From: Phoenix dactylifera
Taxonomy: Eukaryota; Streptophyta; Magnoliopsida; Arecales; Arecaceae
NCBI RefSeq assembly: GCF_009389715.1
Contig: NC_052395.1
Coordinates: forward strand, 25,035,482 to 25,099,481
Length of the DNA stretch: 64,000 bases
Direction: 5' to 3'
Position numbers and translations under genes: made by a program. Position 1 is the stretch's first letter; every line of letters starts with the position of its first letter. Positions 1-64,000 of this stretch are shown in pieces. The notes below the pieces were generated by a model, which made no database searches, was not told where the DNA came from, and saw nothing but the letters and a program-made list of their open reading frames with translations.

Positions 1-952
1 AGTAGGCGAGGATGTGAGATCCCTGCGGAGTGCGGGACATGCAGTGTGGAGGAGTCGGTCGACCACGTGCTTTTCCAGTGTACGTGGGCGAGGTCGGCAT
101 GGCAGTGGGCAGGGTTCCCAGCAGGTCTGGCATGGGAGGCCTCAGTTTTTACAGACGATGCAGCAGTGGTTGGTCCGCCCTCGGACATGTCAGGAGGCTA
201 TTCGAGCGACTTGCACAGCACATCAGATCTGGCTGGCAAGGAACGCTCGTACCCTCGGTGAGCGCAGGGTGTCACCGAGGTTCGTGGTGGAGCTAGCGCA
301 CGTACAGGCTTTGGAGATCAGATCCTCTTCAGATGGACCTCTGATAGCTCGGGACACCTGGGGTTCTCTTTCTGCCTCGGCAGCTTCTCAGATGGTGTTT
401 TTCACCTGGGAACCCCCACCCCCGAATTTCCTCAAGGTCAACTTCGATGGATCGGTTTTGGATGGAGGCGCGCGAGGTGGTGCGGGCTTTGTGATACGGG
501 ACCCGCACTCCAGAGTTGTGGCAGCAGGGGGATGTCGACTGTTCGGCATATCGGTCCTCGGGGCAGAGTTACGAGCTGCCTGGGCCGGGCTTCGATATGC
601 GAGGCAGGCTTTGCAGGCTGGCTCGATTGTTTTGGAAGGCGACTCAGCCACAGTCATCAGCTGGATTCAGAAGGGGCTGAGGGGTGAGGGCTCAGACCAC
701 CCTTGGTTCGGGACATAGGGATGATGTGTGGGGTTGGGGTGGCCATTCAGGCCAAGCATGTATTTCGAGAAGCCAACGGGGCAGCCGACTGGGTGGCTGC
801 CTTCGCGGCTCATCATTCAGGATACACCCTGTGGGTGGGGGAGGGGGAGCTGCCTCTGGCTCTCCGTGAGTTAGTATTTTTTGACTTTATTGGGTGTATT
901 CGTACACGTTTTGTATGAAAACCCGCTTTTAGCAAAAAAAAAAACAAAAAAG
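1..952 (+). mobile_element. LINE 3' end (zf-RVT, RNase H-like domain, A-rich tail)
   Basis: This is the 3' end of a plant non-LTR retrotransposon, entering from the left edge. Frame 1 from base 1 shows a zinc-knuckle reverse-transcriptase tail (CEIPAECGTC, then HVLFQC). Frame 2 at about 405-715 carries an RNase H-like domain (VNFDGS, GAGFVIRD, LEGDS). Frame 1 at 703-918 holds its end (VFREANGAADWVA). The coding line changes frame at least twice, so this copy is dead. The stop near 916 is followed by an A-rich tail at about 933-950, which marks the 3' terminus. Plant LINEs of the L1 type commonly end in this domain order. The 5' part and any target duplication lie outside the window. Confidence 0.85.
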
Positions 953-1524
953 CACAGCTAATATTTTAGCATACCATCATCAGTTTCCGGTATGAGAAAG
1001 ATGGTTCTGTACGAGAGAGAAGCTTTCTGTGACAACTTTGCAGCTGTTTTCCTCTATTAAGTGGTCCCCTACAGTTTGATGATGAGCTTACGGATGACCT
1101 GGAGCATGTATGGAATGACCATCCTATAGCTTATTTGAAAATCAAGAAAAATATATTATTTTTATCTATCTATCTACCTACCTACCTCCTTTTTTTTATC
1201 AGTATTAGAAAATATTTTCTACAAACAACGACAACCACCATAGGAGAGAAAAAAAAAAGATTAAAAATTAAAACGATGATAATCTTCACATGGGTCGCAG
1301 CAAGGTGCTCTCACCATGCTTCAACAGCCACGTCGCAATCACGTTTCTTTCTTTAATGTAGGAGATTAGTGTCTCCATTCTCCTAGTTGCCTTTGTTTTC
1401 TATCTACATTTCTTTGCGAACGTCACAACCACTCCCTGCGTATAATTGAACGAGCCTGAGGTCCTTCCTGTCTCGAATTGACAAAGCTCAAGTTTCTCTC
1501 TTTGCAGTAGGAGTCTCTTCTGAG
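953..1524. other. Intergenic, upstream of the NLR gene
   Basis: This gap holds the presumed promoter and leader of the NLR gene that starts at 1525. A short TCTA/CCTA-type microsatellite lies at about 1163-1190. I see no convincing TATA box at a fixed distance and no further reading frame with family similarity. Confidence 0.4.
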
Positions 1525-4260
1525 ATGGTGGGGGTTGAAGTGATCATCGCTGGATGGGCGGCATCTCCCCTTATCAGTAAGGCGATCGACATGCTTAAAT
1601 CTTATTTGGAGGACAACCACGACTTGGATAAAGATATGAAGAGGAGGCTGGGCGATGTGCAACTCGATCTTCCACGTATCGAGCGCGCGATCAACGCTGC
1701 TGAGGGATGGCCGATCGAGGACAAGCCTCTTCTGGCATGGCTAAGGCAAGTCAAAGATGCGGCTTACAAGGCAGAGGACTTGCTCGATGATTTGGAATCC
1801 AAATTCCACCAGGGTGAAAATAAGGTGCGTGCTTCTAGTTCCTCTAAGCTACAGGCTGTCAAGCGTACAGTTTTGACTGATGATGATCTCAAAAACTTGA
1901 AGAACCTTGTGAATGACCTTGAGCGAATTAATCCACAAATTAAGTCTTGGGAACAAGTGCTGCAGCAGCACAATGCAAATATGAGAGCTGCAATCAGCAA
2001 GAATAGGTTTTTTTTAACCCCTCAGGAGGTGATTGGACGAACTAGAGAGACAGATCGTATATTACGGAGGTTACTGAGAGGAGAGGAGGGGACTAGTAGT
2101 ACTCCGAGCTTTGTTGTCCTTCCCATAGTAGGCATTGGGGGTGTTGGCAAATCTACGCTTGCATGGCATATTTATACGCATGAGAGGCTTTTCCCTGAGG
2201 ACAAAAGTCAGGAGGATCATTTCTCATGGAAAGTGTGGTTGAACGTGTCTAAGAATCTTGATATTATAGAAATTGCAAATAAGTTAGTCCTGAACAAAGA
2301 AAGCCCGGTATCAGAAATTGTAGATGATCGTGATTCTGTTAATGCTATTTTGGAAGATATATTGAAGAAATTTAAGAAGTTGACGAAGGACCAGAAGTTT
2401 TTGATTGTCCTCGATGATGTATGGGATGTGGACACACAAAGTTGGGATAAACTGAAGAGCTTCTTAGCATGTGGGGCAAGGGGAAGCACTATATTGATAA
2501 CAACTCAATATAAAAGAGTAGCAAAAATCATGCGCACTATGAAGCCTATAAAATTAGATGTTCTAACGGACGATGACTATCAGCAACTTTTAGAACAATG
2601 CACATTTGGTGGTGATCAGAATCTTGAGGAACAAACAAGGCAAGATTTACAATCAATTGGTAGGAAAATATCTATACTGCGAGGCTTACCTCGGGCCGCA
2701 AACGCACTGGGAAATATGTTAAGGCCCTTTCTGGATTCGAATTACTGGGAAACATTCTTGAATAGTAAATGGTGGGAACATAATAAAATTTTAAGAGATG
2801 TACTACCATCTCTGGGGTTGAATTATCAAAACCTAGATGCAAGTCAGAAACTATGCTTTGCTTATTGTTCCATATTTCCCAGGGGTCACAAATTCGAGCA
2901 AAATCGATTGGTACACATGTGGATGGCTCAGGGTTTCATCCAGCCCAAGACCGCAGGGAAAATGAGAATAGAGGATATAGGGAGGCAGGTATTTGCCGAA
3001 CTTGTACATAGGAATTTCTTCCAAAAGATATCTGAAAATGAGTATGTGATGCATGATATAATCAGAGAGTTGGCAGAATATCTTTCTTCGGATGAATGTT
3101 CTGTGATCAATGATGAGACTGAACAAATTCAACCGGGAGTGCGCCATGTAACTGTTACAACTCAAAATTTGGTTGCATTTAATGATTTGAGCATGGTTGA
3201 AAAGTTGAGAACCATTTTGTTCTTTGGCAATTATGAAACGGATGCATTTTATAAGGTTCTTAAGAGCATTTTAAAATATTCGAAAAGCCTGCGAGTGTTG
3301 GATTTATCTTACAGTAACTCAGGAATCAGCAAACTGCCAAAAGCTATTAGTCACTTGTCACATCTGCGGTACCTGGATATCTCTAACACTAAAATCTGTT
3401 GGCTGCCCAAGCTATTTTGTAAGCTTTACCATCTACAGGTGCTGAACTTGCAGCTGTGTGATTTTAATGAGTTACCTAAAGGCATGAATAAATTGACCAA
3501 CTTGCGCCATTTATGTGCAGAATCTAAGACAGTTTCTCTAATATCTGGGATTGGGAAACTTACTTACCTTCAAGAACTAAAGGAATTCCACGTTAGTAAG
3601 AAGAAGGGTCACAAGATAGAAGAATTAAAGGACCTAAGAGCACTTCGAGGGCAGCTATTAATTCAGAATCTTGAAAATATTGATAGCAAGGAAGAGGCCA
3701 TGAAAGCAAGACTAAGCGAAAAGAGGCACCTTGATGCACTGCATCTTTATTTTGAGATAAAGGATGGACCAGTGACTAGATCTGGCTTCATTTCAACAAG
3801 AATACTCAAAGTATTTTCAAAAAGCGAAAATACACCTAACTTGAAAGGGCTACTTGAAGGGCTCGAACCTTATTGTGATATTAAGGAACTAGTAATCAAG
3901 GGTTATGACAGCGAGATGTTTCCAAGTTGGCTTCGGCAACTAACCTCTCTCCAAGAGCTACAGTTTTCTAATTGTGACAATCTCCAGCATCTGCCTGATT
4001 ATTTGGTAAACCTTTCCTTGCTCAAGAAGTTGACCATATGCGACTGTCCTAAGGTCATGTCATTGCCAAAGAATCTCTTGCCTGCCTCACTTAAAGAATT
4101 GCATATCTCGGGATGCCAGCTGTTGAAGGAACGGTGCCAAAAGGAGGGAGGACCAGATTGGCCAAACATTGCTTGTGTACCTTGCATATGTATTGACCAG
4201 GAGATCATACAAATGTTGCAAGAAGGAAGCTCAGACACGGCTGCTACTTCTATGTCTTAG
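1525..4260 (+). CDS. CC-NB-ARC-LRR disease resistance protein
   Basis: An uninterrupted 911-residue intracellular immune receptor of the plant CNL class. Known members sense pathogen effectors and switch on defence through ADP/ATP exchange in the NB-ARC module. An N-terminal Rx-type coiled coil spans about residues 1-170, with an EDVID-like stretch (AEDLLDDLE, near 83). The P-loop GIGGVGKST is at 203-211, kinase-2 LIVLDDVW at 293-300, RNBS-B near 325, GLPRA at 387, RNBS-D CFAYCSIFP near 444 and MHD at 509-511. Leucine-rich repeats run from about 585 to the end (LRVLDLSYS, LRYLDIS, LQVLNLQ). The ATG at 1525 is chosen because the coiled coil starts right after it. No motif is damaged, so the gene looks functional. 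Two decayed copies of its 3' end lie downstream, suggesting a former tandem cluster. The recognised pathogen cannot be read from sequence. Confidence 0.95.
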   Translation: MVGVEVIIAGWAASPLISKAIDMLKSYLEDNHDLDKDMKRRLGDVQLDLPRIERAINAAEGWPIEDKPLLAWLRQVKDAAYKAEDLLDDLESKFHQGENKVRASSSSKLQAVKRTVLTDDDLKNLKNLVNDLERINPQIKSWEQVLQQHNANMRAAISKNRFFLTPQEVIGRTRETDRILRRLLRGEEGTSSTPSFVVLPIVGIGGVGKSTLAWHIYTHERLFPEDKSQEDHFSWKVWLNVSKNLDIIEIANKLVLNKESPVSEIVDDRDSVNAILEDILKKFKKLTKDQKFLIVLDDVWDVDTQSWDKLKSFLACGARGSTILITTQYKRVAKIMRTMKPIKLDVLTDDDYQQLLEQCTFGGDQNLEEQTRQDLQSIGRKISILRGLPRAANALGNMLRPFLDSNYWETFLNSKWWEHNKILRDVLPSLGLNYQNLDASQKLCFAYCSIFPRGHKFEQNRLVHMWMAQGFIQPKTAGKMRIEDIGRQVFAELVHRNFFQKISENEYVMHDIIRELAEYLSSDECSVINDETEQIQPGVRHVTVTTQNLVAFNDLSMVEKLRTILFFGNYETDAFYKVLKSILKYSKSLRVLDLSYSNSGISKLPKAISHLSHLRYLDISNTKICWLPKLFCKLYHLQVLNLQLCDFNELPKGMNKLTNLRHLCAESKTVSLISGIGKLTYLQELKEFHVSKKKGHKIEELKDLRALRGQLLIQNLENIDSKEEAMKARLSEKRHLDALHLYFEIKDGPVTRSGFISTRILKVFSKSENTPNLKGLLEGLEPYCDIKELVIKGYDSEMFPSWLRQLTSLQELQFSNCDNLQHLPDYLVNLSLLKKLTICDCPKVMSLPKNLLPASLKELHISGCQLLKERCQKEGGPDWPNIACVPCICIDQEIIQMLQEGSSDTAATSMS

Positions 4261-5171
4261 GTATATGCTCTGCTTTCTAGCTTTTGTACACATCCCTCAG
4301 TTACACTTTACATTTGCTCTGTGTATTAATGATTTCAAATTCTAGTAATATACTAGGACAACAGCTTATGCCGGCCAATATTATCTGCCCTCCCTTTGTT
4401 CTTTTTTATTATAATCATTGTTTTTCACAATTGATTAGATGTTCTATTGCTTAAAGAGCTCAGTAACCTCTCTGTAATCTAATCTCAGGTTGAAAAATCC
4501 AGTTCCTATTGTTTGTGCTAGTAACACATTGATTGAAGTTCCAAAGATAGTCTATGGCACCTAAGGACAATTTGAGCCTTGTATGAGATATCGTGCTACC
4601 TCTAGGTATATGAAGTCCCATGTTATATCCTGTTAACCCACAAGTATGTATTTTGTTTTGTGATCTAGCAATCTTATCATATAGTCTGATGGCAATCCTG
4701 CACCTAATCAATTTTTTCCCCTACGTTGTACTTGTTTACATTTCTAAGGTCATGCCACAACCAGCTTTATGAGGGCATTGCATCAAGCTACAGCATACTG
4801 ATGCATGCACATGTATTTTTGAGTGTGTGGCTTGTACAAACAATCACAGCCTGATTTGTGGTCAACCTTTGCATTAGCAACTGATTGATGTCTGTTGGTG
4901 TGTTGCTATAAAGGAGGCTCATTTAGGAATTTGATGGGATTCAGGTTATTTTTCGAGGATGGATGAGATTTGGTTTGTTAATGACATAAAAAAAAAATGT
5001 AATCACTATGTATGTACTTGTGCAAGTTTGGGATAACATCAAGGTTGCAAAAGTACCAGTCAAGATTTTGCTAAACTTAATAGAAAATCTCATCTTAGTA
5101 CAAGCTTAGGATTTTATTATCCCTAACCCCATATTGCATTTTCATTATTTAATTTCTCATGTTGTTGGTTG
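4261..5171 (+). other. NLR 3' UTR and downstream spacer
   Basis: The first 500-550 bases, to about 4800, correspond to the downstream copies at 5172-5930 and 8107-8625. Shared landmarks are a motif around 'ggacaacag', a GAGCTC block near 4455 and 'tttctaaggtca' near 4741. This was therefore probably transcribed 3' UTR, possibly with a UTR intron. From 4800 to 5171 I recognise nothing. Confidence 0.5.
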
Positions 5172-5930
5172 CTGATCTTGCTCGAAGAATTGCATATCAC
5201 AATATGCCAGATGAGCAATGCCTTTAGAGTAGGGAGCTGATTGGCCAATGACTGTTCACATCCCCCACATGCATATCGATCTGGATATGCTATGAGATGG
5301 TACGACAAAGCCACTGCTACTTCCATTGCTTCGGTCCACTCTCACTTCCTATCCTTTATCTGTCAGTAATATTTTGCATTATTCATATATTAACGGCCTG
5401 ACCGCAATATTATATGAGGACAACAGTTTACATAAGTCCTTATTTTCCAGCTCTTTTCCTTCTTTTTTTCTTTAGTCATATTCATATTTCAATTGTCTGA
5501 AGAGCTCGCTGGTCTAATTGAGAATTCTCTTATTAGATCTCAGTAACGGCACATGTTTTTTAAGGCTTAAAGCACACATTCTGTATTTTGTCATCCCACT
5601 GCTTTCTATTCATCTATCGCATCCTTGCAGGTAAATAGAAATATTTCCATTTCTTACCTGGCATTTTAAATTTCTAAGGTCAGCTTGAGATGAGAAACTC
5701 TGGGAGGCATTGTGCCAAGGTGTCACCAGTCATTCACGATTTAGATTTGGTAGCATATGGCTTTTGCAATAAATTCAGTTCAAAGTGTTATCATCTTCTA
5801 GCACCTGATCAGCCATTCAATTCTTCTGATAGGTTGCATTGGACCAGCCAACTTCAAGGATGCGACAAGCTTCAGTATGTTAAAACTGTTTCAAACCACT
5901 TTATGGCCCTTTGCTGAACCCTGAATCAGT
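5172..5930 (+). pseudogene. Relic of a tandem NLR copy (last LRR codons plus 3' UTR)
   Basis: Bases 5172-5345 align by eye with the last ~170 coding bases of the intact NLR gene (about 4087-4260). They share 'aagaattgcatat', 'gattggcca', 'catgcatat' and 'gctgctacttc' in the same order and spacing. The similarity continues through the 3' UTR blocks ('ggacaacag', the GAGCTC block, 'tttctaaggtca') to about 5930. Only the tail of the gene survives, with no usable reading frame. It is the remnant of a tandem duplicate, and the divergence shows it is old. Confidence 0.75.
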
Positions 5931-6266
5931 TTTAATCACCTAAGAGAAAGTCTTGCTAATCATCTCAATTTGAAACCCCAGGACATGCTGCGATGTTCCA
6001 CAAGGAAGCCAGCTTCCAAATGTTTTAAACTGGAAAGCACTTCATAGGATCCTGACATGCTGTAATGAACTCTCATTTGGAATGCCACAAGTTTGCGCAT
6101 TCTTTTCCCTTCTTTTCCTTTCCTCTCTTTTATTTCTTCCTATTTTTTGTTTTTATTGCTGAGAAATGTGATCGCCATGCATTTACATGCATCCTTGGAT
6201 GATAAATTGCAGAGTTGTTGAAGTTAGATATGAGTAGTTTGGGGTCTCACAAAATATGATGCAAGG

Positions 6267-7064
6267 TCTTACTGGATGTTCAGCGCATATCTTCTCCACA
6301 TGCCCAATGTTCAGCACCATCTGGAAAGAAATCTGCTCAGAGCTGGGGATTCTTCGTCCACAATCCTCTTTCGACTATCTCTGCACGTCCAGTGGAACTT
6401 AGCTAAGAACAGTCGGCACATTATACTAATGCTGCTCATAGCCTGGCTTGGTCCTGTTGGAGAGAAAGGAACGCCAGTCTTTTCCTTAACAAACACAGAC
6501 CCGTTGCCTCAATTGCCACTGAAGCACTGCATGCATTCAATGATTGTTCACTAACCTGTAGACCTCTGAATCCTCCTCAGTTGCCTCAATTGTTAGGGTG
6601 AGGCATGTTCACAATCATCTGGTCGACCTCTGAATCCTCCATGCACCTTTTTGGTATCTCTAGTAATTGAAGATGACAAGTGGCACAGACTTTGGCACAG
6701 ACTCTGGCACGGCACAGGGTCTGACATGAATTTCTCTCTGCTACTGGAAAACTGATGGTATCATCCCCTCCCTTACTTGGATGACTGAAAACTCTAGTCA
6801 CTGGGTCTTCTTCAGCAAACACTTCGACCGGCTCATGGCTAAGGAGAATGAAGAGCTGTAGAATGATGAGATTGCTCCTGGGGCTTTACACATTTGAGTT
6901 TCTTGATGCTGGAGATGCTCCCAATTTTGGTTCATCAATTCTCTGCTAATGTAACTGATCACTTGATCTCACTCCTTTTGTAAATACTTTTCCATCCTCA
7001 ATAAAAGTCCGGTGGCTATTTACTTAGCCTACTTTTCCATCAAAAAACGATCTTACTAGATGTT
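6267..7064 (+). mobile_element. 5'-truncated LINE with 14-bp target-site duplication
   Basis: The element proper is 6281-7050. It opens in the zf-RVT tail (HIFSTCPMFSTIW), and near 6450 a second frame reads WRERNASLFLNK, the usual end of this LINE type. The frames no longer join. It ends after a 'ctcaataaaa' block in a short A run at about 7041-7047. It is bracketed by near-identical 14-mers, tcttactggatgtt (6267-6280) and tcttactagatgtt (7051-7064), differing at one base. That is the classic signature of target-primed reverse transcription with 5' truncation. It sits between two relic copies of the NLR tail. Confidence 0.85.
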
Positions 7065-7617
7065 ACCACGCTTGTGTAATTCTGTTTCCTTTTCTTACTA
7101 TTACAGCCTGCAATCTGAGCTGAGGATAGGTTTTGGGAGTTAGCTGACCCTCGTGGGATCGGCCCACCAATTTTGAATTGTCGATGATAGAGTAGAAGCC
7201 CCAAAAGGAGAATTATGAATTTATTTGATAGGGGATTGTAACATTTCACCCGGAGATGGAAAATTCGCTATTATTCGTTCATGAATCATGAGAGCAAACC
7301 TGTGATGAGGAGATGAGCTACTGGGAAAATTTTTTGCATGCTCAGAATGTCCATTAAGATGCAGCATCAAAAGCTGGATTCTCCATTACGAGATATGTGG
7401 GCCTTAAATTCACGTTTGCATTAAGTTTTTTGACCGAATGATGGATTCCATGTAAACTGCCTTTTACATAAAGAAGCAATGATTCTCAAGTTCAACATTC
7501 AAAGAAACACTTCTATTAGCAGAAAAGGTGATGCGCATTGTTTCATTTTTCCAAAAATTCAGATAAATACAAAAATAGAGATGTGAATGCACACAGTTCA
7601 GGGGTGCCCAAAAATTC
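7065..7617. other. Spacer, nothing recognised
   Basis: AT-rich DNA between two LINE fragments. I find no reading frame with family similarity, no repeat and no RNA gene. Confidence 0.4.
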
Positions 7618-8066
7618 ATTTTTTTATGTAAGTGGAGGAAGGAAGACCTTTCCCCAGATGTTATTAAGAGATGGAAAAGAATATCAGGTACAAGTACAGA
7701 GGATGAATAGAGGATGATGTAGAAGACAGATGATCTTAATGACTGAGTAGAGTGTCAATCTTCCTCTCTAAGATTTTGTCCTATTTTTCCCTTCTCGGTT
7801 GATTGGGGATTTCTTCTTCAGGAACACCCTACAGTTTCTTTCCAACCAAATTTGCCAACAAAATACAAGCACCATTTGATCCTATACTCTATGAAAATAA
7901 TGGATCCTCTCGCATCTCCAGGTTGTTTACAATGTCTGTAAGGAAGTTGGCTAACCTCTCCAGGCAATGCACTTTTTGACAGCTAACCAAACACCTTTGG
8001 AATAGGAGCAATGAATAAGAAGGTGATTAGTGGTTGCTTAAGGAGCTCCACATAATACTCCGGACC
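7618..8066 (-). mobile_element. LINE 3' fragment, minus strand
   Basis: Read on the minus strand, the stretch begins near 8066 with a zf-RVT-like pattern (CGAP, then HLLIHCSYSKGVW). It continues to a WLERN-type stretch near 7830 (IWLERNCRVFLKKKSP) and ends in an A-rich run near 7618. Stops interrupt the frame, so it is a decayed 5'-truncated LINE. It is oriented opposite to the one at 6281. I could not fix a target duplication. Confidence 0.65.
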
Positions 8067-8070
8067 ACAG

Positions 8071-8072
<2 letters not shown>

Positions 8073-8106
<34 letters not shown>
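8073..8106. repeat. (AT)n microsatellite
   Basis: About 17 AT units directly before the third NLR-tail relic. Confidence 0.95.
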
Positions 8107-8108
<2 letters not shown>

Positions 8109-8625
8109 TTGCCCAAGTCCCTAATTTCCAGCTTTATTTTCTTCTTTGTTTTCATTGGTCAGAATTCATACTCAAGTTGTTTGAAGAGCCAACTGACTAA
8201 GTGATGGATTGGGATGTAGTTTCCTTGCCATAACGCCTATTTCTGGTAATGGTGCGTGTGTTGTTTAAGCACATAAGCACATGCTCTGCATTTTGTTATA
8301 CAACTTCATTCTATGCAATATGCATTGATTTAGTTGCATCCTTACAGCGAGTTAGAAATTTCTCGATCTCATGACACTTCAAATTTCTCAGGTCACCCAT
8401 AGCTGAGAGACTTTGGAGAACGTTGCACCAAGGTATCACCAGGGACAATTTAATTTGGGTTGTGTGGCTCTGTTATCAATTATAGCACAATGACAGTATC
8501 TTTGACAACCGTACAGTTACTTCGTTGCTTCTGGTAGGTTGTTGCAAAGGAGCTCCTTTCAGAGACGCCATGTACTTCAGTCTGTGGAGACTTTTCTTCA
8601 ACACTAAACAGGAACGCGACGAGCC
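8107..8625 (+). pseudogene. Third, UTR-only relic of the NLR tail
   Basis: This stretch matches 5430-5900 in order. Shared elements are the 'taatttccagct' block, the 'ttgtttgaagagc' block, 'tttctcaggtca', 'ttgcaccaaggtatcacca' and 'ttctggtaggttg', each with an obvious partner in the 5.4-5.9 kb relic. It lacks LRR coding sequence. It is best read as the 3' UTR of another lost tandem NLR copy. Confidence 0.65.
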
Positions 8626-9987
8626 TTCGATTGCTTAGAATGGCGTCAGCTGAGGCATACAGGCAAGCCCCATTTAAAGGCCTAGGATACAGCCTGCATG
8701 GTTTCAAACCAGAACGAGCTTTCGAGAGTTTTAAACTACCTCCTATGGGACGGGTGGCATGCTCTGTTGACATGGAAGGGAAGCCATCTTATGCACCAGT
8801 AACTGATAATGATCTTCTGTCTTCTGATATGCTGTTGGGATGGATTAATTATGCCATAAGCTTTTTATTGATGAAAAATACAATCGCTGCAAAAGACAAA
8901 GTGAGAAGAGTCAAATTCTGATTTGTTGTCATTATGGTCACAGAACATGATATAAGAAATTATTGGAGTTTATCAATCTTGTGTAACTTCGCTTCCTCTT
9001 TTGCCTTATTATGGTTTCTTCTTGAATAATGACATAATTTTGATGTAGACACTGAAAATTATTGCAAAGTGGACAGATGTATTGCAATAAGGAAAACCAA
9101 TAGATGGATTCTCCTTCGTGTGAGTCCAAAGCCCTAAATTCATGCTTACAAGAAACACTGTATCCAAAAAAACTAAAGGCAATTAAATATTTTTCCATTT
9201 TACAAAATTTCAAAGGAACAGGCATCCATTTAAAAGAAATGGCAGTATGAAAGTACAAGTTCTCGGAGTCAATACAGTAAGAAAAAACACGTATTAGTTC
9301 TCTCTCATGACTGGAATGCGATAATTGTTTCTTCTAGAACCATTTTACGCATTGAAAGGATCCACCTCACCATATTTCCTGCTCTCATAGGAAAGTTTCT
9401 CTAGAGGAATGTTTAATTCAAAATTCTGAGCAAAATGTTCAATTCAAAACTGTGCGCTAAATTTAGGTTTCAAGTGATGGAAATGCATTCCAGCAGATCA
9501 TTTTTTCTCTCTATGAATCCAAGCAAATGTTCGGTGGACCCATTCTTCAGGCCAAGGTAACTTCGATATCCGACATTCCACAAATCCTGAACCTGAATAC
9601 ATTTAGAGCAGAAAAAGCTGCAGAAGGTAAGAGTAGACAAAAGCCAACAACGCCTTGACCTGCCTGTTGGCACCCTGCTCCCCTCTCAGCATGCACTGGG
9701 GAGATGTTCCAGGTTCAGACGCACAAAACGGCATTTATCACAGTTTTCACAAAATTAATTTCAACACAATGAAAAACATAACCACCACAATGCCAACATA
9801 GTTAGAAGAACGAAATTTTTAGCAGCAGGTTCCTACTTATTCTGGATGGTTATTTGCAAATAAAACAAGTAACTCATGCCAGTCCAAATGCCATTATTCT
9901 GGGTCAGTCATCTGCAAACAGATCCAGATACTTGTTTTCAACAAATTTTGAAAAAGCTCTCTCAGAAGCAACTTCAGAAATTGGCTT
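8626..9987. other. Spacer and SDH3 3' UTR side
   Basis: A plus-strand frame at 8631-8921 (96 codons) starts where the NLR-tail relic ends. It matches no family I know and is probably chance. The part nearest 9987 should hold the 3' UTR of the minus-strand SDH3 gene, but I could not place its poly(A) site. Nothing else is recognised. Confidence 0.35.
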
Positions 9988-12900
9988 TCATACATCATAC
10001 AAAAGGCTAAACTTCATAGCAGCAGGAATTAACAGGATAGAGGATGCCACAGCAGCTCCAAATATACGATGCGAAATTGAATATGTTGCACTCAGCTGTG
10101 GCTTCTTCAGAGGCAGATGTGGTGATAATGGACGGTTTGAAACAACTTTGGTGGATTCAGATAAGGCTCGACTTGCATGGAGAGCTCGGCTTCCATGGGA
10201 CGAATTCATTGGCTGTGAAGTTCCCAAATAGAAAGAAGATCCACAAGGGGACCTAGTGAAAGTTTTGTAGCCTCCAAGTTGCTCAAGTCTTGGAAGAGAC
10301 TGACGAACCAACCTGTATGAACATCCAGAACTGGTGCCAGTGAGAGGATCTGAGAAAATTGAATGCAACATGATGTTTGCACCATAAAGGAGCAACCATA
10401 TACATGTGCTATGTTCAATTTATAGAGATATTAAGCCTACTAAAAGCCAAGACTGCGTAATGGCTTTAGTTGTTCTGCATGTGAACATACACTTAGTATT
10501 GTTGTAGAACTCAAGAAACGTAGTAAATATTAATAACATAAGCTCAGGTGCAAGACATAGGGAGCTAGCTAAGAGCAAAAGGAACAGCAAAACTAGCAAA
10601 CCTCTTAACTAAAACAAGCTCGTCATAGATGCATGGCTAGCAAACCATGGACTTCTTTAAGTCTTTAAGGAAGAATACCAGGTGAGTTAATTCCTCATAG
10701 AGATTTGCACCAACGGCATATATTATGGAGGTCAGATGGTTATATAGGCCATCCCCCTTCGGTCCTTGGTATTTTTAGCAGCATATGCTTTGGCAGACAT
10801 GGAAACAGGATCCAATCATGTTGCAAGGGATCAAGTCATCTGAGATTCTAAACAATTGTCCAAACTTTTATTTTATGAAGTAAAAAATGGAACTGAAAAT
10901 GAAGAGTTATATTTTATCACTGAAAATTGAAATTTTTCCCTCCTACCATGAAGTGCAAATAGAGAACCTATATGAAGCATGGAGTGAGCAGTTGGGTTAA
11001 ACTTACATGCTCCTGCACTAAAATAGTTAACAATTAAAACCTACAGAGTCAAGAAATAAACTAGAGACAAGCTAGATAGGCAGTGCAACATAAGCATCCT
11101 CATCAGTTTGCTTGGCTTTAAGCAAGAAAGCTTGATGATCGAGCTTCATTATGGAGACAAGTCTGAAACCGAGGTTTTATGCAGATCACACTTATGTCAA
11201 CATCCCAGTGAGGAACCAATGATATATGGAAGAATATTTGAGGAGTAAACTGAGGGTTTTGCAGCTTTATCTCAGGTTCTAACCTTTTCGAGAAATTTGA
11301 TGTGGTGCACCAAAAGTGCTTTTTTTGAGAAAGTAGTATATCAAGTGATAAGGAAAGAATTTTGCAATACAAGCACAGACAAGGGTGTGAGGCCTTATTA
11401 AAAATTGAGATGCGCAAGTTAAGCCTTCCAAATGAGAAAACTCCTAGCGAGCAACTTATGCCACAGAACCATTGGATGAATTTATAAGCAAAACAGAGGA
11501 TAGAAGAAAAAATAGGCAGAAGAAAGGAGTCTATTTTCAAATTTAGAAAACTTTAGCCCACTTTATGGTTTGTATGTGAACTGTAATTTCTGCCAAAAGT
11601 TAAAATTTCATTAACGAATAAACTGCTATGAGCTGTGGTTGGGGTTGCAGTTTGCATATTATCCACTTTGACATAAAAATGTTGTAGTTGTATGTTCCCT
11701 TCACATGTAGCAGAATTTCACTGCTTTAATATGATTCCAATTGGAACTCTTAACACCTTTGACTTCATTTAATATACTTTTTGAAATGAAATGCAAGATT
11801 TCAGAAATCCTAATTTTCCTCAGAGAACCTTGTATTGAATTTACATGGGAACTGCCAAACTTTTACTTATCTCAAAGTAATTCACAAAATAAGGATAAGA
11901 AATTTGGCTTATTCAGATTTTACATTAGTACCTTTTAGTGAAACAGCCAATCACTAAAGGCAATGCCACAAGGCACATCAATTGGCACAATTAGCCCAAT
12001 ATCAACCATTCTACAGTGAACCAATGTTAGCAACAACAATAACAATTTTAGGAAATATACTGCTCATATCTATTCTATGTTCATCTCTTTCCACATTTCC
12101 AATGGATTTCATACACCAGTTTTTTTGCCAGTAGTTTGACATCTTTCCTGGAATTACTTTCGTGACCAATTTTGATATTCAAGCCAGCAATATAGAGATA
12201 ATAATTTTTCTTTAGGGTTAAGCCAAACTTAGAATTCATAGGAGTTAAAATGAAAGCACGGTTCGTCGTCTCAGTATCAGACCCCGTACCGGTGCCACAC
12301 TAGCACTGTGTCGGTACGGTACAGTACGAGATCTTTTTGGCGTACCGAATATCCATACACCATCCATACCGGATACCGGTACCAAACTGGTATGGTATGG
12401 TACGCCTATACCATCCGATTCAAGCCGGTACGACGAACTATGAATGAAAGTGTTCTGGGTACAAGCAAAATCTTCCAAGATTACTCTTGATATCAAGAAC
12501 CCAACAAGATCATATTTTTAAATATATGTCTTTCATTATAACACATTAATCTTACCACAACTCATATGAGGTCCATAGAATAATCTGGACTCACAAAAAT
12601 GGAAAATCATGCATAAAATCTAAAAGAAAATGAAGATCAGGAGCATAGAATTAATGCAAGTCAACAACTTCAAAAGTGCTAGGCATGAATTATCAATTAT
12701 CATACTAAGAAATGCTTTTCAAGTTTTCTATATAGGAGCATAACACCATAACAAATGCTATTATATCACCCAACAATGTTATGATTCTATGAAAATAATA
12801 AAATCTGTCCCCAAATATTATTTTCCCCTCTTGTTAAATAAAAGTGCTAGGCATGAATTATCAATTATCATACTAAGAAATGCTTTTCAAGTTTTCTATA

Positions 12901-14889
12901 TAGGAGCATAACACCATAACAAATGCTATTATATCACCCAACAATGTTATGATTCTATGAAAATAATAAATCTGTCCCCAAATATTATTTTCCCCTCTTG
13001 TTAAATAGAAACCATGAACATATACCAAAACAATATTTATGGTCATGCTCAAGAACCATTACTGGTTTTCAAGCATCTTAAAAAAAAGTTCATATGCCAT
13101 GTTTATTTCTCTGAAGAACAAAGGCTGGGTATCAAATTTTGACCAATTTTTTATGGGACTTACTTTACAAAAAATAGAGAGTTGCTCATATAATCATGGA
13201 AAGAGTAGAGCATCCATGCCCTTAGGACAGCATACGAGCATAAATTGCATGAACTCATTTCAAACAAAATTATGCTTTTCAGAAAGTTAGGCTCATATCA
13301 GACCACTATATTCATGTAATGACCCAACTATCTAATTTATCACCAAACAATCTTATACTCGTAATTTTTTATACATAAGAAGAACACCATGATGAATACT
13401 AATCTATGACCCAACAATCTTATGGTTTTACCAAAACAACAAAATCTATCATAAAAATCACTATGTCCTCAGGTCTTATTTTCTCCCCTTTCAAAACACA
13501 AACCTTGACACACATCTCAAGCCAATACTTATAATCATGCTCATGCAACATTATGAGTGTTCAACCATCTTACTTGAAAGTCAATAATATACCAAGTCTC
13601 ATTTCTTTAAAGGAAAAATAATGCTGGTATCAAATTCAAAAAACAAATTATTCTCAGACCTATTCTACAAAAAAAGAGTATTGGACCTGTTTTCACATTC
13701 TAATATTCCTCTCTTGATTGACCTTGATTTGGATGGATGAAAGGCATGCCTAGGTTCTTTTTCATGACTCACGTAAGAAGACACAATATTGCCGAGTGAT
13801 TAAAAGAAAAAGAAAACTAAAAGATGCACTAAAAGCATGAACAATATTAAATGAACGGATTGAATCAACCTCTATTTAATCTGAATTCATGCAACACTAA
13901 ACATCGAACGCATATAATTGAGAAAAACAAAAAGAGGGAGAACACTCAACCATCATTCAATCTGATCTCAAGCATCTTTGGCACCCCAAATTAATATAAA
14001 GAGTAGATCGAACCACTAATCTAGAGAAGAATCCTAGTTCTATGATAACAGGCTGATGTAGCCCATTTGGTGTAGATACTGAGGTAGATCTACTGTAGTC
14101 TTGGGTAAGGTTGTGAGGGAGAGGGTATGTGAGATCTTCTTGCTGCCTTAGGAAGTTATTTCCAGCAATAACTTCCCTTGGACGGTTGCTTCTTGTCCTG
14201 GTAACTCTCATGGTGGTTGTCAGCAATTCCTTGCATGATTAACTTCTTTTTTGTCCAAATAACTTTCTTTAGAAAGTAAATTCGAGCAAAAAACTACCCA
14301 TAGTTGCCTCTTATAAAAGTGGCGGAGCATAATCTTTTCAAGTGTCATGCATAAATTGATTAACCAAAGCTTGATGGGTCTAATATTTTTGACCATTTCT
14401 ATAATTGGCTGATCGCTGATTAATTTTTTGGGTGTAAACAGCACCTATACTTATGGATAACAGATTGAACATCTCAATGCCCTAAAGACAGCGCATAAAC
14501 ATAAATAGTAGATGAACTCACTTGAACAAATTTATGTTCTTTGCAAAAGGTCAGGCACCATCTGGCCATAAAATCGTCCATATACATAGATCATAATCGC
14601 AGGTGATCTGCTTACATTCAATAGAGGTGCACCAGAATGAAACCAAACTCTCTCTCCCCTTTCAAAAAACGGGAAATAAATCCTAGAAGCATGCGCCAAT
14701 CTCTAAATTTCCCTTTCAGGATGCATTTTATTCATGGTGGACAAAAAAAGTTCAGATTTTCAATATTTGCATTTTTTTTCCAATCAAATCTCGAGCAAAA
14801 CTTCACATTTTTTCAACATTACACACCGATCTAGAAAGAAAAGAATGAAATCTACCTCCAGCTGCCGCAGATTTAATTTTCGTCGCCAT
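9988..14889 (-). CDS. SDH3: Succinate dehydrogenase subunit 3, mitochondrial (SDH3)
   Basis: Small membrane-anchor subunit of respiratory complex II. With SDH4 it holds the SDH1-SDH2 catalytic pair in the inner mitochondrial membrane and helps form the heme b/ubiquinone site. I join exon 14856-14889 (34 nt: MATKIKSAAAG plus one base, donor GT at 14855) to exon 9988-10349 (acceptor AG at 10351-10350). The phases fit and give 131 residues. The N-terminal half is a Ser/Arg-rich mitochondrial presequence. The mature part has the plant SDH3 signature RPLSPHLPLKKPQLSATYS then HRIFGAA, and one hydrophobic segment before KFSLLYDV. Plant SDH3 is known to be short like this. The intron is 4,506 bp and repeat-filled. 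An extra small exon inside it cannot be excluded, but none is needed. Confidence 0.9.
12257..12442. mobile_element. 186-bp MITE with 8-bp TSD, in the SDH3 intron
   Basis: The termini are near-perfect inverted repeats: cacggttcgtcgt at the left and, on the other strand, catagttcgtcgt at the right (11 of 13 match). The flanks are an exact 8-bp duplication AATGAAAG (12249-12256 and 12443-12450). The inside is rich in 'taccggtac'-type palindromic words and codes for nothing. An 8-bp target duplication and short TIRs fit hAT-like non-autonomous elements. Two larger relatives are proposed at 40572 and 55035. Confidence 0.8.
12672..13007. repeat. 168-bp tandem duplication in the SDH3 intron
   Basis: Two head-to-tail copies (12672-12839 and 12840-13007) start at 'aaaagtgctaggcatg'. 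They differ by about a single base in an A run, so the duplication is very recent. Confidence 0.95.
12900..14570. repeat. Older diverged duplication within the SDH3 intron
   Basis: Bases 12900-13310 resemble 13377-13687 plus 14441-14570. Shared blocks in order are 'caacaatgttatg'/'caacaatcttatgg', 'tcatgctcaagaacc'/'tcatgctcatgcaac' and 'atgcccttaggacagc'/'atgccctaaagacagc'. The second copy is split by the solo LTR at 13688-14440, so the first copy acts as its empty site. Confidence 0.65.
13688..14440. mobile_element. Solo LTR, about 753 bp
   Basis: A fossil of an LTR retrotransposon reduced to one LTR. It begins TGTTTTCACA and ends GGTGTAAACA, whose reverse complement nearly matches the start. 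It is flanked by 5-mers GGACC and GCACC (one mismatch). The paralogous stretch at 13150-13310 lacks it, which supports the boundaries. No coding parts are present, so the superfamily is undetermined. A related piece lies at 16390-16958. Confidence 0.65.
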
Positions 14890-16389
14890 CTCAGGGAAGA
14901 TCGCGGAAACCCTAGCAAAATCGGCAAAAAAAAGAACAAATTAAACCGAATAGCAGACATTGAATAGATCTAGGGTTTCCATTCCCAGAGTGGGAAGTGC
15001 CCCTACCTCGCACCCTATCTCTCTTTCTCCCTCCCTTGCTGCGTCGAAGCCCAAAAAGATCAATGTTCTTCTCGATAAATAAGCCACCGCTGAATGGGAA
15101 CCGGAACAGGGCATTGGGCGGAGGCAAGCAAACCGGACAAAACTGACTCTGTTCGACGGTTATCGAATCGGACCGGAGTAGACCGTACGAAGGACGCGGG
15201 CACGGGGGAGAGCCGAGCTTAACGGGCCAGGTCGTGGAATGGACTCAACACATTCCCATTAAACTGGCCGGACTCAGACAATGGTCAAGTGGATACGGGA
15301 TGAGGGGCAAAGAAGGGATAGAAATTCTCTACTCTACTATATCGTTAGATGGTGGAGGACTACAACGCCTTCTAGACTGTACATATGTATTGGAAGACGA
15401 ATAAAATTGCGGACTAGATCGCAGCTTTTGCTGCCCAGCACTCTGAGAAGTTCTTTGAACCACCAAGGGGCCACTCCTCCACTGCTTTATCATTTTCTCT
15501 TTTTTGATTCTGCCAGCTACATTTATGCTAGAAAAGTGTGAGCAACCGTTGTACCGAGAAGAAAGAAAAAAAAAAAGATTCTAATTTGTGAGAGGTACCT
15601 TAAGTGTCACCGGTTTTGAGATGCTGTATTGTACCTTAAGAATGGGTCGAAAGGATTTGCAAGAGATACCAGTATTTCATCGGATTCTGCAGAGAAGTGC
15701 ATGTAACTAATTAACCATTCAATTGGCATCGCCTGACTTCGTCGACTCTTCCTTGCAATGGTAGGTGAGAGGAGATGACAAAGTGGTGGAAACACAACCT
15801 GAGGTCTGTGATCGAAGCCCTTATTAGTAATGGAAGTGGATTCTCCACTTCAAACATAACTAAGAGAGGCCAAATTATCATGGCTACTTATGTACATGAT
15901 CATGAGTACCTAAGTAAAAGAGCCAACCGTGCTACAGGTCAGATTCCATTACAAGTTCTTCTAATTATTTATTTTAGGAAGTTTTGTACATAACCCTTGA
16001 TAAGCTCTAATAATACAAACAAATTACCAAGGTGATGATCCACAAACATTATTAAAACAAGTCAGCATATGTAGAAAATCCTCTACTTTGTTGCTATACC
16101 GAACCGAAATATTATCAGGATATTGCTCTCTAATAAATCAATTTTACATGGGTGTTTTGCATTTCATCTTTTTATTTCCTGAAAAATATAAATCTATAGA
16201 TCAAGGATCGCAAGCATGTCAAATTGATCAAATTGATCGGAAAGATATAATCAACCAAGGAAAACAAGTTCAGTGGCCTGGTAAAAGAACTTAAACTTTC
16301 TAATAGGATGTGAATATTGCAAATAAAGAAATATTAAGCGAAAGTAATAACTTGTAGGTAGAGAAAAAGCAGCAAATAAAATCCCTACA
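14890..16389. other. SDH3 promoter and leader, then spacer
   Basis: Bases 14890 to about 15130 are GC-richer and pyrimidine-rich on the minus strand, as expected for the SDH3 leader and core promoter. I cannot name one TATA box with confidence. 15130-15300 is also GC-rich. From 15300 to 16389 there are only short chance frames. Confidence 0.4.
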
Positions 16390-16958
16390 TGAAAGAAATA
16401 TAATTGAATACACCGGCAATTATTCTCAGAGTAGAATAACCATCATGCTAAAGAACAGAATAATCCAATAAGAGTCTAAGATGCCAAATCCTCTTAACAC
16501 TCAATTGATCTCCTTAAGATAGAATAGGATGTCATTTTAGAGATTTAAACCAAAAATGGATGCAGAATCCTCTCAATGCTCAACAGAAGCTGTCCAAAAT
16601 CCGGATAGTCAATTATTCATGTGTGTAGAGTGTGATAAACAATAAAGAGTGAAGGTAGCATTTTTACTTTTATGATACAGATTGGTAATTATTTCCAGTA
16701 ATAAATATTCTCTTTTGGTGGTATTTGTCCTAATTAGCCCTTCTTTGGTGGTTGAATGAGTCTTGTTCTTTTAACTTATTAAAAAAGTCAATTCAACAGT
16801 TAACTATCAAAATATGGCTTGTTGAGTAGTTGCTAAGTGGCCAACATGGTCTTCCAAGTATATGTACAAATGATTAGCCTAATATTGATCCATCTTATGT
16901 TTTAACTATTTACTATAGTTGGCCGATGATCAATTAATTTTAGGGTGTAAATACCTTT
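16390..16958. mobile_element. Fragment related to the solo LTR at 13688
   Basis: The right part parallels the solo LTR at 13688-14440. Matching blocks are 'ttatttccag(c/t)aat', then a region ending 'gat(c)aattaatttt(a)gggtgtaaa'. It is more diverged, and its left end cannot be fixed. It is a fossil LTR fragment. Confidence 0.45.
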
Positions 16959-17059
16959 CTTTATTCCCTAGTCTTTCAAGTTTCAACCTATTTAATGTTG
17001 CTAAAAGGTCGAAGTGAAAAGATCATGAGACTTTATATGGATATGGACTTGCTTCTCTG

Positions 17060-18325
17060 GGGATAAATAACTATCAAAATAAAACCAAACAAATGAGACT
17101 GAAACCATCCATTTGTAGGATCTAAGACATCTTCAAATGAGTAGTCGCATTCCTTAAGCAATAATATATATTTTGAGATATAAGTCTGAGAAAAAAAAAC
17201 TAAATCCTAATTTCAAGTGGGTACCTGAGTTGCATCAGTCTTCCTCTTGGGAAAAAAAGAGAATTTCCCAAGTGGCCAAGTTCAGGAGCACAACTAGACT
17301 CCTTAAACTCAATAGACAAACTTAAACTTCCAACATGGAAATATTAAACATAAAAATGGTAACGGATAATAAGTTGTCTTCTCAAGTTCTACGTGCATGA
17401 AATTGATTTCAATCTTACATGACTTTCATCTTCAACTAAAACATTTATGATCCAAAAACCGTTTCTAAGCATTCATGCATACTTATACCATCCCCACAAT
17501 CAATTCTTTATAAAGAATGTTAAGTAGAAACATTCATGTGCTTCAAAGAGTTACATTAAATTTATGCATGAGCTATACATAAAGTATCTCCATTCAACTT
17601 TTCAATCTTCAAATCTTTGTGATGTTCAATCTCTTTGGATGATGAAAATCATTGACTAATGGACCAAAACATGCATAACCATCATTGATATTATCAGCAT
17701 GATATATAGAGAATCAACTGATCCTTTTTGAGATAAATCACTGGTTGCAACCTTTAAATAAGAGCAAAAAAAGAAGACTGAATTACCTCTAGTTCATTGT
17801 TGTAACAATGGAGCCTCTCAAGCCAGTAGTTCCTTGCAAGGAATGTAAGAAATGTCAAGAGCTCGCTGATTATGGTGAATCTTAGCAGCACCATCATTTC
17901 TTAGGATTCTGGAAATGCTCCAAGTTCAGTTCAGTTTTTGTTTGAATCCTAGGAAGTCCTCATGAACTTGATCCATTGTCGTAGAAGTGATGCCATTTAC
18001 CCTTGAATTATCCAAACCAGGCTATCTCCCTTAAGATAACATAGACAAATGTATCAGAATCTGATACCAGTAATAGAAATGGAAGATACGGGAGATAGAG
18101 ACCTCCCTTAAGATCTTGTGCATCCATGATGAATAAAATCTATTTTAAAAATCAAATAACACTTCACTAATTCATAGGATGAACTGTTGAACAACTATTA
18201 CTCGCATAAAAAACTTTATTACTTGGGAGTTGAACGCTTTGAGTCCACTGAAAACATAAGTACCTTTGTTACAAGGCTGAAACTCCAGTATGATCATGTG
18301 TATTTCTGGGCTGATATTTGGCCAT
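17060..18325. repeat. Segmental duplication, copy A, left part
   Basis: This runs parallel to 39880-41920. Examples are 'cttcataaagaatgtt', 'tttatgcatgagct', 'atgatatatagag', 'gagataaatcactggttgcaacc', 'acttcactaattcatagg' and 'gctgaaactccag', all in the same order. No coding exon is recognisable in either copy. It stops where the Gypsy-like element begins and resumes in pieces after 26850 and 31672. Confidence 0.8.
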
Positions 18326-18970
18326 TGTTGCGGGATTTTCACCCCGACAACATCATAGTCCAAACCGAGCCGAGCAGGAAAAGCGAATGCGTCCCACCGA
18401 GGTATTGTCCGTCTGGGCCCATGGGCAGGAGCTCGCACAGGGGGCTTAGGCGTCCCTCACGGTTTTGTCCCAAAAGGCGCCTCGGTGAGAAGAGGTTCTT
18501 GAGCCCCCCATTTAAGGCACAGACCTTTCCGCTGAACGGTCGATGTGGGACTAAATTCGGTGCACCCCCCCCCCCCACACAACATAACCCTCCCAGCGGA
18601 AGGTCCTGAGCCGGTTTATCTGATTGACGGCCTCCAGACCCAGAGGGTAGCTGTGGCGAGGAGCGCGCCCCTTCCTGGCGCGCCATCTGTTGCGGATTTT
18701 CACCCCGACAAAGCATAGTCCCAAATCGAGCCGAGCAGGAAAAGCGAATGCGCCCCCACCGAAGTATTGTCCGCTCTGGGCCCCGTGGGCGCGGAGCTCG
18801 TACGGCGTGCACACCACCTACGGGCGCGGAGCTCGCACAGGGGGCTTAGGCGTTCCTCACAGTTTTGTCCCCAAAAGGCGCCTCGGTGAGAAGAGGTTAT
18901 TGAGCCCCCATTTAAGGCACAGACCTTTCCGCTGAACGGTCGATGTGGACTAAATTCGGTGCACCCCCCC
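18326..18970. repeat. Direct duplication (period 362 bp) at the left end of the Gypsy-like element
   Basis: Units start at 18326 and 18688 with 'tgttgcgg(g)attttcacc'. They share about 280 bp, ending in a C-homopolymer. The spacer at 18600-18687 occurs only in the first unit. Confidence 0.85.
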
Positions 18971-20309
18971 CCACAACATAGCCCCCTTGAACACCACCAC
19001 CCTTACCCTGAGGGCGCGCCGAGCTCAGGCCAACATTGACCAGAGCGTCCTCGCTCACGAGGTCATTCAGCAGAATATTCTCCCCGAGGCCGCTAAGAGC
19101 GTCGAGGATCCCCTGCTCGCCCTTGGACAATTTAGGGGAGCTTTGTTGGCGGTTTTAAGCCGGGTTTGCCTCCCACCGAGGGTCCGAACCCCCATGCCCG
19201 CTCGGAAGACAAAAAGAAAAACTTCTCCTTCCATCCATAAATGGATGTAGGAGCACCCGAAAGAGTTGGCCGACCATCCCGAAGGGCAAGGTAGAGCCTA
19301 CTCTCCATCTCCTGGATTGGACTTCAGCAAGAAGTACCACCGGAAGACGTTTACGGAAGTCGGCACCTGTGGCCTTCCCGTGTGCCAGGCACAAGGATAA
19401 AAAAGTCGGACAATCGTCCTCCACGCGTTTGGAGCAAGATGCAACCGGGACGACTTGATACATCGCCAGGAGCTCATTCACGAACCCGTAGAGGGGGGAA
19501 CCGCAGGCCGGCCCAGAGTGTTTCTAAATACACTCCGATCCGGCCTGGAGGAGGTTCTCCGTTACCGATCCCCCAGCCCCGCGAGTTCCAGACGGAACCC
19601 CGCGCTGAGGAAAGAACCATTCCTCAGTCATCTCCACCTCCTCAACCACTCATGGTGGACCCAACTCGTCCGGACCACGGACCCATCTCAAAAGAAAAGA
19701 GAGAAAAAAAAAGGAAGGAAGCAAAAGCAAGAGCCCTTCCGAGCAAACGAAGGGGAACACCTACTTAGATCTTCGCCGGAGACGTGCGAGGATCGGAGAG
19801 GGAAAACCGAAGTAATTGCTTCGGAAGCGCGAGAGAAATAAGGGAATGGAAGAAAGGGATCCAGAGAACAACAAGCAACGGCAGCCAAGCAGAAACCCTA
19901 AGGACCGGGACGGGGGTCTATATAGCCCCCCCAACGGCCCGGATCGATGAGGGCGGAATCCAGCCTCCCGTTCAAATCATGCCGCGTGTCAGCCCCGGAG
20001 ATCGAGGCGGCATATCCAATTTGGATCAGCGCTTTAAATACAAAATCAAGGAAACATCCCCTCGAGTTGTGGAGCCCCATCATGAGCCCACGATGCGAGG
20101 ACGCTTCGAAAAACGAAAGGGTGTAGCCCATCATCTCCCATTAAGAGCGCCTTAAAGCGCGCGAAGCGCTGGAACAATTCAAAATTTCCCGGCCTACAAC
20201 ACGGCAGAAACGGCTACTTCTCACGCCCGAGCTCACAAGCGGCTCGAGCTCGGAAGTCAGAGGGTAGTGTTGGGGGAAAAACGAGCCACTTCGGAACATG
20301 ACCGCCCAG

Positions 20310-20745
20310 CCCGGCGTCCGACCAGAAGGCGCCCGACCAGGCGCCTGACCAAAGGATGCCCGACCAGAAGGCGTCCGACCAGAAGGCACCTGGCCAGAAG
20401 GCGCCCGACCTAGGGACGCCCGACCTAGTGGCGCCCGACCAGGCTTTAAGGCCTGCAACCGGATCTGGAGTCCGACCAGGCGTTCAACTCCAAGACGCCC
20501 CGCCCAAACACTCTGGGCCCTTAGCATCCTCGACTTCAAGAGCCTGATCTTCCGACTACACCATTCACCTGTTGCAGTTGCATCCTCCTGCCAGCCCGAT
20601 TAGGGACCATGCCCTGCCATTGCACTCAACAATTAATGCGCATGGCCTCTGCTGATCTCCGGCTCACTCAACAATTAATGTGCATGGCCTCTGCTGATCT
20701 CCGGATCACTCAACAATTAATGCGCATGGCTCCTGCCATCTACGG
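20310..20745. repeat. Two minisatellites inside the Gypsy-like LTR
   Basis: At about 20310-20450 a 12-15-bp unit around 'aggcgcccgaccag' is repeated roughly ten times with variation. At about 20622-20745 a 40-bp unit beginning 'actcaacaattaatg' occurs three times. Both lie in the U3 part of the LTR. Short frames across them are compositional. Confidence 0.85.
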
Positions 20746-21159
20746 ATCTCAAGCCTTCCCACGGCAAGTCCGCCTGGCCGCGTCCGATCAACCACGACGA
20801 CTCATTGCCGTCAGCCTGATCTCCTACGGCAAGGCATTAATTCATACGATCATGCATTAATCAGACACATGCAATCATACAGTAACCCGTTCGCTCCATC
20901 ACATCGCAGGTATATCTATATCCCTCCATAAAAGAAAAAGGGAGGACTCTCTAGGGACTCTCTCTCCTTCCACTCGTTAGCCCCCTCTGACTTAAGCATC
21001 GGAGGGCCGGCGCCGGAAACCCCGGCCACCGGCTTTTTGCAGATCCTCCGGAGGACGTCGCATGTCGACGGACCGTCACCCGCAATCTCACGCTGGAGCT
21101 CCTCCTTCTCAACCGAGCGGTCACCCCCGGATCCAATTTCCAGCAACAGCCATCATAAT

Positions 21160-21783
21160 TGTTGGAATTTGGATAGATTTTTAAAAGTTTTAAAGAGGTG
21201 TTAATAAAAAAGATTTGTAACCCCCAAAATTTTAAAAGAATCATTTCAAATCCCATTTGGAAGTTTCAAAACTTCCTATTATCTCTCATTATGGCCTTAA
21301 TGAGGCCATAAGTATTCAACCGTTATGGTTGGATTACAAAAGGCCTATAAAAGAACCATTCCTTATATCTAAAAAAAACTAAAAGTCTTCTTCTTGCTCC
21401 CATAGTCTCTTCCTACCACTATTTTCTCTTTTATAATTACCTATTTTATTTTATATTTTGGGCAACCGATATAGATTAGATAATCTGCCTACTACAAACA
21501 TGCACGGTAGATTAGGCCCGCTGTGAGTCGTTTGGGTTGTATCTTGGAATCGTCGTTGACCGCAATACCTGCACGTGAGGAGGCAACAACGGCTTTAGAA
21601 CAGTGCGTCTCTTGGCGTGCCTCTCACACCTCACAAGCCAGATATTTTCTTACCACTATTTTATTATAATTATTAGATTTTCTTTTTTTATGTGATTTAA
21701 ATATTTATGAAGCATCTTGTGGATCAATATTTTATTATAATTGTTAGATTTCCTTATTATGTGATTTAATATTTTACAAAGCA
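21160..21783 (+). repeat. Copia 5' LTR
   Basis: Begins TGTTGGAATTTGG and ends ACAAAGCA, paired with the right LTR at 26222-26849. A putative TATA region is the 'ctataaaagaacc' near 21347. Confidence 0.85.
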
Positions 21784-21959
21784 TCTTGCTATATCAACAT
21801 TCTAAAGCCGTTATTATATTGTTCCATCTATATGTTTATATATTCTGCAAGATGCATTGTTGAACACTGTTTTTTCTCATCTTTGATAGAAATCATTATT
21901 GGATACACTTTAAATAATATATATATATATATATATATAGTTTAGCTTTAGATTCTCAA

Positions 21960-22605
21960 TTTTAACATTAAACTGTTTAATTTAAAAAAAAAATTGGTTT
22001 ACTATTTTAATCAAGAAAATAGATTACTGTTTTAATTAAAAAACAGTTTACTATTTAATTTAAAAAAAACAGTTTAGCATTTTAATAAAAAAAGTTTACT
22101 GTTTAATAAAAAATAGTTTACTGTTTAATTTAAAAAATATAGTTTACTGTTTTAATCAAGAAAACATATTACTGTTTTAATAAAAAAACAGTTTACTGTT
22201 TAATTTAAAAAAAATAGTTTACTGTTTAATGAAAAAAACAATTTACTGTTTAATTAAAAAAACAGTTTACTGTTTTAATCAAAAAACAGTTTACTGTTTA
22301 ATAAAAAAATAGTTTATAAAACAGTTTACTATTTTAATTAAAAAAACAGTTTATTGTTTGATTAAAAAAATAGTTTACTGTTTAATTAAAGAAAACAATT
22401 TACTGTTAAACTAAAAAAAAATAAATAAAACAGTTTACTGTTTTAATTAAGAAAACAGTTTACTGTTTTAATATTTTTAAGAAAATAGTTTACTGTTTTA
22501 ATTAAGAAAATAGTTTTACTGCTTTAATAAAAAAACAGTTTACTATTTAATCAAAAAAAATAGCTTACTGTTTTAAATTAATAAAAAAATAGTTTTGGCT
22601 AAGAT
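21960..22605. repeat. AT-rich minisatellite in the Copia leader
   Basis: Roughly 25 imperfect units of about 20-27 bp, built around 'aacagtttactgttttaat' with flanking A runs, lie between the 5' LTR and the gag remnant. The core is partly palindromic (cagtttactg), so it can fold back. Copia leaders do not usually carry such an array. It is described as a later expansion in this fossil. Confidence 0.85.
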
Positions 22606-25600
22606 ATATATTAAAAAAAGGAGGAAAAATTAAAAGGAAAAAGTTTGATTGATTAAAGCTATAATAAGTTTTGGAAGATCAAAAAATTTAATTAGAATAG
22701 TTAAAAACAAACTCTTAGGATTTTAATTTTCGATAACAATTTGCTTCAAACAATAAATGGTCATTTAATGAGAATTGTATTTGCTTGCAAGTATTTAAAC
22801 CTAATTGGTGACATTGATGTTGTTTTCCTTTACAATTATTAGTAAAGTTATTGTTACATAGTATATTATTAAGAAATACTCTTAGTAACATCTTGTTTAC
22901 ATTTATTCATTAGTGACGTTATTGTTATTATTTTTCCTCACAGTTGAATATTCTACTGCCCTTTTAAACTTTAAAATCTTAGAGTTTAAAATTTAGAATG
23001 GCAAATATGGAAGAAGCTAATAGTGTTAAGCCCGAGAAATTTAGTGGACAAAATTTTCGTAGATGGCAAAGACAACTTAAATATTGGTTGACTGTGTTAG
23101 GACTTGTATCTGCTATAGAGAAACCACAGTCTAATCAAGAATTATCTTCTCGGATGACTAATGAGCAAGTAGAGTACCATTGCTATAATAGAATACTTAG
23201 TGCTTTATCTGACCACCTTTATGATGTGTATCATGCCACTACCTCAAGTGCAAAAGAACTTTAGGATGCTTTAGAGGCTGAATATGGGATAATAGATGCT
23301 GACATTGATTGATTTACTGTCTCAAATTTTAATAGTTATAAAATGGTAGATGATAAACTAGTGGGAGATCAAATTCATGAGTATCAAGAACTTTTGAGGG
23401 AAGTTGAGAAAAAGGAACTAAATTTAGTAAAAATTTTAAAGTCTTCTGTCTTATAGATAACTTACTGATCTTAACATCTTCTGTGAGGAATATGAAATAG
23501 TATATGAAATAACAACGTCATACTCTCTCCAATCTAATGGAGTAGCTGAAAGAAAGAATAGAACTTTAATGGATGGTTAATACAATATTGATAAGTTCTA
23601 GGCTACTTGAGAACTTGTAGGGAGAAGTAGTTCTTACTATATGTTTTATATTGAATAGAGTAACTATGAAAGATAATGATAAGACCTCTTACGAAAATTT
23701 GGAAGAAAAGAACACCTATCTTAAAATTTTTAAAGTGTGGGGGTGTTTAGCAAAAGTGGCAATCCTTGAGCCTAAGCGAAAGAAAATAGGGCCTAAAACT
23801 ATAAATGATGTCTTTATAGGGTATGCTCAAAATAGTAGTGCTAATAGATTCTTAGTTATAAACTCTGAGATTAATAAAATTTCAAACAAAGTTATAGAAT
23901 CTAGAAATGCTACCCATTTTGAAGATATATTTTCTTATAAAATAAAATTTCACAAGTAATAGATAAATCATCTACTAATAATAAACCTTCCACTAGTACA
24001 AGTGCACCTAAGGAACCAGAACCACAATTAGAGTTAAGAAGGAGTAAAAGGTCTAAAATAGAGCAAAATTTTGGAGACGAATTTTATACCTTTATAATAG
24101 AAGGAGATCCTACTATCTATAAGGAAGCTATGTCTTCTTTAGATGTTCCATTTTGGAAGGAAGCTATAAAAAGTGAGATAGAGTCTATTATTCAAAATAA
24201 CTCTTAGGAGTTAACTGATTTACCTCCTGGAAATAAAGCTATTGGGTGTAAATAGGTATTCAAGTAGAAGTTAAAACTTGATGGAAGCATAGACAAGTAC
24301 AAAGCTAGACTAGTGGCTACAGGTTTTACACAAAAGGAAGGAATAGATTACTTTGCTACATATTCATCCGTATCTAGGATAACTACGATTAGAATTTTAA
24401 TTGCCTTAGCATCAGTGCATAACCTAGTAATTCATCAAATGGATATTAAGATTGTCTTTCTAAATGGAGACGTAGATAAAGAGATATATATGGAGCAACC
24501 TGAAGGTATTGTAGTTAAAGGTCAAGAACATAAGGTTTGTAGGTTAGTTAAATCTTTGTATGGTTTAAAATAAGCTCCTAAGCAATGGCATGAGAAGTTT
24601 GATAAGGTGATCTTAGAATATGACTTTAAGATTAATGAATATGATAAGTGTGTATGCTACAAAGAGAGTAATGGAGAACATATGATCTTATATCTTTATG
24701 TTGATGATATATTAATACTTGGGACAAATTTGGAGATAGTAAATGATGTTAAGTCTTATCTTTCTAGAAACTTTGACATGAAGGATTTATGAGAAGCTTA
24801 TGTAATTTTAGGAATGAAGTTAGAAAGAACACGTAATGGAATTACTCTTAATCAAACTAGCACTATAGAAAGAATGTTAAAAAAGTTCAGTTATTTTGAT
24901 TGTAAACCTATATCAATACCATATGATCTAAATGTGCATTTAAAGAAAAATAATGGTGAACCAGTATCTCAATTGAAGTACTCACAAATGATTGGATCAT
25001 TGTTATACATAGCAAATAAAATTAGGCCTAATATAGTATATGCAGTTGGAAGACTTAGTAGATATACTCATAATTCTAGCAAAGATCATTGGGTTGCTTT
25101 AGAGAGAGTCTTTAAATATCTTAGAGGAACCATTTAATACTCATTGTGTTATAAGGGATTTCCGAATGTAGTTAAAGGGTATAGTGATGCGAATTGGATA
25201 ACAGACAATATGGATGTGAAGTCTACTTCAGGGTATGTATTTCTTTTGGGTGGAGCAGCAATATCTTGGGGATCTAAGAAACAAACTATTATCTCTCAAA
25301 GTACTATGGAGTCAGAACTCATAGCTTTAGATACAACTTGCTCTGAGGCTGAGTGGATTAAGAACTTGATGCTTGACATGCCTTTAGTCAATAAACCCAT
25401 GCATGCCATTTTCATACATTGTGATAGTAAGGCAGTAATAGAGTTAGTAAGGAAGGCACATACTAATAAGAAAATAAATAGACATTTGCAAGTGAGGTAT
25501 AAATCAGTTAAAAACCTATTGAATAAGAATATTGTGTCTTTGAAATTTGTAAAGTCTGAGAAAAATATAGCCGATCAGCTGACCAAAGCTCTTTCTAAGA

Positions 25601-25797
25601 GAGCTGTCATTGACTTGACGAGAGGGATGGGCTTAAGCCCATAAGGGAGTCACCTAGGGAGGTAACCCAACCTTTGTGATTGGAGATCCCATGAAGAAGG
25701 TTCAATGGGTAGAAATAATACGTATTGCATGACTCATTTCAGCACTACTTTTAAGGAGAGAGTCTCCTGCTCATCCCTATGGCAATAGTGCTTTGAT

Positions 25798-28700
25798 ATG
25801 TGACGTTAAGGAAGGGTGTTACCCTGAATGAGCCCGAGGCAGGCATACTCCTACAGGATACAAGTCACATGTATTCTTGGAGGACTCACCTAAATGAGAG
25901 TTATCGTAAGACCGCGACTGTGAGAATTAGGCTGTTCTCTAATAACTCTCATGAGAATCAAGATTCAGCGCATGGCCATAAGTAGCGCCTAACCCGCACC
26001 AAGTCTATATCAATACTATGTGTGTGGCATGTTAAAATCTGGTCCAAAGGGTCTAGTTCAAGACTTAGTTCACTATGATCCTTCATGTTAGAACTGTCAA
26101 CACTAAGTGGAGATTCAAGTCCGGAAGACACCTGCACCCATTGCATAGTATAAAGTTGCCCAAATTTTTATGTATATAAATATGTATGTGATTTTATAAA
26201 GTTTTGAAACTTGTGGGGGACTGTTGGAATTTGGATAGATTTTTAAAAGTTTTAAAGAGGTGTTAATAAAAAATATTTTTAACCCCCAAATTTTTTAAAG
26301 AATTATTTCAAATCCCATTTGGAAGTTTCAAACCTTTCCATTATCTCTTATTATGGCCTTAATGAGGCCATAAGTATTCAACCGTTATGGTTGGATTACA
26401 AAAGGCCTATAAAAGAACCATTCTTTGTATCTAAAAAAAAACTAAAAGTCTTCTTCTTGCTCCCATAATCTCTTCCTGCCACCATTTTCTCTTTTATAAT
26501 TACCTATTTTATTTTATATTTTGGGCAACCAATATAGACTAGGTAATCTGCCTACTACAGACGTGCACTGTAGATTAGGCCCGCTGCGAGTTGTTTGGGT
26601 TGTATCTTGGAGTCGTCGTTGACCGTCAATACCTGCATGTGGGGAGGCAACAACGGCTTTAAGACAGTGCGTCTCTTGGCGTGCCTCTCACACCTCACAG
26701 GCCAGATATTTTCTTACCACTATTTTATTATAATTGTTAGATTTTCTTTTTTTATGTGATTTAAATATTTTATGAAGCATCTTGCGGATCAATATTTTAT
26801 TATAATTGTTAGATTTACTTTTTATGTGATTTAAATATTTTACAAAGCAGAAAAAGTTTAACTTGGGAGTTCGAACGCTTTGAGTCCCACTGGAAACCAT
26901 AACGTACCCTTTGTTACAAGGCTGAAACACCAGTATGATCATGTGTTGTATTTCTAGGCTGATATTTGGCCATCATAACAGCCCAAACCATCCAAACTTG
27001 AGGCACAAAGTATGTAGATCTTAAAGTCTGCTTCAGGCAAAATAATCCCATGCTTGATATTTGTCACGCCCCAGATCCGGAATATGATTTGTTGTGCTCT
27101 AAATCCAAAACATGACATGGTTGTGCTATCGAGAGGTACAGCCTATGATAACACGAAGCTAACATTACATTTATTTTTCAAATCCATCTCAAATATGGTA
27201 GAATAACCAGGAATTTTATTTTATTATCCATTAAATAAAAACTAATACTGGTTCAGAGTGTCTAAATCCAAACATAAATACAAATCCCACAATCTTTACT
27301 ATTCAGATAATCACTTACTATAATTTCATAATCAACTGAAGAATTAAAGTTCTGCTCTGCTATATAGATCACCAAGCTTGCTAGTGCGAACTCCAAGTGT
27401 GGACCATTCTTTATTCCTATCAACTGTATTTGTCTGGAGAGAGAAAAAAGAAAAAATGGAGATATATGAGCAACATGAGTCAGTAAGTAAACCTTCCACT
27501 ATTTTACCGGATTAAGCATAAGTTTTTGCATGTCAAGGCATCATTTAAAGAAAATAACAGATATTACAAAATAAAATATTTCAAAGTACAGTATATCAAA
27601 ACAAGTCATAAAGCTAATCATGCATGCATAAATCATTCGTCAAACATGATTCATGGTGTATAGCATAAATAAAATCATAAATCATTTATTATTGATCAAA
27701 TTACTACTCTCAGACTAAATGCTAAGGTCACTATTATACCTGTGACAGGGTCATAATCGATAAATATCAACTACTATTATCCATTGGTAGGGTCGTATGC
27801 CAACTATTATTATCCGCCGGCATGATTGTATGCTAAGTATTATTACCCGCAGGCAGGGTCGTATGCCAACTACTATTAGCCACTGGTAGGATCGTATAAA
27901 ACTGAATATCAATCTATCCCACTTTTAGAGGCCATACATAGCTATCTAGCTAACAACCTTTTGCTATAGTCATTAAGAAAATTTTTTTAAAGTCATATTT
28001 CTTGAATTGTATTTTCTTGAATCATACATAAAAAAATATTAAATAGCTTTATAGAGTTTATAGCCCATAAATAAATATTTAATAGTTAAATAATCATGAA
28101 ATTATTCTTTTCATAACAAAAATACAATTCAAGAAATAATCATGTGACGTTAAGGAAGGGTGTTACCCTGAATGAGCCCGAGGCAGGCATACTCCTGCAG
28201 GATACAAGTCATATGTATTCTTGGAGGACTCACCTACATGAGAGTTATCGTAAGGCCGCGACTGTGAGAATTGGGTTGTTCTCTAATAACTCTCATAAGA
28301 ATCAAGATTCAGCGCATGGCCATAAGTAGCGCTAACCCGCACCAAGTCTATATCAATACTATGTGTGTGGCATGTTAAAATCCGGTCCAAAGGGTCTAGT
28401 TCAAGACTTAGTTCACTATGATCCTTCATGTTAGAACTGTCAACACTAAGTGGAGATTCAAGTCCGGAAGACACCTGCAACCATTGCATAGTATAAAGTT
28501 GCCCAAATTTTTATATATATAAATATGTATGTGATTTTATAAAGTTTTGAAACTTGTGGGGGACCGTTGGAATTTGGATAGATTTTTAAAAGTTTTAAAG
28601 AGGTGTTAATAAAAAAGATTTGCAACCCCCAAAATTTTAAAAGAATTATTTCAAATCCCATTTGGAAGTTTCAAAACTTTCCATTATCTCTTATTATGGC

Positions 28701-30471
28701 CTTAATGAGGCCATAAGTATTCAACCGTTATGGTTGGATTACAAAGGCCTATAAAAGAACCATTCCTTATATCTAAAAAAAAAAACTAAAAGTCTTCTTC
28801 TTGCTCCCATATTCTCTTCCTACCACCATTTTCTCTTTTATAATTACCTATTTTATTTTATATTTTGGGCAACCGATATAGACTAGGTAATCTGCCTACT
28901 ACAGACGTGCACTGTAGATTAGGCCCGCTGTGAGTCGTTTGGGTTGTATCTTGGAGTCGTCGTTGACCGTCAATACCTGCACGTGGGGAGGCAACAATGG
29001 CTTTAGGACAGTGCATCTCTTGGCGTGCCTCTCACACCTCACAGGCCCGATATTTTCTTACCACTATTTTATTATAATTGTTAGATTTTCTTTTTTTATG
29101 TGATTTAAATATTTTATGAAGCATTTGCGGATCAATATTTTATTATAATTGTTAGATTTCCTTTTTATGTGATTTAAATATTTTACAAAGCAGAAAAAGT
29201 TTAACTTGGGAGTTCGAACGCTTTGAGTCCCACTGAAAACCATAACGTACCCTTTGTTACAAGGCTGAAACACCAGTATGATCATGTGTTGTATTTCTAG
29301 GCTGATATTTGGCCATCATAACAGCCCAAACCATCCAAACTTGAGGCACAAAGTATGTAGATCTTAAAGTCTGCTTCAGGCAAAATAATCCCATGCTTGA
29401 TATTTGTCACGCCCCAGATCCGGAATATGATTTGTTGCGCTCTAAATCCAAAACATGACATGGTTGTGCTATCGAGAGGTACAGCCTATGATAACACGAA
29501 GCTAACATTACATTTATTTTTCAAATCCATCTCAAATATGGTAGAATAACCAGGAATTTTATTTTATTATCCATTAAATAAAACAAATACTGGTTCAGAG
29601 TGTCTAAATCCAAACATAAATACAAATCCCACAATCTTTACTATTCAGATAATCACTTACTATAATTTCATAATCAACTGAAGAATTAAAGTTCTGCTCT
29701 GCTATATAGATTACCAAGCTTGCTAGTGCAAACTCCAAGTGTGGACCATTCTTTATTCCTATCAACTGTATTTGTCTGGAGAGAGAAAAAAAATGGAGAT
29801 ATATGAGCAATATGAGTCAGTAAGTAAACCTTCCACTATTTTACCGGATTAAGCATAAGTTTTTGCATGTCAAGGCATCATTTAAAGAAAATAACAGATA
29901 TTACAAAATAAAATATTTCAAAGTACAGTATATCAAAATAAGTCATAAAGCTAATCATGCATGCATAAATCATTCGTCAAACATGATTCCTGGTGTATAA
30001 CATAAATAAAATCATAAATTATTTATTATTGATCAAATTACTACTCTCAGACTAAATGCTAAGGTCACTATTATACCTGTGACAGGGTCATAATTGATAA
30101 ATATCAACTACTATTATCTATTGGTAGGGTCGTATGCCAACTATTATTACCCGCCGGCATGATTGTATGCTAAGTATTATTACCCGCAGGCAGAGTCGTA
30201 TGCCAACTGCTATTAGCCGTTGGTAGGATCGTATAAAACTGAATATCAATCTATCCCACTTTAATTTAGAGGCCATACATAGCTATCTAACTAACAACCT
30301 TTTGCTATAGTCATTAAGAAAATTTTTTTTAAGTCATATTTCTTGAATTGTATTTTCTTGAATCATACATAAAAAAATATTAAATAGCTTTATAGATTTT
30401 ATAGCCCATAAATAAATATTTTAATAGTTAAATAATCATGAAATTATTCTTTTCATAACAAAAATACAATT
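25798..30471. repeat. 2.34-kb tandem segmental duplication
   Basis: Unit 1 (25798-28141) and unit 2 (28142-30471) have a constant offset of about 2344 bp and differ by a few percent. Each carries the 3' tail and right LTR of the Copia element, the host stretch with 'aacttgggagttcgaacgc', and the first kilobase of the long LTR-like element. Unit 1 ends with about 12 bases not found at the end of unit 2. They resemble the reverse complement of 'atttcttgaattgtatt' near 28000, so they may be templated filler. Confidence 0.95.
28565..29192 (+). mobile_element. Copia LTR, second copy in the tandem duplication
   Basis: A 628-bp copy of the right Copia LTR, carried along in unit 2 of the duplication and not an independent insertion. 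The DNA on both sides matches the flanks of 26222-26849. Confidence 0.9.
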
Positions 30472-31671
30472 TCATAAATATGGAGTTCATAGTTCACAAA
30501 TAGTACTTAACGATAAAACAATCATGGATCCATTAATTCACAATAAATTATGAGTTTCATAATATTATATGCTTGATCCTTAATTTAAAAAAGATATGAT
30601 ATCATCACCATTTAACACTATTTTATATTTTCATAATACCAAAAAATAATTAAAAATTTAAAAATTAGGAAGGAGTATAAGGCTTACTTACAAGTTTAAA
30701 AACCAGTAAGGAGTATAAGATTTACTTACTTTTTTCGTCTTAAGCAGTCAAACTTCACTAGGTGATTCAGTTAACCCTATTAAAAATATTAAAAATGAGA
30801 TTAATTTCTATTCGAATTAAAATAAATAAGAAAAGAGATAGTTGGTCGGGTAATAGTGTTCAGCGGTTTCGGGTGGGTCAGAACCGAGTGATTCGATCAA
30901 TAAATCATAGGGCATGGATTCGATCAAGACCAAGGTTAATCAATAAGGTTCATCAATGAGGGTTTCAGGGACATTCAATAGGGTTAGGATGATCAGTCCA
31001 ACAGGCAGTCCGAGCACTAGGGTGGATCAGGGCTCTTAACAGGGGTCAATTCGGATTCATAAATCAGGTCAACAAGATCCGATACTAGGTTCTTTAGATC
31101 TTCTAGAGAGATAAAGTAGAGAGAGGAGAGAGAAAATAGAGGGAGAAGAGTAGAGAGAAGATAGAAAATTAAGAGAGAAAGAGAGGAACGTCTCTCTCTC
31201 TCTCTCTCTCTCCCCCCTCTTCTTCTTTTCTTTTTTCCTTGGTAGAATAGAGCCATTCTTGGATTGATAGATTCGTGTCCCAGCTCGCTCGCCGATAGCT
31301 GGGGCTTCGACATCGGCCAAAGTTCAACGCAGGGGAGAGGCTGGGAGCTGCGGCAACGAGCGCGTGGCAGCGAACATGGCCAAAAAAAAGGAAGAGAAAC
31401 AGTGAAAATATGGGACAGTGAATAGAAGAATTTTTCAATCGATTTTTGGCCAATTTCTCGACCAATGGTGGAGGGGGCATGGAGAGAATAGAAAACAAAG
31501 AGAAAGAAGGGTGGGGCGTTGCCTCACCCCAATTTCTGCCAGATTTAGAGGAGAAAGACAGAGTCTTCTTCTCCTTTTCCTGCTGCAATAGGGAGAGCTT
31601 TGGCTAATGGGCCTATTCTTCTTGGGCCGGTCCATTAGCCCAAGTACAAGATTCCCTATAAAGGAAGTCCA
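29405..31671 (-). mobile_element. Long solo-LTR-like element (about 2.27 kb)
   Basis: Its right part interrupts segmental copy A: host similarity stops before 29405 and resumes at about 31672. The plus strand opens TGTCACGCCCCAG. Read on the minus strand it would run from TGGACTTCC, past a TATA-like 'ctttatagg' near 31660, through a CT-rich leader (31090-31215), to GGGGCGTGACA. That fits a long plant Gypsy LTR. It holds a ~30-33-bp minisatellite at about 30085-30237, also in the truncated duplicate at 27745-27895. No coding domain is seen. The boundaries are approximate and I cannot prove a target duplication. Confidence 0.5.
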
Positions 31672-32445
31672 ATTATTAGATCAAAAGGCTGGTCGCATCC
31701 TAATTCCAATGAGATTCTTGATATGCACCGAAATAGTTCTCAAAATATTAAAATCTACGACAAAAGCATGGCCATAAAAATCGCCTTGTTCTGGCGAACT
31801 TGGGTCAGCCAAGCATTCCAGCCTAGGATATCTGTTGCCCTATTTTCTTATTTCCTCGTATTCTTTCTCACAACCTCTATCCTCTTTCTGACTAACTTGG
31901 AGCCTAAAAGACTGCATCTTTTCTCAAATGCGTGGCTGGAACACCTTTATTAGCCCCAACAAAAGCCTCGGGAGCAAAATTTGTTGGAGATCTCTGTCAC
32001 AAATTAAGAGGCGCCATCCCCTTGAAAAGATAGATACATTCACCATAAACAACTAAAGTTTCGTCCAAAAATACCAGGAAACCCAATATCTAAAGGAAGG
32101 AAATTGATATTTCTTACAATCGTGCAGAATAAAAAGCTGTATGCAACCAATTCAACGCGATTCATGGAAGCATCTATGAAATCATTAGCGTCAGCAGTCT
32201 CGGCAGCCTAAGAAAATTCGAAACCTGAGGCAAAAGTAAGCATGAAGAAAAACTGGAAACAAACGAACCAGGGTCAGCTGTTCGACGTCATCCCTGTCGA
32301 AATCGTTGCAGGACTCACTGCCGTGGATCCTGCGCCCTCGGCGGCGACACCCCTGATCCCGAAAATGGTGGGATTTTATGCAGTCCGCAAAAATGAGAAG
32401 GGAGAGAATATCAAAAAGATCTTGTGATGGGATTTGGAATCTGCA
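31672..32445. repeat. Segmental duplication, copy A, right part
   Basis: Bases 31672 to about 31900 match 42045-42290 ('gctgg(t)tacatcctaattcc', 'ttctcaaaatattaa' type blocks, 'agcattcca'). From about 32230 to 32440 the DNA is GC-richer with 'ccctcggcggcgacacc', suggestive of a former first exon or CpG-rich promoter on the minus strand. No coding frame of a known family is present. Confidence 0.55.
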
Positions 32446-33380
32446 GGGATCGTTTGGTTCGCAGAAAAATAAGGGAGGAAAGTGAGGTCAACGGAAAACT
32501 AATGAGATGCCTCTTGTTTGGTTGGAATTTTCAAAGGAGAGAGACGGAAAAATTGTATTCCCACGAGAATATGATTCCCACATTTCGGGCTCGTTTGGTT
32601 CGCGGGAAGCATTTTCCTTCCTAGGAATATGATTCCTGGGAAACAAATTCCTAGGAAGAGGATGCCTAGGAAAGTACTTTTGGTTCGTTTGGTTGATCAT
32701 GGGAAAGTGACAAATTTCCAAGGTGCTTATGTTTGGTTGGCCATCCACTTTCCTAGGAAAGTTATATATAATTCCTATTATGCCCTTAATAAAAATTAGG
32801 TTTTTAATGCCTCTTTAATGCTTCTTTAATGTTGAAAGGACTTTTTGGGAAAAAGTAAAAATGGAGTGATTCCCGCCTCATGGGAAAGTAACTTTCCCAT
32901 GTTTCTCATGGGAAAGACTTTTCCATGAAATGTGGGAATCACATTCCCATGGGAATATAACTTTCCCTTCTCTCTCCTTTGAAAACTCCAACCAAACAAG
33001 AGGCATCTCATTACTTTCCCGTTGACCACACTTTTCCCCCTTCTTTTCCCGCGAACCAAACGAGCCCTTCATGGAAAAGACTTTCCCATGAGGGGGATCA
33101 CTCTATTTTTACTTTTTTCCAAAAAGGCCCTTCAGCATTAAAGAAACATTAAAGAGGTATTAAAGACCTCATTTTTATTAAGGGCACAATAGAAATTATA
33201 CATAACTTTTCCAAGAAAGTGGATGGTCAACCAAACATAAGCACTTTAGAAATTTGTCACTTTTCCATGGTCAACCAAACATGCCAAAAGTACTTTCCTA
33301 GGCATCCTCTTCCTACGAATTTGTTTCCCAGGAATCATATTCCTTAGAGGAAAAATGCTTTTCACGAACCAAACAAGCCC
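32446..33380. mobile_element. Tourist-like MITE interrupted by a relative (outer element)
   Basis: Outer ends are GGGATCGTTTGGTTCG at 32446 and, on the other strand, GGGCTTGTTTGGTTCG ending at 33380. They are flanked by a 3-bp duplication GCA (32443-32445 and 33381-33383). Without the insert it is about 451 bp. A 3-bp target duplication and a GGGCTTGTTTGGTTC-type terminus fit PIF/Harbinger (Tourist) MITEs. It codes for nothing. Confidence 0.85.
32587..33067. mobile_element. Inner Tourist-like MITE, inserted in inverse orientation
   Basis: A 481-bp element with perfect 20-bp ends (GGGCTCGTTTGGTTCGCGGG and its complement). It is flanked by TTC on both sides (32584-32586, 33068-33070). It is the reverse complement of the outer element, inserted near its middle. 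This makes four arms in the order a, b, a', b'. Confidence 0.88.
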
Positions 33381-33510
33381 GCAGTGAGATAAATGGAGCC
33401 ACAAAAGGGAATAACTGCAGTTATTTCGGATTGGAGGAGGGAATATTCGATGCTTTTCTCTCTTTTTTTTTCCGTAAGGCTCGAATTTAGTGGAGTTTAA
33501 GACGTTTGGT

Positions 33511-33542
<32 letters not shown>

Positions 33543-34349
33543 AAAATAATAAAATAATATTGTTATAGAAATAAAATTTTTATATTTTATCAAAAAATAG
33601 GAAGAACATAAGAAAAGCTACTTTTTTTTAGTTGGGTTGTCAAAGATGATTAACTCAGAAATCTCGCCTACTAAACTTACTTCACACATGTCACAATTTT
33701 GTATTGAAGTTGTAGAACGTAGCTGGTACGGTGCTCGTGAATGGAAGCGTGCAGATTAGGCCCATGGTGAAGCGGAAACTTTAAGTTTCTACTTCTGCCC
33801 ACTTATTTATTCAGAAGTTGTTCGCTGACAAGGTCATAACCCGCCGCTTAATATGTGATGGCATAGACATCACGAGATCCACTTGGAAGTTTGAATGATA
33901 GATGCGTTAAAAACAAAAAAAAAAAAATGGAAAAAAAATCATTTTTTCCGCTTCGCAGAAGACCTAAACCACATCCATAATAAATGGAGAGGACAGGAAA
34001 GCAACCATATCTAGCGGTGATATTTTTTGAGCGAAACATATGAGTGCAAAACCATGTTAACAATGCATGGTTTAGGCCTTGGACTGCAGCCTACTTGCCC
34101 TGCTCACTTGCGTTTGGTTAGAATGTTTAGAGTTGGTTTATAAAGATTTGCATTATATCTACCTGAACCTGTAGTATTACTGGTCATTTTTCTACTGTAT
34201 GAAGTCAGATGATGGCTGAGTTTTGTTTATAAGCCAATAAAAGGAAATTAACAAAATTCAGCAAGGCCTCCTGGTCAGTATTTTACAAATCAACCAAATC
34301 TGGATTTTTTCTTTCTTCATGTCAGATCTGGTCTTGTTTGATACATACA

Positions 34350-34409
<60 letters not shown>

Positions 34410-34568
34410 GTTTTTTAAGAAGTTATTGAATGAACGGGAGATAAAAAAAGAAACATAAATTGTATGCAACATTCATGGATGCATATACAAACAAATTCAT
34501 GTGTAAGAGAATGACTACAAGGTCAATGAAAAAATCTCTTATTGCACTTTCACTATCATTGTTATTTG
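33381..34568. other. Spacer with two microsatellites
   Basis: An (AT)n run lies at about 33511-33539. A compound (ATAC)n/(AT)n/(GT)n run lies at about 34341-34409. No gene is recognised. Confidence 0.6.
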
Positions 34569-35023
34569 GATTTTTTGCATGAATACCCTCCTAAATATTG
34601 GATTTTGCATGAATACTCTTCCAAAATTGATATTTGCATGTATATCCTCGTAAAACATTTGTTTTGCTATTCTACCCTTTTTTATTTTTGTTTTTGCATA
34701 TGTACCCATGCTATCTAGCGACGCTAAAGAATTAATGGTTTTAAATTAAAATGACCGAAATACCTTTAATGGGTAGACATGCAAAAAGATCGCGATCCCA
34801 ATAGCAGAAGAAGAAAATAGGGACAATTGCATAATTTTAAAATTTTATTTTATTTTTAATTAACATAAATATAATTTTTCTTAATACCGTTAGAGCAACC
34901 GTTATATTAGGGGCATTTGTACAATAACAAAATTTTACAAGGGTATACATGCAAATATCAATTTTGGAAGGGTATTCGTGCAAAATTTGATATTTAGAAG
35001 GGTATCCATGCAAAAAATTCTTT
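34569..35023. mobile_element. MITE with long (about 90-bp) terminal inverted repeats
   Basis: The left arm (from about 34569: 'ttttttgcatgaata', then 'aaaattgatatttgcatgta') is the near reverse complement of the right arm ending at about 35023. The centre has no coding capacity. I could not settle a target duplication. Long TIRs suggest a Mutator-like or related non-autonomous element. Confidence 0.7.
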
Positions 35024-35473
35024 TTATTTCTTTGCTTCTGCTCTCATCATTAGCTCTCATGATTTTTCTATTTTTGAATCAGTTGATTCCCTTTATGATA
35101 GAGAGGGCAATTGTCCATTCGTTTTTCTTTCAGTTTATGAAAGATCACTAGCTTAGTGCAATATCTCTATGTATTTTCTTAACAGAAAAGAAAAAAATTG
35201 ATAAATTAAATGAAGGTTTGTCATCATTTTGACATCTTCATTGGAAATCTGTTTGAAAAACTCATATAAGCAAACAATCTCAAATATCCTTAGTCATGAG
35301 ATATATAATTGCCACTATAAATAAGAATCAAAACTCCATCAATAGTAATTAGTATTGACATTCTCTCTTTATTCTTGTCCAATTAATGAGTTTTTCAAAA
35401 GATCTACCAAACTCTTGAATGAATAATTTGATCACTGAATATTCAATACTTCCTTGAACTTCGATTGGATGGA

Positions 35474-35475
<2 letters not shown>

Positions 35476-35545
<70 letters not shown>
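35476..35545. repeat. (AT)n microsatellite, about 35 units
   Basis: A perfect dinucleotide run of about 70 bp, the longest simple repeat in the window. Confidence 0.97.
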
Positions 35546-35546
<1 letters not shown>

Positions 35547-35670
35547 CAAATTAAATATCAATAAATACCATTCGTTACTTATAATTACTTACATTATTTA
35601 TTATTGCAAATATAATTATTATAATTATACACGTATATCTATAATATTATTGATTTGTTTCATTTGTGAG

Positions 35671-35980
35671 GAGCTAGATGAGAAGAAACTCTCATGTCCG
35701 GTTCCAAAAGGGGGAAGTAAGTTGATCAAAATTCATTGTTGCAGTTTTTCTTTCCTCAATCTCAATCTTGATTCATGCAAAAATTTAAAAATTATGATAT
35801 TAGTGAAACTAGAGAGATCCGAATTCCGACGAGCGAACCAAGCACGACTTTTATCAACCAAAAAAAAAATAGCCAAGAGGTTTGCCTAGAAGCAGCCACA
35901 CTAGGAATAAGAAATATGAAAATAAAGACTTTTGTTCAGGAAATTTATAAAAAATATCGACTGATTTGTAGGCATGGACA
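35671..35980 (+). pseudogene. Mosaic of plastid-DNA fragments (NUPT)
   Basis: Three organelle-like pieces lie within 310 bp. 35671-35704 is a 34-nt hairpin with the form of group II intron domain V (GAGC..GATGAG..GAAA..CTCAT..GGTTC). 35872-35899 resembles plastid 23S rRNA ('ggtttgcctagaagcagcc'). 35916-35980 resembles the start of plastid rpl36, reading MKIKTFVQEIYKKYRLI against the usual MKIRASVRKICEKCRLI. These loci are not adjacent in standard plastid maps, so the insertion was rearranged or assembled from pieces. The copy is diverged and non-functional. Confidence 0.6.
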
Positions 35981-37298
35981 TGTCACCTGGTCTGATTTGG
36001 CCACGCGAGAGTGAGAGGCGGATTGATGACGACTTGCACGTGAGACAACCATATTTGCCCAAGAAGAACAAGCCACCAAATATCATAGGTTCAAACAAAT
36101 AGAGACCGTTCAACCTTAAAACACCCACGCAAGCAGAAGTGGACGTCTAGAGGATAGACAAATTCCCCTTCTTGTTCCTACATGTCAATCGAACTATGAG
36201 CTAGAGGTCTTTGGGGTGTTTCGAAGATCATAAAAGCAATGCCGCAAAAAAAGAAGATTTGCTGCAAAAAAAAAAAATGGCTCCATTGCATCATTTGTGA
36301 TCCTTCGCAAATATTTGCCTGCCATGAAGGATAATCGACTACCAATGTTATGATCATTATATAATCATCATAATGTTGGTAGTCCAAAGACTAAATCCAT
36401 AGAGATGCCTTCCCAAGGTTTAACGCTCTTCTTGCCGCTTTTTTCTTATATATATATATATATATATATAGACAGATATATAGATATAGATATAAATATA
36501 GATAAATACATACACAAGGTTTAACAGCAAATAAAGAACTAGGTTACAGGATCTCCAGAGACAAGTCTTCTCTGAAGTTGGTGATCAATCAAATTAGAAT
36601 GAACAACTAAGCCTTCGTTTAGGCGATGGGCCACCCTATCATCCTTTCAATTTAAGTATCTTCCAACTCCGAATCCATCATAAGCCATCCCTTTTTTCAG
36701 ATGCACCAACCTTAGATATGTTAAATAAATGAATTAAGTTTTAAGGTTTGGCCATGATGATACACAGTTCTATCAGATCTCAGAGTTGAAACCTGGTATG
36801 GATGCTAACCGGCCCTGGCTGTATTCTTCCACACATAAAATCCAGCAGAGGCACTATTACTTTAATAGACAGATGTCCTTCTCTGGGACGGTCAGACCCA
36901 CCTCTGAATGCTTCCAGATCGGTGTAAGAAATGAAGGAGAAGCTACAAATAGAATAGAAGAGCACCACAGGACAATTTCCCCCAATATCTTCCACATAGG
37001 ACTCAAAAATCACAAGAGAAAACACTAGTTATGAAACCGGAAGTAATAGAACCGACATAAATTATCAAATGAAGACACAAGAAGAAGATGACCCTATCAT
37101 CATCCAATCTCTTTTTTTTCTCTTTTTTCTTTTTTATTTTGTAGAAACATTTATGGAAGGCAAGCACCAACTGCCCCACCACCTCAAAGCGCAAAAGCCA
37201 ATTCCGACCAACCAAGGACACCCCTCTAAGCTACTCCACCCATCTTCCACATAATGCCATAAATCAAACACCAAGAACCACCATTTTGCCTAGAGAAA
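35981..37298. other. Spacer upstream of a small gene
   Basis: A (TA)n run lies at about 36447-36472, followed by 'agatata'-type repeats to 36510. A long pyrimidine tract ending in 'ttttgtag' (about 37108-37144) could be a 5' UTR intron acceptor for the gene at 37299. No other gene is recognised. Confidence 0.4.
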
Positions 37299-37664
37299 AT
37301 GGCAGCAACACCAGCTCCAGTCGAGGTTGGCACTCGAGGGACAATTGGATCTCTGGTCTCACAGGAGATTGAGTACTTCAGACGGCTTCATCTAGGGCAG
37401 CAAGAAGTCTCTAGCCAAAAACAAAAGAAGCCGAGTATGGACATCGCTTCCTTCGGTGGCAGCACCAGGAACAAGTCAGGCTCTGGTGGCATAGCTCCAA
37501 AGAAGAAGAAAAAGAAGATGAAGAAGAAGGTAGTACGCATTGGAGGATTCCTTCCAAGCATCTGCTCTGCAGTAGAGATAGCTAACCGTGTTCAGACAGA
37601 CAGGATCAAAGAGGTTGGATACAAAAACCTGAGAACAGATGGTAAGAAGCTGCCCCAGGACTAG
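37299..37664 (+). CDS. Small basic protein with a GTIGSLVSQEIEYF motif
   Basis: A 121-residue frame. The N-terminus carries VGTRGTIGSLVSQEIEYF at residues 9-26. A Lys-rich run follows (KKKKKKMKKK, near 68-77), then a hydrophobic stretch (IGGFLPSICSAVEIA). No signal peptide or known enzyme motif is seen. The basic run could act as a nuclear localisation signal, which is inference. The motif is shared with the minus-strand gene at 37661-38155, so the two are paralogs facing each other. I believe short plant proteins with this motif are widespread but uncharacterised. The stop TAG at 37662-37664 lies inside the stop of its neighbour. The ATG at 37299 directly precedes the conserved part. Function unknown. 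Confidence 0.75.
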   Translation: MAATPAPVEVGTRGTIGSLVSQEIEYFRRLHLGQQEVSSQKQKKPSMDIASFGGSTRNKSGSGGIAPKKKKKKMKKKVVRIGGFLPSICSAVEIANRVQTDRIKEVGYKNLRTDGKKLPQD

Positions 37665-38155
37665 GAGATGGACTCAGAGAGCTTGGAGAAGCCAAGCTTT
37701 TTCAGCCGGCTGCTCATGGGGTTGCTGCATTTTAGATCTACAACTTCCACAATGTAAGGTTGTCCTTTCTTATCCACTTTGTCTGTATTTGGATTTCTGT
37801 CTATAGCGATATCATCAGAACCTAGCATTGGAACTCGATGTCCATTTTTCCGGGGGTTGTGTCGGGGTTTATGGGCATCTCCGGGGGTTCTGTGAGCTGT
37901 GCCATTGCTGCTGCTGCTGCTGCCACTGCTACCAGATTCATTAGGTGGATTTTTCCTATGCAATGTTTTCTTAGGACTAGCACCACAGGGTACTGAAACT
38001 GGGCCTGTTTGAGATTTTCTTCGCGAGGAAGATGATGCTTGTGATGGTTGTTTCATGGACTCTAACTCTTGTGACATCAGGGAGCCAATTGTACCAGTGG
38101 TTCCCACCTTAACAGAGTCCCCATTGGCATTGATGATTTCTGTTGTCCGAGGCAT
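37661..38155 (-). CDS. Small Ser/Lys-rich protein, paralog of the convergent neighbour
   Basis: A 164-residue frame with VGTTGTIGSLMSQELESM at about residues 17-34, the same motif as the facing gene. The rest is Ser/Gly/Asn-rich and probably disordered, with basic patches (SSSRRKS, KPRHNPRKNGHR). The C-terminal third is more ordered in look (PYIVEVVDLKC then RLKKLGFSKLSES). It ends in TAG, which shares the palindrome CTAG with the TAG of the plus-strand gene, giving a 4-bp tail-to-tail overlap. A minus-strand TATAAA at 38320-38315 lies about 160 nt upstream of the ATG and gives a leader of about 130 nt. Function unknown. Confidence 0.75.
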   Translation of the reverse strand: MPRTTEIINANGDSVKVGTTGTIGSLMSQELESMKQPSQASSSSRRKSQTGPVSVPCGASPKKTLHRKNPPNESGSSGSSSSSNGTAHRTPGDAHKPRHNPRKNGHRVPMLGSDDIAIDRNPNTDKVDKKGQPYIVEVVDLKCSNPMSSRLKKLGFSKLSESIS

Positions 38156-38314
38156 GATCTTTTCTTCTGAGGAGTTTTAGGTGTTTTTCCACAAGTGAAC
38201 TGAATGGAAGTCAACGAGGTGCTATTGCTTGAATCTGATGGCTGTTTGAATAAATTGTTGTCCGAAGTCCTGGTGAGGTGTAATAGAATGTGCAGAAGTG
38301 ATATGTGAGTTGTG

Positions 38315-38320
38315 TTTATA
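38315..38320 (-). promoter_or_regulatory. TATA box of the 38155 gene
   Basis: TATAAA on the minus strand within 'aatttataaacac', about 160 nt before the ATG. Transcription would start near 38285. A longer transcript from 43.2 kb is a possible alternative. Confidence 0.5.
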
Positions 38321-38329
38321 AATTCACCC

Positions 38330-39790
38330 AACTTAATTATTAATTTTTCACATTCAAACCCAAAGACGTAAGAATATAACTAGTGCACAACTGAAACTTG
38401 TAGAGAAACCGGATGGTGAGGAAATCCTGCCCACCCTCCCTTCCTTCTGATAGAATTAGTAGAGGGTAAATATCCATTACGGATGAAAAAATAAACAAGT
38501 TACGTTGAAATATTGTTACAAAGAAACTAAAAAAAATGATTGCATTAAGTATAACATTATTTGTGTTCTAGAATAGAAAGGCGAGATCTGACACTCCAAA
38601 GAAGGAAACAAACTTATGGGCTTCAGCACTAATTAGTGATTTTGATTCACAAAAAAAAAAAGAGAATGATCAAACAAAAATGAAATAAACAGCTTCTAAA
38701 GCAAGTGATATAAATTGGAAAAAGATTCTTTTGCCTGTAATTATGTGAATAGCAAACAAACACAATTACATGGAAGATGAAACAAACAAAAGTCCTAAAA
38801 ATTATCAGGCATAAGTTTCTGATCCAGATGGACATAAGCATTAATGTGGGGGTTTGACAGATCATCTATCAGAAGTCAGAACTTGCATAAATTTATCATG
38901 ACTGGTGCTCAGCCTTATTTCAACTTTTACGATCTAATGCTCCACTTCCAGCTGGTAGAATGACATAGACAGAGAGAGGCCTGTCATTAAGTCAATAAAG
39001 CTAATTCAAGGAATATGAAACCACTCTGATGGTTATGCAATTGAAATTCATGCTATAAAGGAAGAAATCCCTCAATAATCCCCTACACGAGGAAAGAATC
39101 TAGATGAAGAGCCTTGAAGATAAGATTTGTTATGAGGAATCATATTCATCTCTAAGGCAAAAATAGAGAGATAAAAGCAACATGACCCCAATTGAATTCT
39201 ACACATGCATGCTTGTATACACTCCAAACTCGGCAGAGGAGTTATTTAAACTTGAACTCTCTAACCTTTGAGAAATTTAGACTGCATGCATGACAAGCAT
39301 CAATTTCCAACTCCAATCATTGCAGAAGGTGATGAAAAACCCCAGATACTTAAATTTATGAAGAGGTGTGCACGTGCTGACCACTATTAATGCAAGTAAT
39401 TTAGTTCACAATTTATTCACTGAAAGTAAGAGAGCCATAATTACCTAGAATCTGGCAGGATAAGTGAGTTGAGTTTCCAATATAACAAGCCAACTGCATT
39501 TAAAAATTCTTTGTCCTGCAGAATTTCAAATAAAAATATCACAGAGAGAAACATAAGGACTCAGAGATTAGCCTTAAGGCTTCATGAATTTACCATAATG
39601 ATAATAACTTTTTTAATAAACCAAATAAAATACATCGCTCATACTTGTGTAGCCTAAAAATCAGATTGTAAACAAAGTGTACTGGTTGACAAACATGTTA
39701 GTAATAAGGTATCTCGCATATGAAACTTAATTCCATGTGGAAAACATAGAAAACCTTCCTTGGAAGGACTCAGACTTAGTGTTAATATTT
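38330..39790. other. Spacer, nothing recognised
   Basis: AT-rich non-coding DNA upstream of the minus-strand small-protein gene. Short chance frames only. Confidence 0.4.
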
Positions 39791-39895
39791 TAAGCCAACA
39801 TTTGGCAATCATAATGACTAAATATTAGGCCAACATTTGACAATCATAATGACTAAATATTAGGCCAACATTTGACAATCATAAAGACCAAATAT
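39791..39895. repeat. 35-bp tandem repeat, three copies
   Basis: Units start at 39791, 39826 and 39861 around 'ggccaacatttgacaatc', with a few substitutions in the first and last. It lies at the left border of segmental copy B. Confidence 0.95.
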
Positions 39896-42290
39896 GAAAC
39901 TGAAACATAAAACTTGTAGGATTTAGAGGCATCTTCAAAAAATGAGAACTCACATGCCTTAAACAATCAAATGGAAGATAAACCGCCAAAATCATTAAGT
40001 CCAAAAAAAATTACCCAACCCTAATTCAAAGTAGATTCCTGATTTGTAACAGGCCTTCCTCCTTGGGAAGAAAAGATAATTGTGCCGAAGTTCGGGAGTT
40101 CAGAGAGACTCTTTAAACCCTTAACTCGATGAGAAAAAATAAGACTTACATCAAAAAAATAAAAAGGACATTCCAGTGCAGGAGGATCCCCTATTGCGGG
40201 TTCTAGGGAGGGTCAGATATATGCCGCTTTATCCCCATATAAGAAGAGATTGTTTCTATGTTTCAAATCCATGACTCCCATATCATAATGCAGCAACTTT
40301 ACCATTGCGCCAAGGCCTACCCTCGCATTACATGTTAAGGGATTTATGTTTGATATTTCAACGATGACTTACACATAATGAATTATCTTCTCATGTACTT
40401 GCTTGCAAGAAGTTGAACTCAATCTCAAGTAACTTTCATTTTGAACTAAGACACATTATTCACTTTATGATCCAAAGTAATACTTGATAATTCGATGAAA
40501 TTATTTCTCGAAATCCATGGATACTTATACCATGCATCAACAAATTCTTCATAAAGAATGTTAAAAAGGAACAGGGTGGGCGGAACCGTTACGAACTGGG
40601 CGGTTCCAGTCGTTCTGAGCCGCACCGACGGCCTACCAGTATGGTTCTGGCAACAGAAACGAAAACGTTGCTAGAGGCGAAGAAAGAGAAGGAAAAAGAG
40701 GAAAAGAGAGAGCGAGTGAGGAGAGAGGGAGAGGGAGAGGGAGAGGGAGGGAGGCCGGTGGAGGAGAATGACCATCCCTCCCTCCCCCGCTCTCTCTCTC
40801 TCTTTTTCTCTCTCGTTCGTTCGAAACAAGGAAACGGCTGCAGCTTCCCCTTGCTGCCCCGGTGCCGGCCTCGGCCACCCTTTGCTCGCCTCCCTCCCTC
40901 TCTCCCCGGTTCTCTCTCTCTCTTTCTCTCTCGTTCTCCCTCTCCTCCGCCTCTTCTATTGTGTCAGTATGGGCCCAGCATGGCACGGCGCAAACCCGTA
41001 CTGACTCGTCCAACCGGAGAACCGGTATAGTGCTCGATACCGGTTCCACCGACGTTGAGAAGGAATATGTGTTGCTTCAAAGTTTCAAACATCAAATTCA
41101 TGCATGAGCTAACCCTCATGTTACTCCTTATAGAGAAAGTTATTTCAATGTCTTTTTTCAGTCTTCAAACCTTCATGGATCAATCTCCCTCAACTGATGA
41201 AAATCATCATCTAGCGGACTAAAAGCATTATCATCCAACGCAGTCATCATTCATATTATCAACATGATATATAGAGATATTATCATATTTTTTTGAGATA
41301 AATCACTGGTTGCAACCTCTAAATAATAGAAAAAGAAGAAGTGGCAGTTACCTTTGATTCATTCTCATAATGACTGAGCCTCTGCAACGAGGAATCTAAG
41401 GTACGTCAAGTGCTTGCTGATTACACTGAAATAATGAATTTCGCAGCACTATCAGCTCTTCAAATTCTGAAATGCTCTAAGATCAGTGTGATTTTTTAGT
41501 GTGTCCTAGGATCTGATGCGTTATAGCTAATTTTACCACTTTCTTCATGAACTATCCAAGCCAGACCACGTCCATGTAAGAGGCTGTGATACCAACTAAT
41601 GCAAACAAAAGATATAGAGACCAAGGGATCAACCTTAAGATTTCATATAATCCACCCTGATGAATAAAGTTTAAAAAAAAAAAATCAAAATGATACTTCA
41701 CTAATTCATAGGCATGACTTCTTGATATAAAAATCCTCAGTGCCTTCCTAACAACTCTTAAACCAAGTAACTACTAGCAAAACGAGTTACCAACTGAAGG
41801 ATTTACTTAGGACACTTGATTACCACTTAAAACCATAAAATACCTTTCTTACAAGCGCTGAAACTCCAGCCTGATCCTGTGTTCTAACTCTAGACCAGAC
41901 CAGCATTTGGTCATCATAACAACAAAAGCAACTGAAACCCAAAACACAAAATATGCAAGGCTTGAAGTCAGCTTCAAACAATTAATCACATGCTTCAACA
42001 GACATGCATATTGATGATATTCAATGGAAAAGGCAGCTAAATGATTAGATCAAATAGCTGGTTACATCCTAATTCCTATGGGTTTCCTAATTTGCATTAG
42101 AAAAAATCTCAAATATTAAGATCTTCTGCAATAACCATAACCATCTAGCTTTGTTCCTAGTAATTGGGGTCAGCTTTATGGATTCTCAACACTGAGCATT
42201 CCAATTTAGGGCTACATGAGATATTATTTCAAATTTTTCCATGACTTTTCTCCAAACCTCCATCCACGTCACCTGAGGTCTTCCCTTCCT
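39880..42290. repeat. Segmental duplication, copy B (compact copy)
   Basis: Paralogous to 17060-18325, about 26850-27060 and 31672-31900. It lacks the Gypsy-like, Copia and long LTR-like insertions of copy A, so it shows their empty sites. It carries a 486-bp insertion of its own at 40572-41057. No coding exon is recognised. Confidence 0.8.
40572..41057. mobile_element. 486-bp element with 8-bp TSD and internal GA/CT tracts
   Basis: Starts CAGGGTGGGCGG and ends, on the other strand, CAACGTCGGTGG. Flanks are AAAAGGAA (40564-40571) and AGAAGGAA (41058-41065), 7 of 8 identical. Copy A at about 17520-17545 has the uninterrupted sequence, proving this is an insertion. The inside has a purine-rich arm (40680-40765), a pyrimidine-rich arm (40780-40960) and 'accggt' words near both ends. 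The terminus style and 8-bp duplication link it to 12257-12442 and 55035-55745. Confidence 0.7.
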
Positions 42291-43084
42291 AAGATCTTCC
42301 AAGAAGTTTTATTAATTCAAAGTTCCCAACAATGAGTTACACTATTTTCCCATATAGAAATCCCAAAAGATCACACCAAAACCCTTTCTAATACCACCTT
42401 CATCCCAGATACGGAGTCAAAAATGATCATAATTATGATGACTTTGTCAACACCCAGACAATCAAATAGATAAATAGAAATACTTATAAACTTGGTAAAC
42501 AAAAATATACAATTGTGACACACCACCCACACCCACATTCACAAAGAAAAGGCTCAAAATGTTAAATTTTCAAAGACTCAAGGCAATCCTCTAGTTTCCA
42601 TGTTCCACAAATCACAGTTGCAGTCCCCATTGAAACAATGTCGCTAGCACGAAGATGATTCGGATGTCCCAAAGAGAAAAATCATCAGTTAAAAACCTCA
42701 TAGATTTCCTTGTAAAGACCCACAAAAATCCTGTCTTTCTCCCGACCAAAACCTCGAGGACTACCAAAAATCCGATCAGGACGTTTGCTTCGCTGCTTCA
42801 AAGAAGAGCAAACCAAGAGCACCGAGAAAGGCATAGAAACTCCTCTAGTCCACGAATCTACTCCTAATCCATTCAATACAAGCCTTACTTCGATCAAATG
42901 ACACGATCGAAACAAGAATCAAGAATTTTATCTTTCAAACCACAAACAAACAAATAGAAACAACTCCAGAGCGATTCAATGCGTCAAAAAAATAATAAAA
43001 AAAAAATCAAAAAGGCAAACTAGAAAACATATCATCCATTAAAACGTAGGGGTCGAAAAGAGTAATAGAATCGAAAAGGCGTAC
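42291..43084. other. Spacer, possibly intron of a minus-strand transcript
   Basis: If the first exon proposed at 43085-43261 is real, this is the start of its intron. No coding exon is recognised. Confidence 0.35.
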
Positions 43085-43261
43085 CAGCGAATGGTCGGTC
43101 TAGTGTTCTTCTTTTCTTCGATAAAGAGGAGGTTAAAAAGAAGAATAAAAAAATTGAGGAAAATGAATAAATTCTTGCTTTAAAAATGTCGGTAAGGGAA
43201 GCGGATTCTACGAAGAGGAAGTGTTCGCTTCGCCGTGAAATGATCTCGTTGGAATTTATAG
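43085..43261 (-). promoter_or_regulatory. Candidate minus-strand promoter and non-coding first exon
   Basis: Minus-strand TATAAATT at 43260-43253 sits in GC-richer DNA. A pyrimidine-rich leader follows, then a splice donor-like 'cgctg|gtacgcc' at 43085/43084. There is no long frame. It could be the distal promoter of the 38155 gene through a 5-kb 5' UTR intron, or a non-coding RNA start. Confidence 0.35.
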
Positions 43262-43474
43262 CACGCGTCCGCCCCCATCTCGCGCTGTCCAGCATCGTTC
43301 CTGTGTTCCTCCGGATCTCTTTACTTAACCAACACGTGGTATCATAAAAATGGATTTATGATTGAAAGAATACAATCATGGTTTACAGCGACTCGGTTAT
43401 AAACAATAACCGTTAGAAAAGAGAACCAAAGCCTCCTGTTAATTTAAGACAATAATAAGCAAGCGAATATTATT

Positions 43475-44320
43475 AAGATCCTATTTGGCATGATCTTTGG
43501 TTTTCTTTTTTTTTCCCCCAAACACCTAAGCTAAGACAGTAATTTTGTTGGTAACCCATTTATTTATTTTTCAGATTTTTGATTTTTTTTTTGAATTTCT
43601 AAAAGTCATGGAACTTTAAAAAAAAAATCTAGATTTCATTTGGCATAATTTCTATTTTTCAATTTCACAAAGCCAAAACTGATTCTATATTTTTTAAATC
43701 TAAATCCAAATTTTAATTGATGATCACTTGGATTACAGCAATGACGATGGTGGTGGCCAGTGATAACCATTAAATGGTAGTAGCAATGGTCGACATCACT
43801 AACCAAGAACCAACAAGAGTGGTGGCTATGATAGTGACAGAAATATGACGGTAGCTATAAATGGTTTTCATTCTTTATTATTTATAAGAACTTTCACTCT
43901 TTTCAATAATATAAAAGGAGTTTTAATTTTTTTTAAAAGAAAAAAATAACCAAGCAACTATTTTGCTTAGGGTTTTGTGTTTTTAGGAACAAGAATCAAA
44001 AAGTAAAAATTTTTGATGGTTTTGAAAATGAAAACCTCCTATTACCACTATTATCATATCTATCACCACCATTTTCATCATACGTGTTACTCCCCACCAC
44101 CTACTGCTATTTTCATTTATTGGTACCATACCAACATCATTAATTGCCACCAACAATTGCCATTATTATTGTTGTCAGCATTATTGCTAAAAACAATCCA
44201 AGTAAATGTTAAATAAATTTTGGGCTTTCATTTTTAAATAGAAATAGAAACTAGTTTTGTTTATTAAAAAATTAAAATTAAAAAGTAGAAGTATTGCCAA
44301 ACACTACCTAAGTCGTGATC
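43475..44320. mobile_element. Possible MITE (TTTGGCA-type ends)
   Basis: Left 'ctatttggcatgatc' and right 'gtattgccaaacacta' face each other. The inside has a GTGGTGGCC region (about 43750) opposed by CCACCACC-rich DNA (about 44065-44105), giving rough inverted symmetry. The ends are not well matched and no target duplication is certain. Confidence 0.35.
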
Positions 44321-45875
44321 TAAACATTGTTTGGTGTTTTTATCTTTTGCTTGATCTAAACATAATAGGTTTTGAATTCAAATCATTGTATTAATTGAAC
44401 TATGTGTCATCAAAGCATTATTACTTAATAACTCCCATGAAAACAACTCAAAACAAGCTTTCATGATAATAATCCCCAAATGGAAGAAAATCATGGGCTT
44501 GAGGGATATTTGGTATGCATATTTGCAAAATCTTTGGTAGTTGTGCAAAATGATTTAGATTCAAATTTCTCATTTACTATAGTTGAAAAATTAAATCGAA
44601 CATGAGAATTTCTCAAAGAGATACCCATCATAGTCCTACTCTTACCCAGACAAGCTTGGTACTTTAGCACTTAATGCGCAGTTTTGATAGAATTCGATGC
44701 ATTAGTGCCGATTTGACCGCACTCCTTTTCACTATAGTGTTTAGGAGGTTTGAGATATTAGAAGAATAGCTATTTCTTATAGTATAGCTCATTACCAATT
44801 GACCTTTTGTATAAATTGAAAATAATAATAATAATTAGATATAGAAATTATAATGGACTACACTGGATTTGGTTCGGCCAAGTTAGCACAAAATGATAAT
44901 ATATACAAACAATAAGATTAATTCGTAGGCTTGACTCAGCATAACGATTTGGATAAAGTTTAAAGACCTTTTAATGCATATTTAGTAATTGGCTCACATA
45001 ATACGAGCTGCCTAAGCTATTGGTTATGATACAATCTCAACCATCCTAAGTGGACCAATGTTAATTTGTGGTTTCAATAAGAAAAGAAACAAAATTATCA
45101 TTCATTTTAACTGATACTTTTGAGATAATTATTGTTTAATAATGATGAAATATGATATCCAATTCAAGAAATGAGACCAAGCTTCTTAAAAGATATGTTA
45201 CGCCACGATTATGATTTCAGGTGATCCTAATTTAAGCTGACTAAATATGACTGCTCTAACAACCATGAGTTGGATTAAAGCTCTAAACCTAATCAGCAAT
45301 CCTAAAGCATGTTCATCTAAAAGAAAGCCAACGCTTAAATGAATTAGACAAGATTACTTTTAAGGTTTATAAATCATAACTCTGTACAAATATTATAACC
45401 GTTATTGAAACTTCTGAATAGCTAGATGTGTCGTTGTTAATGCTAAAACAGTAATTATATAGGCAAGGGGAGCAGAGTAATGGACATCAATATACTCTCG
45501 CGCACTTTTATTGGTCATATATATTTGATCAATGATAGAACTTAATAAATTTGTAATGACTTAGAACCTCATCAAAATAGCTAGTCGAAAGATATTATTT
45601 GGATTCTTTAATTCTATATAAGTACCTAAGATCTACTTGATGAATAACCGATGTGGAACTAAATATATGCTCACATGGATCCTCACATACTTCCGCCATT
45701 TAAGCCCTAATATCCGCATCAAGCTAAAGATTCAAATCTAATCACAAATAGCATGATAGGCCGTAGTCAGCTCCAATGGATATGTGAGTATCCCCTAGTC
45801 TACATAAATTTTAGGCCGGATCCGCTCTGATAGGTTACTCTAAGTAAAATATTAACCTACGTACCTGCAATAGTT
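44321..45875. other. Spacer, nothing firm
   Basis: AT-rich non-coding DNA. The 'ccgatgtggaactaaat' near 45647 resembles a phrase in the Gypsy-like element (near 18540), so an old LTR fragment is possible at about 45630-45850. Confidence 0.35.
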
Positions 45876-46195
45876 AAGATTTTTTTTTTTAAAAAGGGGA
45901 AGGAGGAAAAACAACCATTTTATTAAAAATATAATTGCAAGAAACAAGAAGATAATGAATTTACAAGCTCAAGAAATCAGGTCGAAGATAGAGTCCCACA
46001 ACACAAGTGGCTCCAATCCTAATAAAGATGTAAACCAGCAAGGGAAATAACTTCTGCTAACCTCTCTTTCTGCAGAAAAAAAAATTGTCCTTCGATGTAA
46101 GGCAGCAATGGGGGGGAAAGCCAGAATGAACATCACCTTTCTTCTCGCAATGCAGAAATCACCATGCACAGGAGTTTAGCAAACCGATCAAAAAG
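45876..46195 (-). mobile_element. Poly(A)-tailed retroposon 3' end, minus strand
   Basis: On the minus strand the segment runs to 'cttgtaaattcattatc', then 'aataaaatggttg', and ends in an A run at about 45880-45892. This is the typical tail of a plant LINE or LINE-mobilised SINE. No intact frame. Target duplications not found. Confidence 0.45.
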
Positions 46196-46323
46196 AAAGA
46201 AAAGAAAGAAAAAGAGAAAAAAATCATTTATTTAAATAATCCAGCTCCAGTTCATTTTATTTTTCTCAGAACTACAAAATTTTATTCCATGAACCTTAGC
46301 AAATGAGAATCCCTTAGAAAAAC

Positions 46324-49300
46324 TCACTCAGTGCAGAACTCAAACAGCATATTGTGCCTGTACTTCTCGCCAGGCTGAACCACAATTGAAGGAAAGTTTG
46401 GCTGGTTGATGGCATTTGGGAATCCCTGGGTCTCCAAGCACAATCCTGCATGCTTTTGGTATACAGCACCTGCTTTACCCACAACACCATCAACATAGTT
46501 GGCAGTGTAGAACTGGACACCAGGTGCATCAGCCCATAAGTTCAGGACCCTTGAACTTGAAGGATCCTTCACCTTAGCCACATGCTTTAAGCCCGATTTC
46601 ACTTCTCCACAATCCAGCACATAGTTATGATCATATCCAACAGCAAGTTCATGGATTCTGCTACCAATCTTGTTTTCTGTTGTAAAATCAAAGGGGGTAC
46701 CACTGACTGGCATGAGTTCCCCGGTGGGAATTGAGTTCTCATCAACTGGGGTTACATGAGAAGCCCATATTTGAATTGAATGCCCAAGCACGTTGCCAGA
46801 GTTATGACCAGCTAAGTTCCAGTACGTGTGTTGCGCTAGGTTGATAGGAGTAGGCTTGTTCAGCGGCACAGCTTCCATTTCAAGTTTCAATGATGTGCTT
46901 GAAGGAAGAGAATAAGTTGCCATGACAGTAACATCTCCAGGGTAACCTAGTTAGAGAAAATTCAAGAATCATTTGCTCAGATTATGCAATTTTCTCATAG
47001 AAATAGTATTGCCTTCTTCTAGAAAAAGAAAATAAAAAAAGAAAGAGTGCTGCTTACCCTCCTCTCCATCTTTACTATGATACTTGAAGGTGACTGATGG
47101 GTTTTTATCATTGTTATATTCTACAACCTCCCACAGCACTTTGTTAAAGCCTTTATTACCACCTGACAATAGTAAACCTCATTAATCACTCACTGCAAAT
47201 GTTCATTGTATAAGAATTGTTTCAAATAACCATGTTCAGCAGGTCATCAAATAATGAAATGCAATTTCTCACAATATTATGCAGCTGGAAATAAATAATC
47301 AAGTCATTCTTGTTTTGGCACTAGTTTCATCATGGGCTTCTTAACTAAGAATGCTTCTACATATGCAAGATGAACAAGATGCCACTAAGATGCTTTTCCT
47401 ACATCTCTCTTGAGCTCATGTACGCAGTTCAAGTATACTCAAAGAGAATGATCATGCTAAAGTTCAGATATCGCAAAGGAAGAGTTTATTCTACTATTTT
47501 GTTTCATATGCAATTTCCAAACCTCACAAATCTATACAAAGTAAAGACATATATGGTACCAAATTTACTTAAGGCAGCTTTTAGCAGTAATAGCTATAAG
47601 TGACACTGTATTTTACTGTTAAGCAACAGTTGAGGCCCATCAATCCATAAGCTTCTTTAAATTTATACTAGTATAAACAAGATTTCCTTCAACCCAGACA
47701 AGTAATGCGGTTGCTACCAGTAGCTTTGATAATGTTCGTATTCACACTGTCAGCACCAAAAATTTAGCACTTGAGTGGTTACTTCTATAATATGGCCACA
47801 TCTGTTATAATCTTGGTTACTTCTATAATATGGTCCCATCCGTTATTATCTGATCAACTTTTTCCACGGTTACATCTGGAGGATTTACTTTATTTCTTCT
47901 TTTGAATTCCAATACAACAATGCCTCAATCCCTAAATTGAGATTTTTCAGGTAAAAAAGAAGAGGAGAAGACATGAACCTGGAAAGTCCTACTGAAAGTA
48001 AAATTCCCCATGGCTATGTTTGGGGATTCAGGTTTCCAAAACAAATCCAACTGCCTAGTCACAATATCATATAACTTGCTTCCCGAGGCATCTACAAAAT
48101 CATGTTTTATAAATTAATCAAAATGCAACCTATTTTCCATGTTGTGGTGTGATTTAAGAATCAATTCAAACTTGAAAACAGATCATACATACATTGTCTA
48201 GGATCATACTGATGCAATGAAATTTAGTGGTGAACAGCTGCATTACATAAAGTGCCAAAGCTACCTTCCTGATCTCTGTAGTACATGATTATTTCAGTAT
48301 GAAATTTAGCGGCGAACAGCCGCATTACATGAAGTGCTAAAGCTACCTTCCTGATCTCCATCGTACATGATTTTTTCAATAGCTCAGTCTGCGTTGGTTC
48401 TATTACTTGGAAAGAACCGTACTACATGAACATAGGCGCCTCTTTCATCAAATAAACTCATTTTTTTGCTGTGAACCATGAAGTAAAGGGGCCATTTTGA
48501 GTGTACGAAACAAGGTATCTTTAAATTTGGAGACCTGGGCTGTTATTGCTTAGCAGGTTAAGTACACTTGTGTTTGAAGATGGTCATTCTTTGCTTAAGA
48601 AAGTAGTGACCTAAAACCTTGTTTCATTGATGTTTTAATCACAACATGATGATATCAGGAAAACATATAACATACCCAAAGACAAGTTTGCGAGCAAGCA
48701 TTCCACAGTTACAAAGGAGTTTCATTACTTACCATGGAGACTGTTTGGTCCGTTGTTGATGGCCAGGGAATATTCGACCCCGTTAAAAGTAAACTTCCCT
48801 TGTTTGATTCTATTTGCAACCCGGCCAACGATGCAGCCAAAGTAAGGTGGATTATCCTTTTGATCATCATAAATTAACAAAAAAAAGAGAGAAAGGATTA
48901 GATCATCACACTTATACCTCGCTGAAGAAATTTAACAAACAAAAGGCATCCGCATTGTCTTCCATCATCATCAACAAGAGAAATGACATCAGAGCATGCA
49001 TTTAGAACATAAGGTGATATAAGAAGCACGGCATATACTAAGAAAGAAAAAGGAGAACTTTGCACAGAAAAAAAGTGAAAAAGTTGATTTTTCCCCGTAC
49101 CTTGCAGGAAAATCGAAGTAAACACCCAACTCTTGGATGGGATCTTCAATTATCACCAAAAAGAAAATTCAAAGCATGCATATAAAGGAAAAGGTGAAAT
49201 TTTTAACGATGGGTATTTCAATCCTATGAAAGAAACCGAAGAAAAAAATTCCCCAAGATTATGGCTATCTCAAAATATCAAATTTATCTAGAGTACATAC

Positions 49301-50121
49301 GTGATACGAATCGAGGGAATCGAAGCCAAGAACCACATCATCACCAAAAAGAAAATTCAAGGCATAAATTTAAAGGAAAAGGTGAAATTTTTATATGGGT
49401 ATTTCAATCCTATGAAAGAAACCGAAGAAAAAAATTCCCCAAGATTATGGCTATCTCAAAATATCAAATTTATCTAGAGTACATACGTGATACGAATCGA
49501 GGGAATCGAAGCCAAGAACCACATCATCACCAAAAAAGAAAATTCAAGGCATGAATTTAAAGGAAAAGGTGAAAATTTTAGCAATGGGTATTTCAATTCT
49601 ATGAAAGAAACCGGAGAAAAAAATTCCCCAAGATTACGGCTATCTCAAAATATCAAATTTATCTAGAGTACATACGCGATACGAATCGAGGGAATCGAAG
49701 CCAAGAACCACATCATCACCAAAAAGAAAGTTCAAGGCATGAATTTAAAGGAAAAAGTGAAATTTTTAGCGATAGGTATTTCAATTCTATGAAAGAAACC
49801 AAAGAAAAAAATTCCTCAAGATTATGGCTATCTCAAAATATCAAATTTATCTAGAGTACATACGCGGTACGAATCGAGAGAATCGAAGCCAAGCACCACA
49901 TCAGAGAGATTTCCTGAAACCCAGGAGAACAAGAAGGAATCGGATCAGAGACCGAAGATGGAATCGGATGGGATGAAGAATGGATTCAAGTGGGCGTAAT
50001 CATCACCGTGGGCATCGGGGACGAGGAGAGAAGTGATGGTGGCTCCCAAGTTTGTTATTTTGGCGGTGATAGTGCCATTACTCAGTTCGAAGAGCTCCGG
50101 TTTCTTGTTCTCCGCCGCCAT
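46324..50121 (-). CDS. Aldose 1-epimerase (galactose mutarotase family)
   Basis: Interconverts alpha and beta anomers of aldohexoses such as glucose and galactose, feeding sugar metabolism. No signal peptide is seen, so it is probably cytosolic. Exons: 50007-50121, 49864-49913, 48733-48856, 47058-47162 and 46324-46946. All have GT-AG borders and phases that agree, giving 338 residues, the usual family length. Family features are [42 protein letters not shown] with the conserved His, a DHNYVLD stretch, and [18 protein letters not shown] with the expected catalytic Glu. The start [16 protein letters not shown] is the first ATG and leads straight into the beta-fold. The end of exon 2 with its donor is repeated three more times in intron 2. 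Intron 3 has two short tandem duplications. Confidence 0.92.
48219..48381. repeat. 82-bp tandem duplication in the epimerase intron 3
   Basis: Copies start at 48219 and 48301 with 'gaaatttag(t/c)gg(t/c)gaacag'. A second, ~42-bp pair around 'gttacttctataatatgg' lies at about 47779-47850. Confidence 0.85.
49153..49902 (-). repeat. 187-bp tandem array, four copies, carrying exon 2 end plus donor
   Basis: Units begin at about 49153, 49341, 49527 and 49716, with periods of 186-189 bp. On the minus strand each of the four ends of the array encodes [12 protein letters not shown] followed by a GTATGT donor. Only the copy nearest exon 1 (49864-49913) has the acceptor 'tttcag' and the codons NLS before it. 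The other three have a T-rich stretch and no nearby AG. The units are over 90% alike by eye. Confidence 0.92.
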
Positions 50122-51879
50122 TCTTTCTTCCTTCGATCCTCTCCAACGTCGTTAGGCGTCTCTACCTCGAAGTAAATGGGAGCAGATGATGATCTCTTCG
50201 CCGCGTCTTCGTTTTATTTCAGTCGGAGAGAGGGAATTAGTTGGGGCGGTGGAGCGGTGGGCTGAGATCGCGAAAAATCCGATCTTCAATCGGATCTTCA
50301 AGATCTATCCGTCTATTTGTGCCTATTAAATGAAAAAAAACTAAATCCCTCTTCAAAATTTAAAAAATAAAAAATAAAAATATTCATATTTTTTTAAGAA
50401 AAATATTTATTTATTTTAAAAATATATATTTTAAAAAGTCACGTACATTAAAAATACCACACCTAAAAAAAAATATTTTAGAAAGCAGAATCTCTTTCTG
50501 CTAAATTTAATAAAAAAGTATCTTTATCTTTATTTGATGAGAAGAATACATGAGAGAGTCCAATCTGTTGAATTTTCTATTTTCTATAGATCTAGCTAAC
50601 TGTCAAGTTTTTTTTATTGATATTAAAAAATAAATAAAAGATTTATTGAGTATAGTTCGAATAGCAGAAATAAAGTCATAAATAATTAAATGCTAAATTT
50701 ATATCAAGATTTTATCTCAAATACTCTATGTTATGATCAATGTGGATAAGGAATAAAAATTTTAACCGCAAATAACACTCTTTTTAATCAAAAAAAAACA
50801 TGCGACTATTGAAACACTTTTTTGCAGATTTACTTTTTCAATGGTAAGATCTATCACATTTCACCGTCACATAAGGGTTGTGAGGACTATTTCAGAACCA
50901 TATTAAATTTTATTAATAGAAATTCACAATATGAGAGTGATATTTATTGACCCGAAAAGTTAGATTATCTCGGCTTAATATCTTAGGATTTGACAAAATC
51001 AACAATATACTATCTATAATTGTCTTTTTGGAAATGCTTACTGAGATTGTTTTTCCATCTAAACTCGGCCACCTCTGTGAATTAGATGGGACTTGGAGTT
51101 GCACAATTTCAATAAAAACCTGCCATACTCTCTGTCATGGAAAGTAATTTTTTAAAGTTTTGCGTTGGAGTAAATCTTTTGTTAGATGGTGGGATCAACC
51201 ATCACGAGGATACTTTTGGCAGTGATGCTAATCTAGTATACCAGCTCTGTGTAATATTTGGACTAAAAAGAAAGAAGAAAATCAATCATATGACCTTCTC
51301 TCCTTGAGCATGCAAGGCCAAGGAGCAAGAAATAATAAAGATATACACACAACGCAATGCAGTCTCAAAATAAATCTGTTTAGTTCCAACTTGAGCAAAG
51401 TCAGATGCGTAGAAAATTTACTAGGAATTTAGCAACACCACAAGAGTGATCTCTTACGTTCCACCAAAAACTTCGTTTCTTCCTCACTTGTCACCGTTGT
51501 GGGCTCAGCCAAATCACTCGTTATCCACTCCATTTCATCTGTTTCAACACCCAACAACCGTTACAACCCTCCCTCTGTCCAAGATTCCTTTCTTGCCTTC
51601 TTCCCCCAACCTCTTTCAAAACCATCCCCCTCTCAAACTCCCCAAACCTCCATCAACCCCTCGCAAATCCCATCTCTTCGCCTCTCTAATAAAAATTTTG
51701 AACATATCTCACTCCCAATTACTAAATCCCTAAAGATCTTCCTCTTTTCCATCTAATTCGTTCCCCATTTCCTCCATCCTTTCCCATTCCCATCATCTCT
51801 CTTTAAAATGAATCAAATCTTTCCCTTCCCTTTCCTTATCTAATTCTTTCTCCGTCTCTCTACAGTAGAGCCAAGAAAT
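50122..51879. other. Divergent intergenic region between epimerase and TOR1-like genes
   Basis: The left end holds the epimerase leader and promoter (GC-richer to about 50280). The right end holds a pyrimidine-rich leader of the gene at 51880 (about 51440-51879). The middle is AT-rich. ORFs in the CT-rich leader are compositional. No other gene is seen. Confidence 0.45.
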
Positions 51880-54800
51880 ATGGCCACTGCCATCTCAAAA
51901 CCCTCCTCAAGGCTCTCCAAGTCGCCTTCCCAGTCCCAAAGCTCTCCCCGTTCCTTCTCCACTTCCAAGTCCTCTTCTTCTTCGCTTTCTTCTCATATGG
52001 CCATGGTGGAGCTCAAGTCCCGGATCCTCTCCGCCCTCTCAAAGCTCTCCGATCGCGACACCCACCAGATCGCCGTCGACTACCTCGAGAAGATCATCCG
52101 CACCCTCCCCGCCGACGGCGTCCCCATGCTCCTCAACTCCCTCCTCCACGAACCCTTCCCTCCCCCCGACCCCAATTCACGGCAAACTGCCACCGTCGCC
52201 CGCCGTGAGTCCCTCCGCCTCGTCGCCCTCCTCTGCTCCTCCCAACCCGACCCCGCCTCCGCGCACCTCCCCAAGATAATCGCCCACCTCGTCCGCCGCC
52301 TCAAGGACCCCGCCTCCGACTCCTCCGTCCGCGACGCCTGCCGCGACGCCGCCGGCTCCCTCGCCGCCCTCTACCTCCGCCCCTCCACCGCCGCCAACCC
52401 TGAAGACACCTCCGCCGCTTCCGGTGGCGGTGGGTCCTCCTCCCCGGTTGTTTCGCTATTTGTGAAGCCCTTGTTCGAGGCGATGGGGGAGCAGAACAAG
52501 GCGGTGCAGGCCGGGGCGGCGATGTGCCTCGCTAAAGTGGTGGAATGTGCTGGGGGTGGTGGGGATGGGGAGGGGGGACGGCCGGCGACGGGTGGAGCGG
52601 CTTTTCAGAGGCTGTGCCACAGGATCTGCAAGCTTCTTAGCGGACAGAGCTTTCTGGCAAAGGGGGCGCTGCTTTCGGTTGTTTCTAGCTTGGCTCAGGT
52701 TTGTTCAATGATTGGATTTAGGTTTTCTAGTTATAGAAAATGAATGTAAGTGTTTTTAAAGGGCATTTTTTCTTTAGTTGTGTATTAAAGTCTAGATCTT
52801 TAGGGGATTTTTTTGGGTTCATAGAGGTGGATTCTTGCCATGGAATTCAGGAGAACCCACATTACCTGATTGGGGGAGACGAGATCTCTATTTTTTTAAG
52901 GAAATGAATTAACCATTGTTCTTGTTAAAACAAATAAGGACATTGAAGGAGATGGGATCTTTAACTCTTTTTTCTGTAAGGAAAAACTTTCGCCTTCATT
53001 CCTATAAAATCAAATAAGATATGCAGCTTTCGGGTTGACTGTTGCTTGATTTAACCTGTTCTAGATGAGGCGTATAGACGCCAACAGTGTCTTCTTGATC
53101 TTTTTATTGCTCTTACTGTTTTCTTTTAGGTGCCCATTCTGTTTCTCTCATTTCTGTTCGTCCTGTCTGTCTTTGAGCCACGAGGTTTTGATTTTGAACT
53201 TTCTGATAATTTCCTATATCTATTGATACATGATCTTATCATATATGATCCTCTCTAACCATCTCTTATGTCAATGCAACTAGGAGAAGTTTAGATGCAC
53301 GCCGACTAATGTGTGTTGACCCTTTCAAAATTAATTAATGTCTACTTTGTCATCCAATGAAGTTTTCAAGTGCTGATGGATTAAACATATTAAAAATCAG
53401 AAGTCTTTCCCCTTCAAAATTAACATGGCATGTAAATAGTTTTGTGTTTCAAGTCAGTAGCTTCTGCATGAATAGCAGGTTTCAGCTTTTATCCAAGAAA
53501 AAAGAGCAGTTTCAGCACAAAAAAAGTAGAATTTCTGATGAATAGAGTCACAACTACACCATAGCATGTCCAGTTTTAGTGTTGAAGAGGAAGATCCATC
53601 TTTGGATGAACCATGGACAAGAAGCTTAGTTTTATAATTATGAAGGAAAAGTAGCTATATGTATTTAGTTGAACTGTAGCTGGAGTACTCACTATAAGAA
53701 TCTTAAAAAGGTAGGAGCACTTATCCCCCAGAACATGCAACAAGTGCTGCAAAGTGTTCGTGAATGCCTTGAGAATAGTGACTGGGCTACCCGTAAGGCA
53801 GCAGCTGATACATTGAGTGTCTTGTCATCTGCTTCAAGCCATCTGATTGCTGATGGGGTTGCTCCAACAATAGCCGCTCTAGAGGCTTGCCGTTTTGATA
53901 AGGTAGCTTTCTGTTTTACAACTTCATTGTTTTGAAGTTCGTTAATTATAGGGAAGAGTTTTGTTTAATGAATTAATCAAATGTCAGGGTGCTCAATGAA
54001 TTAATCAAAAGTTCTCTGCTTTTTTCAGGTGAAACCTGTTAGAGATAGCATAATGGATGCATTGCTGTCATGGAAGAAGATTGCAGGAAAGGGAGAAGAT
54101 GGAACTTCAGAGGACTTAAAAGGTGTGCATCATACATAAAAATGATTATTTATCTTGTTCTTCTTTCTCAGTTTGTCTTTATTCTTTTTTCTCCTTGAGA
54201 CCGGCACTTTTCTAGTTCATTTTGATTTGTACACTTTGCTGCAGATGGCAACAATTGTGAATCAGCTGATACTGAAGAAAACTCAGATAATAAAAGGTCA
54301 AATGCAAGCAATAGAAGATTAGAGTTCGTGAAAGATTCATCTGCTAATTCTTCACCAACTAATAGTGATACTGTCTCGAAAGAGAAGGGTAGTAACATAC
54401 CCGAGAAAGCAGCTGTTTTATTGAAGAAAAGAGTGCCTACATTGACCGACAAAGAGTTGAATCCAGAGTTTTTCCAAAAGCTTGAAACAAGAAGTTCTGA
54501 TGACTTGCCTGTAGAAGTAGTGGTACCTCGTAGGTGTCATCAGTCTTCCCACTCACAAGGTGAAGGACCAGAATTGTCTGATAGTGATTCCAGGGGCACA
54601 TCTCGGGGTGCATCAAATCATGATGGTTTGGCATGCCATGAGTTGAATGACATTCGAGGACACATCCATGCTAATTATCAGAATGCTGAGAAAAGAGTCG
54701 GGGTGTATAATAAACTACAAGAATCAGATGATTCTGCTCAGGATAAGTGGACAGAACAAAGAGGATTTCGGGTCAGGGACTCGAAAGGAAGGGCCTTTGA

Positions 54801-57800
54801 TGTTGATGATAGGGTTGAAGTCAGTAAGAGGGATCCCTCTGCCTGTGTAAATATCTCCAGACCTGATGGTCAAGCCGAAGGGTCCTTCATGAATAACAAA
54901 GTTAATTGGTTAGCCATTCAAAGGCAATTATCACAATTGGAGAGGCAACAAGCCAATCTAATGAACATGTTGCAGGTATTGTTTATAAAGGAAGTCGTAG
55001 CAGCAATTCTATTATCCAGGATAACATAGTAAAACAAGGTTCGCTGAACTGGTACTGGAACTCGTACTGGTTGACAGCCGATACGGTACAGTATACGGTA
55101 TGCAATGGCGTGTCGGGTAATTTGATGTTCCTTGATGTTTTTTGATATTTCTATGATGTTTTTCTTCTCCTTCTTTTTCTTCTTCTTCTTCATTTTCTCC
55201 TTCTTCGATGTTTTTTGATCTTCTTCTTCTTCTTCTTCTTCTTCTTCTCCTTCTTCTTCTTCGATGTTTTTTGATGTTTCTATAATGTTTCTTCTTTTTC
55301 TTCTTCTTCTTCATCTTCTCCTTCTTCTTCGATGTTTTTTGATGTTTCTATGATGTTTTTCTTCTCCTTCTTTTTCTTCTTCTTCGATGTTTTTTGATGT
55401 TTCTACGATGTTTCTTCTTCTTCTTCTTCGATGTTTTTTGATGTTTCTATAATGTTTCTTCTTCTTCTTCTTCGATGTTTTTTGATGTTTCTATGATGTT
55501 CCTCCTCCTCCTCCTCCTACTTCTTCTTCTTCTCATTCTCCTCCTCCTCCTCCTCCTCCTCCTTCGTCTCCTCCTCCTCCTCCTTCTTTGTCTCCTCCTC
55601 CTCCTCCTTTTCCTTCTCCTTCTCCATCTCCTTCTTCATCTTCTTCTCCTCCTCCTTCTTCTTCCTTTTGCTCCAAACCGGTTTTTACAGCCGAACCGAC
55701 CCGGTTCCACGCCGGTTCGGCCCGGCACGGCCCAAACCGACCATGTAGTAAAATATTATGTGGGGCGAACTTTTTATATATATTCTTTTTGTTTATACAT
55801 GATGGATGTCATTCACATATTTGGGAGGCTGAAATTAACTCTGTTCCAGTGACTGTAGGTACTCTACATTGTTATTGTCTCAAAATTCATACTTTAGCAT
55901 GGGAGGGTTGATTTATTAAGAACATATCTGTGGTGTGTTACATGCTTGCTATGGATTGTTTTAGTTTCATTATATCACTGCTTTGTCTGATTGGAATTTA
56001 TTTTCCCCTTAATTTCTTTTGCTGGCAAGTTTGTTTGGTAGGCCATGAAAAATGGATGCTCTTATTTCCAGTTGTTTTGTCAAAGCACCATTCATGCCTT
56101 CAATGCTGTAGTTTTTTGTGAAGCAGGACATTAACATGAAAATTTTTTGAGCTCAACCTTGACTTTTTAGGGGATTAGTCTAATGGATTCCATGCTAGAG
56201 TTAGCACAACAAATCTGAGGTTTTTGATTATTACAAGCAGTGAAGGAACATTGTGGTTGAGTTGATGAGAAGCTAACTTTGCGAAAAACTTTGGGAAGGT
56301 GGACCAAGAAAATTCTTGGAAACTTGAGGAAAACCTTTCTTCATTGTCAGGTTGGATTTAGTAATTCTATAAAAAGGAAGGGTGATGCAATTCCTTCATT
56401 TTCAGTAATCCTCTGACCAGAGAGCTTAGATCACATCAGTAACTTGTTAGCTAGAAATTAAAGGGGTCAGCTGAAAATTAAAAAATGGTGAATGGCTTAA
56501 AACTGAAGCATTGAGTTGGATACAAATCCCATAATTTAAGAAGGGTGAATGGCAGCATATATTTCCAGAAGATTACAGATGGGGGAAGAAGGGCAACAAG
56601 ATCAATGGGACTGTATTAGTGGAACTAAATCTGCAAGCAAGGTTAGGAGGTTTGTGGTGTTTCTGTAGTTGGTTTGGGGTGGAAAATACAGGAAGACCAA
56701 AGCCACTCAATTGGTAAAACTTCCATTTTTAGTAGATTGAAGGTGGTGTCCAGATTGATGGGGGTAATTCATCGGTGCCAGATTGGATTTACATGATTGT
56801 TCTTTCAAATGTTCAAGCTATATGATTTGAAAAAAAGAGAGTTGACAAATGTACTTATTGAATTTCAAATTCATTGAAACTAACGTTTCTTATCTTTTCT
56901 TAATTTTTAGGACACATTATTTTATTCTATATACATTCGTGATGCTATGATTCTTGTCATCTACTGTTTATACAATGCGACCAATATAGAAAGAGATCCT
57001 TTTTTCTCCTTCTTGAAACTGCTACAGCATATTAAGATTCACACAATTGCTCCACCAAACCACTCAATTCTCAACTGCTGAGCCCACAAACTGTGCCCTT
57101 TTAAGTTTCCATTTAAAACATCCTTGTCTTGTACACTGGAAGTTAGTGGAACATTGAAATACACACTGTATTTGGAGGATTCTTGAAAAGCATTTCTTCT
57201 ACATCAAATTGAAGAGAGGTTCACAGTGTAATATGCTGATGGTTGAAATAGTAACCAGACTGGCTGGGTTTTGCGATAGAGTGAAGTTCTTTTGGTCATC
57301 TAGGCTACATGCATAGACAAGACCTCTTTGCTACCACTGAAGTGCCATTTGAATCTTGTAATAAGTTTCCAACTCTTCAGCATCTTTCTGGTGTATAATG
57401 TGAATACATGTACATCATGGACTGCCGTGAAACCTGCTATTTAGAGATAAGGAAACCTCAAAAAGCGTATGCTGTTTTGCACATTCTTAAGAGACCCTGA
57501 GAAGATCCTCTACAAATTTGGATGAAACATCCCTGTTTTCCTTTTCCTAGATGACATCCAACAACTTAAATTTGTAGCCATTGAGCTCAATAACTGTTTG
57601 ATCCCTGTTTTTAATTTGTTTCTCACGTTAACTCCACATGGTGTTCTTGCAGATCTATTTCCTTGTGTTTCCTCGAATGCAAATTAAATTCAGATGAATC
57701 TTTAATGCAGTAATTTCTCTAATTTGAATTTATACTGTCTACCTGCTTGCTCTTATCAAGTGAGGTCTTTGATCCCGGTTATGTGCTTCCGAACATACAT

Positions 57801-60491
57801 TTAGTCGTCATTTGGACCTTGAACATAAACATTTCTTAATTAGACAAGGTTAAAAATTTAAAATTCAACTATGGCTTAAAAAAAAAAAATCTTTATTTTA
57901 TAAAGCATCAAATAAGAATTTGTAAATCTGGGAATGAGTTATGTTTCAAACAGCGATCATAAGTGATACTGCATTATTTAGCAATTATCACTAGTGTTTA
58001 AAAAATAAAATCTTTATTTTATAAAGCATTAAATAAGAATTTGTAGATATGGGAATGAATTACGTTTCAAACAGCGTTCATAATTGATACTGCATTATTT
58101 AGCAATTATCTTTCTGTAACTGCATCTGTATTAGCAAATTGCTTTTACATATTATATTTGTTTTGTTTTACTAATTTCAGGATTTTATGGGAGGCTCCCA
58201 TGACAGCATGATAACTCTAGAAAACAGAGTTCGCATTCTTGAGAGGGTTGTTGAGGAGATGGCACGAGATTTGACAATATCATCAGGAAGGAGAGGTGGT
58301 AACGTGGTGCTAGGTTTTGAGGCATCTCCTGGAAGGTCCTCGAGCAAATACAATGGCCTTCATGACTATTCAAGCTCAAAGTTTGGCAGGGGGGGTGATG
58401 GACGGATTCTGTTTGCAGAAAGATATCTCTCATCAGGTAGTATAATTTCTGGATTTAGGGGAAGAGATCCCCCTTGGAGATCAGATTCTGAATCATGGGA
58501 TACTTACACATATACAGCTCCAAGAAATGGAGTAATGAACTCTAGGAGGGCTACTGGTGCTGTTGCCATTGATGCTAGGGTATCTAGGACTGAACAGGAT
58601 AGTGATCAAGTTGGCAACAGGCGATCTTGGGACAAGGGGCAAGGACCATTTAGGCTTGGTGAGGGTCCTTCTGCAAGAAGTGTTTGGCAAGCCTCAAAGG
58701 ATGAGGCTACTTTGGAAGCTATCCGGGTGGCTGGCGAAGATAATGGGAGCTCGCGAGTTGCAAAACGAACGACTATTCCAGAGCCAGATGCTGAAACTTT
58801 GGCAGATGATAACCCAGGACAGGAAAGGGGTCCACTTTGGGCTTCCTGGACCCATGCTATGGATTCGCTTCACAGTGGTGATATAGATTCAGCATATGCT
58901 GAGGTTCTTTCTACAGGTGATGATCTGTTACTTGTAAAATTGATGGATAAATCTGGCCCTGTTGTTGATCAACTTTCCAGTGAGGTAGCAAGTGAAGTCT
59001 TGCGCATGGTTGGACAGTTTCTCATGGAACAAAGCTTGTTTGATATAGCTCTGACCTGGCTTCAACAGGTATGCCTCACTTTGTAGTTCTGTCTAGAAAT
59101 GATTGATTTATATGATTATCCATTAATGATAGCAGTGATCTAAATCCCGTGGGACCAGGCAAATCTCTGTTTCTTTGTGGAATAGGATGTGCTGCCATCC
59201 CACCGTCCCAATGCTTGGGCTGGGGGATATCCTGGAATGCGCCAACAGGATGCTAGGATGAGGATGATGGGATGGCTCCATCCGGACACTTGGGACGGTG
59301 CCCCATCTCAACATCCTGCAGGATGTCCCACTGAGACTTGAATCTATATATGATAATTTGTCTAAGATCCGTCTAAGATACGCTACATTTATATTTAGTG
59401 CAAGTATACGTGGCTACATGTTCCATGATGCATCAGGGAAGTTTGCTGCTATAGCTGTTTTGTCTACATTCTGTTTGTTTAGATTGGAACAACTATTATG
59501 TGAAGGTTGTGAAGCTGCTCTGCGACAGAGTATCTACATAAAGGAACGAATTATACTTGCATGGGAACTCTGTTTACACTTTTGATGTGCAAATTTGCAA
59601 GGCTATATATATGCAACCATGCAGGAAAGGAGGACAATGCATTGGAATATTATTTGTAGCACTCTTCACTCTTCTTTTCCAACTCTATGTTACTTTGAGA
59701 ATTAGCACTAATTGGTGCACAGCAGAAGTGTCATGTTCACATAGAGGACCATGATGCAGAAGAAGAGAGGTGGAAGGAATATAGCTATTAATCTGCCTGT
59801 TTGATATTCATTTATCAGTTTTAAATTCTGGGTTCGTGAATGGGTTGGATTCATGCTAGATTGACCCTCTCTAGGATTTATACTGTTATCTAAACTCTTC
59901 AGCTGTACAAGGATCAAATCTGCAGATTTGGCTGAGAATCAGTTCTCAGAATCATGGAGAAGAAAACATGAATGTTGGGGCGGGGGTATTATAACATTTC
60001 AACTTAAAATCGCAACTTAAAATTTCAAAATATACATAAATCATACAGAACCAGGATTTTGAAATGCATCCAAATGCTCCTTCTGTCTTAGGAATTTGTT
60101 CTTCGCTAGTTTATCAAAAAATTATTTCAGTCTCATCTGTCTGGAAGACGCAATCCATGTATCTTGAATATACGGGCCACTCTCTAGTGTATATTGTATA
60201 GCCTGTTGCACACCATTTCATCTTACACATCATTTGCAGAACAAATTTGTGCTGGGCAGCATTTCTATAACAGTGTTTACTGAATGTTTTTTGCAGTTGA
60301 CTGATCTGGTCGTAGAAAATGGAGCTAACGTGCTCAGCATCCCCATTGAAGGGAAGAGAGAGATCTTGTTGAACCTTCACGCAGCTTCTGCAATCGAACC
60401 ATCGGAGGATTGGGAAGGGGCTACACCTAAGCAGATAATGATGCAGTTAGCATCCTCCTGGGGAGTCAATTTACAACTGCTTATCAAGTAG
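51880..60491 (+). CDS. TOR1: TORTIFOLIA1/SPIRAL2-like microtubule-associated protein
   Basis: Plant-specific HEAT-repeat protein. Family members bind cortical microtubules, stabilise minus ends and control directional cell growth and helical twisting. Exons: 51880-52698, 53711-53902, 54029-54122, 54245-54975, 58181-59068 and 60297-60491. All have GT-AG borders and compatible phases, giving 972 residues. A Ser-rich head is followed by HEAT repeats (about residues 40-365, e.g. AVDYLEKI, KAVQAGAAMCLAKVV, DWATRKAAADTL, EACRFDKVKPVRDS, LSWKKIAG). Then comes a variable Ser/Lys-rich middle, a coiled-coil patch (RQLSQLERQQANLMNMLQ, near 600), the conserved GSHDSMITLENRVR block, and a C-terminal helical domain ending QLASSWGVNLQLLIK. 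Exon 1 is very GC-rich, as in many monocot first exons. Intron 4 (3.2 kb) hosts a repeat-rich transposon. I chose the ATG at 51880; MAMVELK at about 52000 is a possible later start. Confidence 0.92.
55035..55745. mobile_element. 711-bp element with 8-bp TSD and expanded TTC/TCC repeats
   Basis: Exact 8-bp flanks TAGTAAAA (55027-55034, 55746-55753). The left end CAAGGTTCG and the right end read inward as CATGGTCGG are short imperfect TIRs. Both arms hold 'ggtac' or 'accggt' words as in 12257-12442. The centre (about 55130-55665) is an array of a GATGTTTTTTGATGTTTC unit, seven or so copies, mixed with (TTC)n, (TCC)n and CTT runs. Long frames there, including a Leu-rich one, are artefacts of the repeat. 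Confidence 0.8.
57890..58111. repeat. 121-bp tandem duplication near the end of TOR1 intron 4
   Basis: Copies at 57890-57990 and 58011-58111 share 'tctttattttataaagcat' and 'gatactgcattatttagc', with about ten differences. It ends some 70 bp before the exon 5 acceptor. Confidence 0.9.
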
Positions 60492-61734
60492 TATCTTGGG
60501 TAATCGCTCATGTTGTGTACTTTGTTTTCATATAATTTTTTGATTGGCTTGTTCTTAAGAAGCATATAACATTATATGTAATGAAATATAGAGAAGATGG
60601 AGCATGCACTACTCATTAGCCACAAATATTACTTCGGTTTTTTTTATTTGTTTATTTACCAAATTTTCTTTCCCACTATCAAAAATGCCCATCACAATGC
60701 ATGTATCGGTTCGTTAAAATGTTTCAACCAGGTGAGCACCTTGAACAAAGTTGATTATGAGGGTTTCCTGAGCAAGTTATTTTTTGGCTGCGAACGCTTG
60801 CTGCTCATCCCCATCTATTTAAAGACTTTTTGGTTTGAGGAAAGATTTTTTTTACTGAAATATTTTTTTCAAAAAAGTTGCTATCTGAGTTTATGATGTC
60901 TGAAGAAGTTGTTTTTGCATGTTTCGTTGATTATGGAAATGTAGCACTTTTTAAAATAGTTTATCTTTGGTTAGGCATTTACTTTTTTGAAAAAATTGTG
61001 TAAAATGCCTAATAAAAAAAAATTACCTCATTCTGTCCAAAAGCTTAAGAATATTTTTTTTAAAAAAAATATTCTAATTTTCAACCGATGAAAATTAGAT
61101 TTTTTTTGTCCTGCATATTTTTTTATAAAATATTAAAATCTTATTTTTATAAAAAATTATTTTTATTTTTTAAAAAAATTCTAACTAAATATGAGATTTA
61201 TATTTTTTTATTTTTTATTTTTTATTTTTTACGAACCAAATGACTTGTAAGATTTTGAAATATTTTGGATATAGGCTGGGTTGCGAAGGATGCCGGGCTC
61301 TGGCACCCATCAGTGTTACCAGCAGGCACTGCATGACGGTCAGCATTTAGCAATAGAAACGTGTTGTCCAGCCATTGCCACCTCTCCTTCCCTTTCGTGT
61401 TCTTTTGCTGATGAACCATCATGAACCAGAGAGTTGCTCTTGAACCACCGTCGACATCTTTATTGACGTCGATGGCGACCGATTCATCCACAAGCGCAAA
61501 AAACAAAGGCAATGTTTTCATATTGAAAAGGCCTACCGCACCTTCCTTTGGAGGTTACCATCCAGGCTTCGAAGGGGCTGTTATACCAACCTACACACGG
61601 ACCCCAGCAAATCCACATTTCCTCCAATGTTCAGTGAAATCCTTTTTTTTTTTCTTTTTTGAGGAAGAAATCATCAAGGCAAGAGAGGCTTTCCCGCAGC
61701 AGAAGCTGTCTTCGCTGCCCGTTTACCATCCCAA
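60492..61734. other. TOR1 3' UTR, then AT-rich DNA with a possible MITE
   Basis: The TOR1 3' UTR probably occupies the first few hundred bases. 'caagttattttttggctgcgaa' style sequence near 60772 opposes 'ttcgtaaaaaa' near 61230 (right end 'gaaccaaatgacttg'). A weak-TIR MITE of about 475 bp is therefore possible. 61250-61734 is GC-richer and adjoins the LINE fragment; nothing firm is seen there. Confidence 0.35.
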
Positions 61735-62010
61735 TATTCCAGGGGGGAGCTCAAGTAATTTTTCCCAGAGAGGCATGGCGAACTTCATTCTGGCGGGGCT
61801 GAAAGTTCGGCCTCTTCTTGGAGGGCAAGCACTTGCCCTGCAACCATCCCATGGCCCCCTCAGAAGAACTTCCTCCGTTCTCTTCTCAAACCGGAAAAAG
61901 GATGTAACCAAGAGACGAGACTGAAAATCCCTTGAGAGCCCCCATCTATGTTTCAGTTCCACTGACGATGGAAAGCCGTTTGGAAAGCCTTTTCCCAGAA
62001 ATTTCCCCAT
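61735..62010 (-). mobile_element. LINE ORF1 fragment (DUF4283-like)
   Basis: The minus-strand frame reads MGKFLGKGFPNGFPSS, then FFRFEKRTEEVLLRGPW, then MPLWEKLLELPPGILGW. This is the order seen in the DUF4283 region of plant LINE ORF1 proteins. Only this ~92-residue portion is open. The parts expected on either side are missing, so it is a fragment. Confidence 0.6.
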
Positions 62011-62799
62011 ATCAATCTCATCGTCAGAGAAGATAATGGTTTATCTTCGGCTGAGGCTCCCAACAAAACCACCTCCGGCCACGAACGCCCATACGTGGGA
62101 TATCTTGCACCTTAAAGCATCTACAAAATTTTATGCCACTATAAAAATGAACAACGTGTCACCCAATGCCCCAGAATAGGAGAATATACTTACCAGGCAC
62201 AATCTGCAAGCATATTATAAGCTAGTCAATTCAATCAGTAATGAACCAACCCTTGACCTGTTGCAGTCTCCCTGCAATCTTTCATCCAAAGTACTGCCAC
62301 CTTTAATCACAAATGTACACTAAAATGTTGAGCTTGATAGGTTTCATAGTCTAACACAGAATGACCATAGCAACAGGTACGTCATCTTTGCATCAATATT
62401 ATGCTGTTACCTTTTAAGATCCTGGTTATACGTGTTTAGCAGGCTCAATCTGCAAACACACGATACAATAAAAAACAAAAAAAAAAAATGCAGGAACGTG
62501 CTCTCGCTCAATGATAGCATGGCAAACGGTTGGATGAAATGGCTCAGGCTCTGGGACCATGAAATGCTACGTTGACCTCAGTACATCTGAAAGCACCAGC
62601 ACTCCACATTTCCTCTGCTTGTGGTAGTAAAAAGAAACCATAGCACCAGTTTCTCTTGTCGAAGAAATTATTTACATATGCTCATGACTTGGTTCAAAAT
62701 TTCATGGTATTTGGTGCAACAGGCCTTCAACACCCTCTGAAAACTCCTCTACCAAGGAATTGGAAGGGAAAAATGAAACCGCAGCAAGCTGTTTGGTTA
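62011..62799. other. Spacer and probable 3' UTR of the FkbM-type gene
   Basis: The bases just below 62800 should be the 3' UTR of the minus-strand methyltransferase gene. No other gene is recognised. Confidence 0.35.
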
Positions 62800-63159
62800 C
62801 TAATCTTTGGTGCAGTGAGCATCTGTACCATGCCGGTTACAGTGATGATAACCCACACTGCCAAGGAACTTCCTAATCTCCTCTGAACTGCTGTTGCTAG
62901 CCTGCAGCAACCGCTCATCTTCCTCATATATGAGGTATGGGGCGTGCCCTTTTTTTCTAGACAGAAGCTTTGAGGCACCTCTCAGGACATGGGACTCCCA
63001 ACCTTGGACATCAATTTTGATCAGCAACACACGTTCTGTATCTGGAATGACTTCATCCAAGGGGATTGTTGGCACCTCTACAGCAATCTCTTCATTAGAC
63101 TTGAATGCTAGTTTTGCACCAGTTGCAGAGATGGCACTGTTGTCCAGGCGGCCAACCAA
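62800..63159 (-). CDS. FkbM-family methyltransferase, last coding exon (partial gene)
   Basis: A 120-codon minus-strand exon ending in TAG at 62802-62800. An acceptor AG at 63161-63160 opens it with LVGRLDNSAISATGAK. It then reads TIPLDEVIPDTERVLLIKIDVQGWESHVLRGA. The IDVQGWE box is the family's conserved acidic motif near the end of the S-adenosylmethionine-binding Rossmann fold. YLIYEEDERLL then follows. The family methylates varied small molecules or sugars, and plant members are mostly uncharacterised. Earlier exons should lie at higher coordinates. I could not find them before 64000, so the next intron is at least ~840 bp or the exons are too short to see. Confidence 0.85.
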   Translation of the reverse strand: MVGRLDNSAISATGAKLAFKSNEEIAVEVPTIPLDEVIPDTERVLLIKIDVQGWESHVLRGASKLLSRKKGHAPYLIYEEDERLLQASNSSSEEIRKFLGSVGYHHCNRHGTDAHCTKD

Positions 63160-64000
63160 CTGATTCATATAGCAAGCAAGAAAAGTATTTTGCTCGGCAT
63201 GAATAAATATCTGATAAATGTGAAATAACTAAAAAATTTCAAATGTGAAATAACTCAGGCTGTTCTCAATTGAGTCACCACACAATCATAAACCATAAAG
63301 TCGTCATAATTATGATTGATTATAAGAACAGAAATATAATAATATTTGATGTAGAAACCAAAGCAATTGTCTGAATTAACCAAATAGGTGAGCAATCATG
63401 TGCACAATGAATTTCTGAATAGGAAATTTGAAGTGCCGAGAGAACTGTTGGAGATAATCATATGGCCAGAAAATGCAAGATGTGATGTTACCATTAAGCT
63501 TTCCCTAAATGGAAAACCTCTTCTCCGCTCATCTTTCAAGCACGAATTTCCATCGACACACAGGCACCCTTGCATCATGAGAGTAGACAAACAGCATCAC
63601 AAACAATGACAACTCTGATCTCAACTAAAATAGAAACTTCAAACAAATTTTTCTCACACTGGTCCAAGTCAGCAATTCTCACATTTACAAGGGTCATGTG
63701 CCATGAGGCTTCCTTTGAATAAGAGTAGCCTGTGCCGAGCATGTCTTCTCAATCACAATACAAATGGCAGCTAGCCAATATATGAAGCTGTTACCATACC
63801 TACGCCGACAGCCTTGCCTACTCCATCAAGGCCATAGCATTCCAAACAGCACCTCCAAAAGGATGTGCCTTCCATAGTAGATCTGGGAGAGATTTGTGTT
63901 GAAGATGTGTATCATTTCACTCATCAATTAGCTTCCTCTAAAAGTAATATTTCTATCAATCATCTCAATTGTAAGAGCAACATACAACCCACCCCAGGTT
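63160..64000 (-). other. Probable intron of the FkbM-type gene
   Basis: No exon of the methyltransferase family was recognised on either strand. A 73-codon plus-strand frame at 63388-63609 has no family similarity I know. Confidence 0.4.

Follow-up and report, generated by a model that had tools for sequence, protein, structure and literature searches.

A tail-to-tail pair of putative small-protein genes that share one CTAG in date palm, and its duplicate on a second contig

Two open reading frames, P and M, face each other in the window (the whole stretch of 64,000 nucleotides of date palm DNA that was analysed) and end in the same four bases. The locus raises the question whether this is an accident of reading frames or a lasting arrangement of two genes and, in the latter case, whether the partners are related and whether the overlap itself keeps them together. 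The first-pass annotation had proposed two head-on genes terminated by one CTAG, a description that held to the base for both frames and both stops.

The pair and its duplicate on C11

The features of the pair are as follows.

37299-37664, plus strand: P, a single-exon ORF of 121 aa with the GTRGTIGSLVSQEIEYF motif, a Lys-rich run and a C-terminal LPQD
37661-38155, minus strand: M, a single-exon ORF of 164 aa with the GTTGTIGSLMSQELE motif and the C-terminal SRLKKLGFSKLSES
37661-37664: the shared CTAG, giving the P stop TAG at 37662-37664 (plus strand) and the M stop TAG at 37663-37661 (minus strand)

P and M lie on opposite strands and converge, and according to the sequence and the ORF list their coding regions overlap tail to tail by 4 bp. 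A stop codon overlap of this size and orientation is allowed by only four words, CTAG, TTAA, CTAA and TTAG. Since the coding regions themselves overlap by 4 bp, the transcripts of P and M must overlap if both exist; any P mRNA with a 3' UTR contains M antisense sequence, and vice versa.

The chance expectation was examined by counting pairs of ATG-started ORFs, each at least 100 aa long, with stops overlapping by 4 bp. P and M form the one such pair within the 64-kb window. Among the remaining retrieved loci longer than 9 kb, together 229,402 bases, there was also one, which is the duplicate of P/M on contig C11 (locus L003). Forty order-1 Markov windows gave no pair at this length and one when each ORF had to reach at least 60 aa. 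We do not attribute the P/M overlap to chance, because the C11 block carries the same pair with an aligned CTAG, and both ORFs show divergence of the coding type.

The duplicate was located by protein searches of the genome (773,078,369 bases in 2,391 contigs). With M as the query (163 residues), one further place was found at E ≤ 0.001; it lies on C11 and matches residues 1-162 with 86% amino acid identity. P gave nine matches, led by C11 (69% amino acid identity) and contig C235 (52% over residues 1-96), after which the next match had an E value of 2.08. The C11 copy, and its longest single alignment with the window's own contig (C4), comprise the following features.

L003 4680-5165, plus strand: the M copy, an ORF converging on the P copy
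L003 5162-5518, minus strand: the P copy, an ORF converging on the M copy
L003 5162-5165: the shared CTAG, which occupies the same alignment columns as the CTAG on C4
36516-39824 of the window, inverted relative to C11: the longest single stretch alignable to C11, with 77.6% identity, spanning the pair and both 5' flanks

C4 and C11 agree in the order and orientation of the two genes and in the stop that these share. Read in inverse order, the C11 segment follows the window colinearly at 36.5-43.4 and 51.7-60.8 kb, and two more colinear stretches occur further left, at 31.9-32.4 and 34.1-34.3 kb. Left of 30 kb there are five other C11 matches, which are out of order. The TORTIFOLIA1-like gene of the window also falls inside the colinear block.

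At 51684-60780, segments of this gene and of the next one match C11 (within 20.998-21.068 Mb) in inverse colinear order and with 73-87% identity, and this part is clearly a duplicated block. By Pfam, the neighbours in the window include an aldose epimerase exon and a TORTIFOLIA1-like exon. A disease-resistance type gene, a single ORF of 911 aa with Pfam Rx N-terminal, NB-ARC, winged helix and LRR matches, lies at 1525-4260; the left part of the window around this NB-LRR gene has only scattered matches to the C11 segment.

Synonymous divergence between C4 and C11 (dS) is 0.22 for M and 0.34 for P. Both values fall within the range of 0.22, 0.35 and 0.52 obtained for three further ORFs of the block, whose alignments covered 297 of 299, 211 of 233 and 155 of 287 codons. 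For date palm and other palms, two whole-genome duplications of ancient date have been described, of which the younger preceded palm divergence (PMC4684314), and a duplication common to palms is likewise described in PMC6535811. The C4/C11 block was probably made by the younger, palm-wide event, an assignment that we infer.

The pattern of substitution points to selection on protein. For M, comparison with C11 gave 21.5 synonymous differences over 111 sites and 24.5 nonsynonymous differences over 372 (Fisher p 1e-4), with a dN/dS of 0.31 (NG86) or 0.37 (YN00). For P the counts were 22 over 81 and 46 over 273, a weak constraint (Fisher p 0.03), and dN/dS was 0.57 (NG86) or 0.64 (YN00). Each coding region differs from its C11 copy by one indel, which is 9 nt long in both P and M; in the 5' flanks, 2 of 10 indels on the P side and 1 of 5 on the M side are divisible by three. 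Identity to C11 is 0.91 over M and 0.81 over P, and in the flanks it is 0.72 (36750-37298) and 0.79 (38156-38480). From these comparisons we read both P and M as protein genes, with P the faster evolving of the two.

The flanks at 36516-37298 and 38156-39824 are still alignable to C11 and include near-identical stretches, e.g., near 36701-36750, which are possible conserved promoter elements.

Taken together, P/M is most likely an old tail-to-tail coding pair with a cis-antisense layout of unusual tightness. As far as sequence can tell, the age of the arrangement is well supported; it is ordinary in kind, and unusual in its tightness and retention.

A third locus and the relationship between P and M

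The more distant P match, on C235 (locus L006), preserves only one of the two partners as an open frame.

L006 1501-1788: a P-like ORF of 95 codons with an in-frame ATG, shorter than P and with another C-terminus

This ORF keeps LPSICS and the N-terminus of P, and its motif copy reads GMRGSIGNL. The DNA 3' of it, in the place and orientation expected for M, resembles M. The local score of this remnant was 65 with the C4 M gene, where 500 shuffles reached at most 40 and the opposite strand 29, and 58 with the C11 M gene, where shuffles reached at most 44 and the opposite strand 26. Within L006 1501-2350 the M-like remnant contains a long CTG/CAG repeat. When the CAG repeat was cut out, the remnant scored 44 and 46 with the C-terminal halves of the two intact M genes, scores matched in either case by one shuffle in 1000. 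For the N-terminal half of M no likeness was detectable, the scores being reached in 788 and 844 of 1000 shuffles, and no minus-strand ORF of at least 50 aa is present in L006 1789-2350.

If the remnant is indeed M, the head-on arrangement would predate the split of C235 from C4 and C11. The dS to C235 is 1.1-1.3, which is near saturation, and when the genes were divided into thirds some of the thirds were saturated. Matches between C235 and C11 that seemed colinear read as transposon-like or repeat pieces and were rejected as synteny; the neighbours that C235 has in common with either C4 or C11 give the same impression. C235 represents a natural case of partner loss. Because a P-like ORF is kept there beside a decayed M remnant, P appears able to persist without M.

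Whether P and M descend from one gene depends on a short N-terminal stretch that both contain.

37320-37385, plus strand: the P motif copy, 22 residues, P residues 8-29
38048-38113, minus strand: the M motif copy, 22 residues, M residues 15-36

The two copies, VEVGTRGTIGSLVSQEIEYFRR in P and VKVGTTGTIGSLMSQELESMKQ in M, are identical at 14 of 22 residues, and BLASTP of the stretch gave an E value of 3e-7 as a single comparison. A profile comparison of P with M aligned 24 columns at the motif (E 3.3e-7) and nothing beyond it. The likeness near the N-termini and the unlike C-termini that the first-pass annotation had pointed out are both borne out by these comparisons. At the DNA level, 44 of 66 bases of the motif are identical between P and M, i.e., 17, 18 and 9 of 22 at the first, second and third codon positions.

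The motif is rare. A genome-wide search with a strict DNA pattern, about GTxGT(I/V/M)GxL, gave seven matches, and a reversed control pattern gave one; the strictness of the pattern makes it miss copies such as GMRGSIGNL on C235. Four of the seven are P and M of the two pairs, and the other three fall in reading frames that resemble neither P nor M. This distribution favours common descent and makes an origin by inverted duplication plausible.

The reading opposed to this treats P and M as unrelated neighbours that came to abut, each with a short functional motif gained independently or by exon capture; it is rather unlikely, though of the rival explanations it survives best. It agrees with the confinement of the likeness to 22-24 residues and with C-termini that have no likeness at all. 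Also in its favour, cross matches between P and M in the genome protein searches did not rise above noise (E values of 2.58, 4.5, 4.7 and 2.55); that at 4.7 ranked behind an unrelated match at 1.31, and that at 2.55 ranked first after the three P copies. None of the inverted pairs found, six in the window and four in L003, links the motif copies (at least 14 bases), as the same reading would have it, but an inverted DNA repeat between P and M is expected to fade with age. What speaks against unrelated genes is that a rare motif would by chance have to fall in exactly two neighbours, which hold four of the seven pattern matches, and that it lies similarly near the start codon in both, from residue 8 in P and residue 15 in M.

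Common descent of P and M is therefore likely but not proven, its basis being 22-24 residues. Of the earlier proposal that they are paralogs made by inverted duplication, the kinship gains from the motif matches that fall in the pairs, whereas the inverted repeat that would mark the event is missing and homology extends over only the motif.

Antisense overlap and the retention of the pair

We propose the following course of events. An ancestral gene would have been duplicated in inverted orientation, and the copies would then have diverged except at the N-terminal GTxGTIGSLxSQE(I/L)E motif. The pair would already have been present before the C4/C11 duplication, probably the palm-wide one; on C235, the more distant copy, M would have decayed and P been retained. 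Transcription of each gene presumably starts from a separate promoter on its outer side and runs toward its partner, so that each transcription unit would pass the shared stop into the coding strand of the other. With transcription of each continuing past the shared stop, the locus would be a convergent overlapping (cis-antisense) gene pair.

How far the transcripts reach is a separate matter. A 3' UTR running through the whole coding region of the partner had been claimed, and this went too far: the geometry requires only entry into it. Counted from the P stop, the first downstream AATAAA in the window lies at +585 and −526, past the start codon of the partner on both strands. The corresponding stretches of C11 lack AATAAA, and for this reason the hexamer, which is not conserved between C4 and C11, was dropped as an indicator of where the transcripts end. 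The 3' end of M also attracted attention, since codons 16-45 counted from the stop show zero synonymous differences from C11; constraint at the RNA level, striking by eye, was rejected as not significant (permutation p 0.19).

Antisense regulation of P and M is possible. In its strong form, P/M would be a regulatory unit in which double-stranded RNA (nat-siRNA) or polymerase collision (transcriptional interference) allows each gene to switch off the other, and the arrangement would be kept for that purpose. Overlapping transcripts are unavoidable by geometry if both genes are transcribed, and the arrangement outlived the duplication in both blocks; both points favour such a unit. On the other hand, synonymous sites of M carry no significant extra constraint, P persists on C235 without an intact M, and selection on two separate proteins suffices to hold the shared stop. 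We consider a regulatory unit unlikely. The fuller picture, in which the CTAG marks a long-lived, selected pair of sister genes that arose by inverted duplication and control each other by antisense transcripts, is more doubtful still; if true, the three copies of such an antisense-controlled sister pair, two intact and one with M decayed, would offer a built-in test of partner loss.

The explanation that we prefer, and hold to be probable, is an old tail-to-tail plant coding pair with a common CTAG that is kept by selection on the proteins, with no regulatory coupling needed. Survival of the genes and of the shared stop in both blocks would follow from purifying selection on each coding region, as the same bases serve two stops. 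Because M shows no significant extra synonymous constraint, we regard the shared stop as having been kept incidentally, through the selection that acts on two proteins.

Neither protein could be placed in a known family. Pfam gave nothing for M at E ≤ 1 and a single match for P (Vac7, E 0.14), far below the cut-off; PDB gave nothing for either at E ≤ 1, and Rfam nothing useful over 36000-40000. Single-sequence AlphaFold2 models were of low confidence, with mean pLDDT values of 54 (M) and 61 (P), and ten-residue blocks above 70 were confined to residues 1-20 of M (82, 85) and to residues 21-30 and 71-80 of P (79, 78). For the first 20 residues of M (38096-38155) the model is fairly confident and shows two strands that run up to the motif.

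No relatives were found among viral contigs searched with M, the M alignment and the P alignment, or among bacterial and archaeal genome contigs searched with the M alignment; by their descriptions the collections cover viruses, bacteria and archaea, and the result has no bearing on other plants. Arabidopsis AT1G16500 and AT1G79160, which may resemble M in a KLGFSKLSES-like C-terminal end, are possible relatives of M; passages of papers naming these genes mention no head-on partner. The open-access papers searched gave no description of the P/M pair, and in them the strings GTIGSL, GTVGSL and KLGFSKLSE led to bacterial encapsulins only.

That one frame, likelier P, is non-coding and the overlap an accident of ORF reading would fit the fast evolution of P (dN/dS 0.57), its lack of a Pfam match above cut-off or a solved relative and its low-confidence model, but is very improbable, given that C11 retains the reading frame of P with its start and stop codons and the LPQD at its C-terminus, the indel being of 9 nt, and C235 the N-terminus and LPSICS with pN below pS (39 synonymous differences over 64 sites, 69 nonsynonymous over 221; p 2e-5).

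Comparison with known convergent gene pairs

In the survey of Arabidopsis convergent overlapping pairs (COPs) by Jen et al. (2005), coding regions overlapped in 13 of 956 pairs, by 6-698 bp (PMC1175971), so that coding overlap is rare in this one plant survey, in line with the rarity that the first-pass annotation had assumed for convergent paralogs with a 4-bp coding overlap. Several of the 13 involve transposons, a pseudogene or hypothetical proteins, and in the account given there homologous sense genes generally lack homologous antisense partners (PMC1175971). P and M resemble these 13 exceptional COPs in being antiparallel and convergent with overlapping coding regions. They differ in that their overlap is 4 bp, where the shortest in the survey is 6 bp (PMC1175971), and in that both partners and the shared stop are retained in a second block. 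P/M probably belongs to the convergent coding-overlap kind, with partners that are themselves probably related.

A second comparison is with cis-NAT loci that produce nat-siRNAs (PMC3439971, PMC2262095). The 3' ends of P and M would be complementary in the same way if both are transcribed. The share of pairs with abundant siRNAs from the overlap in these surveys (PMC3439971, PMC2262095) gives a modest prior. In 646 of 1,008 pairs, Jin et al. (2008) found at least one of the two genes to be matched by small RNAs (PMC2262095), and Jen et al. (2005) argued against a predominant effect of degradation (PMC1175971). With both partners and their four shared bases kept in two blocks, and a third locus nearly without M, the P/M copies let a single genome serve as a small natural experiment on the importance of antisense overlap.
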